The position numbers were made by a program, and so were the translations under genes. The notes beneath the pieces are model-generated. The model had not been told where the DNA came from and ran no database searches. It worked only from the letters and a program-made list of their open reading frames with translations. A DNA stretch of 55,202 nt, from positions 1 through 55,202 of the IMG/VR virus record IMGVR_UViG_3300041809_002179. One strand, 5' to 3'. This stretch comes from a virus. Every line of letters starts with the position of its first letter. Position 1 is the first letter of the stretch. Below, in pieces: positions 1 through 55,202 of this stretch.

Positions 1-2
1 AG

Positions 3-239
3 GTCTTTGAGAGTTTGGTGGCTGCTGCACGAGCCGCTGGACCGCAGGCCAAAAGTTTGAAAAACCGTTTTGCAGTTCGTGTCGAACCGTACCGTCCCGT
101 GATCAGCATGCACGGTGGAGCTCACGAAGTTGCACGAGCCGCTGGACCGCAGGCCAAAAGTTTGAAAAACCGTTTTGCAGTTCGTGTCGAACCGTACCGT
201 CGCGTGATCAGCATGCACGGTGGAGCTCACGAAGTTTAG
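3..239 (+). CDS. 3' end of an unknown gene, C-terminal 35-residue duplication
   Basis: The frame is open to the left edge, so this is probably the C-terminus of a longer protein cut by the window. A TTG at 15 could serve as a start but has no ribosome site. The last 70 residues are two near-identical 35-residue units containing KSLKNRFAVRVEPYR and ISMHGGAHE; they differ by one Pro/Arg. The units are basic and look like folded beta-rich sequence. I do not recognise the family. Confidence 0.45.
   Translation, partial: VFESLVAAARAAGPQAKSLKNRFAVRVEPYRPVISMHGGAHEVARAAGPQAKSLKNRFAVRVEPYRRVISMHGGAHEV
27..236 (+). repeat. 105-bp direct tandem repeat, two copies
   Basis: Copy 1 spans 27-131 and copy 2 spans 132-236. 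They are in register with the reading frame (35 codons) and nearly identical; the clear difference is C at 97 versus G at 202. So little divergence suggests a recent duplication. Confidence 0.9.
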
Positions 240-250
240 TATCTGAATTC

Positions 251-1012
251 ATGCGGTTGCAACTTATCTCAGACCTCCACACGGAGTTTTACAAGACTCC
301 GTTAGACCCATACCCCACTGCGCTTGAATTCTGCCGTTCCATCGAAATCGCGTCTAACGTAGATTTCTTGGTGATTGCAGGAGATTTAGTGGTCGTGGCC
401 CGTCAAGATCTCAATGTCCTCATGGGTATCCTCGACCATTTCTCGCAGTTTGCAAAGCACGTCATCTATGTAGAGGGCAATCACGAGTTCTACTGGGGTG
501 AACAGCTGAGAACCTTATCCGCCCTCCGTTCCGTGATGCCGAAAAACTACACTTGGCTCTCCAACGAAGCGGTAACGTTGGAAGGCGTGCATTTCTACGG
601 CGGAACGATGTGGTTCCCTGATCTCGATGGTTTGAATTGGTTGTTCCGTGACGACTTTAATGATTGGTTTCTCATTGAAAATCTTCGGAATTGGGTTTAC
701 AATGAAAACACTGAATTCACGAGAAACGCGATGGAGTTAGTCCGGGAAGAAACTATCATCGTCAGCCACCATCTTCCCCACGAACGTAGTGTGGCCCGTG
801 AATATCGAGATGCTTGTAATCGTTTCTTTCTTTCGGACCAAACGCCTCTCATTTCAGAAAAGACGCCCAGACTATGGTTACACGGACATTCACATGCAGC
901 CTGTGACTACACCTTACCGGGTGCGTTGACTCGTGTAATCTGCAATCCCTATGGCTATCCTAAAGAGCGCAAGTGGAAAAGACCATATCTTCCAGTTGTC
1001 CTAGACGTCTAG
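251..1012 (+). CDS. Calcineurin-like metallophosphoesterase
   Basis: 253 residues. The two-metal phosphoesterase motifs occur in order: SDLH at residues 7-10, AGD at 43-45, GNHE at 76-79, SHH at 172-174 and HGHSH at 211-215. Members hydrolyse phosphodiesters or phosphomonoesters with Mn or Fe; the substrate here cannot be told. There is no signal peptide, so it should be cytoplasmic. The ATG at 251 follows an AGTAT motif at about 236 and lacks a clear Shine-Dalgarno sequence. It is one of four proteins in the window with this fold (others at 27222, 28658 and, divergently, 45522). Confidence 0.85.
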   Translation: MRLQLISDLHTEFYKTPLDPYPTALEFCRSIEIASNVDFLVIAGDLVVVARQDLNVLMGILDHFSQFAKHVIYVEGNHEFYWGEQLRTLSALRSVMPKNYTWLSNEAVTLEGVHFYGGTMWFPDLDGLNWLFRDDFNDWFLIENLRNWVYNENTEFTRNAMELVREETIIVSHHLPHERSVAREYRDACNRFFLSDQTPLISEKTPRLWLHGHSHAACDYTLPGALTRVICNPYGYPKERKWKRPYLPVVLDV

Positions 1013-1034
1013 TATTTCCTATAGAGGTGAGGAA

Positions 1035-1241
1035 ATGCTGATTCATGTTCAAGAATGGAATTGGTGGACGGGCGGTACCCACCGATTGATAAACAGTGAT
1101 CTCATAAAGACAGTGGACTTCTACACTTGTGGAAATTTTCACCGGGACCGCTGTGCCAAGATCACATTCGTAGATGGCAGCGTTATGAAAGTAACGGACT
1201 CCGTCGAAGAGATCTCAAAAAAGACGCTCGGCCTGAAGTGA
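1035..1241 (+). CDS. Small hypothetical protein
   Basis: 68 residues, preceded by a good ribosome site (GAGGTGAGG at about 1026) and by an AGTATTT motif at 1014. The protein has an aromatic N-terminus and a TCGNFHRDRCAKITF segment with two cysteines, followed by a charged helix. The family is not recognised. Its stop overlaps the GTG start of the glycosylase gene, so the two are probably translationally coupled. Confidence 0.65.
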   Translation: MLIHVQEWNWWTGGTHRLINSDLIKTVDFYTCGNFHRDRCAKITFVDGSVMKVTDSVEEISKKTLGLK

Positions 1242-1804
1242 TCAAAGTCGACCCATTCAATCTCCCGAGTAGACCTATGACCCGGCCCGAGCTTCAGTAC
1301 TGGATTCTGTTCACTATAGCTGTGGCCGGGAAGGGTGCGAAAGTCACCGAGCAGAAAATGCTCGCTTTCCTGCGCGACGCGGGTCGCCCGCTAATGTCCC
1401 CATTTCGGATCATCTACCTGTATATCACAGAAAATAGCCTGCTCAGAAAACTCAAGAAACATAAACTGGGGAAGTACACCTTGCTTATGAAAGGATTCCC
1501 AGCCGCGCTGGATCTGGACCTGGACAATCTGGACGTGGAGAAGCTGATGAAGATCCCTGGCATTGGCCCGAAAGGTGCTCGGATGATTCTGATGTACGGC
1601 TTCCCAGATGTGAAGGATTATGCTGTCCTGGATACTCACGTCTTGAAATGGATGCGCGCCCACGGCTACGAAGTTCCGGATGCAACCCCGGACGGCAAAG
1701 TCTACGAGAAACTCGAGCGATGGGTAATTGCTGAAGCCCGTGCTCGAGGCATGTCACCCAGGCAGTTTGATACTTTTGTCTGGCAGCAATACGCCCGCCT
1801 GTAA
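1238..1804 (+). CDS. HhH-GPD superfamily DNA glycosylase (endonuclease III/OGG-like)
   Basis: 188 residues from the GTG at 1238, which overlaps the previous stop; ATG at 1277 is a later alternative. A helix-hairpin-helix (LMKIPGIGPKGARMIL, about residues 103-118) is followed by LDTHVLKWMR at 131-140. The Asp there sits where the catalytic Asp of HhH-GPD glycosylases falls. The C-terminus lacks the four-cysteine Fe-S loop of classical Nth. Expected role: excision of damaged or modified bases, for phage DNA repair or attack on modified host DNA. The substrate is unknown. Confidence 0.75.
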   Translation: MIKVDPFNLPSRPMTRPELQYWILFTIAVAGKGAKVTEQKMLAFLRDAGRPLMSPFRIIYLYITENSLLRKLKKHKLGKYTLLMKGFPAALDLDLDNLDVEKLMKIPGIGPKGARMILMYGFPDVKDYAVLDTHVLKWMRAHGYEVPDATPDGKVYEKLERWVIAEARARGMSPRQFDTFVWQQYARL

Positions 1805-1820
1805 ATCTCCTCAAAATGAA

Positions 1821-1846
1821 AGGACCGGATCCTAAAATCCGGTCCT
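1821..1846 (+). terminator. Hairpin terminator after the glycosylase gene
   Basis: A perfect 10-bp stem (AGGACCGGAT with ATCCGGTCCT) closes a six-base loop CCTAAA, 16 bases after the stop codon. No long T-run follows, so termination may be partial or the hairpin may protect mRNA 3' ends. The same design (loop CCCAAA) recurs at 18751. Confidence 0.6.
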
Positions 1847-1863
1847 AATTGTCTCCTGGACCA

Positions 1864-1877
1864 GTGGTCGCGACCAC
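1864..1877. promoter_or_regulatory. 14-bp perfect palindrome in the 1847-2333 gap
   Basis: GTGGTCGCGACCAC reads the same on both strands and could be a repressor site or a short cruciform. A related GTGGTGG sequence lies at about 1910. The surrounding gap of about 490 bases has no strongly supported gene apart from the doubtful ORF at 2026. Confidence 0.35.
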
Positions 1878-2025
1878 CGTTCTCTAAGGGACTTTGCCAC
1901 ACACGAGAGTGGTGGCTTGTCAATGTTCCTAGCGCCCTCTATAGGCACCCCTGATGAAGTATCATCATGTAATTGGGATAGAAAGTTCCAAAAGAGACTA
2001 TCGAAACCGAGGGTAGAGTCCGCCT

Positions 2026-2277
2026 ATGCCCTTTTTCTGTTTCACTGCCAAGTTTTTGACAAAGAAAGCCTATGGCTATGACATTGCAGATGAAGTCACC
2101 GAGGGCAGTGGCCCACGTGCAGAACAAGAGAATTTGGACGATACCATGGAACCCCAAGATCACCATGAGACCCCAAGAAATCCGGCTAACATGGCCATGG
2201 ACACCGAAGCCGAACAAGAATTCCCAAATCTGAAGGACAATACGATCCAAAGATTTCTCCCACAACGTTCAAGATAA
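2026..2277 (+). CDS. Doubtful small acidic ORF
   Basis: 83 residues beginning MPFFCFTAKFL, then strongly acidic and Glu/Asp/Pro-rich (pieces such as DEVTEG and EPQDHHETP). The upstream GAGGGTAGAG is too distant for a convincing ribosome site. An overlapping minus-strand ORF exists but is implausibly hydrophobic. It may be a real small phage protein or chance; no family recognised. Confidence 0.3.
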   Translation: MPFFCFTAKFLTKKAYGYDIADEVTEGSGPRAEQENLDDTMEPQDHHETPRNPANMAMDTEAEQEFPNLKDNTIQRFLPQRSR

Positions 2278-2333
2278 AGTAGATAATTACTATCCAACAA
2301 ACAAACTTCCGACTCCTAATTTAAGGAGTCATT

Positions 2334-2939
2334 ATGCCAGAGTACTTTCGTCCTGTCACAGTAGAAGAACATCAAGCCCGAAATCTCATCCTCAACCTTG
2401 CCAATTACCGAGTTACCCTCGGAGAATACACCGAAACTCTAACCGAACAAAATAATGGGTGTGCTATTTGTGGCCGTGTTGACCCAGGAAAACGCTTGTC
2501 CATAGATCACGACCATTCTTGCTGTGCTACTCCATGGAAAGCCTGTGGGAAATGCGTTCGCGGCTTGCTCTGCCAGAATTGTAACGTAGCTCTAGGAAAA
2601 TTTCAAGACAACATAGAATTGCTCTTAAAGGCCGTTGAATATCTCCGCTTTTGGAAAGCTAACCCCCGTCCCGCTCGTAATCCTCTAATTATTCCCCATG
2701 GAAATATAGGTCGTAAGCATCGGCCTTCTTCCTGTCAAAGCATGAGCATCACTCGAACGGGCCGGACTGTTTCTGAAGAAACTAAGTCTTTGATGTCTAA
2801 ATCCCAACATTCTGCAAAAACTCTGAAAAACAACAGAAGCAGAAGATTAGGAACGCATCTTGAAACTGATAAAATCACTGGAAGGCGGAAATGGGTACGG
2901 GCTGAAAATTCTGTTGTTTCTCTACTTCCTAATTCATAA
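2334..2939 (+). CDS. Endonuclease VII-type HNH nuclease with NUMOD3-like tail
   Basis: 201 residues with a ribosome site TAAGGAG before the ATG. The recombination endonuclease VII signature is clear: CAIC at 43-46, the catalytic SIDHDH at 56-61, and RGLLCQNCN around 77-84, the two CxxC pairs forming a zinc site. The C-terminal segment TGRTVSEETKSLMSKSQH resembles the NUMOD3 DNA-binding motif of homing endonucleases. T4 gp49 resolves branched DNA before packaging. The NUMOD-like tail suggests instead a free-standing homing endonuclease next to the tail-fibre gene. Confidence 0.8.
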   Translation: MPEYFRPVTVEEHQARNLILNLANYRVTLGEYTETLTEQNNGCAICGRVDPGKRLSIDHDHSCCATPWKACGKCVRGLLCQNCNVALGKFQDNIELLLKAVEYLRFWKANPRPARNPLIIPHGNIGRKHRPSSCQSMSITRTGRTVSEETKSLMSKSQHSAKTLKNNRSRRLGTHLETDKITGRRKWVRAENSVVSLLPNS

Positions 2940-2960
2940 TGAGTAACAAGGCAAAGATAA

Positions 2961-5900
2961 ATGGCACTCACCGGTCCTCCACTATTTACGATTTTCAATC
3001 CGGTCTCCCACCTGCTAGACCCCGTTCAAGGTTTAACCGCCTCAGGCGGCACAGGGAGTGCTTATGCACCGGTTGTTCTCGGGCCAGACGGCACATTTGA
3101 TCCATCTGTGATACCTGGTGGCACTGGCGGAAGTGGAGCAACTGGGCCAACGGGGCCAGCCGGGCAAGGTTTCACTTGGTTGGGACCATGGGTCAACACT
3201 ACAGCTTACGTTCCATACAACGTTGTTGAAGATGCAAATTCATCCTGGGTTTGTATTCTTGCAAATACTGGTCAAGAACCATCGTTAGATCTCACTTTCA
3301 CCTATTGGAATCTAGTTGCCCAAAAAGGTGCAACTGGAGCGGTGGGACCGACTGGCTCATCCGGAACTGGTGGTTCTGGATCGGGTGGAACGGGGGCTAC
3401 GGGAGCAACAGGTGCGACTGGCGCGACTGGGCCAACAGGTTCAGGTACTACAGGGCCAACCGGACCGGGCGGAGGTGCGACCGGGGCAACGGGCGCGACG
3501 GGTGGAACAGGCGCGACTGGCACTGGCGGACTGCCTTCCGACTTCCTGCCCGAGAACTATGGCGCAGTTGGTAACGGTTCTACAGACGACACTACGGCAC
3601 TTCAGGACTGCCTGAATGCTGCTGCAGTTTCTGGTGGAACGGTTTGCCTCAGCGCCAAGAATTACTACACTGCCTCGGGTGGTTTGACTTTCACCTACGG
3701 TGTGAACATCGTCGGCGTCAATTATGATGTGAGCATCATTTCATGCGGCAGCGCGACGGCCACCATTCTGGCGATGACAGGATCGGGCCGAACTACATTT
3801 GGAGGAAACCTCCTTCAAGACTTCAAGATTATACGAAATACAGCACCCACAAGTGGCACGGCCACGGGGTTGAGTTGGAATGGATGTTTGGGAGCGAACA
3901 GTGTTCGCGTTGCATCCTTCAACAGCAACTACTGTTTCTATCAGACGGATTGTGCGAATATCAACTACGACAAATGCATTGTCTCGTGGACGATCTCGAA
4001 TACATACAGTTCCTACGGATTCTTTTATGACTCAACGAGTAATGGAGAGAATTCAAGCCGAAACATCGACAGTTTAATTGGAAACGGGTTTACTGACGGG
4101 GGCAACACGACTACGGGCCTGTATCTTTCTGGATCAGGCATCGCCGATTTATACTGCGAGAGACTGGAAACAGCGCAGTGCACTTATGGCGTCCAGGTCG
4201 ATTGCACAGGTTCAGGAACGAGCCACGGGAACATCCACTTCAAGGATTGTATCCATGATCAGATAGCGGTATCGTCATATGTATTGACGAACATCAATAA
4301 CCCGTCGGGTGCTCAAGATGTAGCCTACTGTGCGATTCAAGGCGGGTACATTCAGCAAGCATATCCTTCGTCCGCCCCGAACATCGACATCGAGAATTGT
4401 AACGGAGTAATCGTCTCAGGTGTCGATTGTCTCGTCAACAATGGCGGCGGAACTGGGGTTTCAGGGATTTACATCAACAGCGGCGGCGGAAACATCATCG
4501 ACGGTTGCGTATTCCAGCCACAGAATTCCACGGCTGGAACTGCGATCCTAGTAAACACATCTGAAACCAACAACATCGTCAACAACGTGTTTTCGACTCC
4601 AGGCAGCGTGTACACATGGACGAAAGGAATTTCCTTAACAGGATCTTCCTTCAACTTTGTGTCACAAAACAACTTTGGTGGCTGGGGAACGACTGCAATT
4701 TCTCTGGATTCATCTAGCACCTATAACCTGGGTATCAACATTGTTGGTACAAGCTGGACTACAGGCTTGTCAAACAGTGGTTCCAACAATAGCGTGTACG
4801 TCAACGCTTTCGGTGGTGGAGCAACTGGGGCAACGGGGGCAACCGGTCCGAGCGGTGCTGGGCAGATCACGGGTGACCTGCTTGAAACCCAAGTTTTGCC
4901 CTGGGACGGTCCAACACCCGGCACACCTGATGCCGGTCTATCTCGTGTATCTCCGGGTGTGATCGCGCTAGGCGACGGAACTGCTGCAAACGCGAGTGGC
5001 ACGCTACAATTGGCTTTCCTAGAGATTCTCGAAAGTGGCAATCCCACATTTGCTGCAACGGGCAGCAACGTGGCGCTTGCCAACACCACTTCGCTCAACT
5101 GGTCATCAAGCGCCGATGCGACGGCATCCGCAGACACAAACCTCATCCGTGGTGCTACAGGTACAATCTATGTATGTGCGGGTGGGACTGGAGCATCCGG
5201 CAGCTTGAAGCTGACCCACCTTGTGTTTCCAAGCGCAGGCGATGAGACATGGAACGGCGACACATCCATCAGCCGCGCCTCGGCGAACGTCATCCAGATC
5301 GGAATCACGTCTGGTACCCCTGACTTCAGCGGCACCCTGAAAACCACCATCGTTAATGCCGTCACAGGATTTCAAATTAACGGTGCCGCGTCCTCAGGCT
5401 ATGTCCTGCGGGGCAACAGCACAAATTTTGTGTCTGCTCAGTTGGCGGCATCCGATCTGAGTAACAATACTACAGGCAGCGGTGCGGTGGTGTTGGCGAA
5501 CGCCCCTTCATTCACGGCTAATCCGACATTTTTTAGTTCCACGGGGACAGGCGCGGTTGTCTTGGCTGGTTCCCCAACCTTTACGGGCACGGCAGTATTC
5601 GCTAACGCCAGTATCTCAGGCACTTTGACGGATGGTTCCAGCTCCGTTGGCTTCGCTGGATATGTTCTCACTTCCACTCACACTGGCATACAGTGGGTTT
5701 CGCCGTCAAGCGTAGGTTTCCAAGACCCCATGTCTACTGTTGGCGACATGATTTACTACGAGGCGTCCCCTGCGGGGCCTGCGGCATTGCCAATAGGCTC
5801 TACGGGTCAAGTCCTCACTGTAGTGGGTGGAGTGCCCGCATGGGCAGCAGCAAGCGGAGGCGGCTCACTGGACGTTAACGGCACACCTGTATCAAGCCCG

Positions 5901-6584
5901 AACTTGCAGAACAGTGCGAGTGTGACCTTCGGTGTTTCAGGAAGCAACATCCAACTCACGACGACGGCAGCGGCGTCTGGCAGCAATGGGGTGTTTGTTT
6001 ACACGCCCCCAGTATTAGCTGACTTCTCATGGGGTTACCAAGGGGCAAGTTCTCAAGCGTCTGCTGTTCAGAACGGCAACACCGTGTTTCTGTCCACCAC
6101 CGCAGTGAGCGGTGACCAATACATCTGTCAGGTGCAGGCGATCCCAGCGAACTCCATAACCGCGTGGTTTGTCCCCGGCTTGTTTGGATACAACTATAGC
6201 CAGTGTGGTTTGATTCTGCGCACCAGTTCAAATGGCAAGGCGACAACTTTCAGCTTGCAAGCAACAGCGGGCAGTGACGGACAGACTGTACCAATTGCTT
6301 ATCCCGTGCTGTCGGTGGACACATTGAGCAGTGCAACCAACCATGATGCCCAAGTTGCCCACCTGAACCTGATTGCTATGCCGGTAGATGGCTTTGGTCT
6401 ACAAATCACATTCAGTGGTGGAAATAGCCAATTCAACTATTCCTTCGACGGGGTTAATTGGGTCAACCTTTATTCCGCGTCCACCACCGGGTACGCCACT
6501 CCCGATACGTGCGGTATCTACGTGGACTCGAACAACACAGCAGCGCCCGTTACTATGTCCTTGCTGTCGTGGGCTACGACGTAA
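2961..6584 (+). CDS. Tail fibre / receptor-binding protein with collagen-like and pectate-lyase-like regions
   Basis: 1207 residues. The N-terminus (LDPVQGLTASGGTG) is followed by short Gly-X-Thr runs and a GFTWLGPWVNTTAYVPY module resembling carbohydrate-binding chitin-binding 5/12-type repeats. A collagen-like tract (GATGATGATG, GPTGPGG) at about residues 115-190 leads into a beta-helix that starts FLPENYGAVGNGSTDDT, the usual opening of phage pectate-lyase-like domains. A second short collagen run follows near residue 620, then several SGAVVLANAPSFTANP-type fibre repeats and a beta-sandwich tip with DGVNW. A trimeric host-binding fibre is the natural reading. The tip domain is duplicated out of frame directly downstream. 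Confidence 0.9.
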   Translation: MALTGPPLFTIFNPVSHLLDPVQGLTASGGTGSAYAPVVLGPDGTFDPSVIPGGTGGSGATGPTGPAGQGFTWLGPWVNTTAYVPYNVVEDANSSWVCILANTGQEPSLDLTFTYWNLVAQKGATGAVGPTGSSGTGGSGSGGTGATGATGATGATGPTGSGTTGPTGPGGGATGATGATGGTGATGTGGLPSDFLPENYGAVGNGSTDDTTALQDCLNAAAVSGGTVCLSAKNYYTASGGLTFTYGVNIVGVNYDVSIISCGSATATILAMTGSGRTTFGGNLLQDFKIIRNTAPTSGTATGLSWNGCLGANSVRVASFNSNYCFYQTDCANINYDKCIVSWTISNTYSSYGFFYDSTSNGENSSRNIDSLIGNGFTDGGNTTTGLYLSGSGIADLYCERLETAQCTYGVQVDCTGSGTSHGNIHFKDCIHDQIAVSSYVLTNINNPSGAQDVAYCAIQGGYIQQAYPSSAPNIDIENCNGVIVSGVDCLVNNGGGTGVSGIYINSGGGNIIDGCVFQPQNSTAGTAILVNTSETNNIVNNVFSTPGSVYTWTKGISLTGSSFNFVSQNNFGGWGTTAISLDSSSTYNLGINIVGTSWTTGLSNSGSNNSVYVNAFGGGATGATGATGPSGAGQITGDLLETQVLPWDGPTPGTPDAGLSRVSPGVIALGDGTAANASGTLQLAFLEILESGNPTFAATGSNVALANTTSLNWSSSADATASADTNLIRGATGTIYVCAGGTGASGSLKLTHLVFPSAGDETWNGDTSISRASANVIQIGITSGTPDFSGTLKTTIVNAVTGFQINGAASSGYVLRGNSTNFVSAQLAASDLSNNTTGSGAVVLANAPSFTANPTFFSSTGTGAVVLAGSPTFTGTAVFANASISGTLTDGSSSVGFAGYVLTSTHTGIQWVSPSSVGFQDPMSTVGDMIYYEASPAGPAALPIGSTGQVLTVVGGVPAWAAASGGGSLDVNGTPVSSPNLQNSASVTFGVSGSNIQLTTTAAASGSNGVFVYTPPVLADFSWGYQGASSQASAVQNGNTVFLSTTAVSGDQYICQVQAIPANSITAWFVPGLFGYNYSQCGLILRTSSNGKATTFSLQATAGSDGQTVPIAYPVLSVDTLSSATNHDAQVAHLNLIAMPVDGFGLQITFSGGNSQFNYSFDGVNWVNLYSASTTGYATPDTCGIYVDSNNTAAPVTMSLLSWATT

Positions 6585-6766
6585 AGGGGGCTTTTTCCAT
6601 CATTCTTACAGGTTGCCACACCGCAGCTTGGACGGGAGATTTGACGGTGGATGGTGTGGACTGGGGAGTCGTCAGCATCAACGGACCACTCACGGGCGCG
6701 TACTTCGGTTTCTGGGCGCAAAACGGTTTAGGCAGCCTGTACATCTACGGTCTGACGGTGGTGTAA
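6569..6766 (+). pseudogene. Out-of-frame second copy of the tail-fibre tip domain
   Basis: In the -1 frame relative to the fibre gene the sequence is open through its stop codon. It encodes VKGAFSIILTG, then VDGVDW, then AYFGFWAQNG and SLYIYGLTVV. These align in order with the fibre C-terminus: VDGFGLQITFSG, FDGVNW, CGIYVDSNNT and TMSLLSWAT. It is therefore a paralogous tip module. A GTG at 6569 has no ribosome site and no classical slippery heptamer precedes the stop. It is more likely a remnant of tip exchange than an expressed extension, though frameshifting cannot be excluded. Confidence 0.65.
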
Positions 6767-6934
6767 TCTGCTGCAATAGAACTCACGACAGTGTAACTAC
6801 CTGATTCCAAAGGCGCAAGAAATCGGCGACCTCGTACACGATGGGCACCGCAGGGGGCCCATCATACGGCGATTGCACCGCCGTCGAAGTCACAATGGTG
6901 TAACAAACATAAGATACGCAGTATTCAAAAAGAA
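6767..6934 (+). other. Spacer after the tail-fibre remnant
   Basis: About 170 bases with no gene. In-frame fragments ending GTGTAA occur three times (6762, 6793, 6900 regions), reminiscent of repeated fibre ends, and may be further decayed tip copies. An AGTATTC motif is at 6920. Confidence 0.3.
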
Positions 6935-7105
6935 ATGTTCGAGCATCCTGAATCAGACAACTTCGAACCCGAACTCTATGACGGGGATGATGAAGATCTT
7001 GAAGAATTCATAAACGCCGAAGATCCCATCTGTGCTGCTTGTGATGGCACCGGGCTACAAAACGGTCACCTCTGCAAAACCTGCCAGGGAACAGGACTTT
7101 CTTGA
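6935..7105 (+). CDS. Small protein with DnaJ-type CxxCxGTG zinc motif
   Basis: 56 residues. The N-terminal half is strongly acidic (DGDDEDLEEF) and the C-terminal half carries CAACDGTGL and CKTCQGTGL, two CxxCxGxG repeats as in the DnaJ zinc domain. These would bind one zinc ion. An AGTATTC motif lies at 6920, 10 bases before the start region. The stop overlaps the TTG start of the next gene (TTGA), supporting both calls. Confidence 0.7.
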   Translation: MFEHPESDNFEPELYDGDDEDLEEFINAEDPICAACDGTGLQNGHLCKTCQGTGLS

Positions 7106-7761
7106 AAATCGAAATCGAACGTCAGGCACCTCTTCAGGATTTTAGGACCCTTCGCGATCAATTGATACAACGAAACGAGAAATTCACTCTCCAAACCCTT
7201 TCCAAAATCCCTTATGCACAATTACTCTTCTGTTGCACCGGGGAAGCCGGAATAGCTGCCTGTTCTCAGGGTCTAGTTGTTATGGAACGGCGGGCGCGGC
7301 GGAGGCGGTTCTTGGATATGGAGACCGACGAATTGGAGACAGTTCAAAAATACTTAGTCGTGAATCAGATGGATGCTGACGTTCGATACGACTTCACATA
7401 CCGCGCTGCCCCGCGCTGGGAAGATCTAAAACCCCGCCAGCAGATCTGGGTGAAATTGAACTGCATCTACAACCACGTTGACCATCCCGCTGCACGTCTC
7501 AAGGAAGCCATCCTTCTCCTGAGGACTTGTGCAATGGTGCACTCGCTCCCTCCGGAGGTTGCTAAGAGCTACATGCCCCGGTTGCGCGGCTTACTGACAG
7601 TCTTCCCCGGAACCATCTCTCCTGAACTCTTCCGAGCCAAGATCACCGAAATAGCTGAAAACCTTTTTGATTTCCTTCCACCAGAAGAAGCTGCTGTCCT
7701 CCAACGCGAAGAGATCCAAAATTACCAATGTACATCAGATTGTTACCGGGTGTTCGTATAG
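7102..7761 (+). CDS. Hypothetical protein
   Basis: 219 residues from the TTG overlapping the preceding stop. It is mixed alpha/beta with an Arg-rich patch (ERRARRRRFLDM) at about residue 63 and several scattered cysteines (FCCTGEAG). No recognised catalytic motif. Its coupling to the small zinc protein upstream suggests a shared role. Confidence 0.65.
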   Translation: MKIEIERQAPLQDFRTLRDQLIQRNEKFTLQTLSKIPYAQLLFCCTGEAGIAACSQGLVVMERRARRRRFLDMETDELETVQKYLVVNQMDADVRYDFTYRAAPRWEDLKPRQQIWVKLNCIYNHVDHPAARLKEAILLLRTCAMVHSLPPEVAKSYMPRLRGLLTVFPGTISPELFRAKITEIAENLFDFLPPEEAAVLQREEIQNYQCTSDCYRVFV

Positions 7762-7805
7762 CTAAAGTTGCTCCTCAATCAGTAGTATAAACTGGAGAGA
7801 AGCAA

Positions 7806-8072
7806 ATGACATCTGCTGCAATCGAGAAAAGCAACCGCAGCCGCGCCAACGATGAACTCATCGCCATCAACCGTGAATACCATCATGGCCTTCCTCTTTC
7901 CGAGATAGACGCTATCCTCACCAAACACGGATTCACAGGGATGGAAGCCGCAATCTATTGCGGGCGTGAGGGCCGCGTGCACGAGCAGGTTGGACCAAAG
8001 ACTTGGATCTTGTTAACCTGGCACAAAATGGAAAACACGGGGCGCTACGAAATCGTCGCGTATCTAGGCTAA
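7806..8072 (+). CDS. Hypothetical protein
   Basis: 88 residues with a good GGAGAGAAG ribosome site. An AGTATAAAC element at 7785 may be its promoter. Sequence such as LPLSEIDAILTKHGFTGMEAA suggests a helical hairpin. The stop codon overlaps the helicase start (TAATG), so it probably belongs to the helicase transcript. Confidence 0.65.
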   Translation: MTSAAIEKSNRSRANDELIAINREYHHGLPLSEIDAILTKHGFTGMEAAIYCGREGRVHEQVGPKTWILLTWHKMENTGRYEIVAYLG

Positions 8073-10816
8073 TGGATCTCCTTGATCCCAACCCGTCGCC
8101 AGAAGTGTTTAAGAACCTTCTGACCAATTTCTCGCCGAACATTCGCGACCACTTTCCGTTCCCAACGATCCGGCCTTCACAAGAGTTAGGTCTACAGGCC
8201 ATCGAGCGAGCCTACGCGAGCGACAAGAAATTTATCATACTGGAATTACCCACTGGTGTAGGAAAATGTCTAGCAAAAGGAACCCTGGTTTTGATGTTTG
8301 ACGGTTCTACTCGAGAAATAGAAAAAGTCAAAGTGGGGGAACTGGTGATGGGACCGGACTCTCGTCCGCGCCGGGTACTTTCTCTTTCTTCTGGCGAATC
8401 TGAAATGTTCATTGTTCGGCCCGACAAGGGAGAGGCATACACCGTTAACGAAAACCATATTTTAAGTTTACGTCATTCCGGGCGGGTAGTTCGAGAGCAC
8501 CAGAAGTATCTGGACAAAGAAAATGTTTGTGAAATTTCTCTCCAAGAGTATGTAGGAAAAAGCAAATGGTTCAAACACTGTTTCAAGGGGTTCAAAACTG
8601 GGGTAGAATTTGTCAACCGACCAGTTCCGCTGTCCCCGTATTTCATCGGCTTGTGGTTGGGTGACGGGAACTCTCGATGGCCAACTGTCACAACCTCTGA
8701 CAAAGAAATCACAACCTTTTTAGAAGGGTTTGCGAAATCCTACGATCTTTTCCTCACACAAGACGACGTAGCCTCAGTCGGACCAACAGGAATTATCACC
8801 TATTCTTGGAATATTTCCAGCAAAAATCATGGGGGAAGTCAGAGGCAAAAACAGAGACAGAACCCTGTTCTTAACCGAATGCGAAGACTAAATATCCTAG
8901 GAAACAAGCACATTCCCTCAAGCTACCTCGTAAACTCCAGGCGGAAACGGCTTGAACTTTTAGCTGGTCTTTTGGATTCGGATGGTGAATTGGTACACAA
9001 CACTTATGGTATTTGGAGCAAGTGGCAACAGTTGGCAAACCAAATTTGCTTCTTAGCTCGCTCTCTAGGATTTGCTTCTTTTGTCAAACCTGGAATAGCC
9101 AAACTCGACGGAAAGGAATTCCCTGGATTTCGAGTCACGATTTACGGAAAAGGACTCGAGCAAATCCCAGTTCTATTGAAACGCAAAAAAGCAACCACAA
9201 GAACCCAAATCAAAAATGCTCTGCACACAGGAATCACCATAGTCCCTGCTGGGCGGGGAGAATATTTTGGATTTAGCCTAGATGTAGATGGTAGGTTCCT
9301 GCTTGGAGATTTCACTGTAACTCACAACAGTGGTATCGCGGTTGCCGCCGCGTCCTGGGCTAAGACCCTCCCCACCACAGGGGAATTCCAACAAGGTGCG
9401 TACATCCTTTCCCCACAGAAGACTCTTACCGCGCAGTACATGAAGGACTTCGCCAACCTGGGCCTTCTAGAACTCAAGGGTAAAGCGAACTATTGGTGCC
9501 ATCAGTTTGAAACCGATTGTGACACCGCTTCACTTTTACACGGTGGACGGGACGACGAAGACGCCGGGGATAACCGGGGCAATCCGGACCTTTGTTGCGA
9601 ATACAAGCCTGCAAAGAAAGCATTCATTGCCGGCTTGATGGGTGTGACCAACTTCGCATACTATCTGAACGAAACGCAGTATTCCGGACAGCTCAAGAAC
9701 CGACAATTGTTGATCCTGGACGAAGGACACAACACCGAAGGCCAGATCCTGGGATTCACCGACACCGTGATCAATCCCAAGCGCAGCGAAGAGCACGGTG
9801 CGGGAAAACTTCCGTTTATCAAACCGGGCGAGAACGCCAAGACGCGAGAGTGGTTGGTCAAAACCTTCGTACCGGCGACGCAGGAATACATGCGCAATCT
9901 GGAAGAGCTGATGAATGAAGCGAAGTATGCCCAGAACCGCGAGGACCAGATCAAATACGGGCGCAAACTGGACAGTACCGACAAATTCCTTTGCCGGCTG
10001 AACCGCTTTATCAATAGCGAAGACCCCGGCAACTGGCTTTGTTGGTCGGACAAAGACAGCAACGTTCTGACCATCAAACCGTTGACTGCTACCTTGTACG
10101 CAGATGAAGTTCTGTTTCGCAAGGCGAAGAAGATTTTAATCATGTCCGCGACGATCCTGGACTTCAACACATTTATGAGGAACTTGGGGATCAAGCGTGA
10201 AGACGCTGAGATCTTGGCCGTACCTAGTGAATTCCCGGTTGAGAACCGCCCGATCTTCTACCGTCCGGTTGGCTTGATGTCCCATAAGTACATCGACCAG
10301 ACATTACCCAAGATGGGCGCGATGGTGGAGAAGATCCTCGACAAATATGCAAAGCACAAGGGAATCACCCAGACACACAGCTATCGCATCACCAAGTACC
10401 TTACAGATTTCTTACGGGGCAAGCCTGCCTCGAAGCGCATCCTCACGCACACTGGCGAAATCCAGGGATCGCGTGACCTGGCTGTACAGAAGCACCTTTC
10501 AAGTCCGGACCCTACCGTCCTCTTCTCTCCAAGTATGACCGAGGGTCTGGACTTGAAAGAAGATCTCGCCCGCTTTGGCATCTCCTGCAAAGTACCATAT
10601 CCATACATGGATCCCTACGTCAAAGCGCGCATGCAGCGCGACCCTGCGTGGTACGAATGGTTGACCGCGCTGGCGATAGTCCAAGGCACCGGGCGTATCG
10701 TACGCTCCCGAACTGACAAAGGGCATTTCTATATCCTGGATGGCAGCTTTGAGTACTTTCTCACGAAGAACCAAAAGGTACTGCCAAAATGGTGGACAGA
10801 CAGTATCATTTGGTAG
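8072..10816 (+). CDS. XPD/DinG-like superfamily 2 helicase, intein-containing precursor
   Basis: 914-residue precursor from the ATG at 8072. The Walker A motif ELPTGVGK (58-65) is interrupted after its Lys by an intein and continues with SGIAVA. Removing residues 66-419 leaves a 560-residue helicase. Four cysteines (YWCHQ, TDCD and DLCC) follow shortly, as in the Fe-S domain of XPD, DinG and Rad3. DEGH (about 550-553) is the DEAH box and QGTGRIVRS (about 871) is motif VI. It likely unwinds 5'-tailed DNA in replication or repair. The protein must splice to restore ATP binding. Confidence 0.88.
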   Translation: MDLLDPNPSPEVFKNLLTNFSPNIRDHFPFPTIRPSQELGLQAIERAYASDKKFIILELPTGVGKCLAKGTLVLMFDGSTREIEKVKVGELVMGPDSRPRRVLSLSSGESEMFIVRPDKGEAYTVNENHILSLRHSGRVVREHQKYLDKENVCEISLQEYVGKSKWFKHCFKGFKTGVEFVNRPVPLSPYFIGLWLGDGNSRWPTVTTSDKEITTFLEGFAKSYDLFLTQDDVASVGPTGIITYSWNISSKNHGGSQRQKQRQNPVLNRMRRLNILGNKHIPSSYLVNSRRKRLELLAGLLDSDGELVHNTYGIWSKWQQLANQICFLARSLGFASFVKPGIAKLDGKEFPGFRVTIYGKGLEQIPVLLKRKKATTRTQIKNALHTGITIVPAGRGEYFGFSLDVDGRFLLGDFTVTHNSGIAVAAASWAKTLPTTGEFQQGAYILSPQKTLTAQYMKDFANLGLLELKGKANYWCHQFETDCDTASLLHGGRDDEDAGDNRGNPDLCCEYKPAKKAFIAGLMGVTNFAYYLNETQYSGQLKNRQLLILDEGHNTEGQILGFTDTVINPKRSEEHGAGKLPFIKPGENAKTREWLVKTFVPATQEYMRNLEELMNEAKYAQNREDQIKYGRKLDSTDKFLCRLNRFINSEDPGNWLCWSDKDSNVLTIKPLTATLYADEVLFRKAKKILIMSATILDFNTFMRNLGIKREDAEILAVPSEFPVENRPIFYRPVGLMSHKYIDQTLPKMGAMVEKILDKYAKHKGITQTHSYRITKYLTDFLRGKPASKRILTHTGEIQGSRDLAVQKHLSSPDPTVLFSPSMTEGLDLKEDLARFGISCKVPYPYMDPYVKARMQRDPAWYEWLTALAIVQGTGRIVRSRTDKGHFYILDGSFEYFLTKNQKVLPKWWTDSIIW
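8267..9328 (+). mobile_element. Intein with LAGLIDADG homing endonuclease
   Basis: 354 residues inserted exactly in Walker A. The N-terminal block CLAKGTLVLMFDG begins with the splicing Cys, and the C-terminal block ends GDFTVTHN before extein Ser (+1). Endonuclease motifs FIGLWLGDGN and LAGLLDSDGE are the paired dodecapeptides, each with its acidic residue. All splicing residues appear intact, so it should be active both in splicing and homing. ATP-binding loops are a favoured intein site because they are conserved. Confidence 0.93.
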
Positions 10817-10817
10817 G

Positions 10818-10934
10818 ATGCTAACTCTCAAAGACAAGAAGTGGCTGTTCAGCCTTGCTTTCTACATTGTCATCGCCTTGAAAGGCGATGGAACTTTCTT
10901 TGGTAGCTTGAAAGAACGAATGTTGGGAGAATAG
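10818..10934 (+). CDS. Small membrane peptide
   Basis: 38 residues starting one base after the helicase stop. It begins MLTLKDKKW, has one hydrophobic segment (LFSLAFYIVIAL) and ends with a charged GSLKERMLGE. The upstream GGTAGG is only a modest ribosome site. Its position between tightly packed genes supports it. Confidence 0.45.
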   Translation: MLTLKDKKWLFSLAFYIVIALKGDGTFFGSLKERMLGE

Positions 10935-10936
10935 AG

Positions 10937-11257
10937 ATGAAATACCGCTGCCCCGCCTGTGGCGTAATTCTTGAACGCGACAGCAAGAAGATGTGGGTCA
11001 AATCGTATTGCGATGTGGCGGGGAGAACAGCCCGCCTTCAACGAGTGATGACAATCGAAATCACTCCCATTCCAAAACGGAAGCGGGTGCGCTGCTGTGA
11101 TAATGGATTCTTCGGCACTAAACACAAATGCCAAAAGCAATCCGGTCCGACCTTCGAGATCGCTTCAATGCCCATGATTTCAAAGAGCGAGATTATCAAT
11201 CGTCGATTTGAGCGCCCTACACTGAAGCACAAACGGCGCTGCCGGCCTGGTCAATGA
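10937..11257 (+). CDS. Zinc-ribbon hypothetical protein
   Basis: 106 basic residues. The N-terminus MKYRCPACGVI is a zinc-ribbon knuckle, paired with cysteines at SYCDVAG, VRCCDNG or HKCQKQ. The C-terminus is Arg/Lys-rich (KHKRRCRPGQ), so nucleic-acid binding is plausible. A GGGAGAATAGAG ribosome site precedes it, and its stop overlaps the next start. Confidence 0.6.
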   Translation: MKYRCPACGVILERDSKKMWVKSYCDVAGRTARLQRVMTIEITPIPKRKRVRCCDNGFFGTKHKCQKQSGPTFEIASMPMISKSEIINRRFERPTLKHKRRCRPGQ

Positions 11258-11430
11258 AAAAGTTACCCCGAAAAGTAGGATCGAAGCGGCGGGATGGGCT
11301 TGAAGGTTTGCGGTTACTTGCTGCGATTACGAAATTTTGTCCAAAATGTGGTAGTGTGATGTGGAAAGAAAATCTAGGATGTATGGTTGGCTTCGTGTGG
11401 CACTGTGACAAATGTGGAGAGCGATGCTGA
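11254..11430 (+). CDS. Small two-knuckle zinc ribbon
   Basis: 58 residues overlapping the previous gene by ATGA. A basic N-terminus (KKLPRKVGSKRRDG) precedes KFCPKCGSVMW and WHCDKCGERC, two CxxCG knuckles that together would hold one zinc. It is a typical small phage zinc-ribbon protein of unknown target. Confidence 0.6.
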   Translation: MKKLPRKVGSKRRDGLEGLRLLAAITKFCPKCGSVMWKENLGCMVGFVWHCDKCGERC

Positions 11431-11795
11431 AACTCGTCCAACAACGCGGGGAGAAAACTTGCGGGCAAGTCGTGGTTGCTATGCTTGGCAACATATCCTA
11501 CGAAGAAGCTGTCACTCTTATCGGCCATGAGGGCAGAACTTTCACTGGTCAACTTTACTTTGCGTTCCAATGTTTGGGTTTCGATTGTCCTGATCGCCTG
11601 GTAAGAAAAGGAAAGAAAACCGAACTGCCCGCCAGGTGTGCGGCCAAACTATCTTGCAAGGGAGACCGACACTGGGGACACTGGGTCGCATATTTTGAAG
11701 GCACCGTGTATGATCCTTGGTACGGAGTCAATCCGGTTTATCCCAAACGGGTCCGAGTGACGTCGTTTCTCCCTCTTCAGCTTCGTTCCCGGTAA
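11424..11795 (+). CDS. Peptidase C39-like papain-fold protein
   Basis: 123 residues from the ATG at 11424, chosen because GGAGAG lies just upstream. The motif QQRGEKTCGQVVVAM places Cys at 13 and Gln at 6-7. HWVAYF gives His 86 and VYDPWYG gives Asp 97, the Cys-His-Asp order of C39-type cysteine peptidases. It is short and has no transport domain, so it may cleave a small target or be a catalytically repurposed member. The neighbours are zinc ribbon and replicative helicase genes. Confidence 0.55.
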   Translation: MLKLVQQRGEKTCGQVVVAMLGNISYEEAVTLIGHEGRTFTGQLYFAFQCLGFDCPDRLVRKGKKTELPARCAAKLSCKGDRHWGHWVAYFEGTVYDPWYGVNPVYPKRVRVTSFLPLQLRSR

Positions 11796-11806
11796 TAGAT
11801 AGCCCT

Positions 11807-13315
11807 ATGGCAGATCTCAGCACTTTAAGTTTCTGGCGATTGTTCCACTCCCTTCTCCGACACAGCAACGGCAAGGGCGAAACTGCTCGGGCGCTAGAAG
11901 CCTACGAGTGGATAAATGATAACCTGACACAATTGCGCAAGTGTTGTGTCGACTACGAATTAGACCTAATCGGCGGAATTTACGATCTAAGCCGGGACAC
12001 CGAAACTCTCCCCACCTACGACATAGTTAAAGAGCGAGTCCAAAATCTCGACAAAAATGAGGGAGCGTTAGAAGCTCTCAAAGAGTATGAAAGTATCCGC
12101 GATTCCCAATTAACCGTTCACCAAGTTCCCGAAATGAATGTGGTTCTAAAGGACCACGCAACCACGTTTGAGAATCTCAAATTGGCCAGCATCCTCGACC
12201 GAGCCAAGCGGATTGTAACCAGCAGCATTGATTATAAACCGAAGGGTGGAAAAAGCGTAAAACTATCCGGAGCCAAGGATTGCATCAACTTTATCATGGA
12301 ATCCATTGAAGATGGAGTTTTAGTCGGATCAACGAGCGGAGTCAATCGTCCTATTGTAGTACAAAAGGAAGCAGCGGAGGCTGGAGTTTGGTATGACCGT
12401 GCCAAGTTGTCGGGTTTCCTTCCTTCCGGTCTGCCTGACATCAAATTCATGCGTAGTAATTTCGTGGGCCTTTTGGGGCATGCGGGGCATGGGAAATCCA
12501 CCCTGGGTAGATTTATCCTGTACACCATCGCGGCGGCGGGGCATCCTTGTCTCCATATTTCCATAGAAAATGACCAAGAGAACGAACGCAACAAATACGT
12601 TTTGCTCCATGCTCACAACCCCTGCTTCGACGGGGAATTTGCTACTTTGTCCTACGCTGATTATTACAAAGGAAAACTCACTGGGATGCAACGGAGTTGG
12701 ATTGATTTCGTGGCTGACGACTTCGAGAAGAACATCGCCGGCAAGATGGTTATACGACAACCACATGAACAAACCTGGGATGCTATACGCGGGATTTCTG
12801 AAACGCAAGACCGAGTAGACGAATTCGAAGCAGAATTGATAGACTATGTCCAATTGATAGACGCGCCGGGGCGTAGCACCGATGACCGGAAGTCAAAAAT
12901 GAACGCAATTGTTAAAGACATTCGACAGTACGCACTGCGATCAGGAACTGAGACTAAGCGCAAAGTCATAATCTCTCCGGTACAAGGGAACGAAGAAGGC
13001 AAAAAGTTCGCACAGGATAACGAAGGCCGCTGGGAACTCTCTGGCGTCAACAACGAAAAGGAACTGTCCCGTAGCATGGATGTTATCCTGGGAATTTTCC
13101 AAATGAATCAATACCTCACTCCCGAAGGGCCGGAAACCGATATGGTCATATCTTCTCCGAAAGCCCGCGATGTTGGTTTCAAGCCATTCCACATGGTGAT
13201 GTCCAGCTGTGGCTGGTTTAAATTGGTCGGAGGATCTAACGTAAAAATCGGGGACTCCCTACCAAGTCTCCCTTCTGACTCTATTGAGTCTGTTGATATC
13301 GGTAGCACTCTCTAA
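11807..13315 (+). CDS. DnaB-like replicative helicase
   Basis: 502 residues. The N-terminal half is helical. The RecA-type ATPase core has Walker A GHAGHGKST at about 224-232 and a Walker B strand LIDYVQLID near 343-352, followed by SPVQGNEEGKKF and a strand resembling the DnaB H4 region. It would form a hexamer and unwind the fork. The next gene, separated by a repeat-bearing spacer, may load it or initiate replication. Confidence 0.75.
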   Translation: MADLSTLSFWRLFHSLLRHSNGKGETARALEAYEWINDNLTQLRKCCVDYELDLIGGIYDLSRDTETLPTYDIVKERVQNLDKNEGALEALKEYESIRDSQLTVHQVPEMNVVLKDHATTFENLKLASILDRAKRIVTSSIDYKPKGGKSVKLSGAKDCINFIMESIEDGVLVGSTSGVNRPIVVQKEAAEAGVWYDRAKLSGFLPSGLPDIKFMRSNFVGLLGHAGHGKSTLGRFILYTIAAAGHPCLHISIENDQENERNKYVLLHAHNPCFDGEFATLSYADYYKGKLTGMQRSWIDFVADDFEKNIAGKMVIRQPHEQTWDAIRGISETQDRVDEFEAELIDYVQLIDAPGRSTDDRKSKMNAIVKDIRQYALRSGTETKRKVIISPVQGNEEGKKFAQDNEGRWELSGVNNEKELSRSMDVILGIFQMNQYLTPEGPETDMVISSPKARDVGFKPFHMVMSSCGWFKLVGGSNVKIGDSLPSLPSDSIESVDIGSTL

Positions 13316-13333
13316 AATCAAGTATCTCATTTG

Positions 13334-13362
13334 ACGCGGGTTACACGCGGGCAACACGCGGG
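13334..13362 (+). repeat. Three ACGCGGG repeats at 11-bp spacing (iteron-like)
   Basis: Copies of ACGCGGG start at 13334, 13345 and 13356, exactly 11 bp apart, each preceded by A/C-rich bases (ACACGCGGG in copies 2 and 3). One copy per helical turn is typical of binding sites on one DNA face. They lie in the only gap between the DnaB-like gene and the putative initiator gene, just upstream of its ribosome site. They could be origin iterons or an autoregulatory operator. Confidence 0.55.
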
Positions 13363-13382
13363 GACCAAAGTGAAGGAGACAA

Positions 13383-13919
13383 GTGCCAAGACGAATCATT
13401 GACGGGGAAAAAACCTGGAAGTCTACAAAACTGGGCCAAGTGGAACCCGAGTCCTACCGAGCGGAGTACACTTGGATGTTTGCCGTGGCAAATGACGTGG
13501 CTACATTTGAGTGCGATCCACGAACTATTTGGGGAACCGCCTACGCGATAAATCGACCTAGCATCACTCCGGAAGAAGTCTCTAAGATGTTGGAAGAATT
13601 CGAACGAGTCAAACTTTTGTTCCGTTGGAAAGTAGGCAACAAAATCTGGGGATACTGGACCGGAACAGACAAAAGAGGTCTGCTCCCGAAGCCCAGTGAA
13701 CGTTACAATAAGGGACCGGAACCTCCTGCCGCGGATTTGGAGCGGTTCCTCAGCGGGGATACAGCGGATGAGCCGCGCCAGTTCCGCGAGAATTCGCGAC
13801 AGGGTTTGGGTTTGGGTTTGGGTTTGGGTTTGGATGAGGGTCAGGTTGAGGTTGAGGAACAGGAGACAGACAGGACTCACGACAACAGCAAAAACCTAGT
13901 CGTACAGATCGAGGAGTAG
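13383..13919 (+). CDS. Probable replisome organiser / replication protein
   Basis: 178 residues from GTG with an AAGGAG site. The N-terminal 110 residues (PRRIIDGEKTWKSTKLG, WMFAVANDVATFECDP, PSITPEEVSKMLEEFERV, YWTGTDKRGLLPKPS) look like the winged-helix replication proteins found beside phage helicase genes. That assignment is from gene order and pattern, not a signature motif. The C-terminal third is low-complexity, with five GL repeats and an acidic tail. Function inferred: origin recognition or helicase loading. Confidence 0.5.
   Translation: MPRRIIDGEKTWKSTKLGQVEPESYRAEYTWMFAVANDVATFECDPRTIWGTAYAINRPSITPEEVSKMLEEFERVKLLFRWKVGNKIWGYWTGTDKRGLLPKPSERYNKGPEPPAADLERFLSGDTADEPRQFRENSRQGLGLGLGLGLDEGQVEVEEQETDRTHDNSKNLVVQIEE
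13802..13831 (+). repeat. GGGTTT hexanucleotide repeat, five copies
   Basis: Five uninterrupted GGGTTT units encode (Gly-Leu)5 in the linker of the putative replication protein; degenerate GAGGTT-like units follow. Because the unit is six bases, slippage changes linker length without a frameshift. The G-runs could also form a quadruplex. Confidence 0.85.
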
Positions 13920-13921
13920 CC

Positions 13922-14512
13922 ATGGGTATCAAGAATGCGGAAGCCCTCCGCGCCGGAAAACAAAATCAATCCTCATATCTCGCAAATGAGCTCCGGGGTT
14001 TAACCGGGGAGAAACTTTTGAACCCTTCGGATTTCACCACATGGGCCTCCGAAGCGGAAAAGTTGAAGGGCCGCGATCCGTTTGAATTGGCCGCCATTAT
14101 GTATTGGGCCGTTAAGGAGAGCGACTATTGGTCGGGTTGGGGCCTCACCATGGAGAAGTTTGTCAAAAAAGTTGATGACATTTCGCGGGACTATCGGGCA
14201 GCTCAGCGCCAAAAGCAGATTCTTGAGAACCAGACTTCAGGCGTCAAGTATTCTCCCACGTGTCTGGCCCTTTTCGCTCGCTATCCTGGGAAGACCCGGC
14301 CTTACATCGAGGATGAAGACACCAAAGCGCGGGCAGACGTCAAGGTTGTGGAGTTTAGCAAGACGTGCAGGGAATGTAAGGGGAAGCATGAAGTGAAGAG
14401 TAAGCTGCCCCGAATCAAAGGCAAGCCGATTTTGTGCCACACTTGTGAGGCCTACCGAGTTAAAATCTGGTCGGGCATCAAAACACAAGTCCACAAAGAA
14501 CTTTATGCGTAA
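13922..14512 (+). CDS. Hypothetical zinc-knuckle protein
   Basis: 196 residues. The first two thirds are helical and charged. The C-terminal third has TCRECKG and LCHTCE, two CxxC pairs that would bind zinc, in a Lys-rich context. The gene follows the putative initiator by two bases and overlaps the next, so it belongs to the replication operon. It could be a helicase loader or a DNA-binding accessory factor; no direct evidence. Confidence 0.6.
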   Translation: MGIKNAEALRAGKQNQSSYLANELRGLTGEKLLNPSDFTTWASEAEKLKGRDPFELAAIMYWAVKESDYWSGWGLTMEKFVKKVDDISRDYRAAQRQKQILENQTSGVKYSPTCLALFARYPGKTRPYIEDEDTKARADVKVVEFSKTCRECKGKHEVKSKLPRIKGKPILCHTCEAYRVKIWSGIKTQVHKELYA

Positions 14513-14807
14513 GTCGCGTCCCCGTTATCCTCGTCAGAAGGAAGTCACTTTGGTGCTCCGTGCCTTGGAAGCGGTTCCTCGGGACGTGCCCTTCCGTATG
14601 GGCTGGCGTGAATCGGAACATTATGTTCCCAACTGGCGTGTGCAGACCCAGACGAACGAGATTGAATGGACGGTTGACATTTACGCCGGGGGTTACTACA
14701 TCGTGCGAGTAGGCAGCCGGTTGACTGAAGAGGTCACGTCAGTGTCTTCCCTAGTCGGCTACCTTTGCCGCATGCTACGTGTACAGCGAGTATCTAAACC
14801 AGTATGA
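14505..14807 (+). CDS. Hypothetical protein
   Basis: 100 residues beginning MRKSRPRYPRQKE, overlapping the previous gene by 8 bases and the next by 4. The basic start is followed by mixed alpha/beta sequence (ESEHYVPNWRVQ, EWTVDIYAGGYYIVRVG). No family recognised. Confidence 0.55.
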   Translation: MRKSRPRYPRQKEVTLVLRALEAVPRDVPFRMGWRESEHYVPNWRVQTQTNEIEWTVDIYAGGYYIVRVGSRLTEEVTSVSSLVGYLCRMLRVQRVSKPV

Positions 14808-15550
14808 CCGAAGCCCCTATTGTTAACCTGCGGACCTTAGAAGATTTGAAAAAGGTTCTGTTTATGCAGCGTATGGTCACGCGCCAAGCTAAGGAGGAAC
14901 TCTTGGCTGTGGCTTCAGATGCAGAGCTATTTGAATCCCCAAAAGAACCGGCTCGCCTAGAAGACTTAATCGGGAATGAATTCGCTAAGAAGGCCGCGAC
15001 GTTCATGGCGGATGAACGACACATCTTAGAGAAATACGCAAACAACCCCACATTGACCGAGTTTAACCTCATCCCCCATCTGGCCGGAGGGACGCATTGG
15101 GGAGCCACGTTTGGCGTTACGCTGCTCGTTGGGGAGTTAGTGCTGGAACAAGTGAAGGCCATGGAGGGGAAGTTTGAACCTCTGCTTCGCCGCCTCTATT
15201 TAATTCTGCTCATGGAACTAGACAAGCCGAAACATAACTACCTTGTAGAGCCTTTAGAGAAGGCAACGAATTTCAAAGTCACAAAACCGGATGGCAGTCC
15301 GGTTCCGCTGGAAGATCAAGTTGCTTACAAAAGGCGGATGATTCACCATTTGGTCGAGTCTTATCTCGTGATTAGTCTGGAATATGGGATTGTGGAATCT
15401 CTTCAGTCTGGTTTCGTACTTACCGACCTAGGAAAGCGCGTTCTCCTTCATTTGTTGGACGCAGAAAAATTTGTCACCCTGCTTGTAGAGGCCCACACTA
15501 GACTTCAGGGAATAAAACCGAGTATTGAACGCAAGGATTCTCTCCTATGA
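14804..15550 (+). CDS. Hypothetical helical protein
   Basis: 248 residues, coupled to its neighbours by ATGA overlaps at both ends. Mostly helical; the tail YGIVESLQSGFVLTDLGK looks like a winged-helix wing. No known catalytic motif. The family is not recognised. Confidence 0.6.
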   Translation: MTEAPIVNLRTLEDLKKVLFMQRMVTRQAKEELLAVASDAELFESPKEPARLEDLIGNEFAKKAATFMADERHILEKYANNPTLTEFNLIPHLAGGTHWGATFGVTLLVGELVLEQVKAMEGKFEPLLRRLYLILLMELDKPKHNYLVEPLEKATNFKVTKPDGSPVPLEDQVAYKRRMIHHLVESYLVISLEYGIVESLQSGFVLTDLGKRVLLHLLDAEKFVTLLVEAHTRLQGIKPSIERKDSLL

Positions 15551-16161
15551 ACAAAATCTATCTGGCCGCACCTTTCAGTTGGCAGAAACGTATTTTGGGT
15601 TATGCTCAGGAGCTCACGCGGATGGGCTATGTTCAAACTGGTGAATGGCTAGACCAGGAACCTAGTTTTATTAATTGGGATAACAGCACCAACACGAAAT
15701 TTGCGGGACTGCATGCTGAGTGCCTGACCCTTTCCATTCGCGATTTACGAAATATTGCGGAGTGCGATACTTTGATTCTTTTTGAACCGGGCATTCCGCT
15801 GGAACGCAACACTCGCGTTGCGGAATTTGGTGTGGCCTTAGCTTGGGGGAAACAGTGCATTGTAATTGGCCCGGAGGACGAGGACAAAAAAGATATCATC
15901 AGCAGTATCTTTGTGATGCTTCGCGAGAAACCCAAGAATTGGGGAGGTAAGTGGAGCGCTGACATTTACAATATGTTGGATGGGATCAAACCGGTTATTG
16001 GTTTCCAGACTTGGGAACAATTTTTAGAGGACATTTCGAATCCGGAAGAAATTGAACTCTGCGCGGGTTGCAGCCGGGGTTTCTTCGAGTGTGACAGGTG
16101 CGATTGTGGTACTTATTTGGGATACAGAAGCAAATCCGGTTTACTGGTTATGGGCCCATGA
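15547..16161 (+). CDS. Nucleoside 2-deoxyribosyltransferase-like protein with zinc-type tail
   Basis: 204 residues. KIYLAAPFSWQKR at the N-terminus and RDLRNIAECDTLILFEPG, RVAEFGVALAWGKQCIVIG further on match the Rossmann-like deoxyribosyltransferase superfamily, with Asp and Glu in the expected catalytic places. The C-terminus adds an unusual cysteine cluster (CAGCSRGFFECDRCDC). It could move deoxyribose between bases or act on a nucleotide signal. A second family member lies at 25958. Confidence 0.65.
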   Translation: MNKIYLAAPFSWQKRILGYAQELTRMGYVQTGEWLDQEPSFINWDNSTNTKFAGLHAECLTLSIRDLRNIAECDTLILFEPGIPLERNTRVAEFGVALAWGKQCIVIGPEDEDKKDIISSIFVMLREKPKNWGGKWSADIYNMLDGIKPVIGFQTWEQFLEDISNPEEIELCAGCSRGFFECDRCDCGTYLGYRSKSGLLVMGP

Positions 16162-16628
16162 TTCTGGAAGTGAACCGTCTCCAGTACGTTCCTAATCCGC
16201 TATTCTACTTTCACTTGTCCTGGGCACTTCTGCTTGGCCTTCTGATAGGACTTGAGAGGCAAATTCATCATAGGGTCGCTGGCCTACGAACGACGGCCCT
16301 CGTCACCCTAGGATCAGCTCTTTTCTCCAGCATTCCGACTATGCTGATCTCTCCGTCCACAGATTTGCTGCGGATTGCTTCCACTGTTGTAACTGGCGTT
16401 GGATTCTTGGGGGGTGGAATTCTTTTACGAGAAGGGGTTAGCACTTCGTCGGTTCGCGTGAAAGGAATCAATACAGCGGCGACCCTTTGGTGCGCGGCGG
16501 CGGTGGGAGCTGCCTCTGGTCTTGGCTTGTGGACGCAAGCGGGATTCGCTACGGGTCTTCTCCTGGTGGTCAATATTGTGCTCCGGATTTTGGTTAAAAA
16601 ATTTGACCGGCCTATGGTTGAAGAATGA
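16158..16628 (+). CDS. MgtC/SapB-family inner-membrane protein
   Basis: 156 residues from the ATG overlapping the previous stop. Family signatures are evident: LLLGLLIGLERQ with GLRTTALVTLGSALFS, then STVVTGVGFLGGGILLREG and VKGINTAATLWCAAAVGAASG. There are four to five membrane segments, and the protein is the length of the MgtC N-terminal domain alone. In Salmonella MgtC inhibits the F1Fo ATP synthase and aids low-magnesium and intracellular growth. In a phage it may tune host membrane energetics during infection. It is embedded in the replication transcript. Confidence 0.8.
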   Translation: MILEVNRLQYVPNPLFYFHLSWALLLGLLIGLERQIHHRVAGLRTTALVTLGSALFSSIPTMLISPSTDLLRIASTVVTGVGFLGGGILLREGVSTSSVRVKGINTAATLWCAAAVGAASGLGLWTQAGFATGLLLVVNIVLRILVKKFDRPMVEE

Positions 16629-17422
16629 TGGAACACGAAAAATTTAGACCGGGCATTCGGGCAACCGTCTGGCCTACCACTCCACTCCTTCTCTTGCAGA
16701 AGACCTTTCGTCGTTTCAACATCTTAGTGGGGGATGATCCTGCGCAAGTTCGCTTCGCGGAACAAATTCTCGGTGTACCCTGTAAGTTTGTAGAGACTCT
16801 GCATGAGGAGGATCTGTTAGGAAAGGAGGAACCTTTGCTTTACCGGGTAGACTCCGCTCGATGTATGGAGTTGTCACCAAATACTAAAGCACTGGCGGGT
16901 ATCTGGTGCTTGGACCCTATCGAAAAAGGGAGTGCTGGAGCCAATGCCATCGTAAAATATGCGGCCACTATCTTGGACCTTGCAGCAGAGGCTAAATTGG
17001 TGCAACGTGTAGCGGACCAATTATTGGCGAGAGAGATAACTGACGTTCGGGCTGCAATTTGGGATGCCGCTTATTTGCTTACCGGACCACTCCCGCTAGA
17101 GAATAAAGAACGTTGGCCCGACCCTTGGGAGAGTCCTGTTGCTTGGGTGCCAGCAGGAGTAGATCCAGGCCTCCGACTCAATGCTCTATATCGTTTCTTA
17201 GTGGGCTATGTCTTTGCAAAAGAGGGAGATCAAGACGCGGCTCGCAAATTCGGGATTTCGGTAGCAAAATTTAAAGTCATGCAGCGGATCAATCTGGATC
17301 TCAATAAAGTGTACGATTGCGTCCGAGAACTCTCACGTTGGCGTACTCAGAAATACCCTCCGTTGGTCTGCGCTCTGCGGATTACAAATATCTGGAATCC
17401 CAGTAACGTAGGTAACTTTTAG
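16625..17422 (+). CDS. Hypothetical protein
   Basis: 265 residues; tandem ATGs at 16625 and 16628 overlap the MgtC-like stop. The N-terminal region (RFNILVGDDPAQVRFAEQIL) resembles a nucleotide-binding or replication-accessory fold, with helices later. I could not place it in a family; a clamp-loader-like role was considered but no motif supports it. Confidence 0.6.
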   Translation: MMEHEKFRPGIRATVWPTTPLLLLQKTFRRFNILVGDDPAQVRFAEQILGVPCKFVETLHEEDLLGKEEPLLYRVDSARCMELSPNTKALAGIWCLDPIEKGSAGANAIVKYAATILDLAAEAKLVQRVADQLLAREITDVRAAIWDAAYLLTGPLPLENKERWPDPWESPVAWVPAGVDPGLRLNALYRFLVGYVFAKEGDQDAARKFGISVAKFKVMQRINLDLNKVYDCVRELSRWRTQKYPPLVCALRITNIWNPSNVGNF

Positions 17423-17440
17423 TAACCTTTTGAGTAACCC

Positions 17441-17448
17441 AGTATTGA
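17441..17448 (+). promoter_or_regulatory. AGTATTGA promoter-like motif before the HU-like gene
   Basis: CCCAGTATTGAT lies 18 bases before the HU-like ATG, in the 44-base gap after the previous gene. One of about a dozen plus-strand copies near starts. Confidence 0.35.
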
Positions 17449-17466
17449 TTGGACGAGGAATTGGAA

Positions 17467-17766
17467 ATGAACCCAAAGGATTCGGTGATCGCGAAGATTC
17501 AATGGGGACTGAGTCTTCCTACAAAGAAAGAAGCGGAAAATTTGCTGAACCGGGTTGTGTCTGCCATAGAGCTGACTTTACTTGAGAATCTAGACGATCC
17601 TCAGTTTTCTCTCAAACTCAACAGTCTCGGAAAATTTACCGTACACCACAAAGCAAGCATCATGCGCAAGATCCCGTGGTCGGGGGTTATGCATCAGACC
17701 AAAGCTCGACGTAAAGTCAAATTTGTATCCTTGGGACCACTCAGGGAACAAGAAGTAAAACAATAA
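17467..17766 (+). CDS. HU/IHF-like DNA-binding protein
   Basis: 99 residues from the ATG at 17467 (GAGGA site; an upstream TTG at 17449 is less likely). SLPTKKEAENLLNRVVSAIE matches the helical dimerisation region of HU. LNSLGKFTVHHKASIMRKIPW, with ARRKVKFVSLGPLR, matches the beta-arm and C-terminal strand. It should bend and compact phage DNA. An AGTATTGA motif sits at 17441. Confidence 0.7.
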   Translation: MNPKDSVIAKIQWGLSLPTKKEAENLLNRVVSAIELTLLENLDDPQFSLKLNSLGKFTVHHKASIMRKIPWSGVMHQTKARRKVKFVSLGPLREQEVKQ

Positions 17767-17778
17767 GGAGAATCTACC

Positions 17779-18726
17779 ATGGCCGTGCCCACATTCAAGG
17801 ACGAGCTAGACGATCTGCCAATTAATGCTGCTGCCGCCACCCCGGTAGCAACCGCTGAGCCTGCCACTGCAACAACGGCTGCTCCCGCACAGCCAACAGT
17901 CGTTCATGTTGTTGAAGAAGAAGATGACGACAAGGCTGGAATGAAGCCAGCAAAGGCCGCTGAAGACGAAGAAGATTTGTCGGTTGATTGGGGTGACAAG
18001 GAACTGATGAAACGGGGTGATGGCCTCGATCGTCTGCGCCCGGAAAAGGGCAAGGCGGTGCGCTTCGCCATACTTGGCGAGTACATCAAGGCGCATATGT
18101 CGTACACGCACTTCATCGATAAGAAAGGCACCTATCGCTGTTTAGTGGACAAAATCAAGCGGGCCAATCCCAAAAGGTGCATGGTTTGCAAGGGAGTCGT
18201 TGTCACAGACGATGCGAACCCGAAAAAGACTTGCACTTGTGCCGTTCCCTCTCCTGGCAATCCGGATGCTACCGGCTATTGCTGCAAGAAATTGAAGGAG
18301 AACTCCGAACCCACGATCGTTGTGTTGGTTGTCCACTACAAGAATGCGGATCCAACTGAAGGCGGTTTGGAGAAGGGTGTTGCCATTGACTGGGACATCA
18401 AGTATGTCCAGTTAACCAAGGCCAACTTCCAGGCGATTACGCGGTTGCCCGAAGAAGAGCAGACCGTAAACGACGTGGACATCGTTATGATGCATGCAAA
18501 CCGAGCATTCGGTTACGAATTCCACAAGAAGTCAGCCAAGGCGCGTTGGAAGACCAATCCGGCTTGGATCGCTGAAGTAACCGAAAAGGTGAAACCTCTC
18601 CTGGATGGTAAGAAACTGGACGGCAAGTTGGGCCGCAAGGTCACCGACTTGGAAATGAAGGCATTGATTTCTTCGCTCGCAGCTGGCTCAGAAGATGCCA
18701 AGCTGGGGGACGTGGAGAGCCTCTAA
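17779..18726 (+). CDS. Putative zinc-containing ssDNA-binding protein
   Basis: 315 residues with a strong TAAGGAG site. The N-terminus is Ala/Pro/Thr-rich then acidic (VVEEEDDDK). The core FRPEKGK-like region is followed by CMVCKG, TCTCA and YCCKKL, a cysteine cluster fit for zinc, then beta-rich sequence. Size, position in the replication block and zinc site are reminiscent of T4 gp32-type proteins. The acidic region is at the wrong end compared with gp32, so the call is tentative. Confidence 0.4.
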   Translation: MAVPTFKDELDDLPINAAAATPVATAEPATATTAAPAQPTVVHVVEEEDDDKAGMKPAKAAEDEEDLSVDWGDKELMKRGDGLDRLRPEKGKAVRFAILGEYIKAHMSYTHFIDKKGTYRCLVDKIKRANPKRCMVCKGVVVTDDANPKKTCTCAVPSPGNPDATGYCCKKLKENSEPTIVVLVVHYKNADPTEGGLEKGVAIDWDIKYVQLTKANFQAITRLPEEEQTVNDVDIVMMHANRAFGYEFHKKSAKARWKTNPAWIAEVTEKVKPLLDGKKLDGKLGRKVTDLEMKALISSLAAGSEDAKLGDVESL

Positions 18727-18750
18727 AACCCGACCTCCCTCCTTGGAATA

Positions 18751-18778
18751 TGAGGGAGTCGCCCAAACGACTCCCTCA
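18751..18778 (+). terminator. Hairpin after the putative SSB gene
   Basis: An 11-bp stem (TGAGGGAGTCG with CGACTCCCTCA) around loop CCCAAA, 24 bases past the stop. There is no T-run and the NUDIX ribosome site (AAGAGG) begins right behind it. It may attenuate or stabilise rather than terminate fully. Confidence 0.55.
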
Positions 18779-18786
18779 AGAGGCTT

Positions 18787-19182
18787 ATGGAAGACCAAAT
18801 CTACGTTGACGTCGTACTGTGTGACCGTAAGGGTCGTTTCCTGTTGCAACATCATCCCCGCAGTCAGATGAAGCCCTGGCGATTCCCGGGTGGCAAACCG
18901 GAGCCAGGAGAAACTTTGATTGGAGCTGCTGCTCGCGAAGCAAAAGAGGAGCTGGGCATCGAGCCTTTGTCCCTTGTATACATCGGAAAGAAAGAATCGG
19001 TCGTTGAAAGTGGGACTTGGACCGGTTATATGTTTTTGTGTGATCGTTACATTGGTCGGCCTCGTATAGTAGAGAAGACCAAGCATGATATGTTAGAGTG
19101 GATTCCGATTGAGAATATTGTGTCCGAACCAGAGCGTACTTTTGCTTTGCAAGTTCTCGGAGGACAGGTGGACGGATTCTGA
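18787..19182 (+). CDS. NUDIX hydrolase
   Basis: 131 residues. The complete Nudix box GX5EX7REUXEEXGU runs from GGKPEPGE to REAKEELGI (residues 35-58). The length fits MutT-type enzymes, which hydrolyse nucleoside diphosphate-X compounds such as 8-oxo-dGTP, (d)NTPs or ADP-ribose; the substrate cannot be told. The stop shares bases with the ATG of the exonuclease gene. Confidence 0.9.
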   Translation: MEDQIYVDVVLCDRKGRFLLQHHPRSQMKPWRFPGGKPEPGETLIGAAAREAKEELGIEPLSLVYIGKKESVVESGTWTGYMFLCDRYIGRPRIVEKTKHDMLEWIPIENIVSEPERTFALQVLGGQVDGF

Positions 19183-19910
19183 TGCTCATTCTAGGTAAGG
19201 ACTACGAAACTACCGGCCTAGATCCCACAGTAAATTCCATAACAGAAGTTGGCTTGGTCCTTTGGGAAACAGACCTTCATGCGCCGGTAAAGGTGATGGG
19301 TTTTTTGGTTGACCCCGGCCCGGATGCCGTCTGGGATAAATGCATCGGCGACATGACAGGTATCACGCCGGAACTCTGCGCCAAATATGGCTACCCGAGC
19401 GAGCGAGCATTGAAACAAGTTCTGTCTTGGTATCAAATGGCCGACGTAGCTTGTGCCCACAATGGTGCAAAATTCGACCGCCCTTTCTTTAATAACTGGT
19501 GTAAACGTCACAATTATGATAGCGACCCAGCTAAACTCTGGATCGACACCAATACAGATATTGAACTCCCCTTCCCGGAGAAAATGAGTCGCAAGCTGAC
19601 TTACATGGCTGCAGACCATGCTTTTCTGAATCCTTTTCCCCACCGTGCTGTGTTTGACGTTATGACCATGCTACGCATACTAGACCAGTATGATTTGGAG
19701 CGAGTTCTTTTCTTGGCTAAACAACCGACGGTGGATATTCAGGCGCTTGTCTCTTACGACGATCGAGATCTGGCTAAGCAGCGGGGTTATCGCTGGCAAG
19801 ATAATCCTTTTGAGCCAAATGGCAAAAAGATCTGGATGCAAACCATCAAACAGTGCTTCTTAGAAAAAGAGATGGAAACTGCGGGTTTCCCAATTAAGGT
19901 TCTTACTTAA
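19182..19910 (+). CDS. DnaQ-like 3'-5' exonuclease (DEDDh)
   Basis: 242 residues. Exo motifs: KDYETTG (Asp 7, Glu 9), HNGAKFDR, and PHRAVFD, which supplies His and the last Asp of the DEDDh set. The C-terminal QRGYRWQDN with KIWMQTIKQCFLEKE looks like an added DUF3820-type module. Role: proofreading, DNA degradation or repair with metal catalysis. Followed by a 104-base spacer with no gene. Confidence 0.85.
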   Translation: MLILGKDYETTGLDPTVNSITEVGLVLWETDLHAPVKVMGFLVDPGPDAVWDKCIGDMTGITPELCAKYGYPSERALKQVLSWYQMADVACAHNGAKFDRPFFNNWCKRHNYDSDPAKLWIDTNTDIELPFPEKMSRKLTYMAADHAFLNPFPHRAVFDVMTMLRILDQYDLERVLFLAKQPTVDIQALVSYDDRDLAKQRGYRWQDNPFEPNGKKIWMQTIKQCFLEKEMETAGFPIKVLT

Positions 19911-20014
19911 AGAATCGACTTTCTCATCTCTAGATAGAATCACCCGAGCAGAGGGCTACGAAAGTAGACGGGAAATTCACGGCGGAATGCTCTGACTAAC
20001 GCTGGGAGAAGTTC

Positions 20015-20743
20015 ATGAAATATCTTCTTCTACGTTTCCTCGCTGGCGTCCTCATCTTCTCTCTGACAATCTCAGCTGAATTCCTGGTTTACAGAAAAGT
20101 TGAGCGCCGTACTCAACATCGTGCTACACATCTCATCTTGGTGATCAAGAGGTTTATCAACGAGAAGGGGAAGTTCGATTACGACTTGGGGAGTTGCACT
20201 GCGACTGCCATTGGCCCGCACACTTTGCTCACCGCTGGTCATTGTGATGACTACCATGTCGACAAGATTTATCTTGACGAAACTTACTTGCCATTCGTCG
20301 TGACCGACAAGGCGACCTCGTACCAGATCACTAAGAAAATTTTTGATGGCCAAGACCACATGCTTCTAGACATCGCGGGGGTGTATTTTCCATATTACGT
20401 TACTCTCCACTCAGCCGTTCGGGTTCCACATCAGGAAGAGGGATTTTACTATTGGGGTGCTCCTAATGCGACTATGAATCAATATCGGGAAGGGTACTTC
20501 ATGGGGGAGAGTCCTTACAATGAAAGCGATAAAAGTAATGACGAGGACGAACAGCCGATCCGGGTTCGGGGACCACTTTACTTAACAGCTGGATCCTCAA
20601 TCCCTGGTGACAGCGGTTCAGCCATCTATAGCCAGTTTGATGGGCATCTTGTTGGAATAGTTTCCATTTCCTATTCTGAAACAGTATTTGGGACCTTTCC
20701 TATTCAGTTCACTAAGGCACAAATTCAAGAGGCATTGCAGTAA
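20015..20743 (+). CDS. Exported or membrane-anchored trypsin-like serine protease
   Basis: 242 residues with GGGAGAAG ribosome site. Residues 4-22 form a hydrophobic signal or anchor. The chymotrypsin-fold triad is visible: LLTAGHC (His 76), MLLDIAG (Asp 119) and GDSGSA (Ser 200), with Gly-Asp before Ser. It should act outside the cytoplasmic membrane. Phage members of this family are uncommon; possible roles are envelope remodelling, superinfection control or cleavage of a host defence protein. Confidence 0.8.
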   Translation: MKYLLLRFLAGVLIFSLTISAEFLVYRKVERRTQHRATHLILVIKRFINEKGKFDYDLGSCTATAIGPHTLLTAGHCDDYHVDKIYLDETYLPFVVTDKATSYQITKKIFDGQDHMLLDIAGVYFPYYVTLHSAVRVPHQEEGFYYWGAPNATMNQYREGYFMGESPYNESDKSNDEDEQPIRVRGPLYLTAGSSIPGDSGSAIYSQFDGHLVGIVSISYSETVFGTFPIQFTKAQIQEALQ

Positions 20744-20759
20744 GGAGTATTGAAGCTGC

Positions 20760-21293
20760 ATGAGTAAAGTCTTCTTAGGAATAGATCCCGGACAAACGGG
20801 CTGTCTTGCAATGATTCAGCCCTTAACTTCCGGCCCAGCAATCATCCGCTTTTTTGATCCACCCCTTTTCCAAGTTAAAAGTGGAAAGAAAATAAAGAAT
20901 GAATACAATGAAATCCTTATGGCTCGGGCCTTAAAGGATTTTTCTTCCTACACCGCTGCGGGGGTATCAGAGGTTGTTTGCGTGTTGGAAAAAGTTTCCG
21001 CGATGCCGGATCAAGGTGTTGTCTCCATGTTCAATTTCGGAATGGGTTTCGGACTGTGGAGAGGAATGTTATCCGCCTTAGAGATCCCGTATTCCCTGGT
21101 TCACCCTGCTACTTGGAAGGCTGCTCTCATGAAAGACATGCCGAAGGAGAAGGACGCGGCCCGGTTGCGAGCCACCCAGTTGTATCCTCAAGCTGCTTCG
21201 GAACTTTCCCGAAAGAAAGATATAGGAAGAGCCGATGCCCTGTTGTTGGCTCATTATGGTATTTGGGCCTCTACACAGACATCCAGTATTTAG
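20760..21293 (+). CDS. ruvC: RuvC-like Holliday junction resolvase
   Basis: 177 residues. GIDPGQTG (Asp 9), CVLEKV (Glu about 77) and KKDIGRADALLLAHYG near the C-terminus supply the RNase H-fold acidic residues of RuvC. HPATWKAAL also fits the family. It resolves four-way junctions before packaging. An AGTATTGA motif sits at 20747, 13 bases before the start. Confidence 0.8.
   Translation: MSKVFLGIDPGQTGCLAMIQPLTSGPAIIRFFDPPLFQVKSGKKIKNEYNEILMARALKDFSSYTAAGVSEVVCVLEKVSAMPDQGVVSMFNFGMGFGLWRGMLSALEIPYSLVHPATWKAALMKDMPKEKDAARLRATQLYPQAASELSRKKDIGRADALLLAHYGIWASTQTSSI
21284..21291 (+). promoter_or_regulatory. AGTATTTA promoter-like motif before the recombinase gene
   Basis: CCAGTATTTAGGAG combines the motif with the recombinase ribosome site and the end of the RuvC-like gene. 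If it were a -10 element the transcript would start inside the ribosome site, so its exact role is unclear. Confidence 0.3.
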
Positions 21294-21300
21294 GAGTGCT

Positions 21301-22587
21301 ATGCCACCAAAGAAAGCAGTTTCCAAAGAAGAAGAAAAGAAAGCGAAACATCCGCGAAACATGACCGCCGCCGAACGGCGCGAGACCTATCTGAAGGCCC
21401 AAAAAACCGAGAAGCCAGATTTTCACATCCTTCAAAGTGATGATGTGGAGGAATTGGTGCCCTATGGCATGATTGTTCTGGACAACGTTCTCGGGTTGCG
21501 AGGCATCGGACGCCGGGGCCGTGTTAGCCAAATACACGGCAATGAGGGAGCTGGCAAATCTACCCTGACTTACCAAATTGCTGCAAACTATCAGGAATTC
21601 TCGGGCGAACCGCTGGCCGATTACGACTTTGAACGAACCGGGACGGTGCCTTTCATACAACGTGTTGGTGTAGATCCTCGTTTTTGCCATTTTGAGCAGC
21701 CCGACTCCGTAGAAGCCTGCATAAAAGATGTCTGTCGCCGGATGCAACAAGGTATTCGTTTTTTCATCTTTGATTCTATCCCGCGTATGAAGTCTAAAGT
21801 TCCTATGGAAGATATCTTGAAGGGCAAGGCGTTTAAGGGGTTTGGCGCAAACCATGCCCGTAGCATGAGCATGTTCTTTGATTTGTTACTGCCCTGGGCA
21901 GCAGAGTACGACTGTCACTTTATGATGGTCAACCAGACCCGCGATCGCATTGAAGACTCAATGGATGCGCAGCAGGCTCAGAAATATCCTACGTTTACCA
22001 ATCTGCCTTACACTTTACCAGGTGGGCGTTGCTGCCGCTTCACTCCGTCGGTAATGATTGAGTTGAAGTTGATAAAGGCTATGCGTCCCTTCGCCGGCAA
22101 GGAGGGCGAAGATCCTTGGTTGGTTGAACCCTGCACTCCCGAAACTGAAGGTAAATTTGTTGTGAACCAAGTCCGGGCACGCACCTTGAAGAACAAAGTT
22201 ACTGGTATGGGGTACCGTGAAGGTCTACTTTATGTTCGCCCCGGCCAAGGTATTGATGACTGGATGAGCGTGCGCCAGTTGGCTTGTGATTACGGCTTGA
22301 TTGAATTTGTTAAGCCAAAGTGGATCGTAGGTAATGAGAAAGAAACCATAGCCACCTTTGAGAACAAGGGGCAGGCCATCCAGCACCTGGTTGCTGAACC
22401 TGACGAGGAGATCATGAAGCAGCTCAAGGCGATGACGGCCAAAATGATAGACTCGGATGAATCAGCTAAATTCGCCACAGCAGTCGATACGACCGAAAAG
22501 ACCTATCTTGAAGGCGAAGTCGCTATGGAACCGGGTGACGAAGTTGAGATGCCCAAAGGCAAGGTGTTTCAAATAGAAGAGGATTGA
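21301..22587 (+). CDS. RecA/UvsX-like recombinase
   Basis: 428 residues from the ATG at 21301 with TAGGAGTGCT. The Lys/Glu-rich N-terminus precedes Walker A GNEGAGKST (80-88), FIFDSIPRM (Walker B) and MMVNQTRD, in the RecA core order. The C-terminal domain is divergent and acidic. It performs strand exchange in phage recombination-dependent replication and repair. AGTATTTA at 21284 may be its promoter. Confidence 0.85.
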   Translation: MPPKKAVSKEEEKKAKHPRNMTAAERRETYLKAQKTEKPDFHILQSDDVEELVPYGMIVLDNVLGLRGIGRRGRVSQIHGNEGAGKSTLTYQIAANYQEFSGEPLADYDFERTGTVPFIQRVGVDPRFCHFEQPDSVEACIKDVCRRMQQGIRFFIFDSIPRMKSKVPMEDILKGKAFKGFGANHARSMSMFFDLLLPWAAEYDCHFMMVNQTRDRIEDSMDAQQAQKYPTFTNLPYTLPGGRCCRFTPSVMIELKLIKAMRPFAGKEGEDPWLVEPCTPETEGKFVVNQVRARTLKNKVTGMGYREGLLYVRPGQGIDDWMSVRQLACDYGLIEFVKPKWIVGNEKETIATFENKGQAIQHLVAEPDEEIMKQLKAMTAKMIDSDESAKFATAVDTTEKTYLEGEVAMEPGDEVEMPKGKVFQIEED

Positions 22588-22603
22588 TGTTTTGAAGGAA
22601 TTT

Positions 22604-23140
22604 ATGAGAACAGACAAGAAAGGCAAGAGCATCCAAGACCGGGTTGCTTTAGAGGGTCGTCGCAGTATGTGTGACGTGCTTGAAGTTTATCGCGACGGGG
22701 ATCGTTTGGTTTGCGGCTATTGCTATGGTATCGCTGACTCAGCAGCAAGAAGCTGTGACCAACAGAACTGTGGTTTTCATCTTCCAGAACCCGTGGAAGA
22801 TTATCGGGGTCCTATCAAAAAATGTCAAACCCCTGGCTGTGGAAGAGATTTTGAAACTGCACTGATGTCTGCCGCGAAGTTTGCTGCGACAGTTCCTAAC
22901 GACGGTCTCGTCGAAGTCGCCGTGACAACGCGGGTTAAACCGGAATTAAAACGAGCAATCGAGAAAGGACTTCCAGCCACAATTGGGTTTCATTCTGTAA
23001 AAGATGCCTCCAAGCCCATGGACATAGAGATCCCAGAAGAATACATGGAAGCGATTTTTATGAACATGAGGGCGAGAGGTATCGACACCCACGTGCAAAA
23101 ATGCGCGGGTTTGACCTTGGTTTGCCTTAGAACGGGATGA
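22604..23140 (+). CDS. Hypothetical zinc-finger protein
   Basis: 178 residues from the ATG at 22604 (GAAGGAA just upstream; a TTG at 22592 is possible). Two cysteine groups, VCGYCYG with CDQQNCGFH and CQTPGC, would bind zinc. The middle has VTTRVKPELKRAIEKG. Placed between recombinase and SMC-like genes and overlapping the latter, so recombination mediator or loader functions are conceivable. Family unknown. Confidence 0.55.
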   Translation: MRTDKKGKSIQDRVALEGRRSMCDVLEVYRDGDRLVCGYCYGIADSAARSCDQQNCGFHLPEPVEDYRGPIKKCQTPGCGRDFETALMSAAKFAATVPNDGLVEVAVTTRVKPELKRAIEKGLPATIGFHSVKDASKPMDIEIPEEYMEAIFMNMRARGIDTHVQKCAGLTLVCLRTG

Positions 23141-24285
23141 ATTTCTCAGGTAGTAACTTCCAGATTTGGCCCGATTTCGATCTTGAAATCTCCGGGCTGA
23201 CCGTGATCGTCGGCCCTTCCAACAAGGGCAAAAGTGCCCTTTTCCGAGCACTAAAAGGTCTCATGCGCAATGAGCTTTCCGCCGCTTATGTGCGGAACGG
23301 CCAGAAATCACCGCTAGAGCTAACGACTAAGATAGACAATCACCTCGTGACGGCCATCCGCACCCGTGACGACTCCAGCGTTTACAGGATTGATGGCGAG
23401 AGATTCGCCAAGCTCAACCAAGCCATCCCTGACGACATCAAAAAACTAGGTTTTGGTGAGATTCAAGTCGGGGAATTTAGCGTCGACCCGATCTTTGCTA
23501 CCCAAAATGAACCACAATTTCTGTTGGATAAGAAAGCCTATGGGCCTTCCTTGTTGAATGCTGTCCTAGGGGCATTCGGTGGCACCGAGAAATTAGAATC
23601 AGGAAAGAAAGAAGCCAACCTTCGCGTCCGCCAGAAGAATGGAGAAGCCGATGCACTGTCTTACGAAATAGCTGATGCACACCGTCGCCGCGCTGCATTG
23701 GAAGTTCTGGCCCAAGAAGGCGATCAAATCAACGCGGAGATTCATGTGCTGGAGTCCTCAGCACGCCGTCTAGAAGCACGGGGTTACTGGATGAGTGAAG
23801 CCCACCAACGACGGCTTCGGCTCTCTCCAATGCTCGAGATCCTGGGATCTCTACTTATCCCAGAGACGGAAATAGTGGGGGATCTCCAGACTAAAGTAGA
23901 CAACTTGCGCCTGGCAGCAATAGCGCGGGGCCGATTGGAGAGTTTGGGAGATGTTGAACAATTTCTAGCCGACATTTCATCGTCTGGGTCATACGTGGTG
24001 GGGTTGTACAAGAAAGTTCGGGCGTTGCGTGAAGTTTCCCCGCTGGTAGAACTTCAAGAGGTTTCTACCGCTGAAGCGGATGCTAAGGAGTTGAATGCCA
24101 TAATTGGTCGTTTAGAAGATGTCCATTACGAAGCGATCAACCTGCAAGCAAGTATTAGGTACATCGGTAACGTGGTAACGTTACGTGCTCGGGTTGCGGA
24201 GTTGCAGCACGAACGATCTCACGTAGAAGCAGAGCAAGACGCGGCTTCCAAAATGAAATGCCCACAATGTGGCTTGGAGTTTTGA
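23137..24285 (+). CDS. SbcC/Rad50-like ATPase N-terminal half ending in a zinc hook
   Basis: 382 residues. The ABC-type Walker A GPSNKGKS (26-33) is followed by a Q-loop-like GEFSVDPIFATQNEPQFLL and a long heptad-rich coiled coil. The protein stops just after CPQC (375-378), the CxxC zinc hook found at the midpoint of Rad50. The C-terminal half, with signature and Walker B motifs, is absent here. Either the second half is encoded elsewhere or this is a shortened phage form. An SbcD-like partner lies at 27222. Confidence 0.75.
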   Translation: MNFSGSNFQIWPDFDLEISGLTVIVGPSNKGKSALFRALKGLMRNELSAAYVRNGQKSPLELTTKIDNHLVTAIRTRDDSSVYRIDGERFAKLNQAIPDDIKKLGFGEIQVGEFSVDPIFATQNEPQFLLDKKAYGPSLLNAVLGAFGGTEKLESGKKEANLRVRQKNGEADALSYEIADAHRRRAALEVLAQEGDQINAEIHVLESSARRLEARGYWMSEAHQRRLRLSPMLEILGSLLIPETEIVGDLQTKVDNLRLAAIARGRLESLGDVEQFLADISSSGSYVVGLYKKVRALREVSPLVELQEVSTAEADAKELNAIIGRLEDVHYEAINLQASIRYIGNVVTLRARVAELQHERSHVEAEQDAASKMKCPQCGLEF

Positions 24286-24428
24286 TGACTTACTACAAGA
24301 TTTGGAAATACCTGGTTGCGCAAGGATTGCCGAAAGGCAAGGCGCATTACGTGCGCAATATGATTCGCAAATTGGTGAAACATGCAAAGGTCGATGTGGC
24401 CATGGAGCGACACTATGGCCGACCTTAA
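24285..24428 (+). CDS. Small basic protein
   Basis: 47 residues (MTYYKIWKYLVAQGLPKGK at the start) overlapping the SMC-like stop by TGATG. It is rich in Lys/Arg/His and Tyr, with predicted helices. It overlaps the next gene by 14 bases. No family recognised; the operon position supports it. Confidence 0.5.
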   Translation: MTYYKIWKYLVAQGLPKGKAHYVRNMIRKLVKHAKVDVAMERHYGRP

Positions 24429-24699
24429 AGAAATCCAGGGCAAAGTCAAAGCACTCGCCGCCAAACGCGACCAGATCATTCGTGATCAGGGAATTGAAGA
24501 GCGTAGGCTGGAAGAGGCCTATGAGAAATTGCGTGAGCTCGGTATAGAAAAACCCGAGGATTTATCCGCTCAGGAGATACAAGACCTGGCGGATAAACTT
24601 CAGGCTGAGTTCGCCGAGAAACTCGCGGCTTTGGATATTCAGGTCAATCAAGGAGAAGCTTTAATGGCTAAGTATCAAGCAACACAGGAGAGTGCATAA
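24415..24699 (+). CDS. Small coiled-coil protein
   Basis: 94 residues from the ATG at 24415. Heptad-rich, charged helix throughout (KEIQGKVKALAAKRDQI, EERRLEEAYEKLREL). It may form a dimer or pair with the SMC-like coiled coil upstream. The next ATG is directly adjacent. Confidence 0.6.
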   Translation: MADLKEIQGKVKALAAKRDQIIRDQGIEERRLEEAYEKLRELGIEKPEDLSAQEIQDLADKLQAEFAEKLAALDIQVNQGEALMAKYQATQESA

Positions 24700-25116
24700 A
24701 TGGGTAAATATGGGGACGGCCTACCGGTTCAAACGTTCGAAAGTTTCAAGAAGGCAATAGCGCAGAAGAACAGTGACGGTTCGTGGACCGTGCGGGTGTT
24801 TAGTTCTCCGGATCGATCGACGGATGTTCTGTTCCCTATGGATCCCTGGAATGAGAAGTTGGCCAGGGAATACGAGAAATTCAAGAATGAACAGTCTGGA
24901 CCAAACAGTCTGGAGACCAAGGCTGTGCTGGGAGATTTGCGGGGCATGGAAGCACATGACCGGCACGAGCAGTTGATGGAGAAGGCAACGCTGGTGCCGG
25001 ACACTGCAACTCGGAAACTGTTTTCATCCAACTTTCCGCTGGAGGGTTCGCCGAGCCGGGGCAGTGCGGATCGTAATTTGACCGACGAAGAACTGGGAGA
25101 CTTGGAAGGGAAATGA
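24700..25116 (+). CDS. Hypothetical protein
   Basis: 138 residues; the ATG abuts the previous stop. Charged, with an ordered N-terminal half (SFKKAIAQKNSDGSWTVRVF) and a disordered Gly/Ser/acidic end (DRNLTDEELGDLEG). Overlaps the dCMP deaminase start by 4 bases. Not recognised. Confidence 0.55.
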   Translation: MGKYGDGLPVQTFESFKKAIAQKNSDGSWTVRVFSSPDRSTDVLFPMDPWNEKLAREYEKFKNEQSGPNSLETKAVLGDLRGMEAHDRHEQLMEKATLVPDTATRKLFSSNFPLEGSPSRGSADRNLTDEELGDLEGK

Positions 25117-25607
25117 TCACAACTAGGCAATCTAAGGTTTGGGACCAACGCTTTATGGATATGGCCAAGTTGGTGTCTACTTGGAGCAAAGATCCTAGCA
25201 CCAAAGTGGGATGCATTGTAATTGGTCCAAAGCTCGAGATCAGAACCGTTGGGTACAACGGGATGCCTCGTGGAGTAAACGATGATTTGGAAGAGCGTTG
25301 TGTTCACCCATTAAAGGCTTGGTGGTGGGAGCACGCTGAGCGGAACGCTATTTACAACGCTTGCCGTATGGGGTTGACGTTGGAAGGTTGCACAATGTAC
25401 CTCAACGGTGATCATGGTTTCCCCTGCTCCGAATGTGCTCGTGCCATTGTGCAATCTGGAATTGAAGCGTTCGTAGGCCTCGCTCCGGATTTCAATAATC
25501 GGTATGGTGATTCCTACCGACAAACGATTTTAATGTGGCAAGAAGCGGGTGTTTCGTTCCGCAGTATCAAGTACGAAGGAGAAACTAAACATGGCAACCA
25601 TTCCTAG
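25113..25607 (+). CDS. Deoxycytidylate (dCMP) deaminase
   Basis: 164 residues. HAERNAI (His 74, Glu 76) and PCSECAR (Cys 105, Cys 108) are the zinc and proton-shuttle motifs of the cytidine deaminase superfamily in the dCMP form. DPSTKVGCIVIG upstream also fits. It turns dCMP into dUMP, feeding dTMP or modified-pyrimidine synthesis. No thymidylate synthase is seen in this window. Confidence 0.92.
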   Translation: MITTRQSKVWDQRFMDMAKLVSTWSKDPSTKVGCIVIGPKLEIRTVGYNGMPRGVNDDLEERCVHPLKAWWWEHAERNAIYNACRMGLTLEGCTMYLNGDHGFPCSECARAIVQSGIEAFVGLAPDFNNRYGDSYRQTILMWQEAGVSFRSIKYEGETKHGNHS

Positions 25608-25950
25608 GGATGTAGAAACCAACACAACAAACCGCGAAGAAGTTTACCGAGCTATAGATTCTGAGAGAGATTTCCAGGACAACTTCGTACTGCCGGAGCG
25701 CCGGTACTTCCGCACTCACACTTTGGGTGAATTTGTTCTGATGATCAATCAGTATGCGGCCCAGGCGATGAAAAGTTGGACTCACCACAGCGACGGCGAT
25801 TCGCCTGATGAATTCCCGCCTTCTCTCCACGAGGTTCGGAAGATTGCAGCATTGGCTGTTCGCTGTATGGAGCAGCATGGGGCACCCCACAGGAAAAGTC
25901 GACTAGAGCCGGTTGATGTTCCCTCCAACAAAGGGAAGATCGTAGCGTAA
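25591..25950 (+). CDS. Conserved-type phage hypothetical protein
   Basis: 119 residues with GAAGGAGAAAC before the ATG, overlapping dCMP deaminase by 17 bases. EVYRAIDSERDFQD, LGEFVLMINQYAAQA and EVRKIAALAVRCMEQHG suggest a helical, MazG-like-looking protein as found in phage nucleotide blocks. No catalytic motif can be confirmed. Confidence 0.6.
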   Translation: MATIPRDVETNTTNREEVYRAIDSERDFQDNFVLPERRYFRTHTLGEFVLMINQYAAQAMKSWTHHSDGDSPDEFPPSLHEVRKIAALAVRCMEQHGAPHRKSRLEPVDVPSNKGKIVA

Positions 25951-25957
25951 AGGAACC

Positions 25958-26383
25958 TTGGGAAAACTCATCTATCTCGCAAGCCCGTACACTCACGACA
26001 ACTTTGCCGTGCGCGAAGCTCGTTTTCTGGAAGTTATTTTTTGCTGTGGTTGGATGATGAATCACGTCAAAGATACTTACTTCTATTCCCCTATAGCACA
26101 CACTCACCCTATCGCAATACGTTGCAAACTTCCAGGAGAATGGCAATTTTGGGCAGCGTTCGATGATTGCGTTATTTCGAAGTGCGACGCGATTTGGATC
26201 CTCTGTGTTCCTGGTTGGACTAAGTCCACTGGTGTGAAGGCGGAACGTAAACTGGCGGAGAAATATGGGCTGCCTTGTCGCTTCATTGTTCTACACCCAG
26301 AACATCCTGTAGAATCGGACTTGCGGTATGAAGTTGTTGACGCCGAACCCGAGGATACTTATGTGCCGCAATATTTTTCCTGA
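25958..26383 (+). CDS. DUF1937-like / nucleoside deoxyribosyltransferase-like protein
   Basis: 141 residues from a TTG with AAAGGAACC. GKLIYLASPYTHD opens a Rossmann-like fold. DDCVISKCDAIWILCVPGWTKSTGV and KAERKLAEKYGLP match the DUF1937 branch of the deoxyribosyltransferase superfamily. It may act on nucleotides beside the dCMP deaminase. Confidence 0.65.
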   Translation: MGKLIYLASPYTHDNFAVREARFLEVIFCCGWMMNHVKDTYFYSPIAHTHPIAIRCKLPGEWQFWAAFDDCVISKCDAIWILCVPGWTKSTGVKAERKLAEKYGLPCRFIVLHPEHPVESDLRYEVVDAEPEDTYVPQYFS

Positions 26384-26648
26384 ACAACATCGGTTGAGAA
26401 TTCCCTTGCACGTTGTAAAGCGACTTCTAGAAGAGCACATAGCAGCCACTAGCGCACTCATTACCCATTATGATAGCTGCAAGGAATGCACTTTAGAAAA
26501 TTTTTGCAAGATAGCAGTTCCCTTGTACGAGATTTGGCAAACGGCAAAGATGCGTGCGCGTCTTTGTCCACAAGACACTTATGTCGATGAAGATCCTAGT
26601 AGCAATCCCGACTTGCCACAAGAATGCCCTTTTAGTCCGAGCCTGTAA
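26361..26648 (+). CDS. Small hypothetical protein
   Basis: 95 residues from the ATG at 26361. A CKECTLENFC segment could bind metal; the rest is helical (LHVVKRLLEEHIAATSALI). It overlaps both the DUF1937-like gene and the glycosyltransferase gene, so its ends are uncertain. Confidence 0.45.
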   Translation: MCRNIFPEQHRLRIPLHVVKRLLEEHIAATSALITHYDSCKECTLENFCKIAVPLYEIWQTAKMRARLCPQDTYVDEDPSSNPDLPQECPFSPSL

Positions 26649-27222
26649 AGAGACTTGGGTAAACGAATGGAGCCATTTGGTGGACATTCGGTTTTTCTTT
26701 GGGCGGCCTACCTTCTTCCCCTGCACTCCATTGGAAATTTCTTTAGATGTTGATGACGGTTACAAACAACTTCCTCTGAAAGTTCTGGCCATGTATCGTT
26801 GGATTCTAGACAATGGTTATGACCGGGTTTTTAAGTGTGACGATGATACATACGTCCACATTCCAAGGCTTCTGTCCTGTGGTAAAGATGAATTTGACTT
26901 TGTAGGACGCCCAGATTTAGCCAGTCGTTACACTCACTGGATGCAGGGCGGGGCGGGCTATTGGCTTTCCCGTAAGGCGATGGAATACTTGGTCAATCTT
27001 CCTTTAGATTATTGGAAAAGCCACTGGGCTGAAGACCGTCTGGTGGGCATCGCGATGTACAAAAGCGGATTGAGCGTCAGCAATGATCGTCGCCTGTTTG
27101 ATGCTCCCTGGGTTTGCTATCCTTCTACCCCTGCACCCGGCAATAACAGCATCACAGCACATAAATGCGATGTAGCGAGACACCACGCGATTCACCAGGC
27201 ATTTGCGAGTATTAAACCCTAA
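26587..27222 (+). CDS. GT31/Fringe-like glycosyltransferase
   Basis: 211 residues from MKILVAIPT (ATG 26587; 26581 is possible). FKCDDDTYVH gives the DDD metal-binding motif at 85-87. GGAGYWLSRKA (from 121) and AEDRLVG (149-150 acidic) complete the GT31 pattern of beta-1,3-galactosyltransferases and Fringe. Such enzymes are mainly known in eukaryotes. In a phage it may glycosylate hypermodified DNA, a virion protein or cell-surface glycan. Confidence 0.75.
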   Translation: MKILVAIPTCHKNALLVRACKETWVNEWSHLVDIRFFFGRPTFFPCTPLEISLDVDDGYKQLPLKVLAMYRWILDNGYDRVFKCDDDTYVHIPRLLSCGKDEFDFVGRPDLASRYTHWMQGGAGYWLSRKAMEYLVNLPLDYWKSHWAEDRLVGIAMYKSGLSVSNDRRLFDAPWVCYPSTPAPGNNSITAHKCDVARHHAIHQAFASIKP

Positions 27223-28220
27223 TGCTCGTAAAACTTCCTCACCCCGAAATTCGATTTGTTTGGACCACGGATTGGCATTTTAGTGATCTGCCACCGGGCC
27301 GCCGCGCCGATGATTATCGGGCCGCGATGTTTGCTAAGTTAGAATTTGAAAGAGAGCTAACAGAAAAGATACATGGGGTTGCAATCACTGGTGCTGATAT
27401 CTTTCACCGCAAGCATCCCAAGGAGACCAGTGTCAATCTCATCATCAGTCTTATTCATGCTTTGCGCCGTTTTCCTACGGGACGTGTGTACGGCAGTGTT
27501 GGGAACCATGATCTCTCCTGGGATCGTTACTCTTCTCTCCCTCACCAACCGCTAGGCGTTTTAATCGCTTCCCAAGCCTATCACAATCTGTGCGAGGAGC
27601 CAGTCATTTTCACTAATGAAGATGAAAGCATACACACGTTGGTTGAAGCCTTTCCTTACGACGACGAATTGGTAACATTGGAACGTATCTTGGAAAGAGG
27701 GAAGACCCGGCCCAAGGGTATCGATTATCGCATAGGGATCGTCCATCAATTCGGGACACCAGGGAACCGGGGCAACCTGTACAACAGCATTAAGATTGGG
27801 TACAACGAGCTCAAGGACGTTGAATATGATTTCCTGTTCTGGGGCCACGACCATTCCCGCAAGAAGACAATGACGGTTGGCAATGTTACCCATATCAACG
27901 TGGGCAGTATGGCGCGGGCCGCGTTTGACTACGATGAGTTAGACCGCCCGGTAGTCGCGGTGATCCTTGCGATGGGTAAGGATGGGGTGAAGATACAAGA
28001 GAAGCCTATCCCGGTCAAACATATCGATCTAGTTTTCTCAAAAGCCGATAAAGGAATGGAGCAGGTCCGGAAGTCTGACGCTGTAACAGAACTTTTCTCG
28101 GAGATGGATGAGGCCGTAAGCGGGATTGATATCGGTTCAGCAGATTTTCACGCTGTACTCCGGGCGCTATGCCCGGACGACCCAAAACTCGTACAATTTG
28201 TGGAGGAATTATGCGTCTAG
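27222..28220 (+). CDS. SbcD/Mre11-like nuclease
   Basis: 332 residues; the ATG overlaps the previous stop. Motifs: TTDWHFSD (Asp 17, His 19), TGADIFH (Asp 59), GNHD (94-97), IVHQF and WGHDHS. This is the Mre11/SbcD-type two-metal order with a following cap region. With the Rad50-like protein at 23137 it would process DNA ends or hairpins during recombination. Confidence 0.82.
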   Translation: MLVKLPHPEIRFVWTTDWHFSDLPPGRRADDYRAAMFAKLEFERELTEKIHGVAITGADIFHRKHPKETSVNLIISLIHALRRFPTGRVYGSVGNHDLSWDRYSSLPHQPLGVLIASQAYHNLCEEPVIFTNEDESIHTLVEAFPYDDELVTLERILERGKTRPKGIDYRIGIVHQFGTPGNRGNLYNSIKIGYNELKDVEYDFLFWGHDHSRKKTMTVGNVTHINVGSMARAAFDYDELDRPVVAVILAMGKDGVKIQEKPIPVKHIDLVFSKADKGMEQVRKSDAVTELFSEMDEAVSGIDIGSADFHAVLRALCPDDPKLVQFVEELCV

Positions 28221-28336
28221 AACTTTGGCAGTTGCTCAGTTTCATAGGCGCAGCGGGTTTTCTACTCGCGATCCCTGCCGGAGCGTTGGTTAGCCGATAC
28301 CTCCGCAAACATCGTAGTTTGCAACAGGACCGCTAG
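28211..28336 (+). CDS. Small single-span membrane protein
   Basis: 41 residues with a strong GTGGAGGAATT ribosome site inside the nuclease gene. LLSFIGAAGFLLAIPAGALV forms one membrane helix followed by a basic RYLRKHR, so the C-terminus should face the cytoplasm. Function unknown. Confidence 0.65.
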   Translation: MRLELWQLLSFIGAAGFLLAIPAGALVSRYLRKHRSLQQDR

Positions 28337-28376
28337 TTTCCGTCCTTTGTCGCTTGCTATTTCATAATTGAATCCT

Positions 28377-28640
28377 ATGTCTCGCCCGGTCCATGAACGA
28401 ACGTACATGTCCCTTTGGCATGTGGGACTAATGTGCATCGGGATCTTTGAGTACCAGGCTCATAAAGAAAAGCTTGCTGAGCGTCCAATAATCAGCTTAA
28501 TCGCCAGGGCACTTTCGGTTGGGATGATCCTCTTCCACGCAGATGCTGCGATAGGTGATGCGCTTGACACACCCAAATGCCTTTCGAGATTTCTTCTGGA
28601 AAAAGCCACGGGCATCAATTTCGAACTTTCAAGACGCTGA
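28377..28640 (+). CDS. Hypothetical protein with hydrophobic segments
   Basis: 87 residues from the ATG at 28377; the ribosome site is weak. LWHVGLMCIGIFEY and IISLIARALSVGMILFH could be two membrane-associated helices. Its C-terminus runs up to the next gene. Not recognised. Confidence 0.45.
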   Translation: MSRPVHERTYMSLWHVGLMCIGIFEYQAHKEKLAERPIISLIARALSVGMILFHADAAIGDALDTPKCLSRFLLEKATGINFELSRR

Positions 28641-28657
28641 ATCGGTATTACCCATCA

Positions 28658-29362
28658 ATGGCGAATATAAACAAAGGCATTCCTAACATCTGGTTCTCGG
28701 GTGACAAGCACTTGTTTCACGAGTTCATGGTCCGAGGTATGCCGGAGTGCGATAATTGTGGCAACAGGGTGAGCAATGAAGATGCGAAGAACGGCTTCTC
28801 AACCTGCTGCAAAGCCGCCGTGCTTACAGCGGAGCATCCACCGCGCCCGGGATTCGCCAACATTTGGGACATGAATAAAACCATCATCAACAATCATAAC
28901 GAGGTTGTTGAAAAAGGTGATTTGGTCTACGAAATCGGAGATTTTGCAGTCAAGTGTTCTCCACAACAAGCTCGTGACGCCCGTTACAAAATGAAAGGTA
29001 ATTTTTACTTTCTCCGAGGAAACCATGATCAAGTAGCCGAGAAGATTCCTGACTGTTGGATTTGGATGAAAGACTTGTATCGGTTCAAGCCCAAGGGTTG
29101 GGGTGACATTCCACACATCGTTCTGTGCCACTATGCTATGCGTGTTTGGCACGGTTCACACAAAGGAACGTGGCAACTATTTGGGCACAGCCATAATCAA
29201 CTTCCTGAAGAGCCAAGGTGGCTGGCTTTTGACGTTGGGGTTGATGCCCATAACTTCTATCCGGTTTCCATCCAACAAGTAATTGACAAGATGGCTAAGA
29301 AAATGCCGCTTTGGGAAGCGTGGAAGAAAAGACTCGGGAAACAGGGAGGAGTGGGAGATTGA
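28658..29362 (+). CDS. Calcineurin-like phosphoesterase with cysteine insertion
   Basis: 234 residues from the ATG at 28658. FSGDKHLFH (Asp 16, His 18), EIGDFAV (Asp 95), RGNHDQ (121-124), LCHYAMRVW and GHSHN give the phosphoesterase series. Between the first two motifs lies an insertion with CDNCG and STCCKAA that could be a zinc knuckle. The compact size fits the YfcE-like or phage phosphoesterase type. Substrate unknown. Confidence 0.8.
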   Translation: MANINKGIPNIWFSGDKHLFHEFMVRGMPECDNCGNRVSNEDAKNGFSTCCKAAVLTAEHPPRPGFANIWDMNKTIINNHNEVVEKGDLVYEIGDFAVKCSPQQARDARYKMKGNFYFLRGNHDQVAEKIPDCWIWMKDLYRFKPKGWGDIPHIVLCHYAMRVWHGSHKGTWQLFGHSHNQLPEEPRWLAFDVGVDAHNFYPVSIQQVIDKMAKKMPLWEAWKKRLGKQGGVGD

Positions 29363-29661
29363 GCATAGAGGATTTCTGGAACGTACCTCCCCGACATGCG
29401 TATCCGGACGTGGGCACACTTATAGAGGAGACAGCGCGAAAGTTGAACGTCTCTCCTCGAGACCTGAAGGTCTTCGTCAAGAGATTTGTAGGCTTGGCAA
29501 ACGACCGCATAGAGGAAGTTGTGGGGTTCAATTCCGCTCCGGCCCGCCGCGCCTGCGCCGCGCTTTCTGAATTGATAGTGGAGGAGAAAAATGTTGGGGC
29601 GGATGACTCTGGGAACAACTATGTGTGTTTGGCAAGAATGGGTACTAAGGAGTCCTCTTGA
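29359..29661 (+). CDS. Hypothetical protein
   Basis: 100 residues from the TTG that overlaps the phosphoesterase stop, with AGGAGG at 29346 about 7 bases upstream. Mostly helical (LIEETARKLNVSPRDLKVFVKR). No family recognised. The TTGA coupling repeats at its own end. Confidence 0.6.
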   Translation: MSIEDFWNVPPRHAYPDVGTLIEETARKLNVSPRDLKVFVKRFVGLANDRIEEVVGFNSAPARRACAALSELIVEEKNVGADDSGNNYVCLARMGTKESS

Positions 29662-30608
29662 CGGAGATATATCAGCGCGTCGCAACTAAATTCGTAGAAC
29701 GTATTCACGAAGTCTGGAATTCCGAAGAGACCCTGAAAGAAGAGTTTCTAAAGAGCTTTCCTCATTTACCTTTCACCCGCACCGACAATTGGCAACTCAT
29801 AGCGCATAAGCTCTTCCGTGACGTCTGGCTGGAAGCAGGGCCGGAAGTCAAAGGGGAACCAACCGGATATGATAAGATGGTTGTCATGCGCATAGTGCAC
29901 CCGAAGCTGGATTACAATTTGTTTACACAGATTCTGCTCAACCTTCAAAACTATCTCGGCATAGGCTACGCGGTAGAGGACGCGGAACGCGAAATTCTAG
30001 AGCTGAAAACCAAATGGCCGAAGGAGGCGAAGCTAGATCCCTTTAAACCGGGTAGCAAGATGGTCAAAAATGCTTCCAATTTTGAAGAGATCGCTTACAA
30101 CAATGTTCTTTCAACGCAGCGAGCGCATAAGATCATCTCGGAATTTAGCGGAGGGACTAGTTTTCGAGTTTCTCCAGCCGGCAGCACTCCGGCCTTTGCC
30201 GACAGCCGGAATATATCGATGATTGGTGTAGGTGGGGACAAGTACCTTCGCACATTATCTACCTTGGCTCCTTACTACATCACTTGGGAACAAGCGCCTG
30301 AAATGGCGCGGTTGGATGATCGTCCCGGTTTTCCAAATGGCCTTTGGTTTTGGGCGGAAGGGATTTCTTACCCGTTTGTTTCCAAGTCCGGAGGAGAGAC
30401 TCTACAGGATGTTCTATTCGCCCGCAAGATCATGTATGAGGTCTTTTGGGGCGTAGACATAACCCAGAAGCAGTGTATCCAGATTCCGCGGATGAACTCC
30501 GTGCTGGTGATCACTGGTAAGCCCGCGCCGGATTTGAAGATTGTGGTGGAGAAGTTGCAGGCCCGTTGGCCCGGTGTGATTAGCTTTTATGAAGGAGCGC
30601 GGGGATGA
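29658..30608 (+). CDS. Hypothetical protein
   Basis: 316 residues from a TTG with TAAGGAG. Mixed alpha/beta; contains a Ser/Gly-rich segment (EFSGGTSFRVSPAGST) and MIGVGGDKYLRTLST. Not recognised. It is in the same tight transcript as the genes before and after. Confidence 0.6.
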   Translation: MTEIYQRVATKFVERIHEVWNSEETLKEEFLKSFPHLPFTRTDNWQLIAHKLFRDVWLEAGPEVKGEPTGYDKMVVMRIVHPKLDYNLFTQILLNLQNYLGIGYAVEDAEREILELKTKWPKEAKLDPFKPGSKMVKNASNFEEIAYNNVLSTQRAHKIISEFSGGTSFRVSPAGSTPAFADSRNISMIGVGGDKYLRTLSTLAPYYITWEQAPEMARLDDRPGFPNGLWFWAEGISYPFVSKSGGETLQDVLFARKIMYEVFWGVDITQKQCIQIPRMNSVLVITGKPAPDLKIVVEKLQARWPGVISFYEGARG

Positions 30609-30853
30609 AAAAAGTCACTTTTGATAATTTGCCCATGGCATTGCAAACCGCCGATGATAAGTGGATCGTACTGTTTGTTTTGAACAACGTAGAGTTTTCT
30701 TCAACCAAAATCGAAACCAAAGAAGAAGCGATGGCTGTTGTACAGCGGGTGGAAGAACGAGTCAAGGAATGGGCCGCTCCAGGGGGAGCGTGGGTGGAAG
30801 AATTGGAAGATCCGCCCCGGCTGGAAATCCCCGGTCCGAATTCCAATCGCTAA
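30605..30853 (+). CDS. Small hypothetical protein
   Basis: 82 residues, overlapping the previous stop by ATGA. A beta-rich start (KWIVLFVLNNVEFSS) is followed by a helix (EEAMAVVQRVEERVKEW) and a Pro-rich end. It is the last gene before the tRNA region. Confidence 0.55.
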   Translation: MKKVTFDNLPMALQTADDKWIVLFVLNNVEFSSTKIETKEEAMAVVQRVEERVKEWAAPGGAWVEELEDPPRLEIPGPNSNR

Positions 30854-30889
30854 TGAATAGCTGATTTTAGAAATTCAGCAGTAGTATAT

Positions 30890-31016
30890 GAACATGAAAC
30901 GCAGCCTATCACTATCGAGCTATTATCTGTTGCTTAGCAACGGCTGCGCGGAGGTTCGCGTCGGATAAAAGACGAGAACTGACCGAAAGCAGCCGCCGAA
31001 AGGCGGCATTTTTATT
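30890..31016 (+). ncRNA. Putative structured small RNA ending in an intrinsic terminator
   Basis: No coding frame. CGCAGCC (30900-30906) pairs with GGCTGCG (30942-30948), and within it GTTGC (30929) pairs with GCAAC (30937). CGCG/CGCG and TCGG/CCGA pairings follow, then a canonical terminator. An AGTATAT element at 30881 lies just upstream. The layout promoter-like motif, folded body, terminator suits a free small RNA. It could instead be a folded leader of the tRNA transcript. Confidence 0.5.
30992..31016 (+). terminator. Rho-independent terminator before the tRNA cluster
   Basis: GCCGCC-GAAA-GGCGGC with a GAAA tetraloop, followed by ATTTTTATT. It separates the metabolism block from the tRNA genes, which therefore need their own promoter or read-through. 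Confidence 0.85.
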
Positions 31017-31024
31017 GTTCGGAC

Positions 31025-31113
31025 GCATGCGATGGGAGAATTGGCTGATCCCAGTGGTCCGTAAAACCACCGCCCTCAGGGGCATGGGGGTTCGATTCCC
31101 TCGGCATGCACCA
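31025..31113 (+). tRNA. tRNA-Tyr(GTA), C33 variant
   Basis: Class II cloverleaf: acceptor GCATGCG with GGCATGC (one G-G mismatch), D stem GGGA/TCCC, anticodon stem GTGGT/ACCAC, long variable arm GCCC/GGGC, T loop TTCGATT, encoded CCA. The anticodon loop is CCGTAAA, so position 33 is C instead of the near-universal U. Confidence 0.85.
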
Positions 31114-31129
31114 GTTTAGATGTAGACGT

Positions 31130-31216
31130 GCGCTTGTGGCGAAATTGGCAGTCGCGCCAGCTCGAGGGGCTGGTGGTCGCAAGGCCGTGTCGGTTCGAGT
31201 CCGACCAGGCGCACCA
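31130..31216 (+). tRNA. tRNA-Leu(GAG), C33 variant
   Basis: Acceptor GCGCTTG/CAGGCGC, D stem GCGA/TCGC, anticodon stem CCAGC/GCTGG with loop TCGAGGG, long variable arm GGTCGCAAGGCC, T loop TTCGAGT, encoded CCA. Anticodon GAG; position 33 is C, as in the preceding tRNA-Tyr. Confidence 0.88.
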
Positions 31217-31221
31217 AGTTT

Positions 31222-31308
31222 GCAGCTGTGGTGGAATTGGAAGACGCGCTGGACTTAGGATCCAGTGGCCGAAAGGCCGTGCAGGTTCGATGCCTGTCAG
31301 CTGCACCA
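31222..31308 (+). tRNA. tRNA-Leu(TAG)
   Basis: Acceptor GCAGCTG/CAGCTGC, anticodon stem CTGGA/TCCAG with loop CTTAGGA, long variable arm GGCCGAAAGGCC, encoded CCA. U33 is normal here. Five bases separate it from the previous tRNA. Confidence 0.93.
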
Positions 31309-31314
31309 AGATTT

Positions 31315-31404
31315 GCGCGGGTGATGAAATTGGCAGCCATGTAGGATTCAGAATCCTATGCCCTTCAGCAAGGCGTGCCGGTTCGACTCCGGTCTCGCGC
31401 ACCA
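31315..31404 (+). tRNA. tRNA-Leu(CAG)
   Basis: Acceptor GCGCGGG/CTCGCGC, anticodon stem TAGGA/TCCTA with loop TTCAGAA, a long variable arm, T arm CCGGTTCGACTCCGG, encoded CCA. Confidence 0.92.
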
Positions 31405-31409
31405 AGTTT

Positions 31410-31495
31410 GCGGTTATGGCGGAATGGCAGACGCGCTAGGCTCAAACCCTAGTGGGAGCAATCCCGTGGAGGTTCGACTCCTCTTAGCCGCACCA
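31410..31495 (+). tRNA. tRNA-Leu(CAA)
   Basis: Acceptor GCGGTTA/TAGCCGC, anticodon stem CTAGG/CCTAG with loop CTCAAAC, variable arm GGGAGCAATCCC, T arm GAGGTTCGACTCCTC, encoded CCA. Fourth leucine isoacceptor in a row. Confidence 0.93.
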
Positions 31496-31536
31496 ATCTT
31501 CTAGCTGTTCTCCTTCCTTTACCCGTAGTTTACTTT

Positions 31537-31584
31537 GAGAGGCAGAGACTCTAGGTCTAGTTTGTGGTAGGAATCCAGCCTCTC
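31537..31584 (+). other. Inverted repeat in the spacer after the Leu tRNAs
   Basis: GAGAGGC pairs with GCCTCTC across 34 bases, inside which smaller pairings (CTAG repeats, AGACTCT) exist. It could be a folded 3' processing element or a decayed tRNA; it lacks recognisable D and T loops. The rest of 31496-31605 shows nothing else. Confidence 0.35.
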
Positions 31585-31605
31585 CCGAGCCATAGGAGGC
31601 CGCGC

Positions 31606-31809
31606 TTGTTAATCAGTCCAAAACCTCTTGAGAAGATGATTGAATCCGCCACTTTTCGGCTGGATATGGATTCGACTTTGTTTACCCTGGAGGAGATCCC
31701 TCGTCTTTATCATTTGTTTTTGTCATTAGCCGAAGAAGTGAAAAAGTTGCAAGTGGAGAGTAACAAACTTTATGGGGGTGATGACATCTATGAAGAAAGT
31801 CTCCTTTAA
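31606..31809 (+). CDS. Small hypothetical helical protein
   Basis: 67 residues from the TTG at 31606, chosen because AGGAGG sits at 31594-31599 with six-base spacing; the ATG at 31636 has a poor site. Leu-rich helices (LEEIPRLYHLFLSLAEEVKKL) suggest a dimerising protein. Unknown function. Confidence 0.55.
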   Translation: MLISPKPLEKMIESATFRLDMDSTLFTLEEIPRLYHLFLSLAEEVKKLQVESNKLYGGDDIYEESLL

Positions 31810-32110
31810 CCCGACCACCGAAGCCTTCACAATCACTTGTTGCAAGTTCTCGGTCTCCGCCAAGTACAAGTACGATTGCGCAAATAAGTTCCTCAACCAT
31901 GTTCGTCGACATCATTCAGACGAGTACGAGAAATTGAAAATTCAGGCGCGCAAATTAGCTCGAAGCCAAAACGGCTGCGGATATTTTGACGCCGGTGAAG
32001 ACGGTCCGACTTCGGGCTGGGCTAAGGCAGGCCACGAATTCAGAGAAGCCTGGGTTCGACAAGCATTGATGGACAAGTTCGCAGCCGGGCAAAGTCCGTG
32101 GGGAGGATAG
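31790..32110 (+). CDS. Hypothetical protein with C2H2-like finger
   Basis: 106 residues from the ATG at 31790 (31772 and 31781 are in-frame alternatives). ITCCKFSVSAKYKYDCANK followed by NHVRRHH gives Cys and His residues spaced like a C2H2 finger. The C-terminus is Gly/Trp-rich. Overlaps the preceding gene by 20 bases. Confidence 0.5.
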   Translation: MKKVSFNPTTEAFTITCCKFSVSAKYKYDCANKFLNHVRRHHSDEYEKLKIQARKLARSQNGCGYFDAGEDGPTSGWAKAGHEFREAWVRQALMDKFAAGQSPWGG

Positions 32111-32111
32111 C

Positions 32112-32585
32112 ATGAAAACTCATCTCTTGGTGGTGGACGACGACAACGATGTTCGCGAGGGACTCGCTATGCACCTTTCGGACTTAGGGTACGCGGTTCG
32201 CCAAGCACGAAGCGGCGACGAGGGTCTAGAGTACTTCCACAATCGCGGGCCGTTTGGTTGCGTGATTTCCGACTACCAAATGCCTGGTTTGAAGATCAGG
32301 GACGGTGTGGCGATGCTCGCAGCCATCCGCGCCGAAGTACCGGAGCAGAAATGTATCATCCAATCTGCCAGTTGGAACTTAGCGGAATTGATGGAGGAGA
32401 TGGGGATTGGGGATATTCCGATTCTGCACAAGCCTTACAGTTTGAAAGAGATGGCGGAGGCTCTTACGAAAATGGGAGTGTTGGCCGATTATGGGAAGGC
32501 CGATCTCGACGACATTCGTTACGCTCAAGATTGTGAGTCAACAGATGGTGGAGTAGACGGCATAATCCAAGGATGGAAGAAATGA
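32112..32585 (+). CDS. Stand-alone response-regulator receiver protein
   Basis: 157 residues. CheY-like receiver: acidic pocket VVDDDND (Asp 9-11), phosphoacceptor ISDYQMPG (Asp 54), Ser near 85, and HKPY with Lys 107. No output domain is attached; about 35 extra residues form the tail. No histidine kinase is in the window. It may intercept phosphate from a host kinase or act by protein contact. Confidence 0.88.
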   Translation: MKTHLLVVDDDNDVREGLAMHLSDLGYAVRQARSGDEGLEYFHNRGPFGCVISDYQMPGLKIRDGVAMLAAIRAEVPEQKCIIQSASWNLAELMEEMGIGDIPILHKPYSLKEMAEALTKMGVLADYGKADLDDIRYAQDCESTDGGVDGIIQGWKK

Positions 32586-32704
32586 AAAGTTGGTTAACGG
32601 CCACACTCACCGTTCTCTTTTTGGTCTTGACTGTAATTCGTTGTGCACAGATTTATCAGACGATCCAGTTAACGCACCAAATCGAACACCGGCTCAAGAA
32701 ATGA
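32582..32704 (+). CDS. Small single-span membrane protein
   Basis: 40 residues overlapping the receiver stop by ATGA and the NADAR start by 4 bases. LTATLTVLFLVLTVIRC is a membrane helix followed by a polar helix (QTIQLTHQIEHRLKK). Position between signalling genes is suggestive only. Confidence 0.6.
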   Translation: MKSWLTATLTVLFLVLTVIRCAQIYQTIQLTHQIEHRLKK

Positions 32705-33234
32705 ATTTACCCACCCGCATCGGTTGCTTCAAAGGTCCATGGGGCTTTTTGTCCAACTTTGCCCCGGCCAAAGTCAAGCTGTGGATAGACGAACGAAATG
32801 TTCCCTACGCTCACGACATCCATCTGTTCATTGCTCTCGATGTAGAAGAATACGAGAGTGTTGAACATGCCTATCACGCAGCCAAGTTTCTAGACCCAAA
32901 GATTCGCGCCTTATTCCGATTGGCCATATCACCCTCCGACGCTAAAGCGCAGGCTCACAAGCTCAAAGACAAGATTCGTCCGGATTGGAAAGAAGTCAGT
33001 CTGGTCATTATGAAGGACCTAGTCCTCCAGAAGTTCGCCGGCAGCATCATGCGCCGGAAGCTGCTGTCGACATTCCAAGCGGAGTTAGTCGAAGGCAACT
33101 GGTGGCATGACAACTTCTATGGTGATTGTCTCTGCGAAGACTGCGCGAACATCCCAGGCGAGAGCCATCTGGGAAAAATACTCATGGAAGTACGGGGGAT
33201 CATCTATGCTCGTGGTTTGTGCAAAGACAACTAA
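32701..33234 (+). CDS. NADAR-domain protein (YbiA-like)
   Basis: 177 residues. FKGPWGFLSNFAPAKV, YESVEHAYHAAKFLDP, AKAQAHKLKDKIRPDW, IMKDLVLQKF, ELVEGNWWHDN and HLGKILMEVRG reproduce the NADAR/YbiA family order, including the EHAYHAAKF and N-WHD signatures. YbiA cleaves glycosidic bonds of early riboflavin intermediates. Other NADAR proteins remove ADP-ribose from guanine in DNA. In a phage the latter would counter DNA ADP-ribosylating defences; this is inference. Confidence 0.82.
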   Translation: MNLPTRIGCFKGPWGFLSNFAPAKVKLWIDERNVPYAHDIHLFIALDVEEYESVEHAYHAAKFLDPKIRALFRLAISPSDAKAQAHKLKDKIRPDWKEVSLVIMKDLVLQKFAGSIMRRKLLSTFQAELVEGNWWHDNFYGDCLCEDCANIPGESHLGKILMEVRGIIYARGLCKDN

Positions 33235-33598
33235 AACGATGGACGGGACCTACCGCGTTACCCGTTGCCTGCATCCTTGGGAATCGATCGTAACCTGCGG
33301 AGTTCTAGCCGTTTATTTTCCGGACATCAAGCAAAACGATGCTCTCGATTTCATGACTTGGGTACGAAATTTTCAGCCTCTTTTTACGGATGTGATGGCC
33401 GCCGTTATCAGTGATGGATTGTTCTGGAGGACCGGGTCAATAGATGCCCCAACTTCTATAAGCATCCCAACATCGGAAGCTGAAAATCTTATCGACGCCG
33501 CGTTTGGAAAAGTTATCATAACCCCAAACGACAACGATCTCAAGTTTCTGAAGTCCCTGCGGATCAAATGGAGTTCCGATGAAGAAGTTGAAGCCTAA
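33206..33598 (+). CDS. Hypothetical protein
   Basis: 130 residues from the ATG at 33206 (GGGGG upstream; ATG at 33239 is an alternative). Contains GTYRVTRCLHPWESIVTCG and PTSEAENLIDAAFG. Overlaps NADAR by 29 bases and SET by 20. Not recognised. Confidence 0.5.
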   Translation: MLVVCAKTTKTMDGTYRVTRCLHPWESIVTCGVLAVYFPDIKQNDALDFMTWVRNFQPLFTDVMAAVISDGLFWRTGSIDAPTSISIPTSEAENLIDAAFGKVIITPNDNDLKFLKSLRIKWSSDEEVEA

Positions 33599-34076
33599 GA
33601 AGCCGAAGATCAACCCGGACTACACTTGGTTCGATCTCAAGGTTGTCCGATCGCCCATCCACCGTTATGGTGTTGTCGCGAACGTGGACATCTCGAAGAA
33701 GAAATGGGTGATAGAGTACACTGGCGTCCTCATGAATCGCAGGCAGCACCGGTGGATGATCGACAATACTTCTGAGGAGCGCCAGATTTACATTTGGCAG
33801 GTGGCCAAAGGGCAAAACGATAGTGCAAACTGGGATTGGGTTATCGACGGCTGGACGAACGGTAGCGGAGCGGAGTTCATCAACCATTCCTGTGACCCCA
33901 ACCTGTACATGCATTTCATTGGACGCCGGGGCTATTATGTTTCTCTTCGCCCGATTAAGAAGGGCGAAGAACTAACCATTGACTATGCTTTTCGGTGGGA
34001 GAAAGATGAGAAGCGCCGGGTGAAGTGTAATTGTGGAAGCCCGAAATGCCGAGGCTGGATCAACAGAGAACGATAA
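33579..34076 (+). CDS. SET-domain lysine methyltransferase-like protein
   Basis: 165 residues. SPIHRYGVVANVDISK and WVIEYTGV form the SET N-terminal strands. EFINHSCDPN (NHSCDPN at 102-108) and GEELTIDYAF (Tyr 136) are the cofactor and catalytic motifs. Cysteines at 150, 152 and 157 (KCNCGSPKCRGWI) form a post-SET zinc site. It should transfer methyl groups from S-adenosylmethionine to lysine. Targets may be host proteins or the phage HU-like protein. Confidence 0.9.
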   Translation: MKKLKPKKPKINPDYTWFDLKVVRSPIHRYGVVANVDISKKKWVIEYTGVLMNRRQHRWMIDNTSEERQIYIWQVAKGQNDSANWDWVIDGWTNGSGAEFINHSCDPNLYMHFIGRRGYYVSLRPIKKGEELTIDYAFRWEKDEKRRVKCNCGSPKCRGWINRER

Positions 34077-34086
34077 TCTAACTGAA

Positions 34087-34500
34087 ATTGTTAATTTCCC
34101 AGTAATATGTAGAGGACGGCGAGACTCGCACCACTACGCTCTAGTAAGACCAAAGAGACTTGGGCCTTCGTTGGACCGTCCACTAGCACTGCGAAATTTC
34201 TTAGTGCGCTGCAAAGTGCGCTCGGGGATAAAGTAGCAGTGCAACCAGAAGCTAAGGTTGCCCAGCGATAGAGGCGAAGCCGGATATTGCACTGGGTTGG
34301 CGAACAGCGACACCGGACCTGCCCTCCGGACTATCTGGTTACATGGCATAATTTTATGGCGACGAAGATACCAACGATGCGACCGCAACCCCGAGTGCTC
34401 GGGGTTTCTGAAGGCGACTAAGCCTTCGAACCCTGAGCGCAATGCCAGGGTTTGTTCCGGATTCAATCCCAACAATTCACTGGCTTCCCCGTTTTGATAT
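34087..34500 (+). ncRNA. Strongly structured non-coding region upstream of tRNA-Pro(GGG)
   Basis: No convincing gene. Many perfect helices are visible: GGACGG/CCGTCC, CAGTGCAA/TTGCACTG enclosing CAACC/GGTTG, CCGGA/TCCGG, AACCCCGAG/CTCGGGGTT, GAAGGC/GCCTTC and AACCCTG/CAGGGTT. The density resembles large ornate phage RNAs such as GOLLD or ROOL, which sit beside phage tRNAs, but identity is not shown. An AGTAATATG element at 34100 may start transcription. Confidence 0.5.
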
Positions 34501-34578
34501 CGGGACATGGCGCAGTCTGGTTAGCGCACCGGTCTGGGGGACCGGGGGTCGCCAGTTCGAATCTGGCTGTCCCGACCA
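34501..34578 (+). tRNA. tRNA-Pro(GGG)
   Basis: Acceptor CGGGACA/TGTCCCG, D stem GCGC/GCGC, anticodon stem CCGGT/ACCGG with loop CTGGGGG, T arm CCAGTTCGAATCTGG, encoded CCA. Confidence 0.92.
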
Positions 34579-34589
34579 ATTTTTGAATC

Positions 34590-34782
34590 GACCGCATAGC
34601 TCAAAGGTTAGAGCGGCGCAAATGGACAGGGCGTGGCAAGGGCAGCAAGTTGCGGAAGAACCGAAAAGGCTGTTGAGCCGGAGGCCGGGGATAATCCGGT
34701 CACTCTACGGAGTGTAGGGAATCGCGTTGCAGCTGTCTAAACGGCGGAAGCCGGATGGGGTTCGAGTCCCCTGCGGTCATCA
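34590..34782 (+). tRNA. Interrupted tRNA-like gene
   Basis: The 5' part GACCGCA-TA-GCTC...GAGC is a canonical acceptor strand and D arm. The 3' part GGGG-TTCGAGT-CCCC-TGCGGTC-A is a T arm and matching acceptor strand, ending ATCA rather than ACCA. About 115 extra bases lie between, where the anticodon arm belongs. They fold locally (GGACAG with CTGTCT; CGGC-GGAA-GCCG). No group I intron core was identified and no anticodon can be assigned. The T stem appears to have four pairs. Confidence 0.5.
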
Positions 34783-34794
34783 GTTTAGGAGTAT

Positions 34795-34871
34795 CAGGGT
34801 ATAGCTCAGCCTGGTAGAGCGCACGTTTCGGGAACGTGAGGTCGCTGGTTCAATCCCAGTTACCCTGACCA
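34795..34871 (+). tRNA. tRNA-Pro(CGG)
   Basis: Acceptor CAGGGTA/TACCCTG, D stem GCTC/GAGC, anticodon stem CACGT/ACGTG with loop TTCGGGA, T arm CTGGTTCAATCCCAG, encoded CCA. Confidence 0.92.
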
Positions 34872-34886
34872 ATTTAGGAGGATGTT

Positions 34887-35006
34887 ATGGGGTTGAGGCT
34901 GCTGCTTGTAGGCTTGATGGTTTCAGGAAGCCTGATGCTTGGTGCAAGTGTGCTTCTCAGCGTCATGGCTCTGGTTGAGAAGTACCGGCCATCGGGTAAG
35001 TTTTAA
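34887..35006 (+). CDS. Small membrane peptide between tRNA genes
   Basis: 39 residues with an ideal AGGAGG five bases before the ATG. LRLLLVGLMVSGSLMLGASVLLSVMAL is a long hydrophobic helix followed by EKYRPSGKF. It ends five bases before the next tRNA, so mRNA and tRNA are likely co-transcribed. Confidence 0.6.
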   Translation: MGLRLLLVGLMVSGSLMLGASVLLSVMALVEKYRPSGKF

Positions 35007-35010
35007 GTTT

Positions 35011-35087
35011 CGGCGATTAGCGCAGTCGGGTAGCGCACATGCCTTGGGCGCATGGGGTCGGGGGTTCAAATCCCTCATCGCCGACCA
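35011..35087 (+). tRNA. tRNA-Pro(TGG)
   Basis: Acceptor CGGCGAT/ATCGCCG, D stem GCGC/GCGC, anticodon stem CATGC/GCATG with loop CTTGGGC, T loop TTCAAAT, encoded CCA. Completes a GGG, CGG, TGG proline set. Confidence 0.92.
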
Positions 35088-35098
35088 ATTTTGAGTGT

Positions 35099-35162
35099 GC
35101 GGTCGGGCACCCCACTCCTTGCTTCTGCTTGGGTGCAAGTGGTGCATGCGAGTGCCGACCGC
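35099..35162 (+). other. Long hairpin between tRNA-Pro and the next gene
   Basis: GCGGTCG-G-GCAC (35099-35110) pairs with GTGC-CGACCGC (35152-35162), eleven base pairs with one bulged G. It encloses a 41-base apical region with further CTTG/CAAG pairing. It could be an RNase-processing site, an attenuator or a small RNA; there is no T-run. Confidence 0.5.
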
Positions 35163-35181
35163 CTTGAATTTCGGAGGAACA

Positions 35182-35337
35182 ATGTTCGAGGCAGACAAAT
35201 GGCAGCACAAGAATTGCGGCGGGCAACCCCGTGAGTTTGAGCCAGGAAAATGGGAGTGCACGAAATGCAACGGTGCATGGTACGCCGGGGTTGATTTCTT
35301 CAAGTACCTGGCAAATGTAGTGTTCGTGGCTCTGTAG
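35182..35337 (+). CDS. Small zinc-ribbon protein overlapping tRNA-Met
   Basis: 51 residues with CGGAGGAACA before the ATG. KNCGGQ and WECTKCNGAW supply cysteines for a zinc site; a hydrophobic end (YLANVVFVAL) follows. The last codons and stop lie inside the 5' acceptor strand of the tRNA-Met at 35328, so tRNA processing would cut this mRNA before its stop. Confidence 0.6.
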   Translation: MFEADKWQHKNCGGQPREFEPGKWECTKCNGAWYAGVDFFKYLANVVFVAL

Positions 35338-35404
35338 ACTGGAGACGGTTCCAGCGTGGCCTCATAAGCCAATCACGTCGGTTCGATTCCGACTAGAGCC
35401 ACCA
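35328..35404 (+). tRNA. tRNA-Met(CAT) or Ile with modified CAT
   Basis: Acceptor GGCTCTG/TAGAGCC, D arm CTGG/CCAG, anticodon arm TGGC/GCCA with loop CTCATAA, T arm GTCGGTTCGATTCCGAC, encoded CCA. The anticodon CAT could be elongator Met or, after lysidine modification, Ile; sequence alone does not decide. Confidence 0.85.
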
Positions 35405-35429
35405 AATTTAACTTTCAAGAACTATTTCA

Positions 35430-35474
35430 GCGCTGTGGCAAGGGAACCGGCTCCTTCTTTGGTCCGGCCAGCGC
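35430..35474 (+). other. Hairpin in the leader downstream of tRNA-Met
   Basis: GCGCTG (35430) pairs with CAGCGC (35469), with GGC/GCC pairs inside. It precedes an AGGAGG site and a nine-codon ORF, so it may be part of a regulatory leader or a tRNA 3' processing structure. Confidence 0.45.
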
Positions 35475-35497
35475 ATAACACATAAGGAGGATATCAG

Positions 35498-35527
35498 ATG
35501 GCTATGCACACGTCCCATACCGCGTAA
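35498..35527 (+). CDS. Nine-residue leader peptide ORF
   Basis: ATG at 35498 follows an ideal AGGAGG with seven to eight base spacing and reads MAMHTSHTA before a stop. Such strong translation initiation for a tiny ORF upstream of a real gene suggests a leader peptide, or a start whose downstream frame has been lost. Confidence 0.35.
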   Translation: MAMHTSHTA

Positions 35528-35552
35528 TGTGTGGGCGGAAAGGCTTAGTCAT

Positions 35553-35852
35553 ATGGATCATCCGAAGGATCGCCGGGAACGGCGGGCCGTGCGGGATGTT
35601 GTAATCGCTCGTAGAAAGTTTATCGTCACCCAAATTTGGGGACAAGACTCATATAGTAAGAGCAGCGACTTTCAACGTAAGTGGATCGCTGAAATGGAGT
35701 GGGGTAAGTACGCCAAGTTCAATTTGAACTGTGGTTGTATGATGTGCCACTCTCCGAAGTATCTCAGTGCCAAGCGCAAGCGCCGGTTGGCCCTAAAATT
35801 TTCTGAGTCACAGGCAGAATTTCGCCATAATGACAACGCAATTAAGTATTGA
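35553..35852 (+). CDS. Small basic phage protein with CxCxxCH motif
   Basis: 99 residues from the ATG at 35553 (GAAAGG upstream; a GTG at 35529 is in frame). RRERRAVRDVVIARRK is strongly basic and NLNCGCMMCHSPKY carries a compact cysteine/histidine cluster that may bind zinc. The pattern is familiar from phage hypothetical proteins but has no known function. Confidence 0.6.
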   Translation: MDHPKDRRERRAVRDVVIARRKFIVTQIWGQDSYSKSSDFQRKWIAEMEWGKYAKFNLNCGCMMCHSPKYLSAKRKRRLALKFSESQAEFRHNDNAIKY

Positions 35853-35858
35853 AGATTG

Positions 35859-36122
35859 ATGGCAAAGACCAAGAGATCGGAACTTAGAGAAAAATTGCTG
35901 GCCTTGGTGACGGAGATGGGTGTATTGCCTCCTGCCGAAGCCAAGCGGCTCGCGAGTAGACTTTGTGACATGGCATATGGTTGGATGAGGACTCCTGAAT
36001 CTGAAGGAGATGCTTTTCTGACAGCTTTCAAAGCCAAGTTGCTTGAAGAGTTTTCGCCGAAGGTGAAGAAGAGAAAGGAAAATAGTCGGGGTGGTGGGCT
36101 TAAAAGCAGCCATCCTCAATGA
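35859..36122 (+). CDS. Small hypothetical protein
   Basis: 87 residues preceded by AGTATTGA at 35847. Charged helices (KTKRSELREKLLALVTEMG, PPAEAKRLASRLCDMAY) and a Lys/Arg-rich, probably disordered end. Overlaps the next ORF by ATGA. Confidence 0.5.
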   Translation: MAKTKRSELREKLLALVTEMGVLPPAEAKRLASRLCDMAYGWMRTPESEGDAFLTAFKAKLLEEFSPKVKKRKENSRGGGLKSSHPQ

Positions 36123-36262
36123 GTGTCTCGCTGAATCCTCGAATACGAGGTCGTGGCTGCCGAAGAAGGGCCGAACGTACTCACGCGGAAGGCAAGAGGA
36201 TTGCAGTTCAGCTACCGAGTAAGAAGCGGCTGACCGACATTGAGTTGTGGCCAGGACTTTAG
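36119..36262 (+). CDS. Small arginine-rich protein
   Basis: 47 residues, overlapping the previous stop by ATGA. MSVSLNPRIRGRGCRRRAER is highly basic, followed by KRIAVQLPSKKRLTDIELW. Could bind nucleic acid. The DNA also contains hairpins (CCTCG-AATA-CGAGG), so part of it may instead belong to the structured RNA that follows. Confidence 0.4.
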   Translation: MSVSLNPRIRGRGCRRRAERTHAEGKRIAVQLPSKKRLTDIELWPGL

Positions 36263-36372
36263 CGTAACAGCACGCCTCGACTTTACGACTTTATGATTTC
36301 AAGTGGCTGCTCCGCACTAAACGACGGAGCGAGGAACTAAGTATCATTGAGGGATACCAGCCACAGTTTTGA
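36263..36372 (+). ncRNA. Structured non-coding segment leading into tRNA-fMet
   Basis: GTGGCTG pairs with CAGCCAC over the region, CTCCG with CGGAG, GTATC with GATAC, and CCTCG with CGAGG. Some pairings cross and could form a pseudoknot. It ends directly at the tRNA 5' end, so it would be released by RNase P. Confidence 0.4.
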
Positions 36373-36449
36373 AGCGGGGTAGAGCAGCCAGGTAGCTTGT
36401 CGGGCTCATAATCCGAAGGTCGTCAGTTCAAATCTGACCCCCGCAACCA
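36373..36449 (+). tRNA. Initiator tRNA-fMet(CAT)
   Basis: 77 bases, closely matching bacterial initiator tRNA: unpaired A1-A72 end (AGCGGGG with CCCCGCA), AGAGCAGCC D arm, loop CTCATAA, AAGGTCGTC variable region, T loop TTCAAAT, encoded CCA. The three G-C pairs of the initiator anticodon stem are GGG opposite TCC, so the pair next to the loop is G-U. Confidence 0.92.
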
Positions 36450-36454
36450 ATTTG

Positions 36455-36770
36455 GAAGACCGGAGTCCGCGGACCCATCCGAGGCTATAGCGTCGTGCAT
36501 CATAGCACTAGGCCAGTTTGGCTGATGGCGATTAACTGCCCAAACACAGTATCGGATACCCGGTCACCATTTTTGTATCAGTCAGTCCGGTGGGAGTTGC
36601 ATCAACCATATGTTCGAACCGGATCCGGCAGGAGTCGAGATGGGCGCACTCGAGCTGACGTAGCTTTGGTCCGAGGCCCGTTATGGGCGAGTGGCCTTAG
36701 CGGGGAAGCTCCCTTGTCCCTTTACCCGTGGTTGGGAGTCCGCTGCAGCGGATCACGGGTCACATTTTAG
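36455..36770 (+). ncRNA. Large ornate structured non-coding region after tRNA-fMet
   Basis: About 315 bases without a credible gene. Nested helices: GACCGG/CCGGTC outside ATCCGA/TCGGAT, GTGC/GCAC, GTTTGG/CCAAAC; then CCGGT/ACCGG around GTTG-CAT-CAAC, and ACCCGTG/CACGGGT around the palindrome TCCGCTGCAGCGGA. Two multibranched domains are implied. It ends just before an AGGAGTGAG ribosome site. Function unknown. Confidence 0.5.
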
Positions 36771-36778
36771 GAGTGAGA

Positions 36779-36994
36779 ATGGGTAGCCCTTCAGAATATA
36801 ACAGACGGCAGTGGCTTTCCGACAATCCCCATCATTATGTAGCGTCTCGGGGAGAAGAACCTCTCCCTTTCTTAAAGTGCTCGTCATCGGTCTGTCCCAG
36901 ACCAGCGAGCATTACTCGGAACAAACTTGTGTTCTGTCAACCCTGCTTTGACCAGGACGAGAGACTAAAGAACGACTATCGACCCGGACTATGA
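36779..36994 (+). CDS. Small zinc-binding protein
   Basis: 71 residues from the ATG at 36779 with AGGAGTGAG. CSSSVCPRP and FCQPCFDQDER provide two cysteine pairs for zinc. Overlaps the next gene by ATGA. Function unknown. Confidence 0.6.
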   Translation: MGSPSEYNRRQWLSDNPHHYVASRGEEPLPFLKCSSSVCPRPASITRNKLVFCQPCFDQDERLKNDYRPGL

Positions 36995-37275
36995 ACCTCT
37001 TCCAGCTAGGCCAATTCAAACTTCATTCAGGCCAAGTCTCAGATTTCAAGATCCAATGTGAAGCGTTGACGGACGCTGACCTAGACTGCATAGCGTTTCT
37101 GTTGTCCCGTAGGGTGCCTCCGTTTGGTTCGGTTGAAGGTGTTCCGACGGGCGGTAATGCTCTCGCCTTGAAGATGGAACGTTATATTGTGAAAGGAAAT
37201 CATCGTCTGTTGGTTGTAGACGATGTGTTTACTACCGGAAGATCGCTGAGCAACCCTACAATCCTGAAACTCTGA
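36991..37275 (+). CDS. Phosphoribosyltransferase-like protein, C-terminally truncated
   Basis: 94 residues. FKLHSGQVSDFKIQCEALT and PPFGSVEGVPTGGNALA resemble the orotate PRTase-like hood and flexible loop. RLLVVDDVFTTGRS is the PRPP-binding motif. After that motif the sequence changes to SNPTILKL and stops, so the last helix and strand of the fold are missing. A radical-SAM fragment begins at the same spot in another frame, suggesting a recombination joint. Confidence 0.7.
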   Translation: MNLFQLGQFKLHSGQVSDFKIQCEALTDADLDCIAFLLSRRVPPFGSVEGVPTGGNALALKMERYIVKGNHRLLVVDDVFTTGRSLSNPTILKL

Positions 37276-37664
37276 AGAGGATCGTAAATCTTAATGCGAA
37301 CTTCCCCAAGGCACTATTCGCTGTGGACATCAAGGGGGTCACGCCGGAGGATTACGAAAAGAATACCCGGAAACCTTTCAAGGCTGAGCTGTTTTGGTCC
37401 AATCTGAATGCATTGGTGGATCACGGAATCAATTTCTACATCACCTACACAAATCCGGACGAAAGGTTCCGGCCCGCGTTCGAGTACAAACTCAAATATC
37501 ACTTCGGAAGCGATGTTCTCAACGACAGCTTTGTGATTCCTTTGATTGACTATGACGCTACGCCGTTCGTGGACATTCGACCGCTGCATGGCAACTCGTG
37601 TTGCTCAATGTCCGTGGATGATTGGAACCCTCAAACTTCGGGTGGAAACTCTCCCAAGTTGTAA
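37245..37664 (+). pseudogene. C-terminal fragment of a radical-SAM enzyme
   Basis: Open frame from 37245; the first possible start is GTG 37323. YNPETLKRIVNLNANFPKAL, FAVDIKGVTPEDYEKNTRKP and ELFWSNLNALVDHGINFYIT match the second half of radical-SAM barrels, where DIKG/DLKG and the following TG-type segment are typical. The N-terminal CxxxCxxC Fe-S motif is absent, and upstream DNA encodes the PRTase. Probably non-functional. Confidence 0.5.
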
Positions 37665-37915
37665 TCCAGAAGCTTCAAGAAAACGTGCCATCCGCAGCCG
37701 CCGCCTGCATAGTTGATATCCGGATGTGGGTTGACGTCGTGGAAGAAACTCGCGGTTATGGTTCCGTCAGCATGAACGTGGCGCAGACTGATGTGGGAAA
37801 TGTGACCGCACTGGCACTTGATAATTGGTCTGCACATCTTCCCCTCCCACTCGTGGGGGATCCAGCACGGGGAGGGGCTATCGTAATCCCCCTTTGGGAT
37901 CTCCGTTAGTTCCAT
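37631..37915 (-). CDS. Hypothetical cysteine/histidine-rich protein
   Basis: 94 residues on the minus strand. KCQCGHISHISLRHVHADG, TASFFHDV and GGGCGWHVFLKLLDY look like a real zinc-binding phage protein and better than the overlapping plus-strand ORF. No Shine-Dalgarno sequence precedes its ATG. Instead the T-run of a terminator abuts the start, so expression may need read-through. Confidence 0.5.
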   Translation of the reverse strand: MELTEIPKGDYDSPSPCWIPHEWEGKMCRPIIKCQCGHISHISLRHVHADGTITASFFHDVNPHPDINYAGGGCGWHVFLKLLDYNLGEFPPEV

Positions 37916-37944
37916 AAAAGAAAAAGGGCCGGTCGACCGGCCCT
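37915..37944 (-). terminator. Intrinsic terminator on the minus strand
   Basis: A 20-base perfect palindrome (AGGGCCGGTC-GACCGGCCCT, 37925-37944) is followed on the minus strand by TTTTTCTTTT. It terminates the small minus-strand gene at 37979-38149. On the plus strand there is no T-run. Confidence 0.85.
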
Positions 37945-37978
37945 CATCTCACTTCACTTCTTGCCGGCGCAGGCCGAC

Positions 37979-38149
37979 TTACAGCTTTGCTTTTACGTCA
38001 GCCACAAGAGTCTTCACTTCGGCAACCGCCGAAGTTTCGTACTTCTGGAGGGCTGTCTTGACGGCGGCCAACTTGGCAGCGTTCTTCACGCGGCCCGCTG
38101 CAAAGCCACCGGCGAATACAACAAGAGCAGCAACGATTGTAACAACCAT
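37979..38149 (-). CDS. Small membrane-anchored Ala-rich protein
   Basis: 56 residues on the minus strand with GGAGTAAAACC before the ATG. VTIVAALVVFAGGFAAGRV is a membrane helix; the rest is an amphipathic Lys/Ala/Val helix (KLAAVKTALQKYETS). AGTATTGA lies upstream in the right orientation (38184-38191) and a terminator follows, giving a complete single-gene unit. It is opposite to its neighbours. Confidence 0.75.
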   Translation of the reverse strand: MVVTIVAALVVFAGGFAAGRVKNAAKLAAVKTALQKYETSAVAEVKTLVADVKAKL

Positions 38150-38183
38150 GGTTTTACTCCTTCAGGGTGATCTACCCTCTACT

Positions 38184-38191
38184 TCAATACT
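38184..38191 (-). promoter_or_regulatory. AGTATTGA promoter-like motif, minus strand
   Basis: Reads CGGAGTATTGAAG on the minus strand, 35 bases before the start of the small membrane gene at 38149. The same motif precedes many plus-strand genes in plus orientation. Confidence 0.4.
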
Positions 38192-38240
38192 CCGAAGTTG
38201 AAATTCTTGGGTGCTATCGGAACCAAATAAGAAGGCATTT

Positions 38241-38402
38241 ATGTCCACGCAGGTTCATCCTCTCAAATTCGGCTGTCAATGTGCTAAATGTGCAAAGCTC
38301 TCAACACTTTCGATGTGGGACCTTCAATTCCTTTGGAGTATCGGGGTAGCCTGGAGCAAGCGAAATTTGAAACCTGAACTCCCCAAAAAAGTATCCAAAT
38401 GA
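38241..38402 (+). CDS. Small zinc-knuckle protein
   Basis: 53 residues with AGAAGG before the ATG. FGCQCAKCAKLSTLSMWDL carries three close cysteines; a basic end follows (WSKRNLKPELPKKVSK). Unknown function. Confidence 0.5.
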   Translation: MSTQVHPLKFGCQCAKCAKLSTLSMWDLQFLWSIGVAWSKRNLKPELPKKVSK

Positions 38403-38427
38403 AGTATTTAGCCATAGGAGAATGCTT

Positions 38428-38652
38428 ATGGTCTTGGATGCCGCGATTGAAGAACTCACCCGTAAAACACTAAATGAAATTTTTGCCCACGTTGGAGACA
38501 TTCCAAGCGATGGACGCACCGAGCTTCATGGCGTGATGGACTCATATTTCACCAAGCGCCAACAGCTAGAGATGGAAGCCGACCGGAAGGCTTCTTTCCT
38601 ATCTTCGCCAACGAATTTGAAAATTGAAGTGGGCCGCCCGGACGGATTTTGA
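38428..38652 (+). CDS. Small hypothetical helical protein
   Basis: 74 residues from the ATG at 38428, where AGGAG has seven-base spacing; the ATG at 38422 is too close to that site. AGTATTTA is at 38404. Acidic helices (DAAIEELTRKTLNEIF, KRQQLEMEADRKASF). Overlaps the next TTG start. Confidence 0.55.
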   Translation: MVLDAAIEELTRKTLNEIFAHVGDIPSDGRTELHGVMDSYFTKRQQLEMEADRKASFLSSPTNLKIEVGRPDGF

Positions 38653-38960
38653 CTCGAGTCGTACACGTCCGGCAAGCTAAGTTCATACAATTCGCGCCAG
38701 GTAACGTCTACATCGGGCGCGACTATCAAGAGTTTGAAGACGAAGGATGGGGCAACCCTTTCCACATTGGCCCTGACGGTGACCGAGCTGAGGTGCTGCG
38801 TAAGTACCGAAAGTGGATTTTGGGCAACAAGTACCTGTTGAGTCGTTTGCATCTTCTTATCGACAAGACGTTAGGGTGTTGGTGCAAACCAGAAGATTGT
38901 CACGGTGACGTTCTAGTAGAGTTAGTGGAAGGACTTCGGATAGCTTTATGTCTGGGATAG
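38649..38960 (+). CDS. DUF4326-family protein
   Basis: 103 residues from a TTG overlapping the previous stop. VYIGRDY, GWGNPFHIGPDGDRAEVL, KYRKWIL and LGCWCKPEDCHGDVLVEL are the signature blocks of DUF4326 (CWC...CHG). The family is common in phages and lacks an established function; the conserved Cys and His suggest metal binding or catalysis. Confidence 0.8.
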   Translation: MTRVVHVRQAKFIQFAPGNVYIGRDYQEFEDEGWGNPFHIGPDGDRAEVLRKYRKWILGNKYLLSRLHLLIDKTLGCWCKPEDCHGDVLVELVEGLRIALCLG

Positions 38961-38989
38961 ACGACTTTATGTCTGGGATAGACGATTTT
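38948..38989 (+). repeat. 21-bp tandem duplication including the start codon
   Basis: Two copies of ATGTCTGGGATAGACGA(C/T)TT, differing at one third-codon base, lie head to tail at 38948 and 38969. Confidence 0.9.
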
Positions 38990-39139
38990 TTACACCGGTT
39001 TCCTGATTATCCAGTCATGCAACGGCAGTTGGATTATGCTCGTTTCCTGGAGCAACAAGGATTGGTGTTCCTCGTTGAATTTGGTTTTGAAAATGCCGAG
39101 GAAATCGCTTGGGCCTTTACTGATCCGATTCCCCAATGA
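38948..39139 (+). CDS. Small protein with duplicated start segment
   Basis: 63 residues: MSGIDDF is repeated exactly at the N-terminus because a 21-base unit containing the ATG is duplicated. Either ATG (38948 or 38969) could start translation. The rest is acidic and helical (PVMQRQLDYARFLEQQG). Confidence 0.5.
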   Translation: MSGIDDFMSGIDDFLHRFPDYPVMQRQLDYARFLEQQGLVFLVEFGFENAEEIAWAFTDPIPQ

Positions 39140-39300
39140 ATACCCGCGAGATCGTTTTGGCCTATTTGGACGCGGTTATGGAGCGCACAGTTGCTGCCCA
39201 TGAGAAACTATGCGATGAAGGAAAGTGCTCTCTGGATGCTCCCTGTCCTTATTGCAAGGTCAACGAGATCCTAATGGAAGAGTTAGAGAAGCTAAAGTGA
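39136..39300 (+). CDS. Small protein with two cysteine pairs
   Basis: 54 residues overlapping the previous stop by ATGA. A helix (REIVLAYLDAVMERTVAAHE) leads into LCDEGKC and CPYCKVNEI, enough for one zinc, then an acidic helix. Overlaps the HNH start. Confidence 0.55.
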   Translation: MNTREIVLAYLDAVMERTVAAHEKLCDEGKCSLDAPCPYCKVNEILMEELEKLK

Positions 39301-39734
39301 GCGAACGTCGCTGTCCCCAGCAGCTAACCTGGGATGACTTCCCCAAGCGAAAAGAAGCAGACGGTTGGCATTGTCGCAAATGTAGGGTACTTTTAACCGG
39401 GCGACGGACTTCTTGGTGCAGCCGGCAATGCGAGCGCGAAGTTCTCTTGCTGGTAGAATGGCCCTACATTCGCATCTGCATTCTCCGTCGGGACAAGTTC
39501 CGGTGTCAAACGCCGTTAGAGTCGGGAGGAGTTTGTGGCAAAGGTGCACATGAGGTAGACCACATTGTGGAGCTAGCCGATGGAGGTAGCTTTAGTGATT
39601 GGGCTAACCTTCGTGCAACCTGTGTAGATTGTCACAAGAAAAAGACAGCTGAAAACCGCACAGCCCGCGCGAAGAGGAAGAAAGAAATTGCCAGTAAAAC
39701 ACCAGATCCTCCAAATCCAGTATTACAAGAGTGA
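39297..39734 (+). CDS. HNH endonuclease
   Basis: 145 residues from a GTG overlapping the previous stop. Two N-terminal cysteine pairs (HCRKCRV, WCSRQCE) precede the HNH core: EVDHIVELADGGSFSDWANL with the catalytic DH, then CVDCHKKKT. The lysine-rich tail may bind DNA. Could be a homing nuclease or a packaging-type HNH; no terminase gene is near. Confidence 0.82.
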   Translation: MSERRCPQQLTWDDFPKRKEADGWHCRKCRVLLTGRRTSWCSRQCEREVLLLVEWPYIRICILRRDKFRCQTPLESGGVCGKGAHEVDHIVELADGGSFSDWANLRATCVDCHKKKTAENRTARAKRKKEIASKTPDPPNPVLQE

Positions 39735-39742
39735 GGTGCCTT

Positions 39743-39976
39743 ATGGCCGCAAAAACTATTAAAGTCGCTTTCACCAGTTTGAAGGTTGGAGCCTATTTCA
39801 CCATCAATGGTGAACGTTTCAAGAAGTATTCCGCTCTTACCTACGAAAGCCTGGACAATTCCATCCTTGGCGAGACTTACTCTGTACCGAACTTGGTGGT
39901 GGAAATCGTCGCGCCGGTCAATCCGGCTAAGACCGCAAAGGTCGCTCCGAAGGCCGCCAAAACCAAGAAGCGGTAG
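39743..39976 (+). CDS. Small basic hypothetical protein
   Basis: 77 residues with GAGTGAGGTG upstream and AGTATTAC at 39719. A beta-rich core (VAFTSLKVGAYFTINGERF, YSVPNLVVEIV) is followed by an Ala/Lys/Pro tail (KTAKVAPKAAKTKKR) resembling DNA-binding tails. Unknown function. Confidence 0.55.
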   Translation: MAAKTIKVAFTSLKVGAYFTINGERFKKYSALTYESLDNSILGETYSVPNLVVEIVAPVNPAKTAKVAPKAAKTKKR

Positions 39977-39980
39977 TCCC

Positions 39981-40154
39981 GTGGATGAACTCTACACTGC
40001 CGAGTTACGACACCACTTGGAAACTTGCACCAAGTGTGTCGATCCCAGCAAGGATGGCGGTGATGCTTTTTGGTGCTCTGAAGCTGAAATGTTGTTTCAG
40101 ATTTTTCGAGTCCAGGTAAAGGCTAACGAATTTCAGTTCGCTTTGGTGAATTAA
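39981..40154 (+). CDS. Small hypothetical protein
   Basis: 57 residues from a GTG at 39981 with no strong ribosome site. HHLETCTKCVDPSKDGG holds a CxxC pair and FWCSEAEMLF a third Cys. The start is uncertain. Confidence 0.4.
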   Translation: MDELYTAELRHHLETCTKCVDPSKDGGDAFWCSEAEMLFQIFRVQVKANEFQFALVN

Positions 40155-40156
40155 AT

Positions 40157-40462
40157 TTGAATACAAATGCTATCCGTGAGGCCGCTTTACCTCACCTGAA
40201 GGATGTTGTAGGATCTCTGCTAGTTACAGAGAAGACATCTTTAAGCCGGACATTGAATGTCTTAGCAGCTTGGGCAAAGGCTCATCCTCCACTTCCGGTT
40301 GTACGGGGTGAATGCGCAGTCTTTATGGTTGGGGAAGGTCGTCGATGCGGGAAACCAGCACCATTTCCGTTTAACGACAGTTCTCGAGATGCTGATTTCA
40401 CACGATGCATTGAACATCAGGAAGAACATATGGCCTGGTGCAAGAAAATGGGGCTCGAATAA
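40157..40462 (+). CDS. Small hypothetical protein with cysteine motifs
   Basis: 101 residues from a TTG two bases after the previous stop. Helical N-terminus, then VRGECAVFMVGEGRRCGKPA and FTRCIEHQEEHMAWCKK, giving Cys/His ligands for metal. No family recognised. Confidence 0.5.
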   Translation: MNTNAIREAALPHLKDVVGSLLVTEKTSLSRTLNVLAAWAKAHPPLPVVRGECAVFMVGEGRRCGKPAPFPFNDSSRDADFTRCIEHQEEHMAWCKKMGLE

Positions 40463-40464
40463 TT

Positions 40465-40614
40465 ATGTCAGTTTTCCAGAGGCAGAAAGTCCATCGAGGC
40501 AAGATGGCCAAATGCAAACTCTGTTTGGCCAAGATTGCTGCACAAGATCCGGCATTCGCGGCACAATTTGCAAAATCTGCACAACCACCGCGTAAGGGGA
40601 GCAGCAGAGGCTGA
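40465..40614 (+). CDS. Small basic protein
   Basis: 49 residues starting two bases after the previous stop. KMAKCKLCLAKIAAQDPAF has a CxxC pair in a basic context; the end is Pro/Arg/Ser-rich. Support comes from the tight packing between neighbours. Confidence 0.45.
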   Translation: MSVFQRQKVHRGKMAKCKLCLAKIAAQDPAFAAQFAKSAQPPRKGSSRG

Positions 40615-40615
40615 T

Positions 40616-40777
40616 ATGGGCTTTCACTTCTACACCAAGTGTGATTGTTTCGATAGTTGTACGGAAGATCACAAAGACATAAGGCATGAAGGAAAGTGTC
40701 TCAAGTGTCGCACGAAGGTTCTTTTTGAGACTCAATTGGACCGCATCGAACGCAAACTCAATGAGATAAGGAGCTGA
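40616..40777 (+). CDS. Small zinc-knuckle protein
   Basis: 53 residues. YTKCDCFDSCTEDHKD and GKCLKCRTK provide several cysteines and a histidine, followed by an amphipathic helix (LFETQLDRIERKLNEI). Lies one base after the previous stop. Confidence 0.5.
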   Translation: MGFHFYTKCDCFDSCTEDHKDIRHEGKCLKCRTKVLFETQLDRIERKLNEIRS

Positions 40778-40779
40778 CC

Positions 40780-41367
40780 GTGGGAAGAGGGATTCTAAAG
40801 CGCAAGAATGCCATCAAGAAGATGTACTTGGGACAGATGGACAAAGAAGTGGAACGTTTGACAGCGGAAAACAAAGCTCTCAAGGAAGACCCCACTTCTG
40901 TCATCGGTAGGTTTATCGGCCAGTTTAACGAAGTTGTCAGCCAGAACCAGCGGCTGTCCACTTTGGCCTGTGCGATGATAGATCTTCAAGGCGGCAGCGT
41001 AAAAATTACCCGCGATCAGATTGAAGTTTTCCGAGGCAAGCGACTCAGCATAGAAATTGCTACGCCCGAAGGTGGCGTCGAGAATCTGGATACTGCGACA
41101 GAATATGTATTCACGTTTAAGGCCGTGGAAGCTACGGCTCCCACCGGGCCAGTGGCTCCTCCAGCCGAGATCCATCCTTGCACGGATCCCGAATGTACGT
41201 TGCCTAAGGACCTGAAACATACGCACAGTGCAAAGCCGGTTGCCGGCGAAGCGGTGCCAGTCCCGGACGCCCCGGACGCCGACGAACCTCAATCTGGCAA
41301 GGTGGCCATTGCTGCCTCAGAGGTAGAAAGTACGCCTGAACAGGTAGAAAGTACGCCAGCCGAATAA
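40780..41367 (+). CDS. Hypothetical coiled-coil and Pro/Ala-rich protein
   Basis: 195 residues from a GTG with AAGGAG. Basic start, coiled coil (MDKEVERLTAENKALKED), a compact beta domain (GGSVKITRDQIEVFRG) and a disordered Pro/Ala/Glu end with HPCTDPECTLPKDLKH, a possible metal site, and two VESTPEQ-type repeats. Unknown. Confidence 0.55.
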   Translation: MGRGILKRKNAIKKMYLGQMDKEVERLTAENKALKEDPTSVIGRFIGQFNEVVSQNQRLSTLACAMIDLQGGSVKITRDQIEVFRGKRLSIEIATPEGGVENLDTATEYVFTFKAVEATAPTGPVAPPAEIHPCTDPECTLPKDLKHTHSAKPVAGEAVPVPDAPDADEPQSGKVAIAASEVESTPEQVESTPAE

Positions 41368-41471
41368 GTCGCCGAAGCCAATAGTCGCGAGGCTCCGGGG
41401 AGATAGCTAATTAGTGGGGAGGAGGCTTTCCTCTTACACTATTGAAACTGCTTTTTCCTTTGGAGGTTAGT

Positions 41472-42506
41472 TTGCCCAATCCTCGCGTGCTGTTCGTTCT
41501 AAAACAACGCAATGGATACGAATCTAGTGGCTTGTCCAATTCTGTTCGTTTTGTAGTGGATATGCTATGGGCGGATGGAATTGAAGCTGGCAGCGTCGAG
41601 GTTGTAGACAACAATTCCATACATCGCGAAGTCACCCGTTACAAGCCCACCCATGTAGTGATTGAAGCTCTTTGGGTGGTGCCATCCAAGTTTGAAATTC
41701 TCCAAAATCTAAATCCGAATGTCCATTGGGTAGTTCGCACTCACAGCGAAATTCCTTTCCTAGCTGGGGAAGGCATTGCCATAGACTGGTGTTGCAAGTG
41801 CGTAGAAATGCCCAATGTTGCGGTAGCCGCTAATTCCGCCGCCGCCGTTCGAGATATGCGACGGATAGTACAAGCCGCGCATCCCGGTTGGAGTTCGGAG
41901 CAAATTGAGGCGAAGGTTTTGGATCTCCCTAATTTCTATCCATTTCACTTGCGCCTTCCCCATGGGAAGAAACCGGACAATTTTCTAGATGTAGCTTGCT
42001 TCGGTGCTATTCGACCATTGAAGAATCAATTGTTGCAAGCGGTGGCTGCCACCGAATATGCCGGGTTTGTTGGGAAGACACTACGATTCCATGTTAACGG
42101 AACTCGATGTGAACAAGGTGGCGATAATGTACAGCGCAACTTACGAGCTTTGTTCAGCAACACGGATCACCAACTAGTTGAGCACGCTTGGCTTAACCAT
42201 AAAGATTTCTTAGACACCCTTTCAGAAATGGATATGGGGATGCAAGTTTCGTTTTCCGAAACCTTTAACATAGTGGCCGCCGATATGGTCGTGTCTGGGC
42301 TGCCGATCGTTACTTCACCTGAGATCACTTGGGTGACGAAATGGTGTCAGGCGGAACCGACGAACTCTGAGGACATCGTCGCGAAGATGATGCGAGCCAA
42401 TGACTGGCGTCTAAAAATGACGCTGCGAGTATTAAACCTACGCGGTTTGAAACATTACTGCGAGCATTCGAAAATGCGTTGGCGAGAATACTTGCTTAGT
42501 CGTTAA
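41472..42506 (+). CDS. GT-B glycosyltransferase (GT4-like)
   Basis: 344 residues from the TTG at 41472 with TGGAGG. The two Rossmann halves are visible: PRVLFVLKQRNGYESSGL at the N-terminus, and FLDVACFGAIRPLKNQ with the donor-site segment SFSETFNIVAADMVVSGLPIV, where the E-x7-type acidic motif of GT4 enzymes occurs. It could glycosylate DNA bases, capsid or cell wall. A GT31-like enzyme at 26587 is a second transferase. A short hairpin (GAGGA/TCCTC) precedes it. Confidence 0.72.
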   Translation: MPNPRVLFVLKQRNGYESSGLSNSVRFVVDMLWADGIEAGSVEVVDNNSIHREVTRYKPTHVVIEALWVVPSKFEILQNLNPNVHWVVRTHSEIPFLAGEGIAIDWCCKCVEMPNVAVAANSAAAVRDMRRIVQAAHPGWSSEQIEAKVLDLPNFYPFHLRLPHGKKPDNFLDVACFGAIRPLKNQLLQAVAATEYAGFVGKTLRFHVNGTRCEQGGDNVQRNLRALFSNTDHQLVEHAWLNHKDFLDTLSEMDMGMQVSFSETFNIVAADMVVSGLPIVTSPEITWVTKWCQAEPTNSEDIVAKMMRANDWRLKMTLRVLNLRGLKHYCEHSKMRWREYLLSR

Positions 42507-42518
42507 TCTTTCATATCC

Positions 42519-42542
42519 GAGCGGGACGTGTGTGTCCCGCTC
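42519..42542 (+). terminator. Hairpin terminator after the glycosyltransferase
   Basis: GAGCGGGA pairs with TCCCGCTC over an eight-base loop, followed by ATTCTT. It precedes AGTATTGA at 42551 and the next gene, so it may separate two transcripts. Confidence 0.6.
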
Positions 42543-42563
42543 ATTCTTCCAGTATTGAGTTTT

Positions 42564-42683
42564 ATGGCCCGTCAAATAATCATCATTCTGCTCGCTCCTT
42601 TTGCTCTAGCTTCCTTGGTTTTCCTTTGTATCCTTATGGTTCGAGCTGTCTTGAGACAATGGCTTGTAGAGGACTCCTGGTGA
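42564..42683 (+). CDS. Small membrane peptide
   Basis: 39 residues: IIIILLAPFALASLVFLCILM spans the membrane and VRAVLRQWLVEDSW follows. AGTATTGA is 13 bases upstream. It overlaps the next gene's GTG by 4 bases. Confidence 0.55.
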   Translation: MARQIIIILLAPFALASLVFLCILMVRAVLRQWLVEDSW

Positions 42684-43201
42684 GAAACATCGACAACGCT
42701 TACGAAGCCTGGCATTTCCTGTATGACCATCCGTCTTTCATGCTGCGTGAACGCCACGAGATCCCGCCCGAAGATTACGACATGTTGGAATCGCGAGGAT
42801 TTCTCGTAAACAAGGACCGGAGTGGCAAGTGCTGGCGCCAAATGCGGCATCTTTACCGCCATGCTGTGGCCATGAATTTGACCATTGGCTACATGAAGGT
42901 TGATGCTACCGGACATACCACAACCGCGCCGGGGGTCGCCAAGACAACCGATGTTTGGCTCGAGCTTGGCCCCGAGAGCTACGATTATGACGGTGATGGA
43001 TTTGACGAGACCACACTACAACAAACCCATGATTGGCACTTAGACTGCGGAGGGCCAACTTTTGATGAGGCTTTGGTAACTTTGGCCAACAAGGTCTTAG
43101 CAAAGTACGGGGATTACAAGGAAACCCATCCAGAGTCCCATTGTCAAACCTGTGTGGACTGCCAGCAAGCGAAGGAAATTTGTAGCCGTTTGGGAATCTA
43201 A
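42680..43201 (+). CDS. Hypothetical protein
   Basis: 173 residues from a GTG with AGAGGA. Contains DNAYEAWHFLYDHP, a YDYDGDGFDE acidic loop that could bind calcium, THDWHLDCGG, and a terminal SHCQTCVDCQQAKE cysteine pair. Not recognised. Confidence 0.6.
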   Translation: MRNIDNAYEAWHFLYDHPSFMLRERHEIPPEDYDMLESRGFLVNKDRSGKCWRQMRHLYRHAVAMNLTIGYMKVDATGHTTTAPGVAKTTDVWLELGPESYDYDGDGFDETTLQQTHDWHLDCGGPTFDEALVTLANKVLAKYGDYKETHPESHCQTCVDCQQAKEICSRLGI

Positions 43202-43282
43202 CTTCGTAGATTCGTATGAATGACTAAAAGTGAATTGATTTAAGTGGGGCACGAGACTTAACAGAAAGAAACAGGAGGCGTC

Positions 43283-43303
43283 ATGTGTATAGATAATCAC
43301 TAG
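43283..43303 (+). CDS. Six-residue leader ORF
   Basis: ATG with an ideal AGGAGG site reads MCIDNH and stops. A second AGGAGG site follows at 43308 for the next gene, so ribosomes terminating here could re-initiate. Possibly regulatory. Confidence 0.3.
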   Translation: MCIDNH

Positions 43304-43322
43304 TGACAGGAGGTCACAATCT

Positions 43323-44070
43323 ATGCGTCATGATATCCGTAAGGATTATCTCAAAAGGGTCTAGCCGCCATCATCGCGGTCATTCTCCGTTCCCGTTCGA
43401 TCGTTTTCTCAACAGCCGTCTTGGCCGTCCTTGGGATGAAGTGTATTCCGAAGTGAGCCAATCGTTTGATCATCGTTCTTACGCCGGTCATAGCTTCTTT
43501 CGCGACCTTCGCTGGCATGTCGCTACCAACTGCTGGATTGGGGCCGAGACCGGAACCCTCTATTCCAACGAGTATGGTGGCTCCGTCGTACAGAACGAAT
43601 TCTACGTTCATCCCTGGACCGGTATCCTTTCCTGGGCGGAGCCTGTGGATCGTACCTGGCCCAATCCGCCTAAAACCCAAGTGGATATTGAAGTAAAACG
43701 GGACGACTACGGCAAAATTCTCACAGGTAAGTTCTACGAGAAGGTTGATGGAATCTGGTACTATTTCGAGACTTATAGCATCGAGCACCAGGGTTTCACT
43801 AACATCTGCCCTTACGATGGGTGGCGTGGGGAGACCGTGGAAATTGATGGTGAGAAGCTCTACCGTCTCACCTGGAACGAACACATCAACATCAAACGTC
43901 AGCTCAGCAAGAAAGAACTTCGCCAGAACGGTCTGCACAACGGGAGTCGGTTCAATGCCTGGAAGCGTTGCGCTGTCTGCGGGGCGAATGGTTTCCGCTG
44001 TATTCACATAATCAAAGAGGAGGCGGAAAAACGCTCGAAACAATGGCCGTATTGCGTTAAAGGATCTTAA
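43323..44070 (+). CDS. Hypothetical phage protein with an apparent +1 frameshift near its start
   Basis: The best start is the ATG at 43323 (AGGAGG at 43308-43313), which reads MRHDIRKDYLKRV and meets a stop at 43362. One base shift at the CTCAAAAGGG run joins it to the long frame: SSRHHRGHSPFPF, LGRPWDEVYSEVSQ, ending RCAVCGANGFRC. The N-terminus MRHDI-K and the GRPWDEVYSEV segment resemble a widespread phage protein that starts MRxDM. The long frame alone would need a GTG at 43303 overlapping the ribosome site. Either programmed frameshift, mutation or assembly error. Confidence 0.55.
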
Positions 44071-44521
44071 TCATGTACAGAGCAGTAGATCCGTCTTCAT
44101 ACCATCCCTTGCGGACAGCATGGACCCGGTAGCCCATCTTGAAGTACAACGTCTGGGCTGGGTTGTTTTGCTCAACTTCTAGGCGCACTTCGGTGAAGCC
44201 ACCTTTGCGATAGAAGTCTTCCGCCGCCGTTAACAGTTTGGCGGCGATGCCGCGTCTGCGATGTTTTGGGTCTACATTTATGGTTCCAATGTAGCCCTGA
44301 TTACGACGAACTTCTCCTGCAAGGAAGCCAATAATTTCTTTTATCGGATTGCAGAAACCACAATCACAGTCAGTTTTTTCAGCGACCCAAACGTCCATCT
44401 TGGTTATCCCTGGCAGGAAATCCTTCTCTTCCCAACGGATAGGAGGTTCAAAACAGAGACATTCCAGCTCATAGAGACGTGGAACTTCTTCCGGAGCAAA
44501 GCCTGGACGTATGGTAATCAT
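44057..44521 (-). CDS. GNAT N-acetyltransferase
   Basis: 154 residues on the minus strand from the ATG at 44521 (CAGGAATTG upstream). GTINVDPKHRRRGIAAKLL is the acetyl-CoA-binding motif A, preceded by a beta4-like strand and followed by RLEVEQNNPAQTLYFKMGY, motif B. An inserted CDCGFCNP loop is unusual. The substrate, protein or small molecule, is unknown. Its 3' end overlaps the convergent gene by 14 bases. Confidence 0.85.
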   Translation of the reverse strand: MITIRPGFAPEEVPRLYELECLCFEPPIRWEEKDFLPGITKMDVWVAEKTDCDCGFCNPIKEIIGFLAGEVRRNQGYIGTINVDPKHRRRGIAAKLLTAAEDFYRKGGFTEVRLEVEQNNPAQTLYFKMGYRVHAVRKGWYEDGSTALYMIKIL

Positions 44522-44523
44522 GT

Positions 44524-44735
44524 TCAATTCCTGCAATCTCGTTTGTATTTGTTGTCAAAATCCCGGGCTTCCATCGGCTGTTTAGTGCAAAATTTTCCAG
44601 CATCAAAACAATCCCTCTCTTCCAAGAGCCAACCGCAGTATTCTTCGTGAGAGGAAAATCCACCTTTTCTTTCAAGTTGCAGCCGATTTGGCTAGCACAA
44701 CCAACGCATAGAAGTAATGCCAACGCTGTTGCCAA
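44524..44735 (-). pseudogene. Possible frameshifted small lipoprotein gene
   Basis: On the minus strand one frame begins MATALALLLCVGCASQ, a lipoprotein-like signal, but then looks random. Another frame, open over 44524-44691, reads HEEYCGWLLEERDCFDAGKF and KYKRDCRN and ends just before the GNAT start, as a real gene would. The two parts could be one gene broken by a base change around 44690. Neither alone has a good start. Confidence 0.3.
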
Positions 44736-44741
44736 GTGCTA

Positions 44742-45518
44742 CTAGAATATACTGCAAGCAGTGACGGAACGGTTAAAACGTTTTCCCTCTTGGAAGAAAT
44801 CAGATAGCTTTCCTCGGCGTTTGCATTGACAGGAATGAAAACCACAGGAGGGACACAAGGAGCCGTTACTTTCTCTGAGTTTTCGCACTTGGATTAAAGC
44901 AGGTCGCAACAATTGCATCTCTTCAAAAGTTAGCTGGTTACTTTTCAAATTATTGCAATCCCAGCAGCAAACTACACAGTTGTCTCGTAGGTATCCTAGA
45001 GCGTTGTTTTTTCTATCAAGATTGTATCGATACCGGCTGCCTTGAGAATACGGTTCCCAAATGATAGGAGCGTCACAGTAATGACAGCTCTTTACTTTTG
45101 TAAATTCTAGAAAATGTTCGTATGTGAACAAAACCGGGTTGGCTGCTCTGGTTGAGATGCTGTTGTAGAGACTTTCAAATGGCCGCTTGCGCGTCTTTAA
45201 CGATTGCTCCCTTCCAATTTTGGTCAAGTGGCATTTCGCACAAAGACCATTTTTCATAGTGCCTTTGTTGCCACAGGCGCAAGTTTTCGACAAATCCAAC
45301 TTTTGACTGCAACCAGGATATTCGTGGCCACAGTCATAACACCCACTCCCATGTTTGTGAGCAAAAGGTTTTTGTTGAAAATCCCCGTGCTTACGGCAAA
45401 TGATAGTGACGGGAGTTGAATCATTCTTTATGGTGATAACCAGGGAATAGTCGTACTGATCACCGTGGACAGCTCGCGCTTTGCGAAGAAAATCTTCTAC
45501 AGTATCTCGTTTTGCCAC
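44742..45518 (-). CDS. DUF723-like plus HNH homing-type endonuclease
   Basis: 258 residues on the minus strand from a GTG just after the A1-like stop. The N-terminus FLRKARAVHGDQYDYSLV with VTIICRKHGDFQQKP, GSGCYDCG is a DNA-binding module typical of phage homing nucleases. The middle has CACGN and CAKC; the HNH-type core SCHYCDAPI, YNLDRKNNALGYLRDN and CCWDCNNLKS follows. Probably an invasive homing endonuclease inserted behind the A1-like gene. Confidence 0.75.
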   Translation of the reverse strand: MAKRDTVEDFLRKARAVHGDQYDYSLVITIKNDSTPVTIICRKHGDFQQKPFAHKHGSGCYDCGHEYPGCSQKLDLSKTCACGNKGTMKNGLCAKCHLTKIGREQSLKTRKRPFESLYNSISTRAANPVLFTYEHFLEFTKVKSCHYCDAPIIWEPYSQGSRYRYNLDRKNNALGYLRDNCVVCCWDCNNLKSNQLTFEEMQLLRPALIQVRKLRESNGSLCPSCGFHSCQCKRRGKLSDFFQEGKRFNRSVTACSIF

Positions 45519-45521
45519 ATA

Positions 45522-47177
45522 TCAGGCCCGCCAGTTGCCTGCATACATGGTAATGATAGTTCTTTTCCCATTAGGATATGTGAGTATTGCAGAATGACTC
45601 CAACTGCTTGGGCCGTGGTTGTAGCCCATGCTCAATGTGGTCGAAGTACCAGCCACGTATAATCCGTTCCAGATCCCTGCCGAGTGTGTATGGCCGATGT
45701 TTGCCTTGCGGCCTATCTTACTCATCTGCGTGGGTGTACCCCGCGCTCCATCCGCGCCAAGATGTCCGTGCATTCCACACTCAATCTTGCGATTGCAGAT
45801 GGTATAAGACTCGTCCAAATCCAGGAACTTGGCTGGTGCCTTGAATCCGCCAAATTGGCGCAATAGATATTCGGTGACATTGAGCTCCTTGGTGCCCCGA
45901 CCCGGACCGTTAAATTCAGTTTCACGTAACGTTGCGAACCGAGCCGCGTTGCCGGCGAAATAGATTTCAGCGTTCTGGGGATCATCTTGTCGTGGGTCGT
46001 ACTCATCCAAAAATCGATCCATCCACCGATCGTGGTTGGAATTTACAACGACCATTTCTACGCCAGGACGAACATAATCATTTAGCAGGGCTTTGGACAC
46101 CTTGAGTTCGTACTCTAATGATGTGAGCCCTCGCAAATGCGTCTTGAATCGCGAGTATGGTCGATTCGCTTCATGGTGGTTGACCGAAGCGCCTTCCATA
46201 AGGTCGTGGATAAACTGGTATTTGGGCTTGAGGGCGTCCAGCATTTCAATGTTGAGTCGGTGCACCGTCGGGTCTATTGTAGTGCAGTGGATGTCACCGT
46301 AGGTGATGGCTTCTACCGGATTGCCAGTAGTAACTTGGCCATTATCCACGACCACGTCCAAATCCTGCATATGCCCGGTATCGTCAGCGTCTAGCTGCCG
46401 GACCCACCAGTTGCCATTGTGGTTTACTTCTACCAAGACCGCGCCGTACACGTGATGATGCTCGGCTTTTAGACCGGCTTTCTTCTGAATGTAATTGCGC
46501 TTGGTGCAAGTTCCTGTCGTGTAATTGAACTTGGTACCTTCTCCCTGCATCGTAGCTATGGAACGCATGGCCATCTTCGCATGGGGAAAGATGGCGGATT
46601 TACGTCCGGAATAGGTTTCAAGACCGGAAAGCGGATCGGTAGCGGTGGGGAGAATGTTCATCTTGCCACACCAGAGCAAGCCAGTGCCTAATTCCACTTG
46701 ACCATCGTTGATGTAACTTTCGATATCTGGATCATACCAGAGATCTTCATCTTCTTCTTCGTAGGTTCCACGCTTCACAGCCAATGGGCCATAAGCATTT
46801 TTGTCATAAGAATAGGTGCCAACGAAGATTTCAGCCTTATAGAATTCAGCCAGGGCTAGAAGGTTCACCCAAAGTTTGTCGTGAACGTAAGTGTTGTTTT
46901 GGGCAGAAGTTAAAATGTATCGCTTTACTTCACCGGCTGCGGGTAGTCTTGCTGCCTTAACCGCAACACCGTGGATGGAACCGGCTGCCACTGGTTTGCG
47001 TTGTTTGCCCTTTTTCAGATTTCCAGATCGCCGGAGTTGACGGTACACCGAGGAGCGACTGATACTCAATTCGCGTGCCGTAGCAGACACGTTGCCTGCA
47101 TTATGGTTGTACGACGCGACGATTTTTTCTAGAAGGGCGATCTGTTCAGGTGAGTCGGGGATAGATTTTTTACTCAA
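45522..47177 (-). CDS. T5 A1-like DNA-transfer phosphoesterase with N-terminal helix-turn-helix
   Basis: 551 residues from the TTG at 47177, chosen because GTGGAGG lies six bases upstream. The N-terminus carries a Fis/Tn3-like helix-turn-helix (VSATARELSISRSSVYRQLR). The rest has metallophosphoesterase motifs YGDIH, NSNHDRW, MHGHLG and IGHTHSAGI, with the terminal blocks GPSSWSHSAILTYPNGKR typical of phage T5 A1 homologues of similar length. T5 A1 is a pre-early protein needed for second-step DNA transfer and host DNA destruction. AGTATTTA upstream may drive it. Confidence 0.75.
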   Translation of the reverse strand: MSKKSIPDSPEQIALLEKIVASYNHNAGNVSATARELSISRSSVYRQLRRSGNLKKGKQRKPVAAGSIHGVAVKAARLPAAGEVKRYILTSAQNNTYVHDKLWVNLLALAEFYKAEIFVGTYSYDKNAYGPLAVKRGTYEEEDEDLWYDPDIESYINDGQVELGTGLLWCGKMNILPTATDPLSGLETYSGRKSAIFPHAKMAMRSIATMQGEGTKFNYTTGTCTKRNYIQKKAGLKAEHHHVYGAVLVEVNHNGNWWVRQLDADDTGHMQDLDVVVDNGQVTTGNPVEAITYGDIHCTTIDPTVHRLNIEMLDALKPKYQFIHDLMEGASVNHHEANRPYSRFKTHLRGLTSLEYELKVSKALLNDYVRPGVEMVVVNSNHDRWMDRFLDEYDPRQDDPQNAEIYFAGNAARFATLRETEFNGPGRGTKELNVTEYLLRQFGGFKAPAKFLDLDESYTICNRKIECGMHGHLGADGARGTPTQMSKIGRKANIGHTHSAGIWNGLYVAGTSTTLSMGYNHGPSSWSHSAILTYPNGKRTIITMYAGNWRA

Positions 47178-47204
47178 ACCGTTTCCTCCACGATGGCCGG
47201 ACAA

Positions 47205-47355
47205 CGCTACACTTAAATACTCCGTAGTGGCGTTACTAAGACGTTACCTTAGTTGGGGTTGATACTCGCTAACACGAGGGTTTGAGAGGTTTTTGAGAGC
47301 CTTTAGTGAAGGGGATGTGTTGGCTCTTCTAGTTTCCCCAACAAGACTGGTAACA
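47205..47355. promoter_or_regulatory. Divergent intergenic region
   Basis: Separates the minus-strand A1-like gene from the plus-strand polyvalent genes. On the minus strand it holds CGGAGTATTTAAG (47214-47221 core). A GCGTTACTAAGACGTTACC near-repeat and an ACACGAGGG stretch lie toward the plus genes. No plus-strand motif equal to AGTATT was seen. Confidence 0.4.
47214..47221 (-). promoter_or_regulatory. AGTATTTA promoter-like motif, minus strand
   Basis: Reads CGGAGTATTTAAG on the minus strand, 37 bases before the TTG start of the A1-like gene. It shares nine bases with the minus-strand copy at 38184. Confidence 0.4.
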
Positions 47356-48483
47356 ATGGAATTCACTGCCCAATTTCTTCAGAGAGCGGATCAAGAAAAA
47401 CGGTCATTCCGGGGATTGCCAATTGTCATAACAGACCCCAGAGGAACGATTCGCGAAGGAGTTGACCCAATGTCAGGCCGGGCTTGGTCTCGCGAAATGA
47501 AGTGCGACTACGGGTATATCCCAGGCACTTCCGCTGCCGGCGATGAAGAGAGTGTGGATGTGTACGTCGGTCCTGATGAAAATTCAGAATTTGTCTATGT
47601 CGTGGAACAGGTGGGGCCGACCGGCGAGTTCGATGAGTATAAATTGATGCTGGGTTTTCCGAATCTAGAAGCTGCCGAGGAAATGTTTGAACAACAGGGG
47701 CCAGAAGAATGGGATGGCCTGGGAGACATTTCTGAAATTCCATTGGAGCATCTATTTGACGCCGTTGAAGAGCACCGGAAGACTGCTGCTGATCCAGATC
47801 TCATAGAGAAGTTCGTGGTACAATATGAGCGCCAACGTGGTGTATACGGCAAGGCCGCCGATGTGGTACGGAAAGAGATTGCCGATGCTTGTGAGAAGAA
47901 AGGTATACGGTGTGCAGTCGTCTCTCGTGCCAAAGAAGTGGATAGTCTCCGTAAGAAACTGGAGAAGCGAAATGCTCTCCGCCCATACGTAGACTTCAAG
48001 GACATTCGAACAGATATCAAAGATTTAGCCGGAGTCCGAGTCGCTCTTTACTTTCCTATTGATCGGGACGGGGTGCGAGACATCATCAAAAAATTATACA
48101 AAATGGCGCGGCCTGTGAAACATTTCCCTGAAGATCGTGGTCCAGAAGATGGTGAAGACTATGAGGCAGACCATTATGCCATCAAGTACGCGGGTTTGAT
48201 TGTAGAGATCCAAGTGGCTTCAGCTTTGATGCTCGCCTGGTCCGAGGTCGCCCACGATTTAGTTTACAAGCCAAGAATGGGCGAAGTGACTCCGGCTGAG
48301 TATCAATTATTGGACGAGCTTAAAGACATTGTGAAGGCGGGTGAGCACACTGTCACCCAGTTGCAAGATTCAGTTATGAGTCGAATCGCTAGCATTCCTT
48401 CGGAAGCGCAGCGCGTGGCCGCTCGGTTGTACGCCACAACCATACTCACTCGTCGCAACGAAATCTTGGCAGGTGGCGTTTAG
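47356..48483 (+). CDS. Pyrophosphatase-like domain fused to RelA/SpoT alarmone-synthetase domain
   Basis: 375 residues from the ATG at 47356; a TTG at 47293 is possible. Residues 20-135 (DPRGTIREGVDPMSGRAWS, DYGYIPGTSAAGDEESVDVY, VEQVGPTGEFDEYKLMLGF) match the inorganic-pyrophosphatase-like domain of phage polyvalent proteins. KTAA at 142-145 forms the linker. Residues 190-330 match RelA_SpoT synthetase: SRAKEVDSLRKKLEKR, DIKDLAGVRVALYFP, ADHYAIKY and VEIQVASALMLAWSEVAHDL. No HD hydrolase or regulatory domain is present, as in small alarmone synthetases. Could make (p)ppGpp or pyrophosphorylate tRNA. Confidence 0.82.
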   Translation: MEFTAQFLQRADQEKRSFRGLPIVITDPRGTIREGVDPMSGRAWSREMKCDYGYIPGTSAAGDEESVDVYVGPDENSEFVYVVEQVGPTGEFDEYKLMLGFPNLEAAEEMFEQQGPEEWDGLGDISEIPLEHLFDAVEEHRKTAADPDLIEKFVVQYERQRGVYGKAADVVRKEIADACEKKGIRCAVVSRAKEVDSLRKKLEKRNALRPYVDFKDIRTDIKDLAGVRVALYFPIDRDGVRDIIKKLYKMARPVKHFPEDRGPEDGEDYEADHYAIKYAGLIVEIQVASALMLAWSEVAHDLVYKPRMGEVTPAEYQLLDELKDIVKAGEHTVTQLQDSVMSRIASIPSEAQRVAARLYATTILTRRNEILAGGV

Positions 48484-48499
48484 AACAGAGGACACCTAA

Positions 48500-49045
48500 A
48501 TGGCGCTGGCTCCCTTCACTAAGATCGTCATCGATAAACGCGAAGAGAGAAAATTTCGCCGTCGTGCTCTCGCGCACTATCCCTATGAGCATATCGAAGC
48601 CTTATGGGGTGAAGTGCGTGGGGACACTGTCTATGTTGTTGCTTTTATGGCTATGGAGCATAGAAGTTCTCTTAAATCTCTCCAGTATGAAGACGCAGAA
48701 TTAGATGAGCATGAAGATGACGCAAAGGATGCACACCTTGAATTTTTAGGTACCATTCATAGTCATCCTGATTGTAACGATAATCGTTTTGGAGATCGGG
48801 ATTTGGCAACTATGCAAGAATCCCAGGAATCAGTTATGGGAATTTTAGCTATTGAAGCCGAAGTGAAGGGCAAAAAGCTCAAGAAGCGCCGGTGCCGGGT
48901 TGCATACTGGCCCTCTACAAGACCGTTGGAAGTTATACGTAAGGAATGGGATGCATCCACTTCTAAAAAGATTAAGCGACCGCGTCGCGCTGGCGTCAAA
49001 CTCAATTACGCCACGGCATCCAGCCGCAAACGCAAGCGCCGATAA
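48500..49045 (+). CDS. JAB/MPN (JAMM) metallopeptidase-like protein
   Basis: 181 residues. EALWGEVRGDTVYVVAF starts the MPN fold and FLGTIHSHPDC with Asp 101 (FGDRD) gives the zinc motif HxHP-x(10)-D; the usual Ser of the motif is Gly here. SVMGILAIEAE follows. The tail is very basic (KRPRRAGVK, SSRKRKRR). JAB peptidases cleave isopeptide or peptide bonds, for example of ubiquitin-like tags. Overlaps the next gene by 95 bases. Confidence 0.75.
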   Translation: MALAPFTKIVIDKREERKFRRRALAHYPYEHIEALWGEVRGDTVYVVAFMAMEHRSSLKSLQYEDAELDEHEDDAKDAHLEFLGTIHSHPDCNDNRFGDRDLATMQESQESVMGILAIEAEVKGKKLKKRRCRVAYWPSTRPLEVIRKEWDASTSKKIKRPRRAGVKLNYATASSRKRKRR

Positions 49046-52000
49046 AATCGCGAAACTTCCCCTCGTCAAGACGGCTCCTTTCATAACGGCGCTGAACAGA
49101 GTCAAGGATCAAATCATCGGCAAGAATCTGGGCAGCTTAGAAATCGCCCAAATCCTTAACAGTGCGCTGTATTCTTACCACATAACATTTGAACCAGGAA
49201 TGGGAAGTGAGTCAGGGCATCCTGACCAAGCTAGGTTTCATATCATCCGGGGTTGGATGGACGACAATTCCAACATTGGCATCGAATATGAAAATGATTT
49301 CTATGAACAATTTGACGACATGAGTGACAACGAGTGGAATGACTTCGTTAAAACTGTGGTCGCGATCATAGCTCACGAGGCCACCCATCGTAATCAGATG
49401 GAGAGCATTAAAGAGAAGTACCAATACGAAACCGGTGCGAATTACCACTACAAAATTGATCAAGCGATACGTAGTTTCGGAGGGGTGCCCACCGACATTT
49501 TCAAATACATGTCCAATCCCCACGAGATCGCTGCGTTTGCTCGCGAGGCCGTTGAAGAGTTGCGTGCCGTGGGGTATTCCGATGAACGCATCTTAGAGAC
49601 TCTTAGAAATCGGGAAGAGCTCAAACACATCGTTGGTGATGCTCACACATTCTGGCGGTATTGGGATTTCTTCGGACCGGGAGATCCAGTCTTCACCAGA
49701 CTTCTGCAACAGATGTACAAAGTGTTGACTAACAAGACGGCTGCTTTGAAAGCTGAAGGTCTGTTACGCCTGCACGACATGATTAAGAACAATCCTAGTC
49801 GCCTTCGCACGCGCGAAACCCATATTGCTGAAGCAGTTTTCGAGCGTCAACAGCCCGCGCTTTATGAGCTCTTGAAGCAGGTCCAAAAGACTACGCGAAA
49901 AGATGAACGCATTCAAGAAATACTAGGGGATACCGTTCTGCCCGCTCTCCAAAAGGCCGACGATCTATTTGCAAAATACAAAGATGGCGATGAATTTCTA
50001 ATCGATCAAGCGTTGACTAAACAGGAACATGCATTGATGACGCTGCACAACATCATAAGGATTTTGAATGAAGTAGAGCAAGACAACAAGACGGCAGCGG
50101 ATGTTCACAACGAAGACAACGGAGGCTTTGAACCCTGGATAGGTGTAGATCTGGACGGTACGTTGGCTGAGGAACAGAAACCCTTCCAGGAATATGGCAT
50201 CGGTGCTCCTGTCCCGGCGATGGTGAAAAAGGTGCAGGACGCAATTGCTTTAGGAGAATTGGTGAAGGTCTTCACCGCCCGCCTAGCAGTACCGGAAACT
50301 CATGATCGGCTCCAGGTTGTAATTCGGGAATGGACTAAGAAGTTTGTTGGTGTGCCTTTGGATTCTACATGCGTCAAGGATCCGGGCATGAAAGAGATCT
50401 GGGACGACCGGGCGCGGCAAGTGGTGAAGGATACCGGCGAGTTTAAGTGCGCTTCTATCAAATTGTATCGGGGGATGTCGCAAGATGAATATCAAAATCT
50501 GTTAAAGACCCACGTCCTTCAGCCCAACCCGCATAATCCTCACAATAATTGCACCCAGGATTTGGAGACTGCGAAATTCTACACTAAGCAGCACGATGAT
50601 CCCGGGGTTGTGGTGGAGTTTTCCGCACCGGTTGATGCTGTGATTGAAGATGAGATCTACAAAGGCGATTACAGGCTGATAAAACCCGTTCCGTTGGAAG
50701 AGATAAAGACCGCTGGTCAAGGTAGAGACATAACACGTCGCCAACACTCGGATCATTCAGAGAACGACATCACCATGACGGATCCGGAACATCCGTTTAC
50801 TGATGAGATGGAGAAAGTCAAAGAGGCCAAAACCGGTCTGCATCCCAATCACAATGTGCAAATAACTCTACCGCCCGCCGCCGTCGCTGAAGTTGCCGGG
50901 GCTTCTAAAAATATTCCCGACGCTGAGCTAGGCATAGATGGACGCGAAGATGATCCGCATATCACTGTTAAATTCGGGGTTAGGGATGACATAGACACTC
51001 TAGCAAATGTAGTTGAGTCTGTTATGCCTTTTAGCGTTACACTTGGGAAATTAAAAGTGTTTCACGCTGAAGGAGAGCAAGTGGCTGTTGTGGCAGAAGC
51101 TCAATCGCCGGAGTTGCCGAAGTTACACAAACTTGTAGACAAGGCTATTGGACATCGGCCTGATGATTGGCCCTACAGCGCCCATGTAACATTGGCTTAT
51201 GTCAAAAAAGAATTCAGCAAGAAGTATGAAGGGTCTGCTTTAGTTGAAGGGCTATCTTTCACCGCTAATTCTGTAACGTTGTCCCGAAAAGGTGGCGAAC
51301 GTACCACTATTCCTCTGGGAAAGAAGACGGCGGCTACAGGCTTATCCGCTATCGTAAAGACTGCATCCATAACTCACAAATGCGCTCGGATGGGTACGTT
51401 GTCGGATTACCAGGCAGCCCTTTCGGATCATTACACTCTAGACCATGCCAAGGGCGGGGTCTACGACTACAGCACAACAACTGCTCTAGGCCCATCGATT
51501 GTCCGACTCATAGCACAACCCGACGGTACGGTAAAGTGGATTCGCCAGTCGGAAGGGAATGTTAAAACTCGTGGCTCCGATTTAGATAAATTCCTGGCAA
51601 CCATGGAGATGAGTGCGGGCTACTTGGAACACCCTCAGACTTACATAAAGGTCAAAGGTAAAACTTTGAGTGTAGATGTGGGGGTCAAAGAACTTGTGTG
51701 GTTCTTAGGTAATCTTCCTGGAGTTAAGACTACAGCATCATGCCAGGGTGAACCGGGTCATTGGAAGGGCGGATACGTAGCGATTCAAGTTGGTGACAAA
51801 ACGGCTGCCAATCTGCAGCACTACCTCTACAGCGATGAAGTGCCGCGAGGAGTGATAAACAGCCAATCCCGTTATTCGGGAGGCATTGCGATTTATTGGA
51901 AGACCGAGAATTACCCGGCTGTTCTGAAAGCCATCAAAGCCTTCTTCCAAAAAGGAGCTACGGCATCCCACAAGACTCCACCGTTCGACGACACACAGTA

Positions 52001-53195
52001 CAACGACCAGGAAGCGACAGAGGGCTCAAATGCCTATGATGCCGTTCACGAACGGGTCAAAGGTGTCTATGAAGACTTCCCGTTGGAAGAACTGTCGCCG
52101 GGGATCTTCAAAGATGCGGCTCTTCATATGGAAATGGATGACCAAGGAGAGAATGACAGCCGTCGTATGTTCCGCTTCTATTCGGGGCCGGGGCAAGACG
52201 TTGGACCGGGAGATGAACTTGGATGGATTGAGGTTCGAATCGAGGGCACTACAGCTTACGTAGACGATGTCTTTTTGAAAAAGACGATGCGCGGGCACGG
52301 TGAAGGCCGGGGTATGTACAGACAGGTCTTTGGTGCACTCAGGCAGCAGGGCATCACGGACGTTCAGACAATGCGTTCCGGTCCCAGCCCAGATGCCCGT
52401 CGTGCTTGGGAGAGTTTGAAGCGGGAATTTCCGATTGAGGAGTTCGCGCCGAATCAATTCCGAGTTCATCTTGCTGCCGCCAGCGATATAAAGGACATCG
52501 ATCGGGAACTTCAACGGGTAGCTTTCGGCACCGTGGTGGCCCTTCCTCTTAAGAATGGCTTGATCCGGGTGATGGACAACCATTACGATGTAATCAAGCC
52601 ACACGATTGCGATCCGGTTGAATTATATATGTGGCTCTTAGAGCAGCCGGATAACGTTGATCTCCAGACATTTAATACCGGGTGGCAGCAGTTCATTGGA
52701 GGAAAGACCGCTGCGACCTATCAAAGCAAGCCCGTGCTGCTGAATCTCGGAGATGGTTACTGGCTGTCCTATGCCAAACATCCGGTGGAAGCAGAATCAA
52801 ACACTTGGTCGGTGCTGTCTGATGAAGACAAACTTTTCAACATGGGAGAAATCACTGTAGATTTTTACAAAGATCTGCCGTTCCCATCCATCAACAGCAT
52901 CCGCCTAAACGACAAGCACCAGGGCAAGGGTCTAGGCCGTCATATCATCCAGGCGTTGGCAAAATTTTACGGCGGCTTGACCTCTGATCCACAACGTAAC
53001 ACGAATGATAATGCCATACGTATGTGGCGTGGCATTCCTGGAGTAGAAGAGGTTCCTTCACCACATAGTAACTTGACTCCCAAAGGCACTTTCTTCGTGC
53101 TGAAATTCGCCAAGGAATACAATCGTTTTCGATATGCTACAGATGCTTCAGGGGATTGGTTGGAGTTAGAGGATGTATCCGATAACGAAGTGTAA
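48951..53195 (+). CDS. Giant polyvalent protein: zincin, HAD, ART-like, 2H phosphoesterase, two GNAT domains
   Basis: 1414 residues from the ATG at 48951 (AAGGA upstream). In order: zincin-like HEATH at 142-146; HAD-type GVDLDGTL near 398-405; LYRGMSQDEY with PVDAVIEDEIY (505-560) resembling ADP-ribosyltransferases; 2H phosphoesterase motifs HITVKF (670) and HVTLAY (745); an unrecognised region with TTASCQGEPGHWKG; GNAT with FLKKTMRGHGEGRG (about 1110); GNAT with LNDKHQGKGLGRH (about 1320). KTA(A/G/P/S) linkers occur at 40, 262, 380, 586, 792, 803, 950 and 1252, mostly between domains. Likely delivered early to act on host factors. Confidence 0.8.
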   Translation: MHPLLKRLSDRVALASNSITPRHPAANASADKIAKLPLVKTAPFITALNRVKDQIIGKNLGSLEIAQILNSALYSYHITFEPGMGSESGHPDQARFHIIRGWMDDNSNIGIEYENDFYEQFDDMSDNEWNDFVKTVVAIIAHEATHRNQMESIKEKYQYETGANYHYKIDQAIRSFGGVPTDIFKYMSNPHEIAAFAREAVEELRAVGYSDERILETLRNREELKHIVGDAHTFWRYWDFFGPGDPVFTRLLQQMYKVLTNKTAALKAEGLLRLHDMIKNNPSRLRTRETHIAEAVFERQQPALYELLKQVQKTTRKDERIQEILGDTVLPALQKADDLFAKYKDGDEFLIDQALTKQEHALMTLHNIIRILNEVEQDNKTAADVHNEDNGGFEPWIGVDLDGTLAEEQKPFQEYGIGAPVPAMVKKVQDAIALGELVKVFTARLAVPETHDRLQVVIREWTKKFVGVPLDSTCVKDPGMKEIWDDRARQVVKDTGEFKCASIKLYRGMSQDEYQNLLKTHVLQPNPHNPHNNCTQDLETAKFYTKQHDDPGVVVEFSAPVDAVIEDEIYKGDYRLIKPVPLEEIKTAGQGRDITRRQHSDHSENDITMTDPEHPFTDEMEKVKEAKTGLHPNHNVQITLPPAAVAEVAGASKNIPDAELGIDGREDDPHITVKFGVRDDIDTLANVVESVMPFSVTLGKLKVFHAEGEQVAVVAEAQSPELPKLHKLVDKAIGHRPDDWPYSAHVTLAYVKKEFSKKYEGSALVEGLSFTANSVTLSRKGGERTTIPLGKKTAATGLSAIVKTASITHKCARMGTLSDYQAALSDHYTLDHAKGGVYDYSTTTALGPSIVRLIAQPDGTVKWIRQSEGNVKTRGSDLDKFLATMEMSAGYLEHPQTYIKVKGKTLSVDVGVKELVWFLGNLPGVKTTASCQGEPGHWKGGYVAIQVGDKTAANLQHYLYSDEVPRGVINSQSRYSGGIAIYWKTENYPAVLKAIKAFFQKGATASHKTPPFDDTQYNDQEATEGSNAYDAVHERVKGVYEDFPLEELSPGIFKDAALHMEMDDQGENDSRRMFRFYSGPGQDVGPGDELGWIEVRIEGTTAYVDDVFLKKTMRGHGEGRGMYRQVFGALRQQGITDVQTMRSGPSPDARRAWESLKREFPIEEFAPNQFRVHLAAASDIKDIDRELQRVAFGTVVALPLKNGLIRVMDNHYDVIKPHDCDPVELYMWLLEQPDNVDLQTFNTGWQQFIGGKTAATYQSKPVLLNLGDGYWLSYAKHPVEAESNTWSVLSDEDKLFNMGEITVDFYKDLPFPSINSIRLNDKHQGKGLGRHIIQALAKFYGGLTSDPQRNTNDNAIRMWRGIPGVEEVPSPHSNLTPKGTFFVLKFAKEYNRFRYATDASGDWLELEDVSDNEV

Positions 53196-53220
53196 CAAGT
53201 AGACTTTCTGTAACTAATAC

Positions 53221-54012
53221 ATGATGTTACAGAACCTTTACGTTTTGTTTGACCCTATAGAACCGGAACATTTTCGCTACGCGGGTTATACGGTTCACAG
53301 AGTTAAACAGCGTTTGAGCGAGCATTTAGAAGAAGCCCGCAGCGGAAGGTGGAACCACACCCACAAAAATCGTTGGGTGAACAAGGTTTTGAGACAAGGT
53401 CGAACGCCCAGTGTCCGTTGGGTGGGTGCTTCTTCCGATCCTGATCAAGCTGAACGTGCTTTGATTAAAAGATTGAAGGAGGAAGGTCATCGACTTACAA
53501 ATGGTACTGAGGGTGGAAAGGGTTGTTTAGGTGCCCGGTGGAAATTAAAACCGGATCAAGTCAAGGCTTTACGAAATAGAAAGTTGAAGCCCGCTACTCC
53601 AACGACTAGACGGAAACGGCGCGATGTTGCGATGGGCAATCAACATTGGAAAGGGAAAGACGGGACTAAACTTGGATTTAATGCACCAGAAGTTAGGGCA
53701 AAACGAAAAGGGAGGAAGCTGTCGGCTGCTCATATTGTTAGTTTGAAAATTGCCTGGGGTAGACGCAAGGCGGCTATCCCGCCAAAACCTCCTAAGGAAC
53801 CAAAACTTCCGGGTATGACAGGGAAACACCACAGCGAAGAGACAAAGCGGCTATGGAGCAAGAGGAGGAAGGGCGTTAAACGTTCGGCAGTTGCCACTCA
53901 ACGCGCTGCTGAGAGTAACCGAGGGAGGACGAGAACGCTGGAGCAACGCATTAGGATTAGTGAAGGTCGTAAGAAGGCTTGGGACAGGGAGAAAAATGTC
54001 GTTCAACAATAA
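53221..54012 (+). CDS. GIY-YIG homing endonuclease with NUMOD3 motifs
   Basis: 263 residues. LYVLFDPIEPEHFRYAGYT with HRVKQRLSEHLEEA is the GIY-YIG nuclease core. The long basic C-terminus contains GMTGKHHSEETKRLWSKRR and similar segments of NUMOD3 type that bind target DNA. It sits between two polyvalent genes and is more basic than either, fitting a free-standing hom element. Overlaps the next gene by 17 bases. Confidence 0.8.
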   Translation: MMLQNLYVLFDPIEPEHFRYAGYTVHRVKQRLSEHLEEARSGRWNHTHKNRWVNKVLRQGRTPSVRWVGASSDPDQAERALIKRLKEEGHRLTNGTEGGKGCLGARWKLKPDQVKALRNRKLKPATPTTRRKRRDVAMGNQHWKGKDGTKLGFNAPEVRAKRKGRKLSAAHIVSLKIAWGRRKAAIPPKPPKEPKLPGMTGKHHSEETKRLWSKRRKGVKRSAVATQRAAESNRGRTRTLEQRIRISEGRKKAWDREKNVVQQ

Positions 54013-55202
54013 TGCGAAGGGAAAGCTGATCGGGCAGGTGTATTTGTTGCATTTTAATATCTCTCCGGGTACAGTGATTCCAAGTTCTCGTCCAGATGCC
54101 TTAACAAAGAAATTCCATGCTCGTCACTATTGTGGTTGGGCAGAAGATTCTGAACGACGCATTCAAGAACATCGTGAGGGTACCGGTGCGCGCCTGATGC
54201 AAGTTCTAAAGCAACGAGGAATCACCTTCCAGGTTGCCCGCATCTGGGATAACGTGGCACGCGGGTTCGAACGCCAACTGAAGAACCAAGGTGGGCTGTC
54301 GCGCCACTGTCCGCTCTGCCGAGCTGAAGGCATCGATCGTGACACGGCTTACAAACAGAAGAAAGAAGTCCAGGTCGCGCCGGAAACTCCGACGGCGGGG
54401 CCGGATTTTGTAGAGGTGGAAAAGACAGCCGGTAGGCCCGTACAAATTCGTCTGGCTGCTGATACTGAAGATTATTCCGCGTATCTGCGTGGATTGATAG
54501 AACGTGATTTGTTTGGTGTAGGCCCGAATAAACCTCTGGGATACATGCCTTTGAGCACGGTCTATCAAGCCGGGGTTAACGCGGATCAGCTTGAAGAACA
54601 ACTTAAATCGAGAGGGCTGAAAGTCTTTCAAGTTCACCAGCATGGCATGGTGCATTCAGGAGCAATTTGGGCCTACGATGAGGCTGCTTTGAATGCTTTG
54701 CTACAGAATAACTTTGAGACTCTTCGGAAGTACAAGTGGCCTGAGCAACCTGCTGCGTTTGTCAAGAATGTTGTCAGAAAATCTGTTGGCAAAGCAGACA
54801 GTCCTGATTTGTATCGGCTCATTGGCCTAGCGTTCTCTGACGCGAGATTTAAGACAGCAGGATGGCGGGAAGCTGTCGGTGAACGTTGGATCTACCATCC
54901 GAACTATGGCGCGTTCTGGATGAGTGGAAAAACAGGCCCACACATACTTCTGATAGAAAAAGCCATGGGGAAAGATATGGCTTTCGGCAAGAAATTTGAC
55001 GAAGTGGATAGAGGCTATGCGGAGATTGACCCAGTCGAAAAGACAGTAACCCTGGAAAGTTTTGACCTTCGCAACAAAGAATTTATTGAGAATGATGTAG
55101 TGGATTTGTACAAGAAGAGATTCCCAAAATACACCATCCTGATTCCGCAAGAATCTGATCCGATGGCGATGGAAAAGGCGATGAATGCCGCTAAGACGGG
55201 GG
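53996..55202 (+). CDS. GIY-YIG-like polyvalent protein, runs off the window
   Basis: At least 402 residues from the ATG at 53996 (GGGAG upstream), open at the right edge. Residues 10-115 (GQVYLLHFNISPG, RHYCGWAEDSERRIQEH, ARLMQVLKQRGITFQ, RHCPLCRAEG) form a GIY-YIG-like domain found in phage polyvalent proteins. EKTAGRP at about 143 and FKTAGWR at about 286 repeat the KTA linker of its neighbours. The middle is helical and winged-helix-like (LSTVYQAGVNADQLEEQLK). The remainder is not recognised. Confidence 0.7.
   Translation, partial: MSFNNNAKGKLIGQVYLLHFNISPGTVIPSSRPDALTKKFHARHYCGWAEDSERRIQEHREGTGARLMQVLKQRGITFQVARIWDNVARGFERQLKNQGGLSRHCPLCRAEGIDRDTAYKQKKEVQVAPETPTAGPDFVEVEKTAGRPVQIRLAADTEDYSAYLRGLIERDLFGVGPNKPLGYMPLSTVYQAGVNADQLEEQLKSRGLKVFQVHQHGMVHSGAIWAYDEAALNALLQNNFETLRKYKWPEQPAAFVKNVVRKSVGKADSPDLYRLIGLAFSDARFKTAGWREAVGERWIYHPNYGAFWMSGKTGPHILLIEKAMGKDMAFGKKFDEVDRGYAEIDPVEKTVTLESFDLRNKEFIENDVVDLYKKRFPKYTILIPQESDPMAMEKAMNAAKTG

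What the first reader, a model, noticed from the sequence alone, without database searches (positions are those of the whole stretch)
47356..55202. Recurring KTA(A/G) linker between domains of three neighbouring polyvalent proteins
Lys-Thr-Ala followed by Ala or Gly (some Ser/Pro) occurs at residue 142 of the alarmone-synthetase protein, at eight sites in the 1414-residue protein, and at 143 and 286 of the last protein. Several sites fall exactly between recognisable domains. This is far more than expected for a three-residue string in such positions and suggests a protease processing signal that releases separate effectors, or a conserved linker used in domain shuffling.
Basis: partly seen in the sequence, partly recalled or inferred. 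Interest (0 to 1): 0.85.

Follow-up and report, generated by a model that had tools for sequence, protein, structure and literature searches.

The report
Phage effector polyprotein with protease-cut sites
A giant soil phage seems to string many host-attacking enzyme domains into long proteins separated by the short tag Lys-Thr-Ala, which looks like the cutting site of the phage's own capsid-maturation protease, so a few genes could deliver a dozen or more separate injected effectors; the cutting itself has not been shown.

Summary
KTA occurs 11 times in the three proteins (0.66 expected) and is the most over-represented of all 8000 tripeptides there; the other window genes have 1 (3.0 expected). 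Codons vary and flanking DNA is unrelated, so selection acts on the peptide. In two related giant-phage contigs and in phage Tunturi_5 the same modules are permuted, inserted or split, and homology blocks end at KTA: 23 of 49 internal ends lie within 15 residues of a site, against 7.5 in the null.

In this lineage K-x-A followed by a small residue marks the head-maturation protease itself (N-terminal K and a C-terminal K invariant in ten homologues), the portal N terminus, the capsid-protein N terminus, the scaffold and the ejection protein, and is near chance in other genes.

Best explanation: K-x-A|small is the prohead-protease cleavage motif; the polyvalent proteins are head cargo, cut into separate effectors and injected. 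This is inferred: no cleavage data exist, the window lacks the head genes, and one of eight sites in the 1414-residue protein probably lies inside a fold. Prohead-protease motifs and polyvalent "polyproteins" are known ideas; this delimiter and specificity appear new.

The parts
47356..48483 (+). 375-aa polyvalent protein: inorganic pyrophosphatase (InPase) domain, KTA linker, RelA/SpoT alarmone synthetase domain
   Evidence: Pfam InPase 3e-34 (residues 14-134), RelA_SpoT 1e-12 (190-306); relatives carry extra modules inserted between the two domains
47779..47787 (+). KTA site (EEHR-KTA-ADPD) between InPase and RelA domains
   Evidence: the homology block shared with the G2 InPase ends here
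48500..49045 (+). JAB-family metallopeptidase gene, conserved neighbour of the polyvalent genes
   Evidence: Pfam Prok-JAB 4e-9; homologues at the same locus in G1 (46%) and Tunturi_5 gp271 (37%), none found in G2
48951..53195 (+). 1414-aa polyvalent protein (ATG start overlapping JAB; longer TTG reading from 48900): HExxH zincin-like module, helical module, HAD-like plus ART-like module, 2H phosphoesterase, small beta-alpha module, GNAT plus conserved 75-aa module, GNAT
49068..49076 (+). KTA site (PLV-KTA-PFI)
49734..49742 (+). KTA site (LTN-KTA-ALK)
50088..50096 (+). KTA site (QDN-KTA-ADV), just before the HAD-like module shared with Tunturi_5 gp273
50706..50714 (+). KTA site (EEI-KTA-GQG), before the 2H module
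51324..51332 (+). KTA site (LGK-KTA-ATG), end of the 2H module; the corresponding ends read FGYK-KTA-GEM in G2 and FGSH-KQA-AFH in G1
51357..51365 (+). KTA site (AIV-KTA-SIT)
51798..51806 (+). KTA site (VGD-KTA-ANL), probably inside a folded module (may be uncut or a chance match)
   Evidence: local pLDDT about 80-87
52704..52712 (+). KTA site (IGG-KTA-ATY), end of the 75-aa module; aligned with LSH-KTA-ASS in G1 and GSKSASLS-KTA-F in G2; start of a GNAT block shared with G2
53221..54012 (+). GIY-YIG/NUMOD3-like endonuclease ORF (probable homing endonuclease) between the second and third polyvalent genes
   Evidence: weak hits below curated cut-offs
53996..55202 (+). last polyvalent protein (runs off the window): GIY-YIG-like module, KTA, unknown module, KTA, unknown module
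   Evidence: first module is 61-69% identical to an internal module of the G2 1164-aa polyprotein
54422..54430 (+). KTA site (EVE-KTA-GRP), end of the module shared with G2, where the homologous position reads VAKAASK
54851..54859 (+). KTA site (ARF-KTA-GWR)

Best explanation
The window is part of a giant-phage genome of the Tunturi_5 lineage. KTA, more generally K-x-A followed by a small residue, is the recognition motif of this lineage's head-maturation (prohead) protease, cut after the Ala by analogy with other P3-x-P1 prohead proteases. The three polyvalent proteins are effector polyproteins. They are packaged into the prohead with scaffold and ejection proteins. During head maturation the protease cuts them at K-x-A into separate small enzymes (pyrophosphatase, alarmone synthetase, zincin, HAD-like and ART-like modules, 2H phosphoesterase, acetyltransferases and others), which are ejected with the DNA. 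Because the cut site is the only junction needed, modules can be inserted, permuted or split between genes. Shown by sequence: enrichment, amino-acid-level selection, module breakpoints at KTA, and a shared motif with conserved position in protease and portal. Inferred: packaging, cleavage, the exact scissile bond, and ejection.
For: KTA is rank 1 of 8000 tripeptides in the three proteins (11 vs 0.66) and in the related G1 polyprotein (7 vs 0.53, P = 1.5e-6). Codons at the sites vary and flanking DNA is no more alike than random (26% vs 25%), so selection is on the peptide. 23 of 49 internal ends of homology blocks between window, G1, G2 and Tunturi_5 polyproteins lie within 15 aa of a KTA (null 7.45, P <= 2e-4); for K-x-A-small it is 32 of 49 (null 14.9). 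Across whole proteomes the G1 polyprotein ranks first for K-x-A-small (14 vs 3.4), with the portal and ejection protein in the top four; in Tunturi_5 the ejection protein (14 vs 3.4) is first and the scaffold-like gp332 third. In loci with homologues of the Tunturi_5 protease: protease 23 vs 4.4, scaffold-like 64 vs 27, adjacent polyprotein 17 vs 6.4, capsid protein 10 vs 3.1; all other genes 72 vs 63. Protease alignment: K6 invariant and A8 nearly invariant at the N terminus, K264 invariant in the C-terminal tail. The portal N-terminal site is conserved: TKTAGLF, DKTAALF, NKTAGAF. Family assignments: head maturation protease, major head protein, portal. The window is gene-by-gene related to G1 and G2 (26 of 65 genes each).
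Against: No proteomic or biochemical cleavage data were found. The window itself contains no recognised protease, capsid or portal gene, so its own protease is inferred from relatives. One KTA (51798) is probably inside a fold. G2 has only four KTA in its polyproteins and no significant KTA enrichment overall; many junctions there read KAAS, KSA, KTS or GS. Tunturi_5 ejection and scaffold proteins are Lys/Ala-rich, so part of their excess is compositional (the reversed control A-x-K is also raised). The capsid protein of phage G, a distant relative, lacks the N-terminal site. The sequences compared are related, so the counts are not independent.
Confidence: 0.74

Rival explanations
1. K-x-A is recognised but not cut: a short docking or capsid-targeting motif, or a favoured flexible linker, that helps load multidomain proteins into the prohead; the domains act as one long protein.
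For: The motif is in head proteins and cargo; no cleavage data exist; some phages package giant polyvalent proteins uncut (N4 virion RNA polymerase, PMC5512222).
Against: The motif sits at both ends of the protease, and C-terminal autocleavage is documented for the phiKZ and SPN3US proteases (PMC5694885). It is repeated between every few modules rather than once near the N terminus, as a targeting signal would be. Modules are also found split into separate genes at these points.
Confidence: 0.12
2. The cutter is a protease inside or next to the polyproteins: the HExxH zincin-like module (as Iyer et al. 2017 proposed for polyvalent proteins) or the adjacent JAB metallopeptidase, acting on KTA.
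For: HExxH modules occur in the window (HEATH, residue 159), G2 and Tunturi_5 gp321; JAB neighbours occur in the window, G1 and Tunturi_5. Iyer et al. propose zincin autoproteolysis (PMC5512222).
Against: The G1 polyproteins have seven KTA but no HExxH motif; G2 has no detectable JAB but keeps KTA junctions. The motif is shared with capsid-maturation substrates and with the prohead protease itself.
Confidence: 0.1
3. The repeats are a by-product of recent duplication, recombination sites, or amino-acid composition of linkers.
For: Linkers in the relative Tunturi_5 are Lys/Ala-rich; one G2 linker is a direct repeat (EQQKEDQK[Y/H]GS).
Against: Flanking DNA is at random identity and codons vary; KTA is far above composition in the window and G1; in the protease the reversed and R-x-A controls are near or below chance.
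Confidence: 0.04

Closest known systems
Polyvalent proteins of phages and conjugative elements (Iyer et al. 2017, PMC5512222)
   Same: Same domain repertoire (InPase, RelA/SpoT, 2H, GNAT, ART, zincin) in giant multidomain phage proteins predicted to be delivered with the DNA; that paper already draws the polyprotein analogy.
   Different: It proposes cutting by embedded zincin or assemblin-like domains; the passages searched describe no shared delimiter motif and no match to the motif in head proteins. Here the site is repeated between modules and matches a separate head protease.
Prohead-protease processing in T4 (gp21), phiKZ (gp175) and SPN3US (gp245)
   Same: Short P3-x-P1 cleavage motif, several sites per substrate, substrates include capsid protein, portal and ejection proteins, protease autocleaves (PMC5694885, PMC10052503).
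   Different: Those enzymes cut after Glu (A-x-E in SPN3US) and mostly remove terminal propeptides. Here the motif is K-x-A and lies between enzymatic modules in polyproteins.
Phage P1 Dar antirestriction proteins (DarA, DarB, DdrB)
   Same: Large polyvalent head proteins delivered with DNA; DarA is believed to be proteolytically processed and Pro is the predicted prohead protease (PMC9024508).
   Different: No repeated inter-domain cleavage motif was described in the passages read; DarB is identified as a 250-kDa head protein with a capsid-localisation signal.
Bacillus phage G head proteins
   Same: Homologous capsid protein, and a homologous small protease (gp19) whose termini also carry K-I-A, K-T-A, K-V-A-S, K-I-A-S; its portal has K-Q-A and K-M-A near the N terminus.
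   Different: Its capsid protein lacks the N-terminal site; no KTA-delimited effector polyprotein was examined there.

Membership tests
Polyvalent proteins (Iyer et al. 2017) | Several unrelated conflict-type enzymatic domains in one polypeptide of a phage or mobile element | tested here: met
   InPase, RelA_SpoT, 2H, GNAT by Pfam; HExxH motif
Polyvalent proteins (Iyer et al. 2017) | Delivered into the host with the genome | not testable with these tools
   No virion proteome for the window phage or Tunturi_5; the Tunturi paper's main text does not mention mass spectrometry
Prohead-protease substrate | Carries the same motif as the protease termini and the capsid, portal and scaffold proteins of its lineage | tested here: met
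Prohead-protease substrate | Cleaved by that protease during head assembly | not testable with these tools
   Needs proteomics or in vitro cleavage
Prohead-protease substrate | Sites exposed in linkers, not inside folds | tested here: inconclusive
   0 of 18 KTA inside Pfam envelopes, P = 0.02; AF2 model of poor overall quality puts 4 of 5 covered sites in low-confidence segments and 1 inside a confident region; second model uninformative (pLDDT 37)
T4 gp21 / phiKZ gp175-type serine prohead protease (for Tunturi_5 gp331) | Conserved catalytic His and Ser | tested here: met
   H105 and S161 (SMG) invariant in 10 homologues; catalytic roles inferred; PHROG 'head maturation protease' 4e-13
T4 gp21 / phiKZ gp175-type serine prohead protease (for Tunturi_5 gp331) | Cuts after Glu | tested here: not met
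   Its own conserved terminal motifs are K-x-A, so it is not filed as that specificity type; actual cleavage was not assayed
Zincin-autoprocessed polyvalent protein | HExxH module present in each KTA-bearing polyprotein set | tested here: not met
   G1 has 7 KTA and no HExxH

The most novel reading that the evidence does not exclude
A true bacteriophage polyprotein system: three or more genes encode at least 13 distinct injected effectors as strings of modules separated by the recognition site of the capsid-maturation protease, with a K-x-A specificity not found in the papers searched. The head protease is then both capsid-maturation enzyme and effector-release enzyme, and the cut site serves as a portable junction for evolutionary module exchange.
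Probability: 0.6. Interest if true: 0.85.

Novelty: new variant of a known kind. Interest (0 to 1): 0.74.

Why it matters
How giant phages deploy very large multidomain polyvalent proteins through a narrow tail has been open, with autoproteolysis only proposed. A readable cut-site motif lets one predict mature effectors, their boundaries and number directly from sequence. It also makes the question testable by proteomics on an existing isolate (Tunturi_5), and gives a way to recognise capsid cargo in metagenomic giant phages: look for genes enriched in the motif at the ends of the phage's own protease.

Tried and rejected
DNA-level explanation (recombination site or duplicated element): rejected; codons vary and flanks match at random level. 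JAB as the KTA protease: weakened; not found in G2. Embedded zincin as the protease: weakened; absent from G1. Search for near relatives with the 375-aa protein found none; the neighbouring A1-like DNA-transfer gene and the 1414-aa protein gave the useful contigs. Search with the conserved 75-aa module returned only the same two contigs. InPase search in protease-bearing contigs hit only one, not analysed further. AlphaFold2 on InPase-RelA with three sequences failed (pLDDT 37); the 832-aa model is mostly low confidence (46.9). Profile search of the protease against solved structures found nothing meaningful; Pfam and NCBIfam did not name it. Agrobacterium phage Atu_ph07 'mega protein' was opened as a possible control but the hit is a 307-aa gene, so it was not used. 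Literature searches for a K-x-A phage protease motif found none; only open-access papers were searched.
Full report
Observation. Eleven copies are seen against 0.66 expected from composition, the most extreme of all 8000 tripeptides in these proteins; the remaining window genes have 1 against 3.0. The next residue is A (6), G (3), S or P. No shuffle of 20,000 gave eight in the large protein. The sites use many synonymous codons (AAGACTGCT, AAGACGGCA, AAAACGGCT, AAGACAGCC and others), and the 30 bases either side match between sites no better than random (26% vs 25%), so the repeat is selected as peptide, not DNA.

Surroundings. The 375-aa protein is InPase plus RelA/SpoT; the gene after it encodes a JAB metallopeptidase; the 1414-aa protein holds a 2H phosphoesterase and acetyltransferases, an HExxH motif, a HAD-like module and an ART-like stretch (these two assigned from alignment and sequence only). 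This is the repertoire of polyvalent proteins (PMC5512222). Upstream genes are phage replication genes and a T5 A1-like DNA transfer gene. The window record is a 55-kb fragment and has no recognisable head genes in the scans made here.

Relatives. Two IMG/VR contigs carry homologous polyproteins: G1 (265 kb, L031-L044) and G2 (132 kb, L045-L051). Each matches 26 of the 65 window genes. G1 in turn matches the isolate Tunturi_5 (309 kb): portal 48%, tail sheath 45%, a head-region protein (gp329) 72%. So window, G1, G2 and Tunturi_5 form one giant-phage lineage.

Modules move, KTA stays at the joints. The G1 1822-aa polyprotein has seven KTA (0.53 expected). InPase and RelA are directly joined by KTA in the window, but have an extra module between them in G1 and ART plus GNAT modules in G2. 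The 75-aa module ending at window 52704 ends with KTA in G1 and with KSA...KTA in G2. The GNAT block that follows it in the window follows the 2H module in G2; the GIY-YIG-like module of the last window gene is internal to a G2 polyprotein. Over all pairwise alignments, 23 of 49 internal block ends lie within 15 residues of a KTA (7.45 by rotation of the sites, P <= 2e-4), and 32 of 49 within 15 of a K-x-A-small (14.9 expected).

What reads the motif. Tunturi_5 has an annotated head maturation protease (gp331), capsid protein (gp334), portal (gp7) and ejection protein (gp328), confirmed by PHROGs for the protease, capsid protein and, through its G1 homologue, the portal. All carry K-x-A-small: protease IPL-KTA-N and GKTAAT at the N end and KVAS at the C end; portal TKTAG near the N end; capsid protein KSAAG...KLAAS at the N end; many in gp328 and scaffold-like gp332. 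A scan found 15 loci with homologous proteases. Capsid proteins in most of them begin ...LLKTAGGRQKLAASLG or a close variant. In ten proteases at 24-62% identity to Tunturi_5, the N-terminal K is invariant, its A nearly invariant, and a C-terminal K invariant, as are His105 and Ser161, the likely catalytic pair. K-x-A-small counts against composition: protease 23 vs 4.4, scaffold-like 64 vs 27, polyprotein beside the protease 17 vs 6.4, capsid protein 10 vs 3.1, all other genes 72 vs 63; KTA alone 30 vs 5.4 in head classes and 10 vs 7.7 elsewhere. Whole-proteome ranking puts the G1 polyprotein first, with portal and ejection protein in the top four. The portal site is conserved at 39-48% identity: TKTAGLF, DKTAALF, NKTAGAF. 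Phage G, more distant, shows K-x-A at the ends of its homologous protease and in its portal, but not in its capsid protein.

Mechanism. The simplest reading is that K-x-A|small is the prohead-protease cleavage motif, similar in form to A-x-E of SPN3US gp245 and the Glu-directed motifs of phiKZ and T4 (PMC5694885, PMC10052503), where autocleavage and multiple cuts per substrate are documented. The polyvalent proteins would be head cargo cut into separate effectors during maturation. Cutting at every KTA would release about nine pieces from the 1414-aa protein (one only 11 residues long), two from InPase-RelA and at least three from the last. Cleavage after Ala, packaging and ejection are inference.

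Limits. No cleavage data exist. The window's own protease is unseen. G2 uses few KTA and more variant joints. The site at 51798 is probably inside a fold, and AlphaFold2 quality was low overall because alignments were shallow. Ejection and scaffold proteins are Lys/Ala-rich, so their excess is partly compositional. Rivals (uncut docking motif, zincin or JAB as cutter, composition) are less well supported: G1 lacks HExxH and G2 lacks a detectable JAB, yet both keep KTA.

Novelty. Prohead-protease motifs and the polyprotein analogy for polyvalent proteins are known. A delimiter shared by the head protease and shuffled effector modules, and the K-x-A specificity, were not found in the open-access papers searched.

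Noticed in passing
window 10907-11254 (match 11147-11212); L054 22430-22723 (Tunturi_5 gp172): Two small, otherwise unrelated proteins end with a near copy of a conserved 22-residue capsid-protein segment (PTFEIASMPMIS..I..RRFE). This looks like a capsid mimic or docking peptide, and suggests that the window phage has a Tunturi_5-type capsid protein.
   Followed up: partly
window 48500-49045; Tunturi_5 gp271 (L002 6038-6523); G1 113379-113858: A JAB metallopeptidase gene is a conserved neighbour of the polyvalent genes (annotated 'minor tail protein' in Tunturi_5). Next to an Acb1-like 2H domain it could be a deconjugase countering ubiquitin-like or CBASS conjugation.
   Followed up: partly
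L050 1119-3620 (G2 834-aa protein): The ART-like module inserted between InPase and RelA is flanked by a near-identical peptide repeat (EQQKEDQKYGS / EQQKEDQKHGS), a possible trace of the insertion event.
   Followed up: no
window 7970-10813: A 948-aa ORF matches terminase large subunit families in its N-terminal half and a DNA helicase family in its C-terminal half.
   Followed up: no
window 53221-54012: GIY-YIG/NUMOD3-like ORF, probably a homing endonuclease, sits between two polyvalent genes; the first module of the next gene is also GIY-YIG-like.
   Followed up: no
window 47356-47390; L028 6409; L029 5058: The InPase proteins share a conserved N-terminal leader (M-x-x-TA-x-FL-x-[RT]-A), a candidate capsid-targeting or leader peptide.
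   Followed up: no
L062 (83.8-kb contig) and L029 (132-kb contig G2): Both come from metagenome 3300035696, so the protease/capsid contig may be the missing head part of the G2 phage; likewise L063 and G1 share metagenome 3300050821.
   Followed up: no
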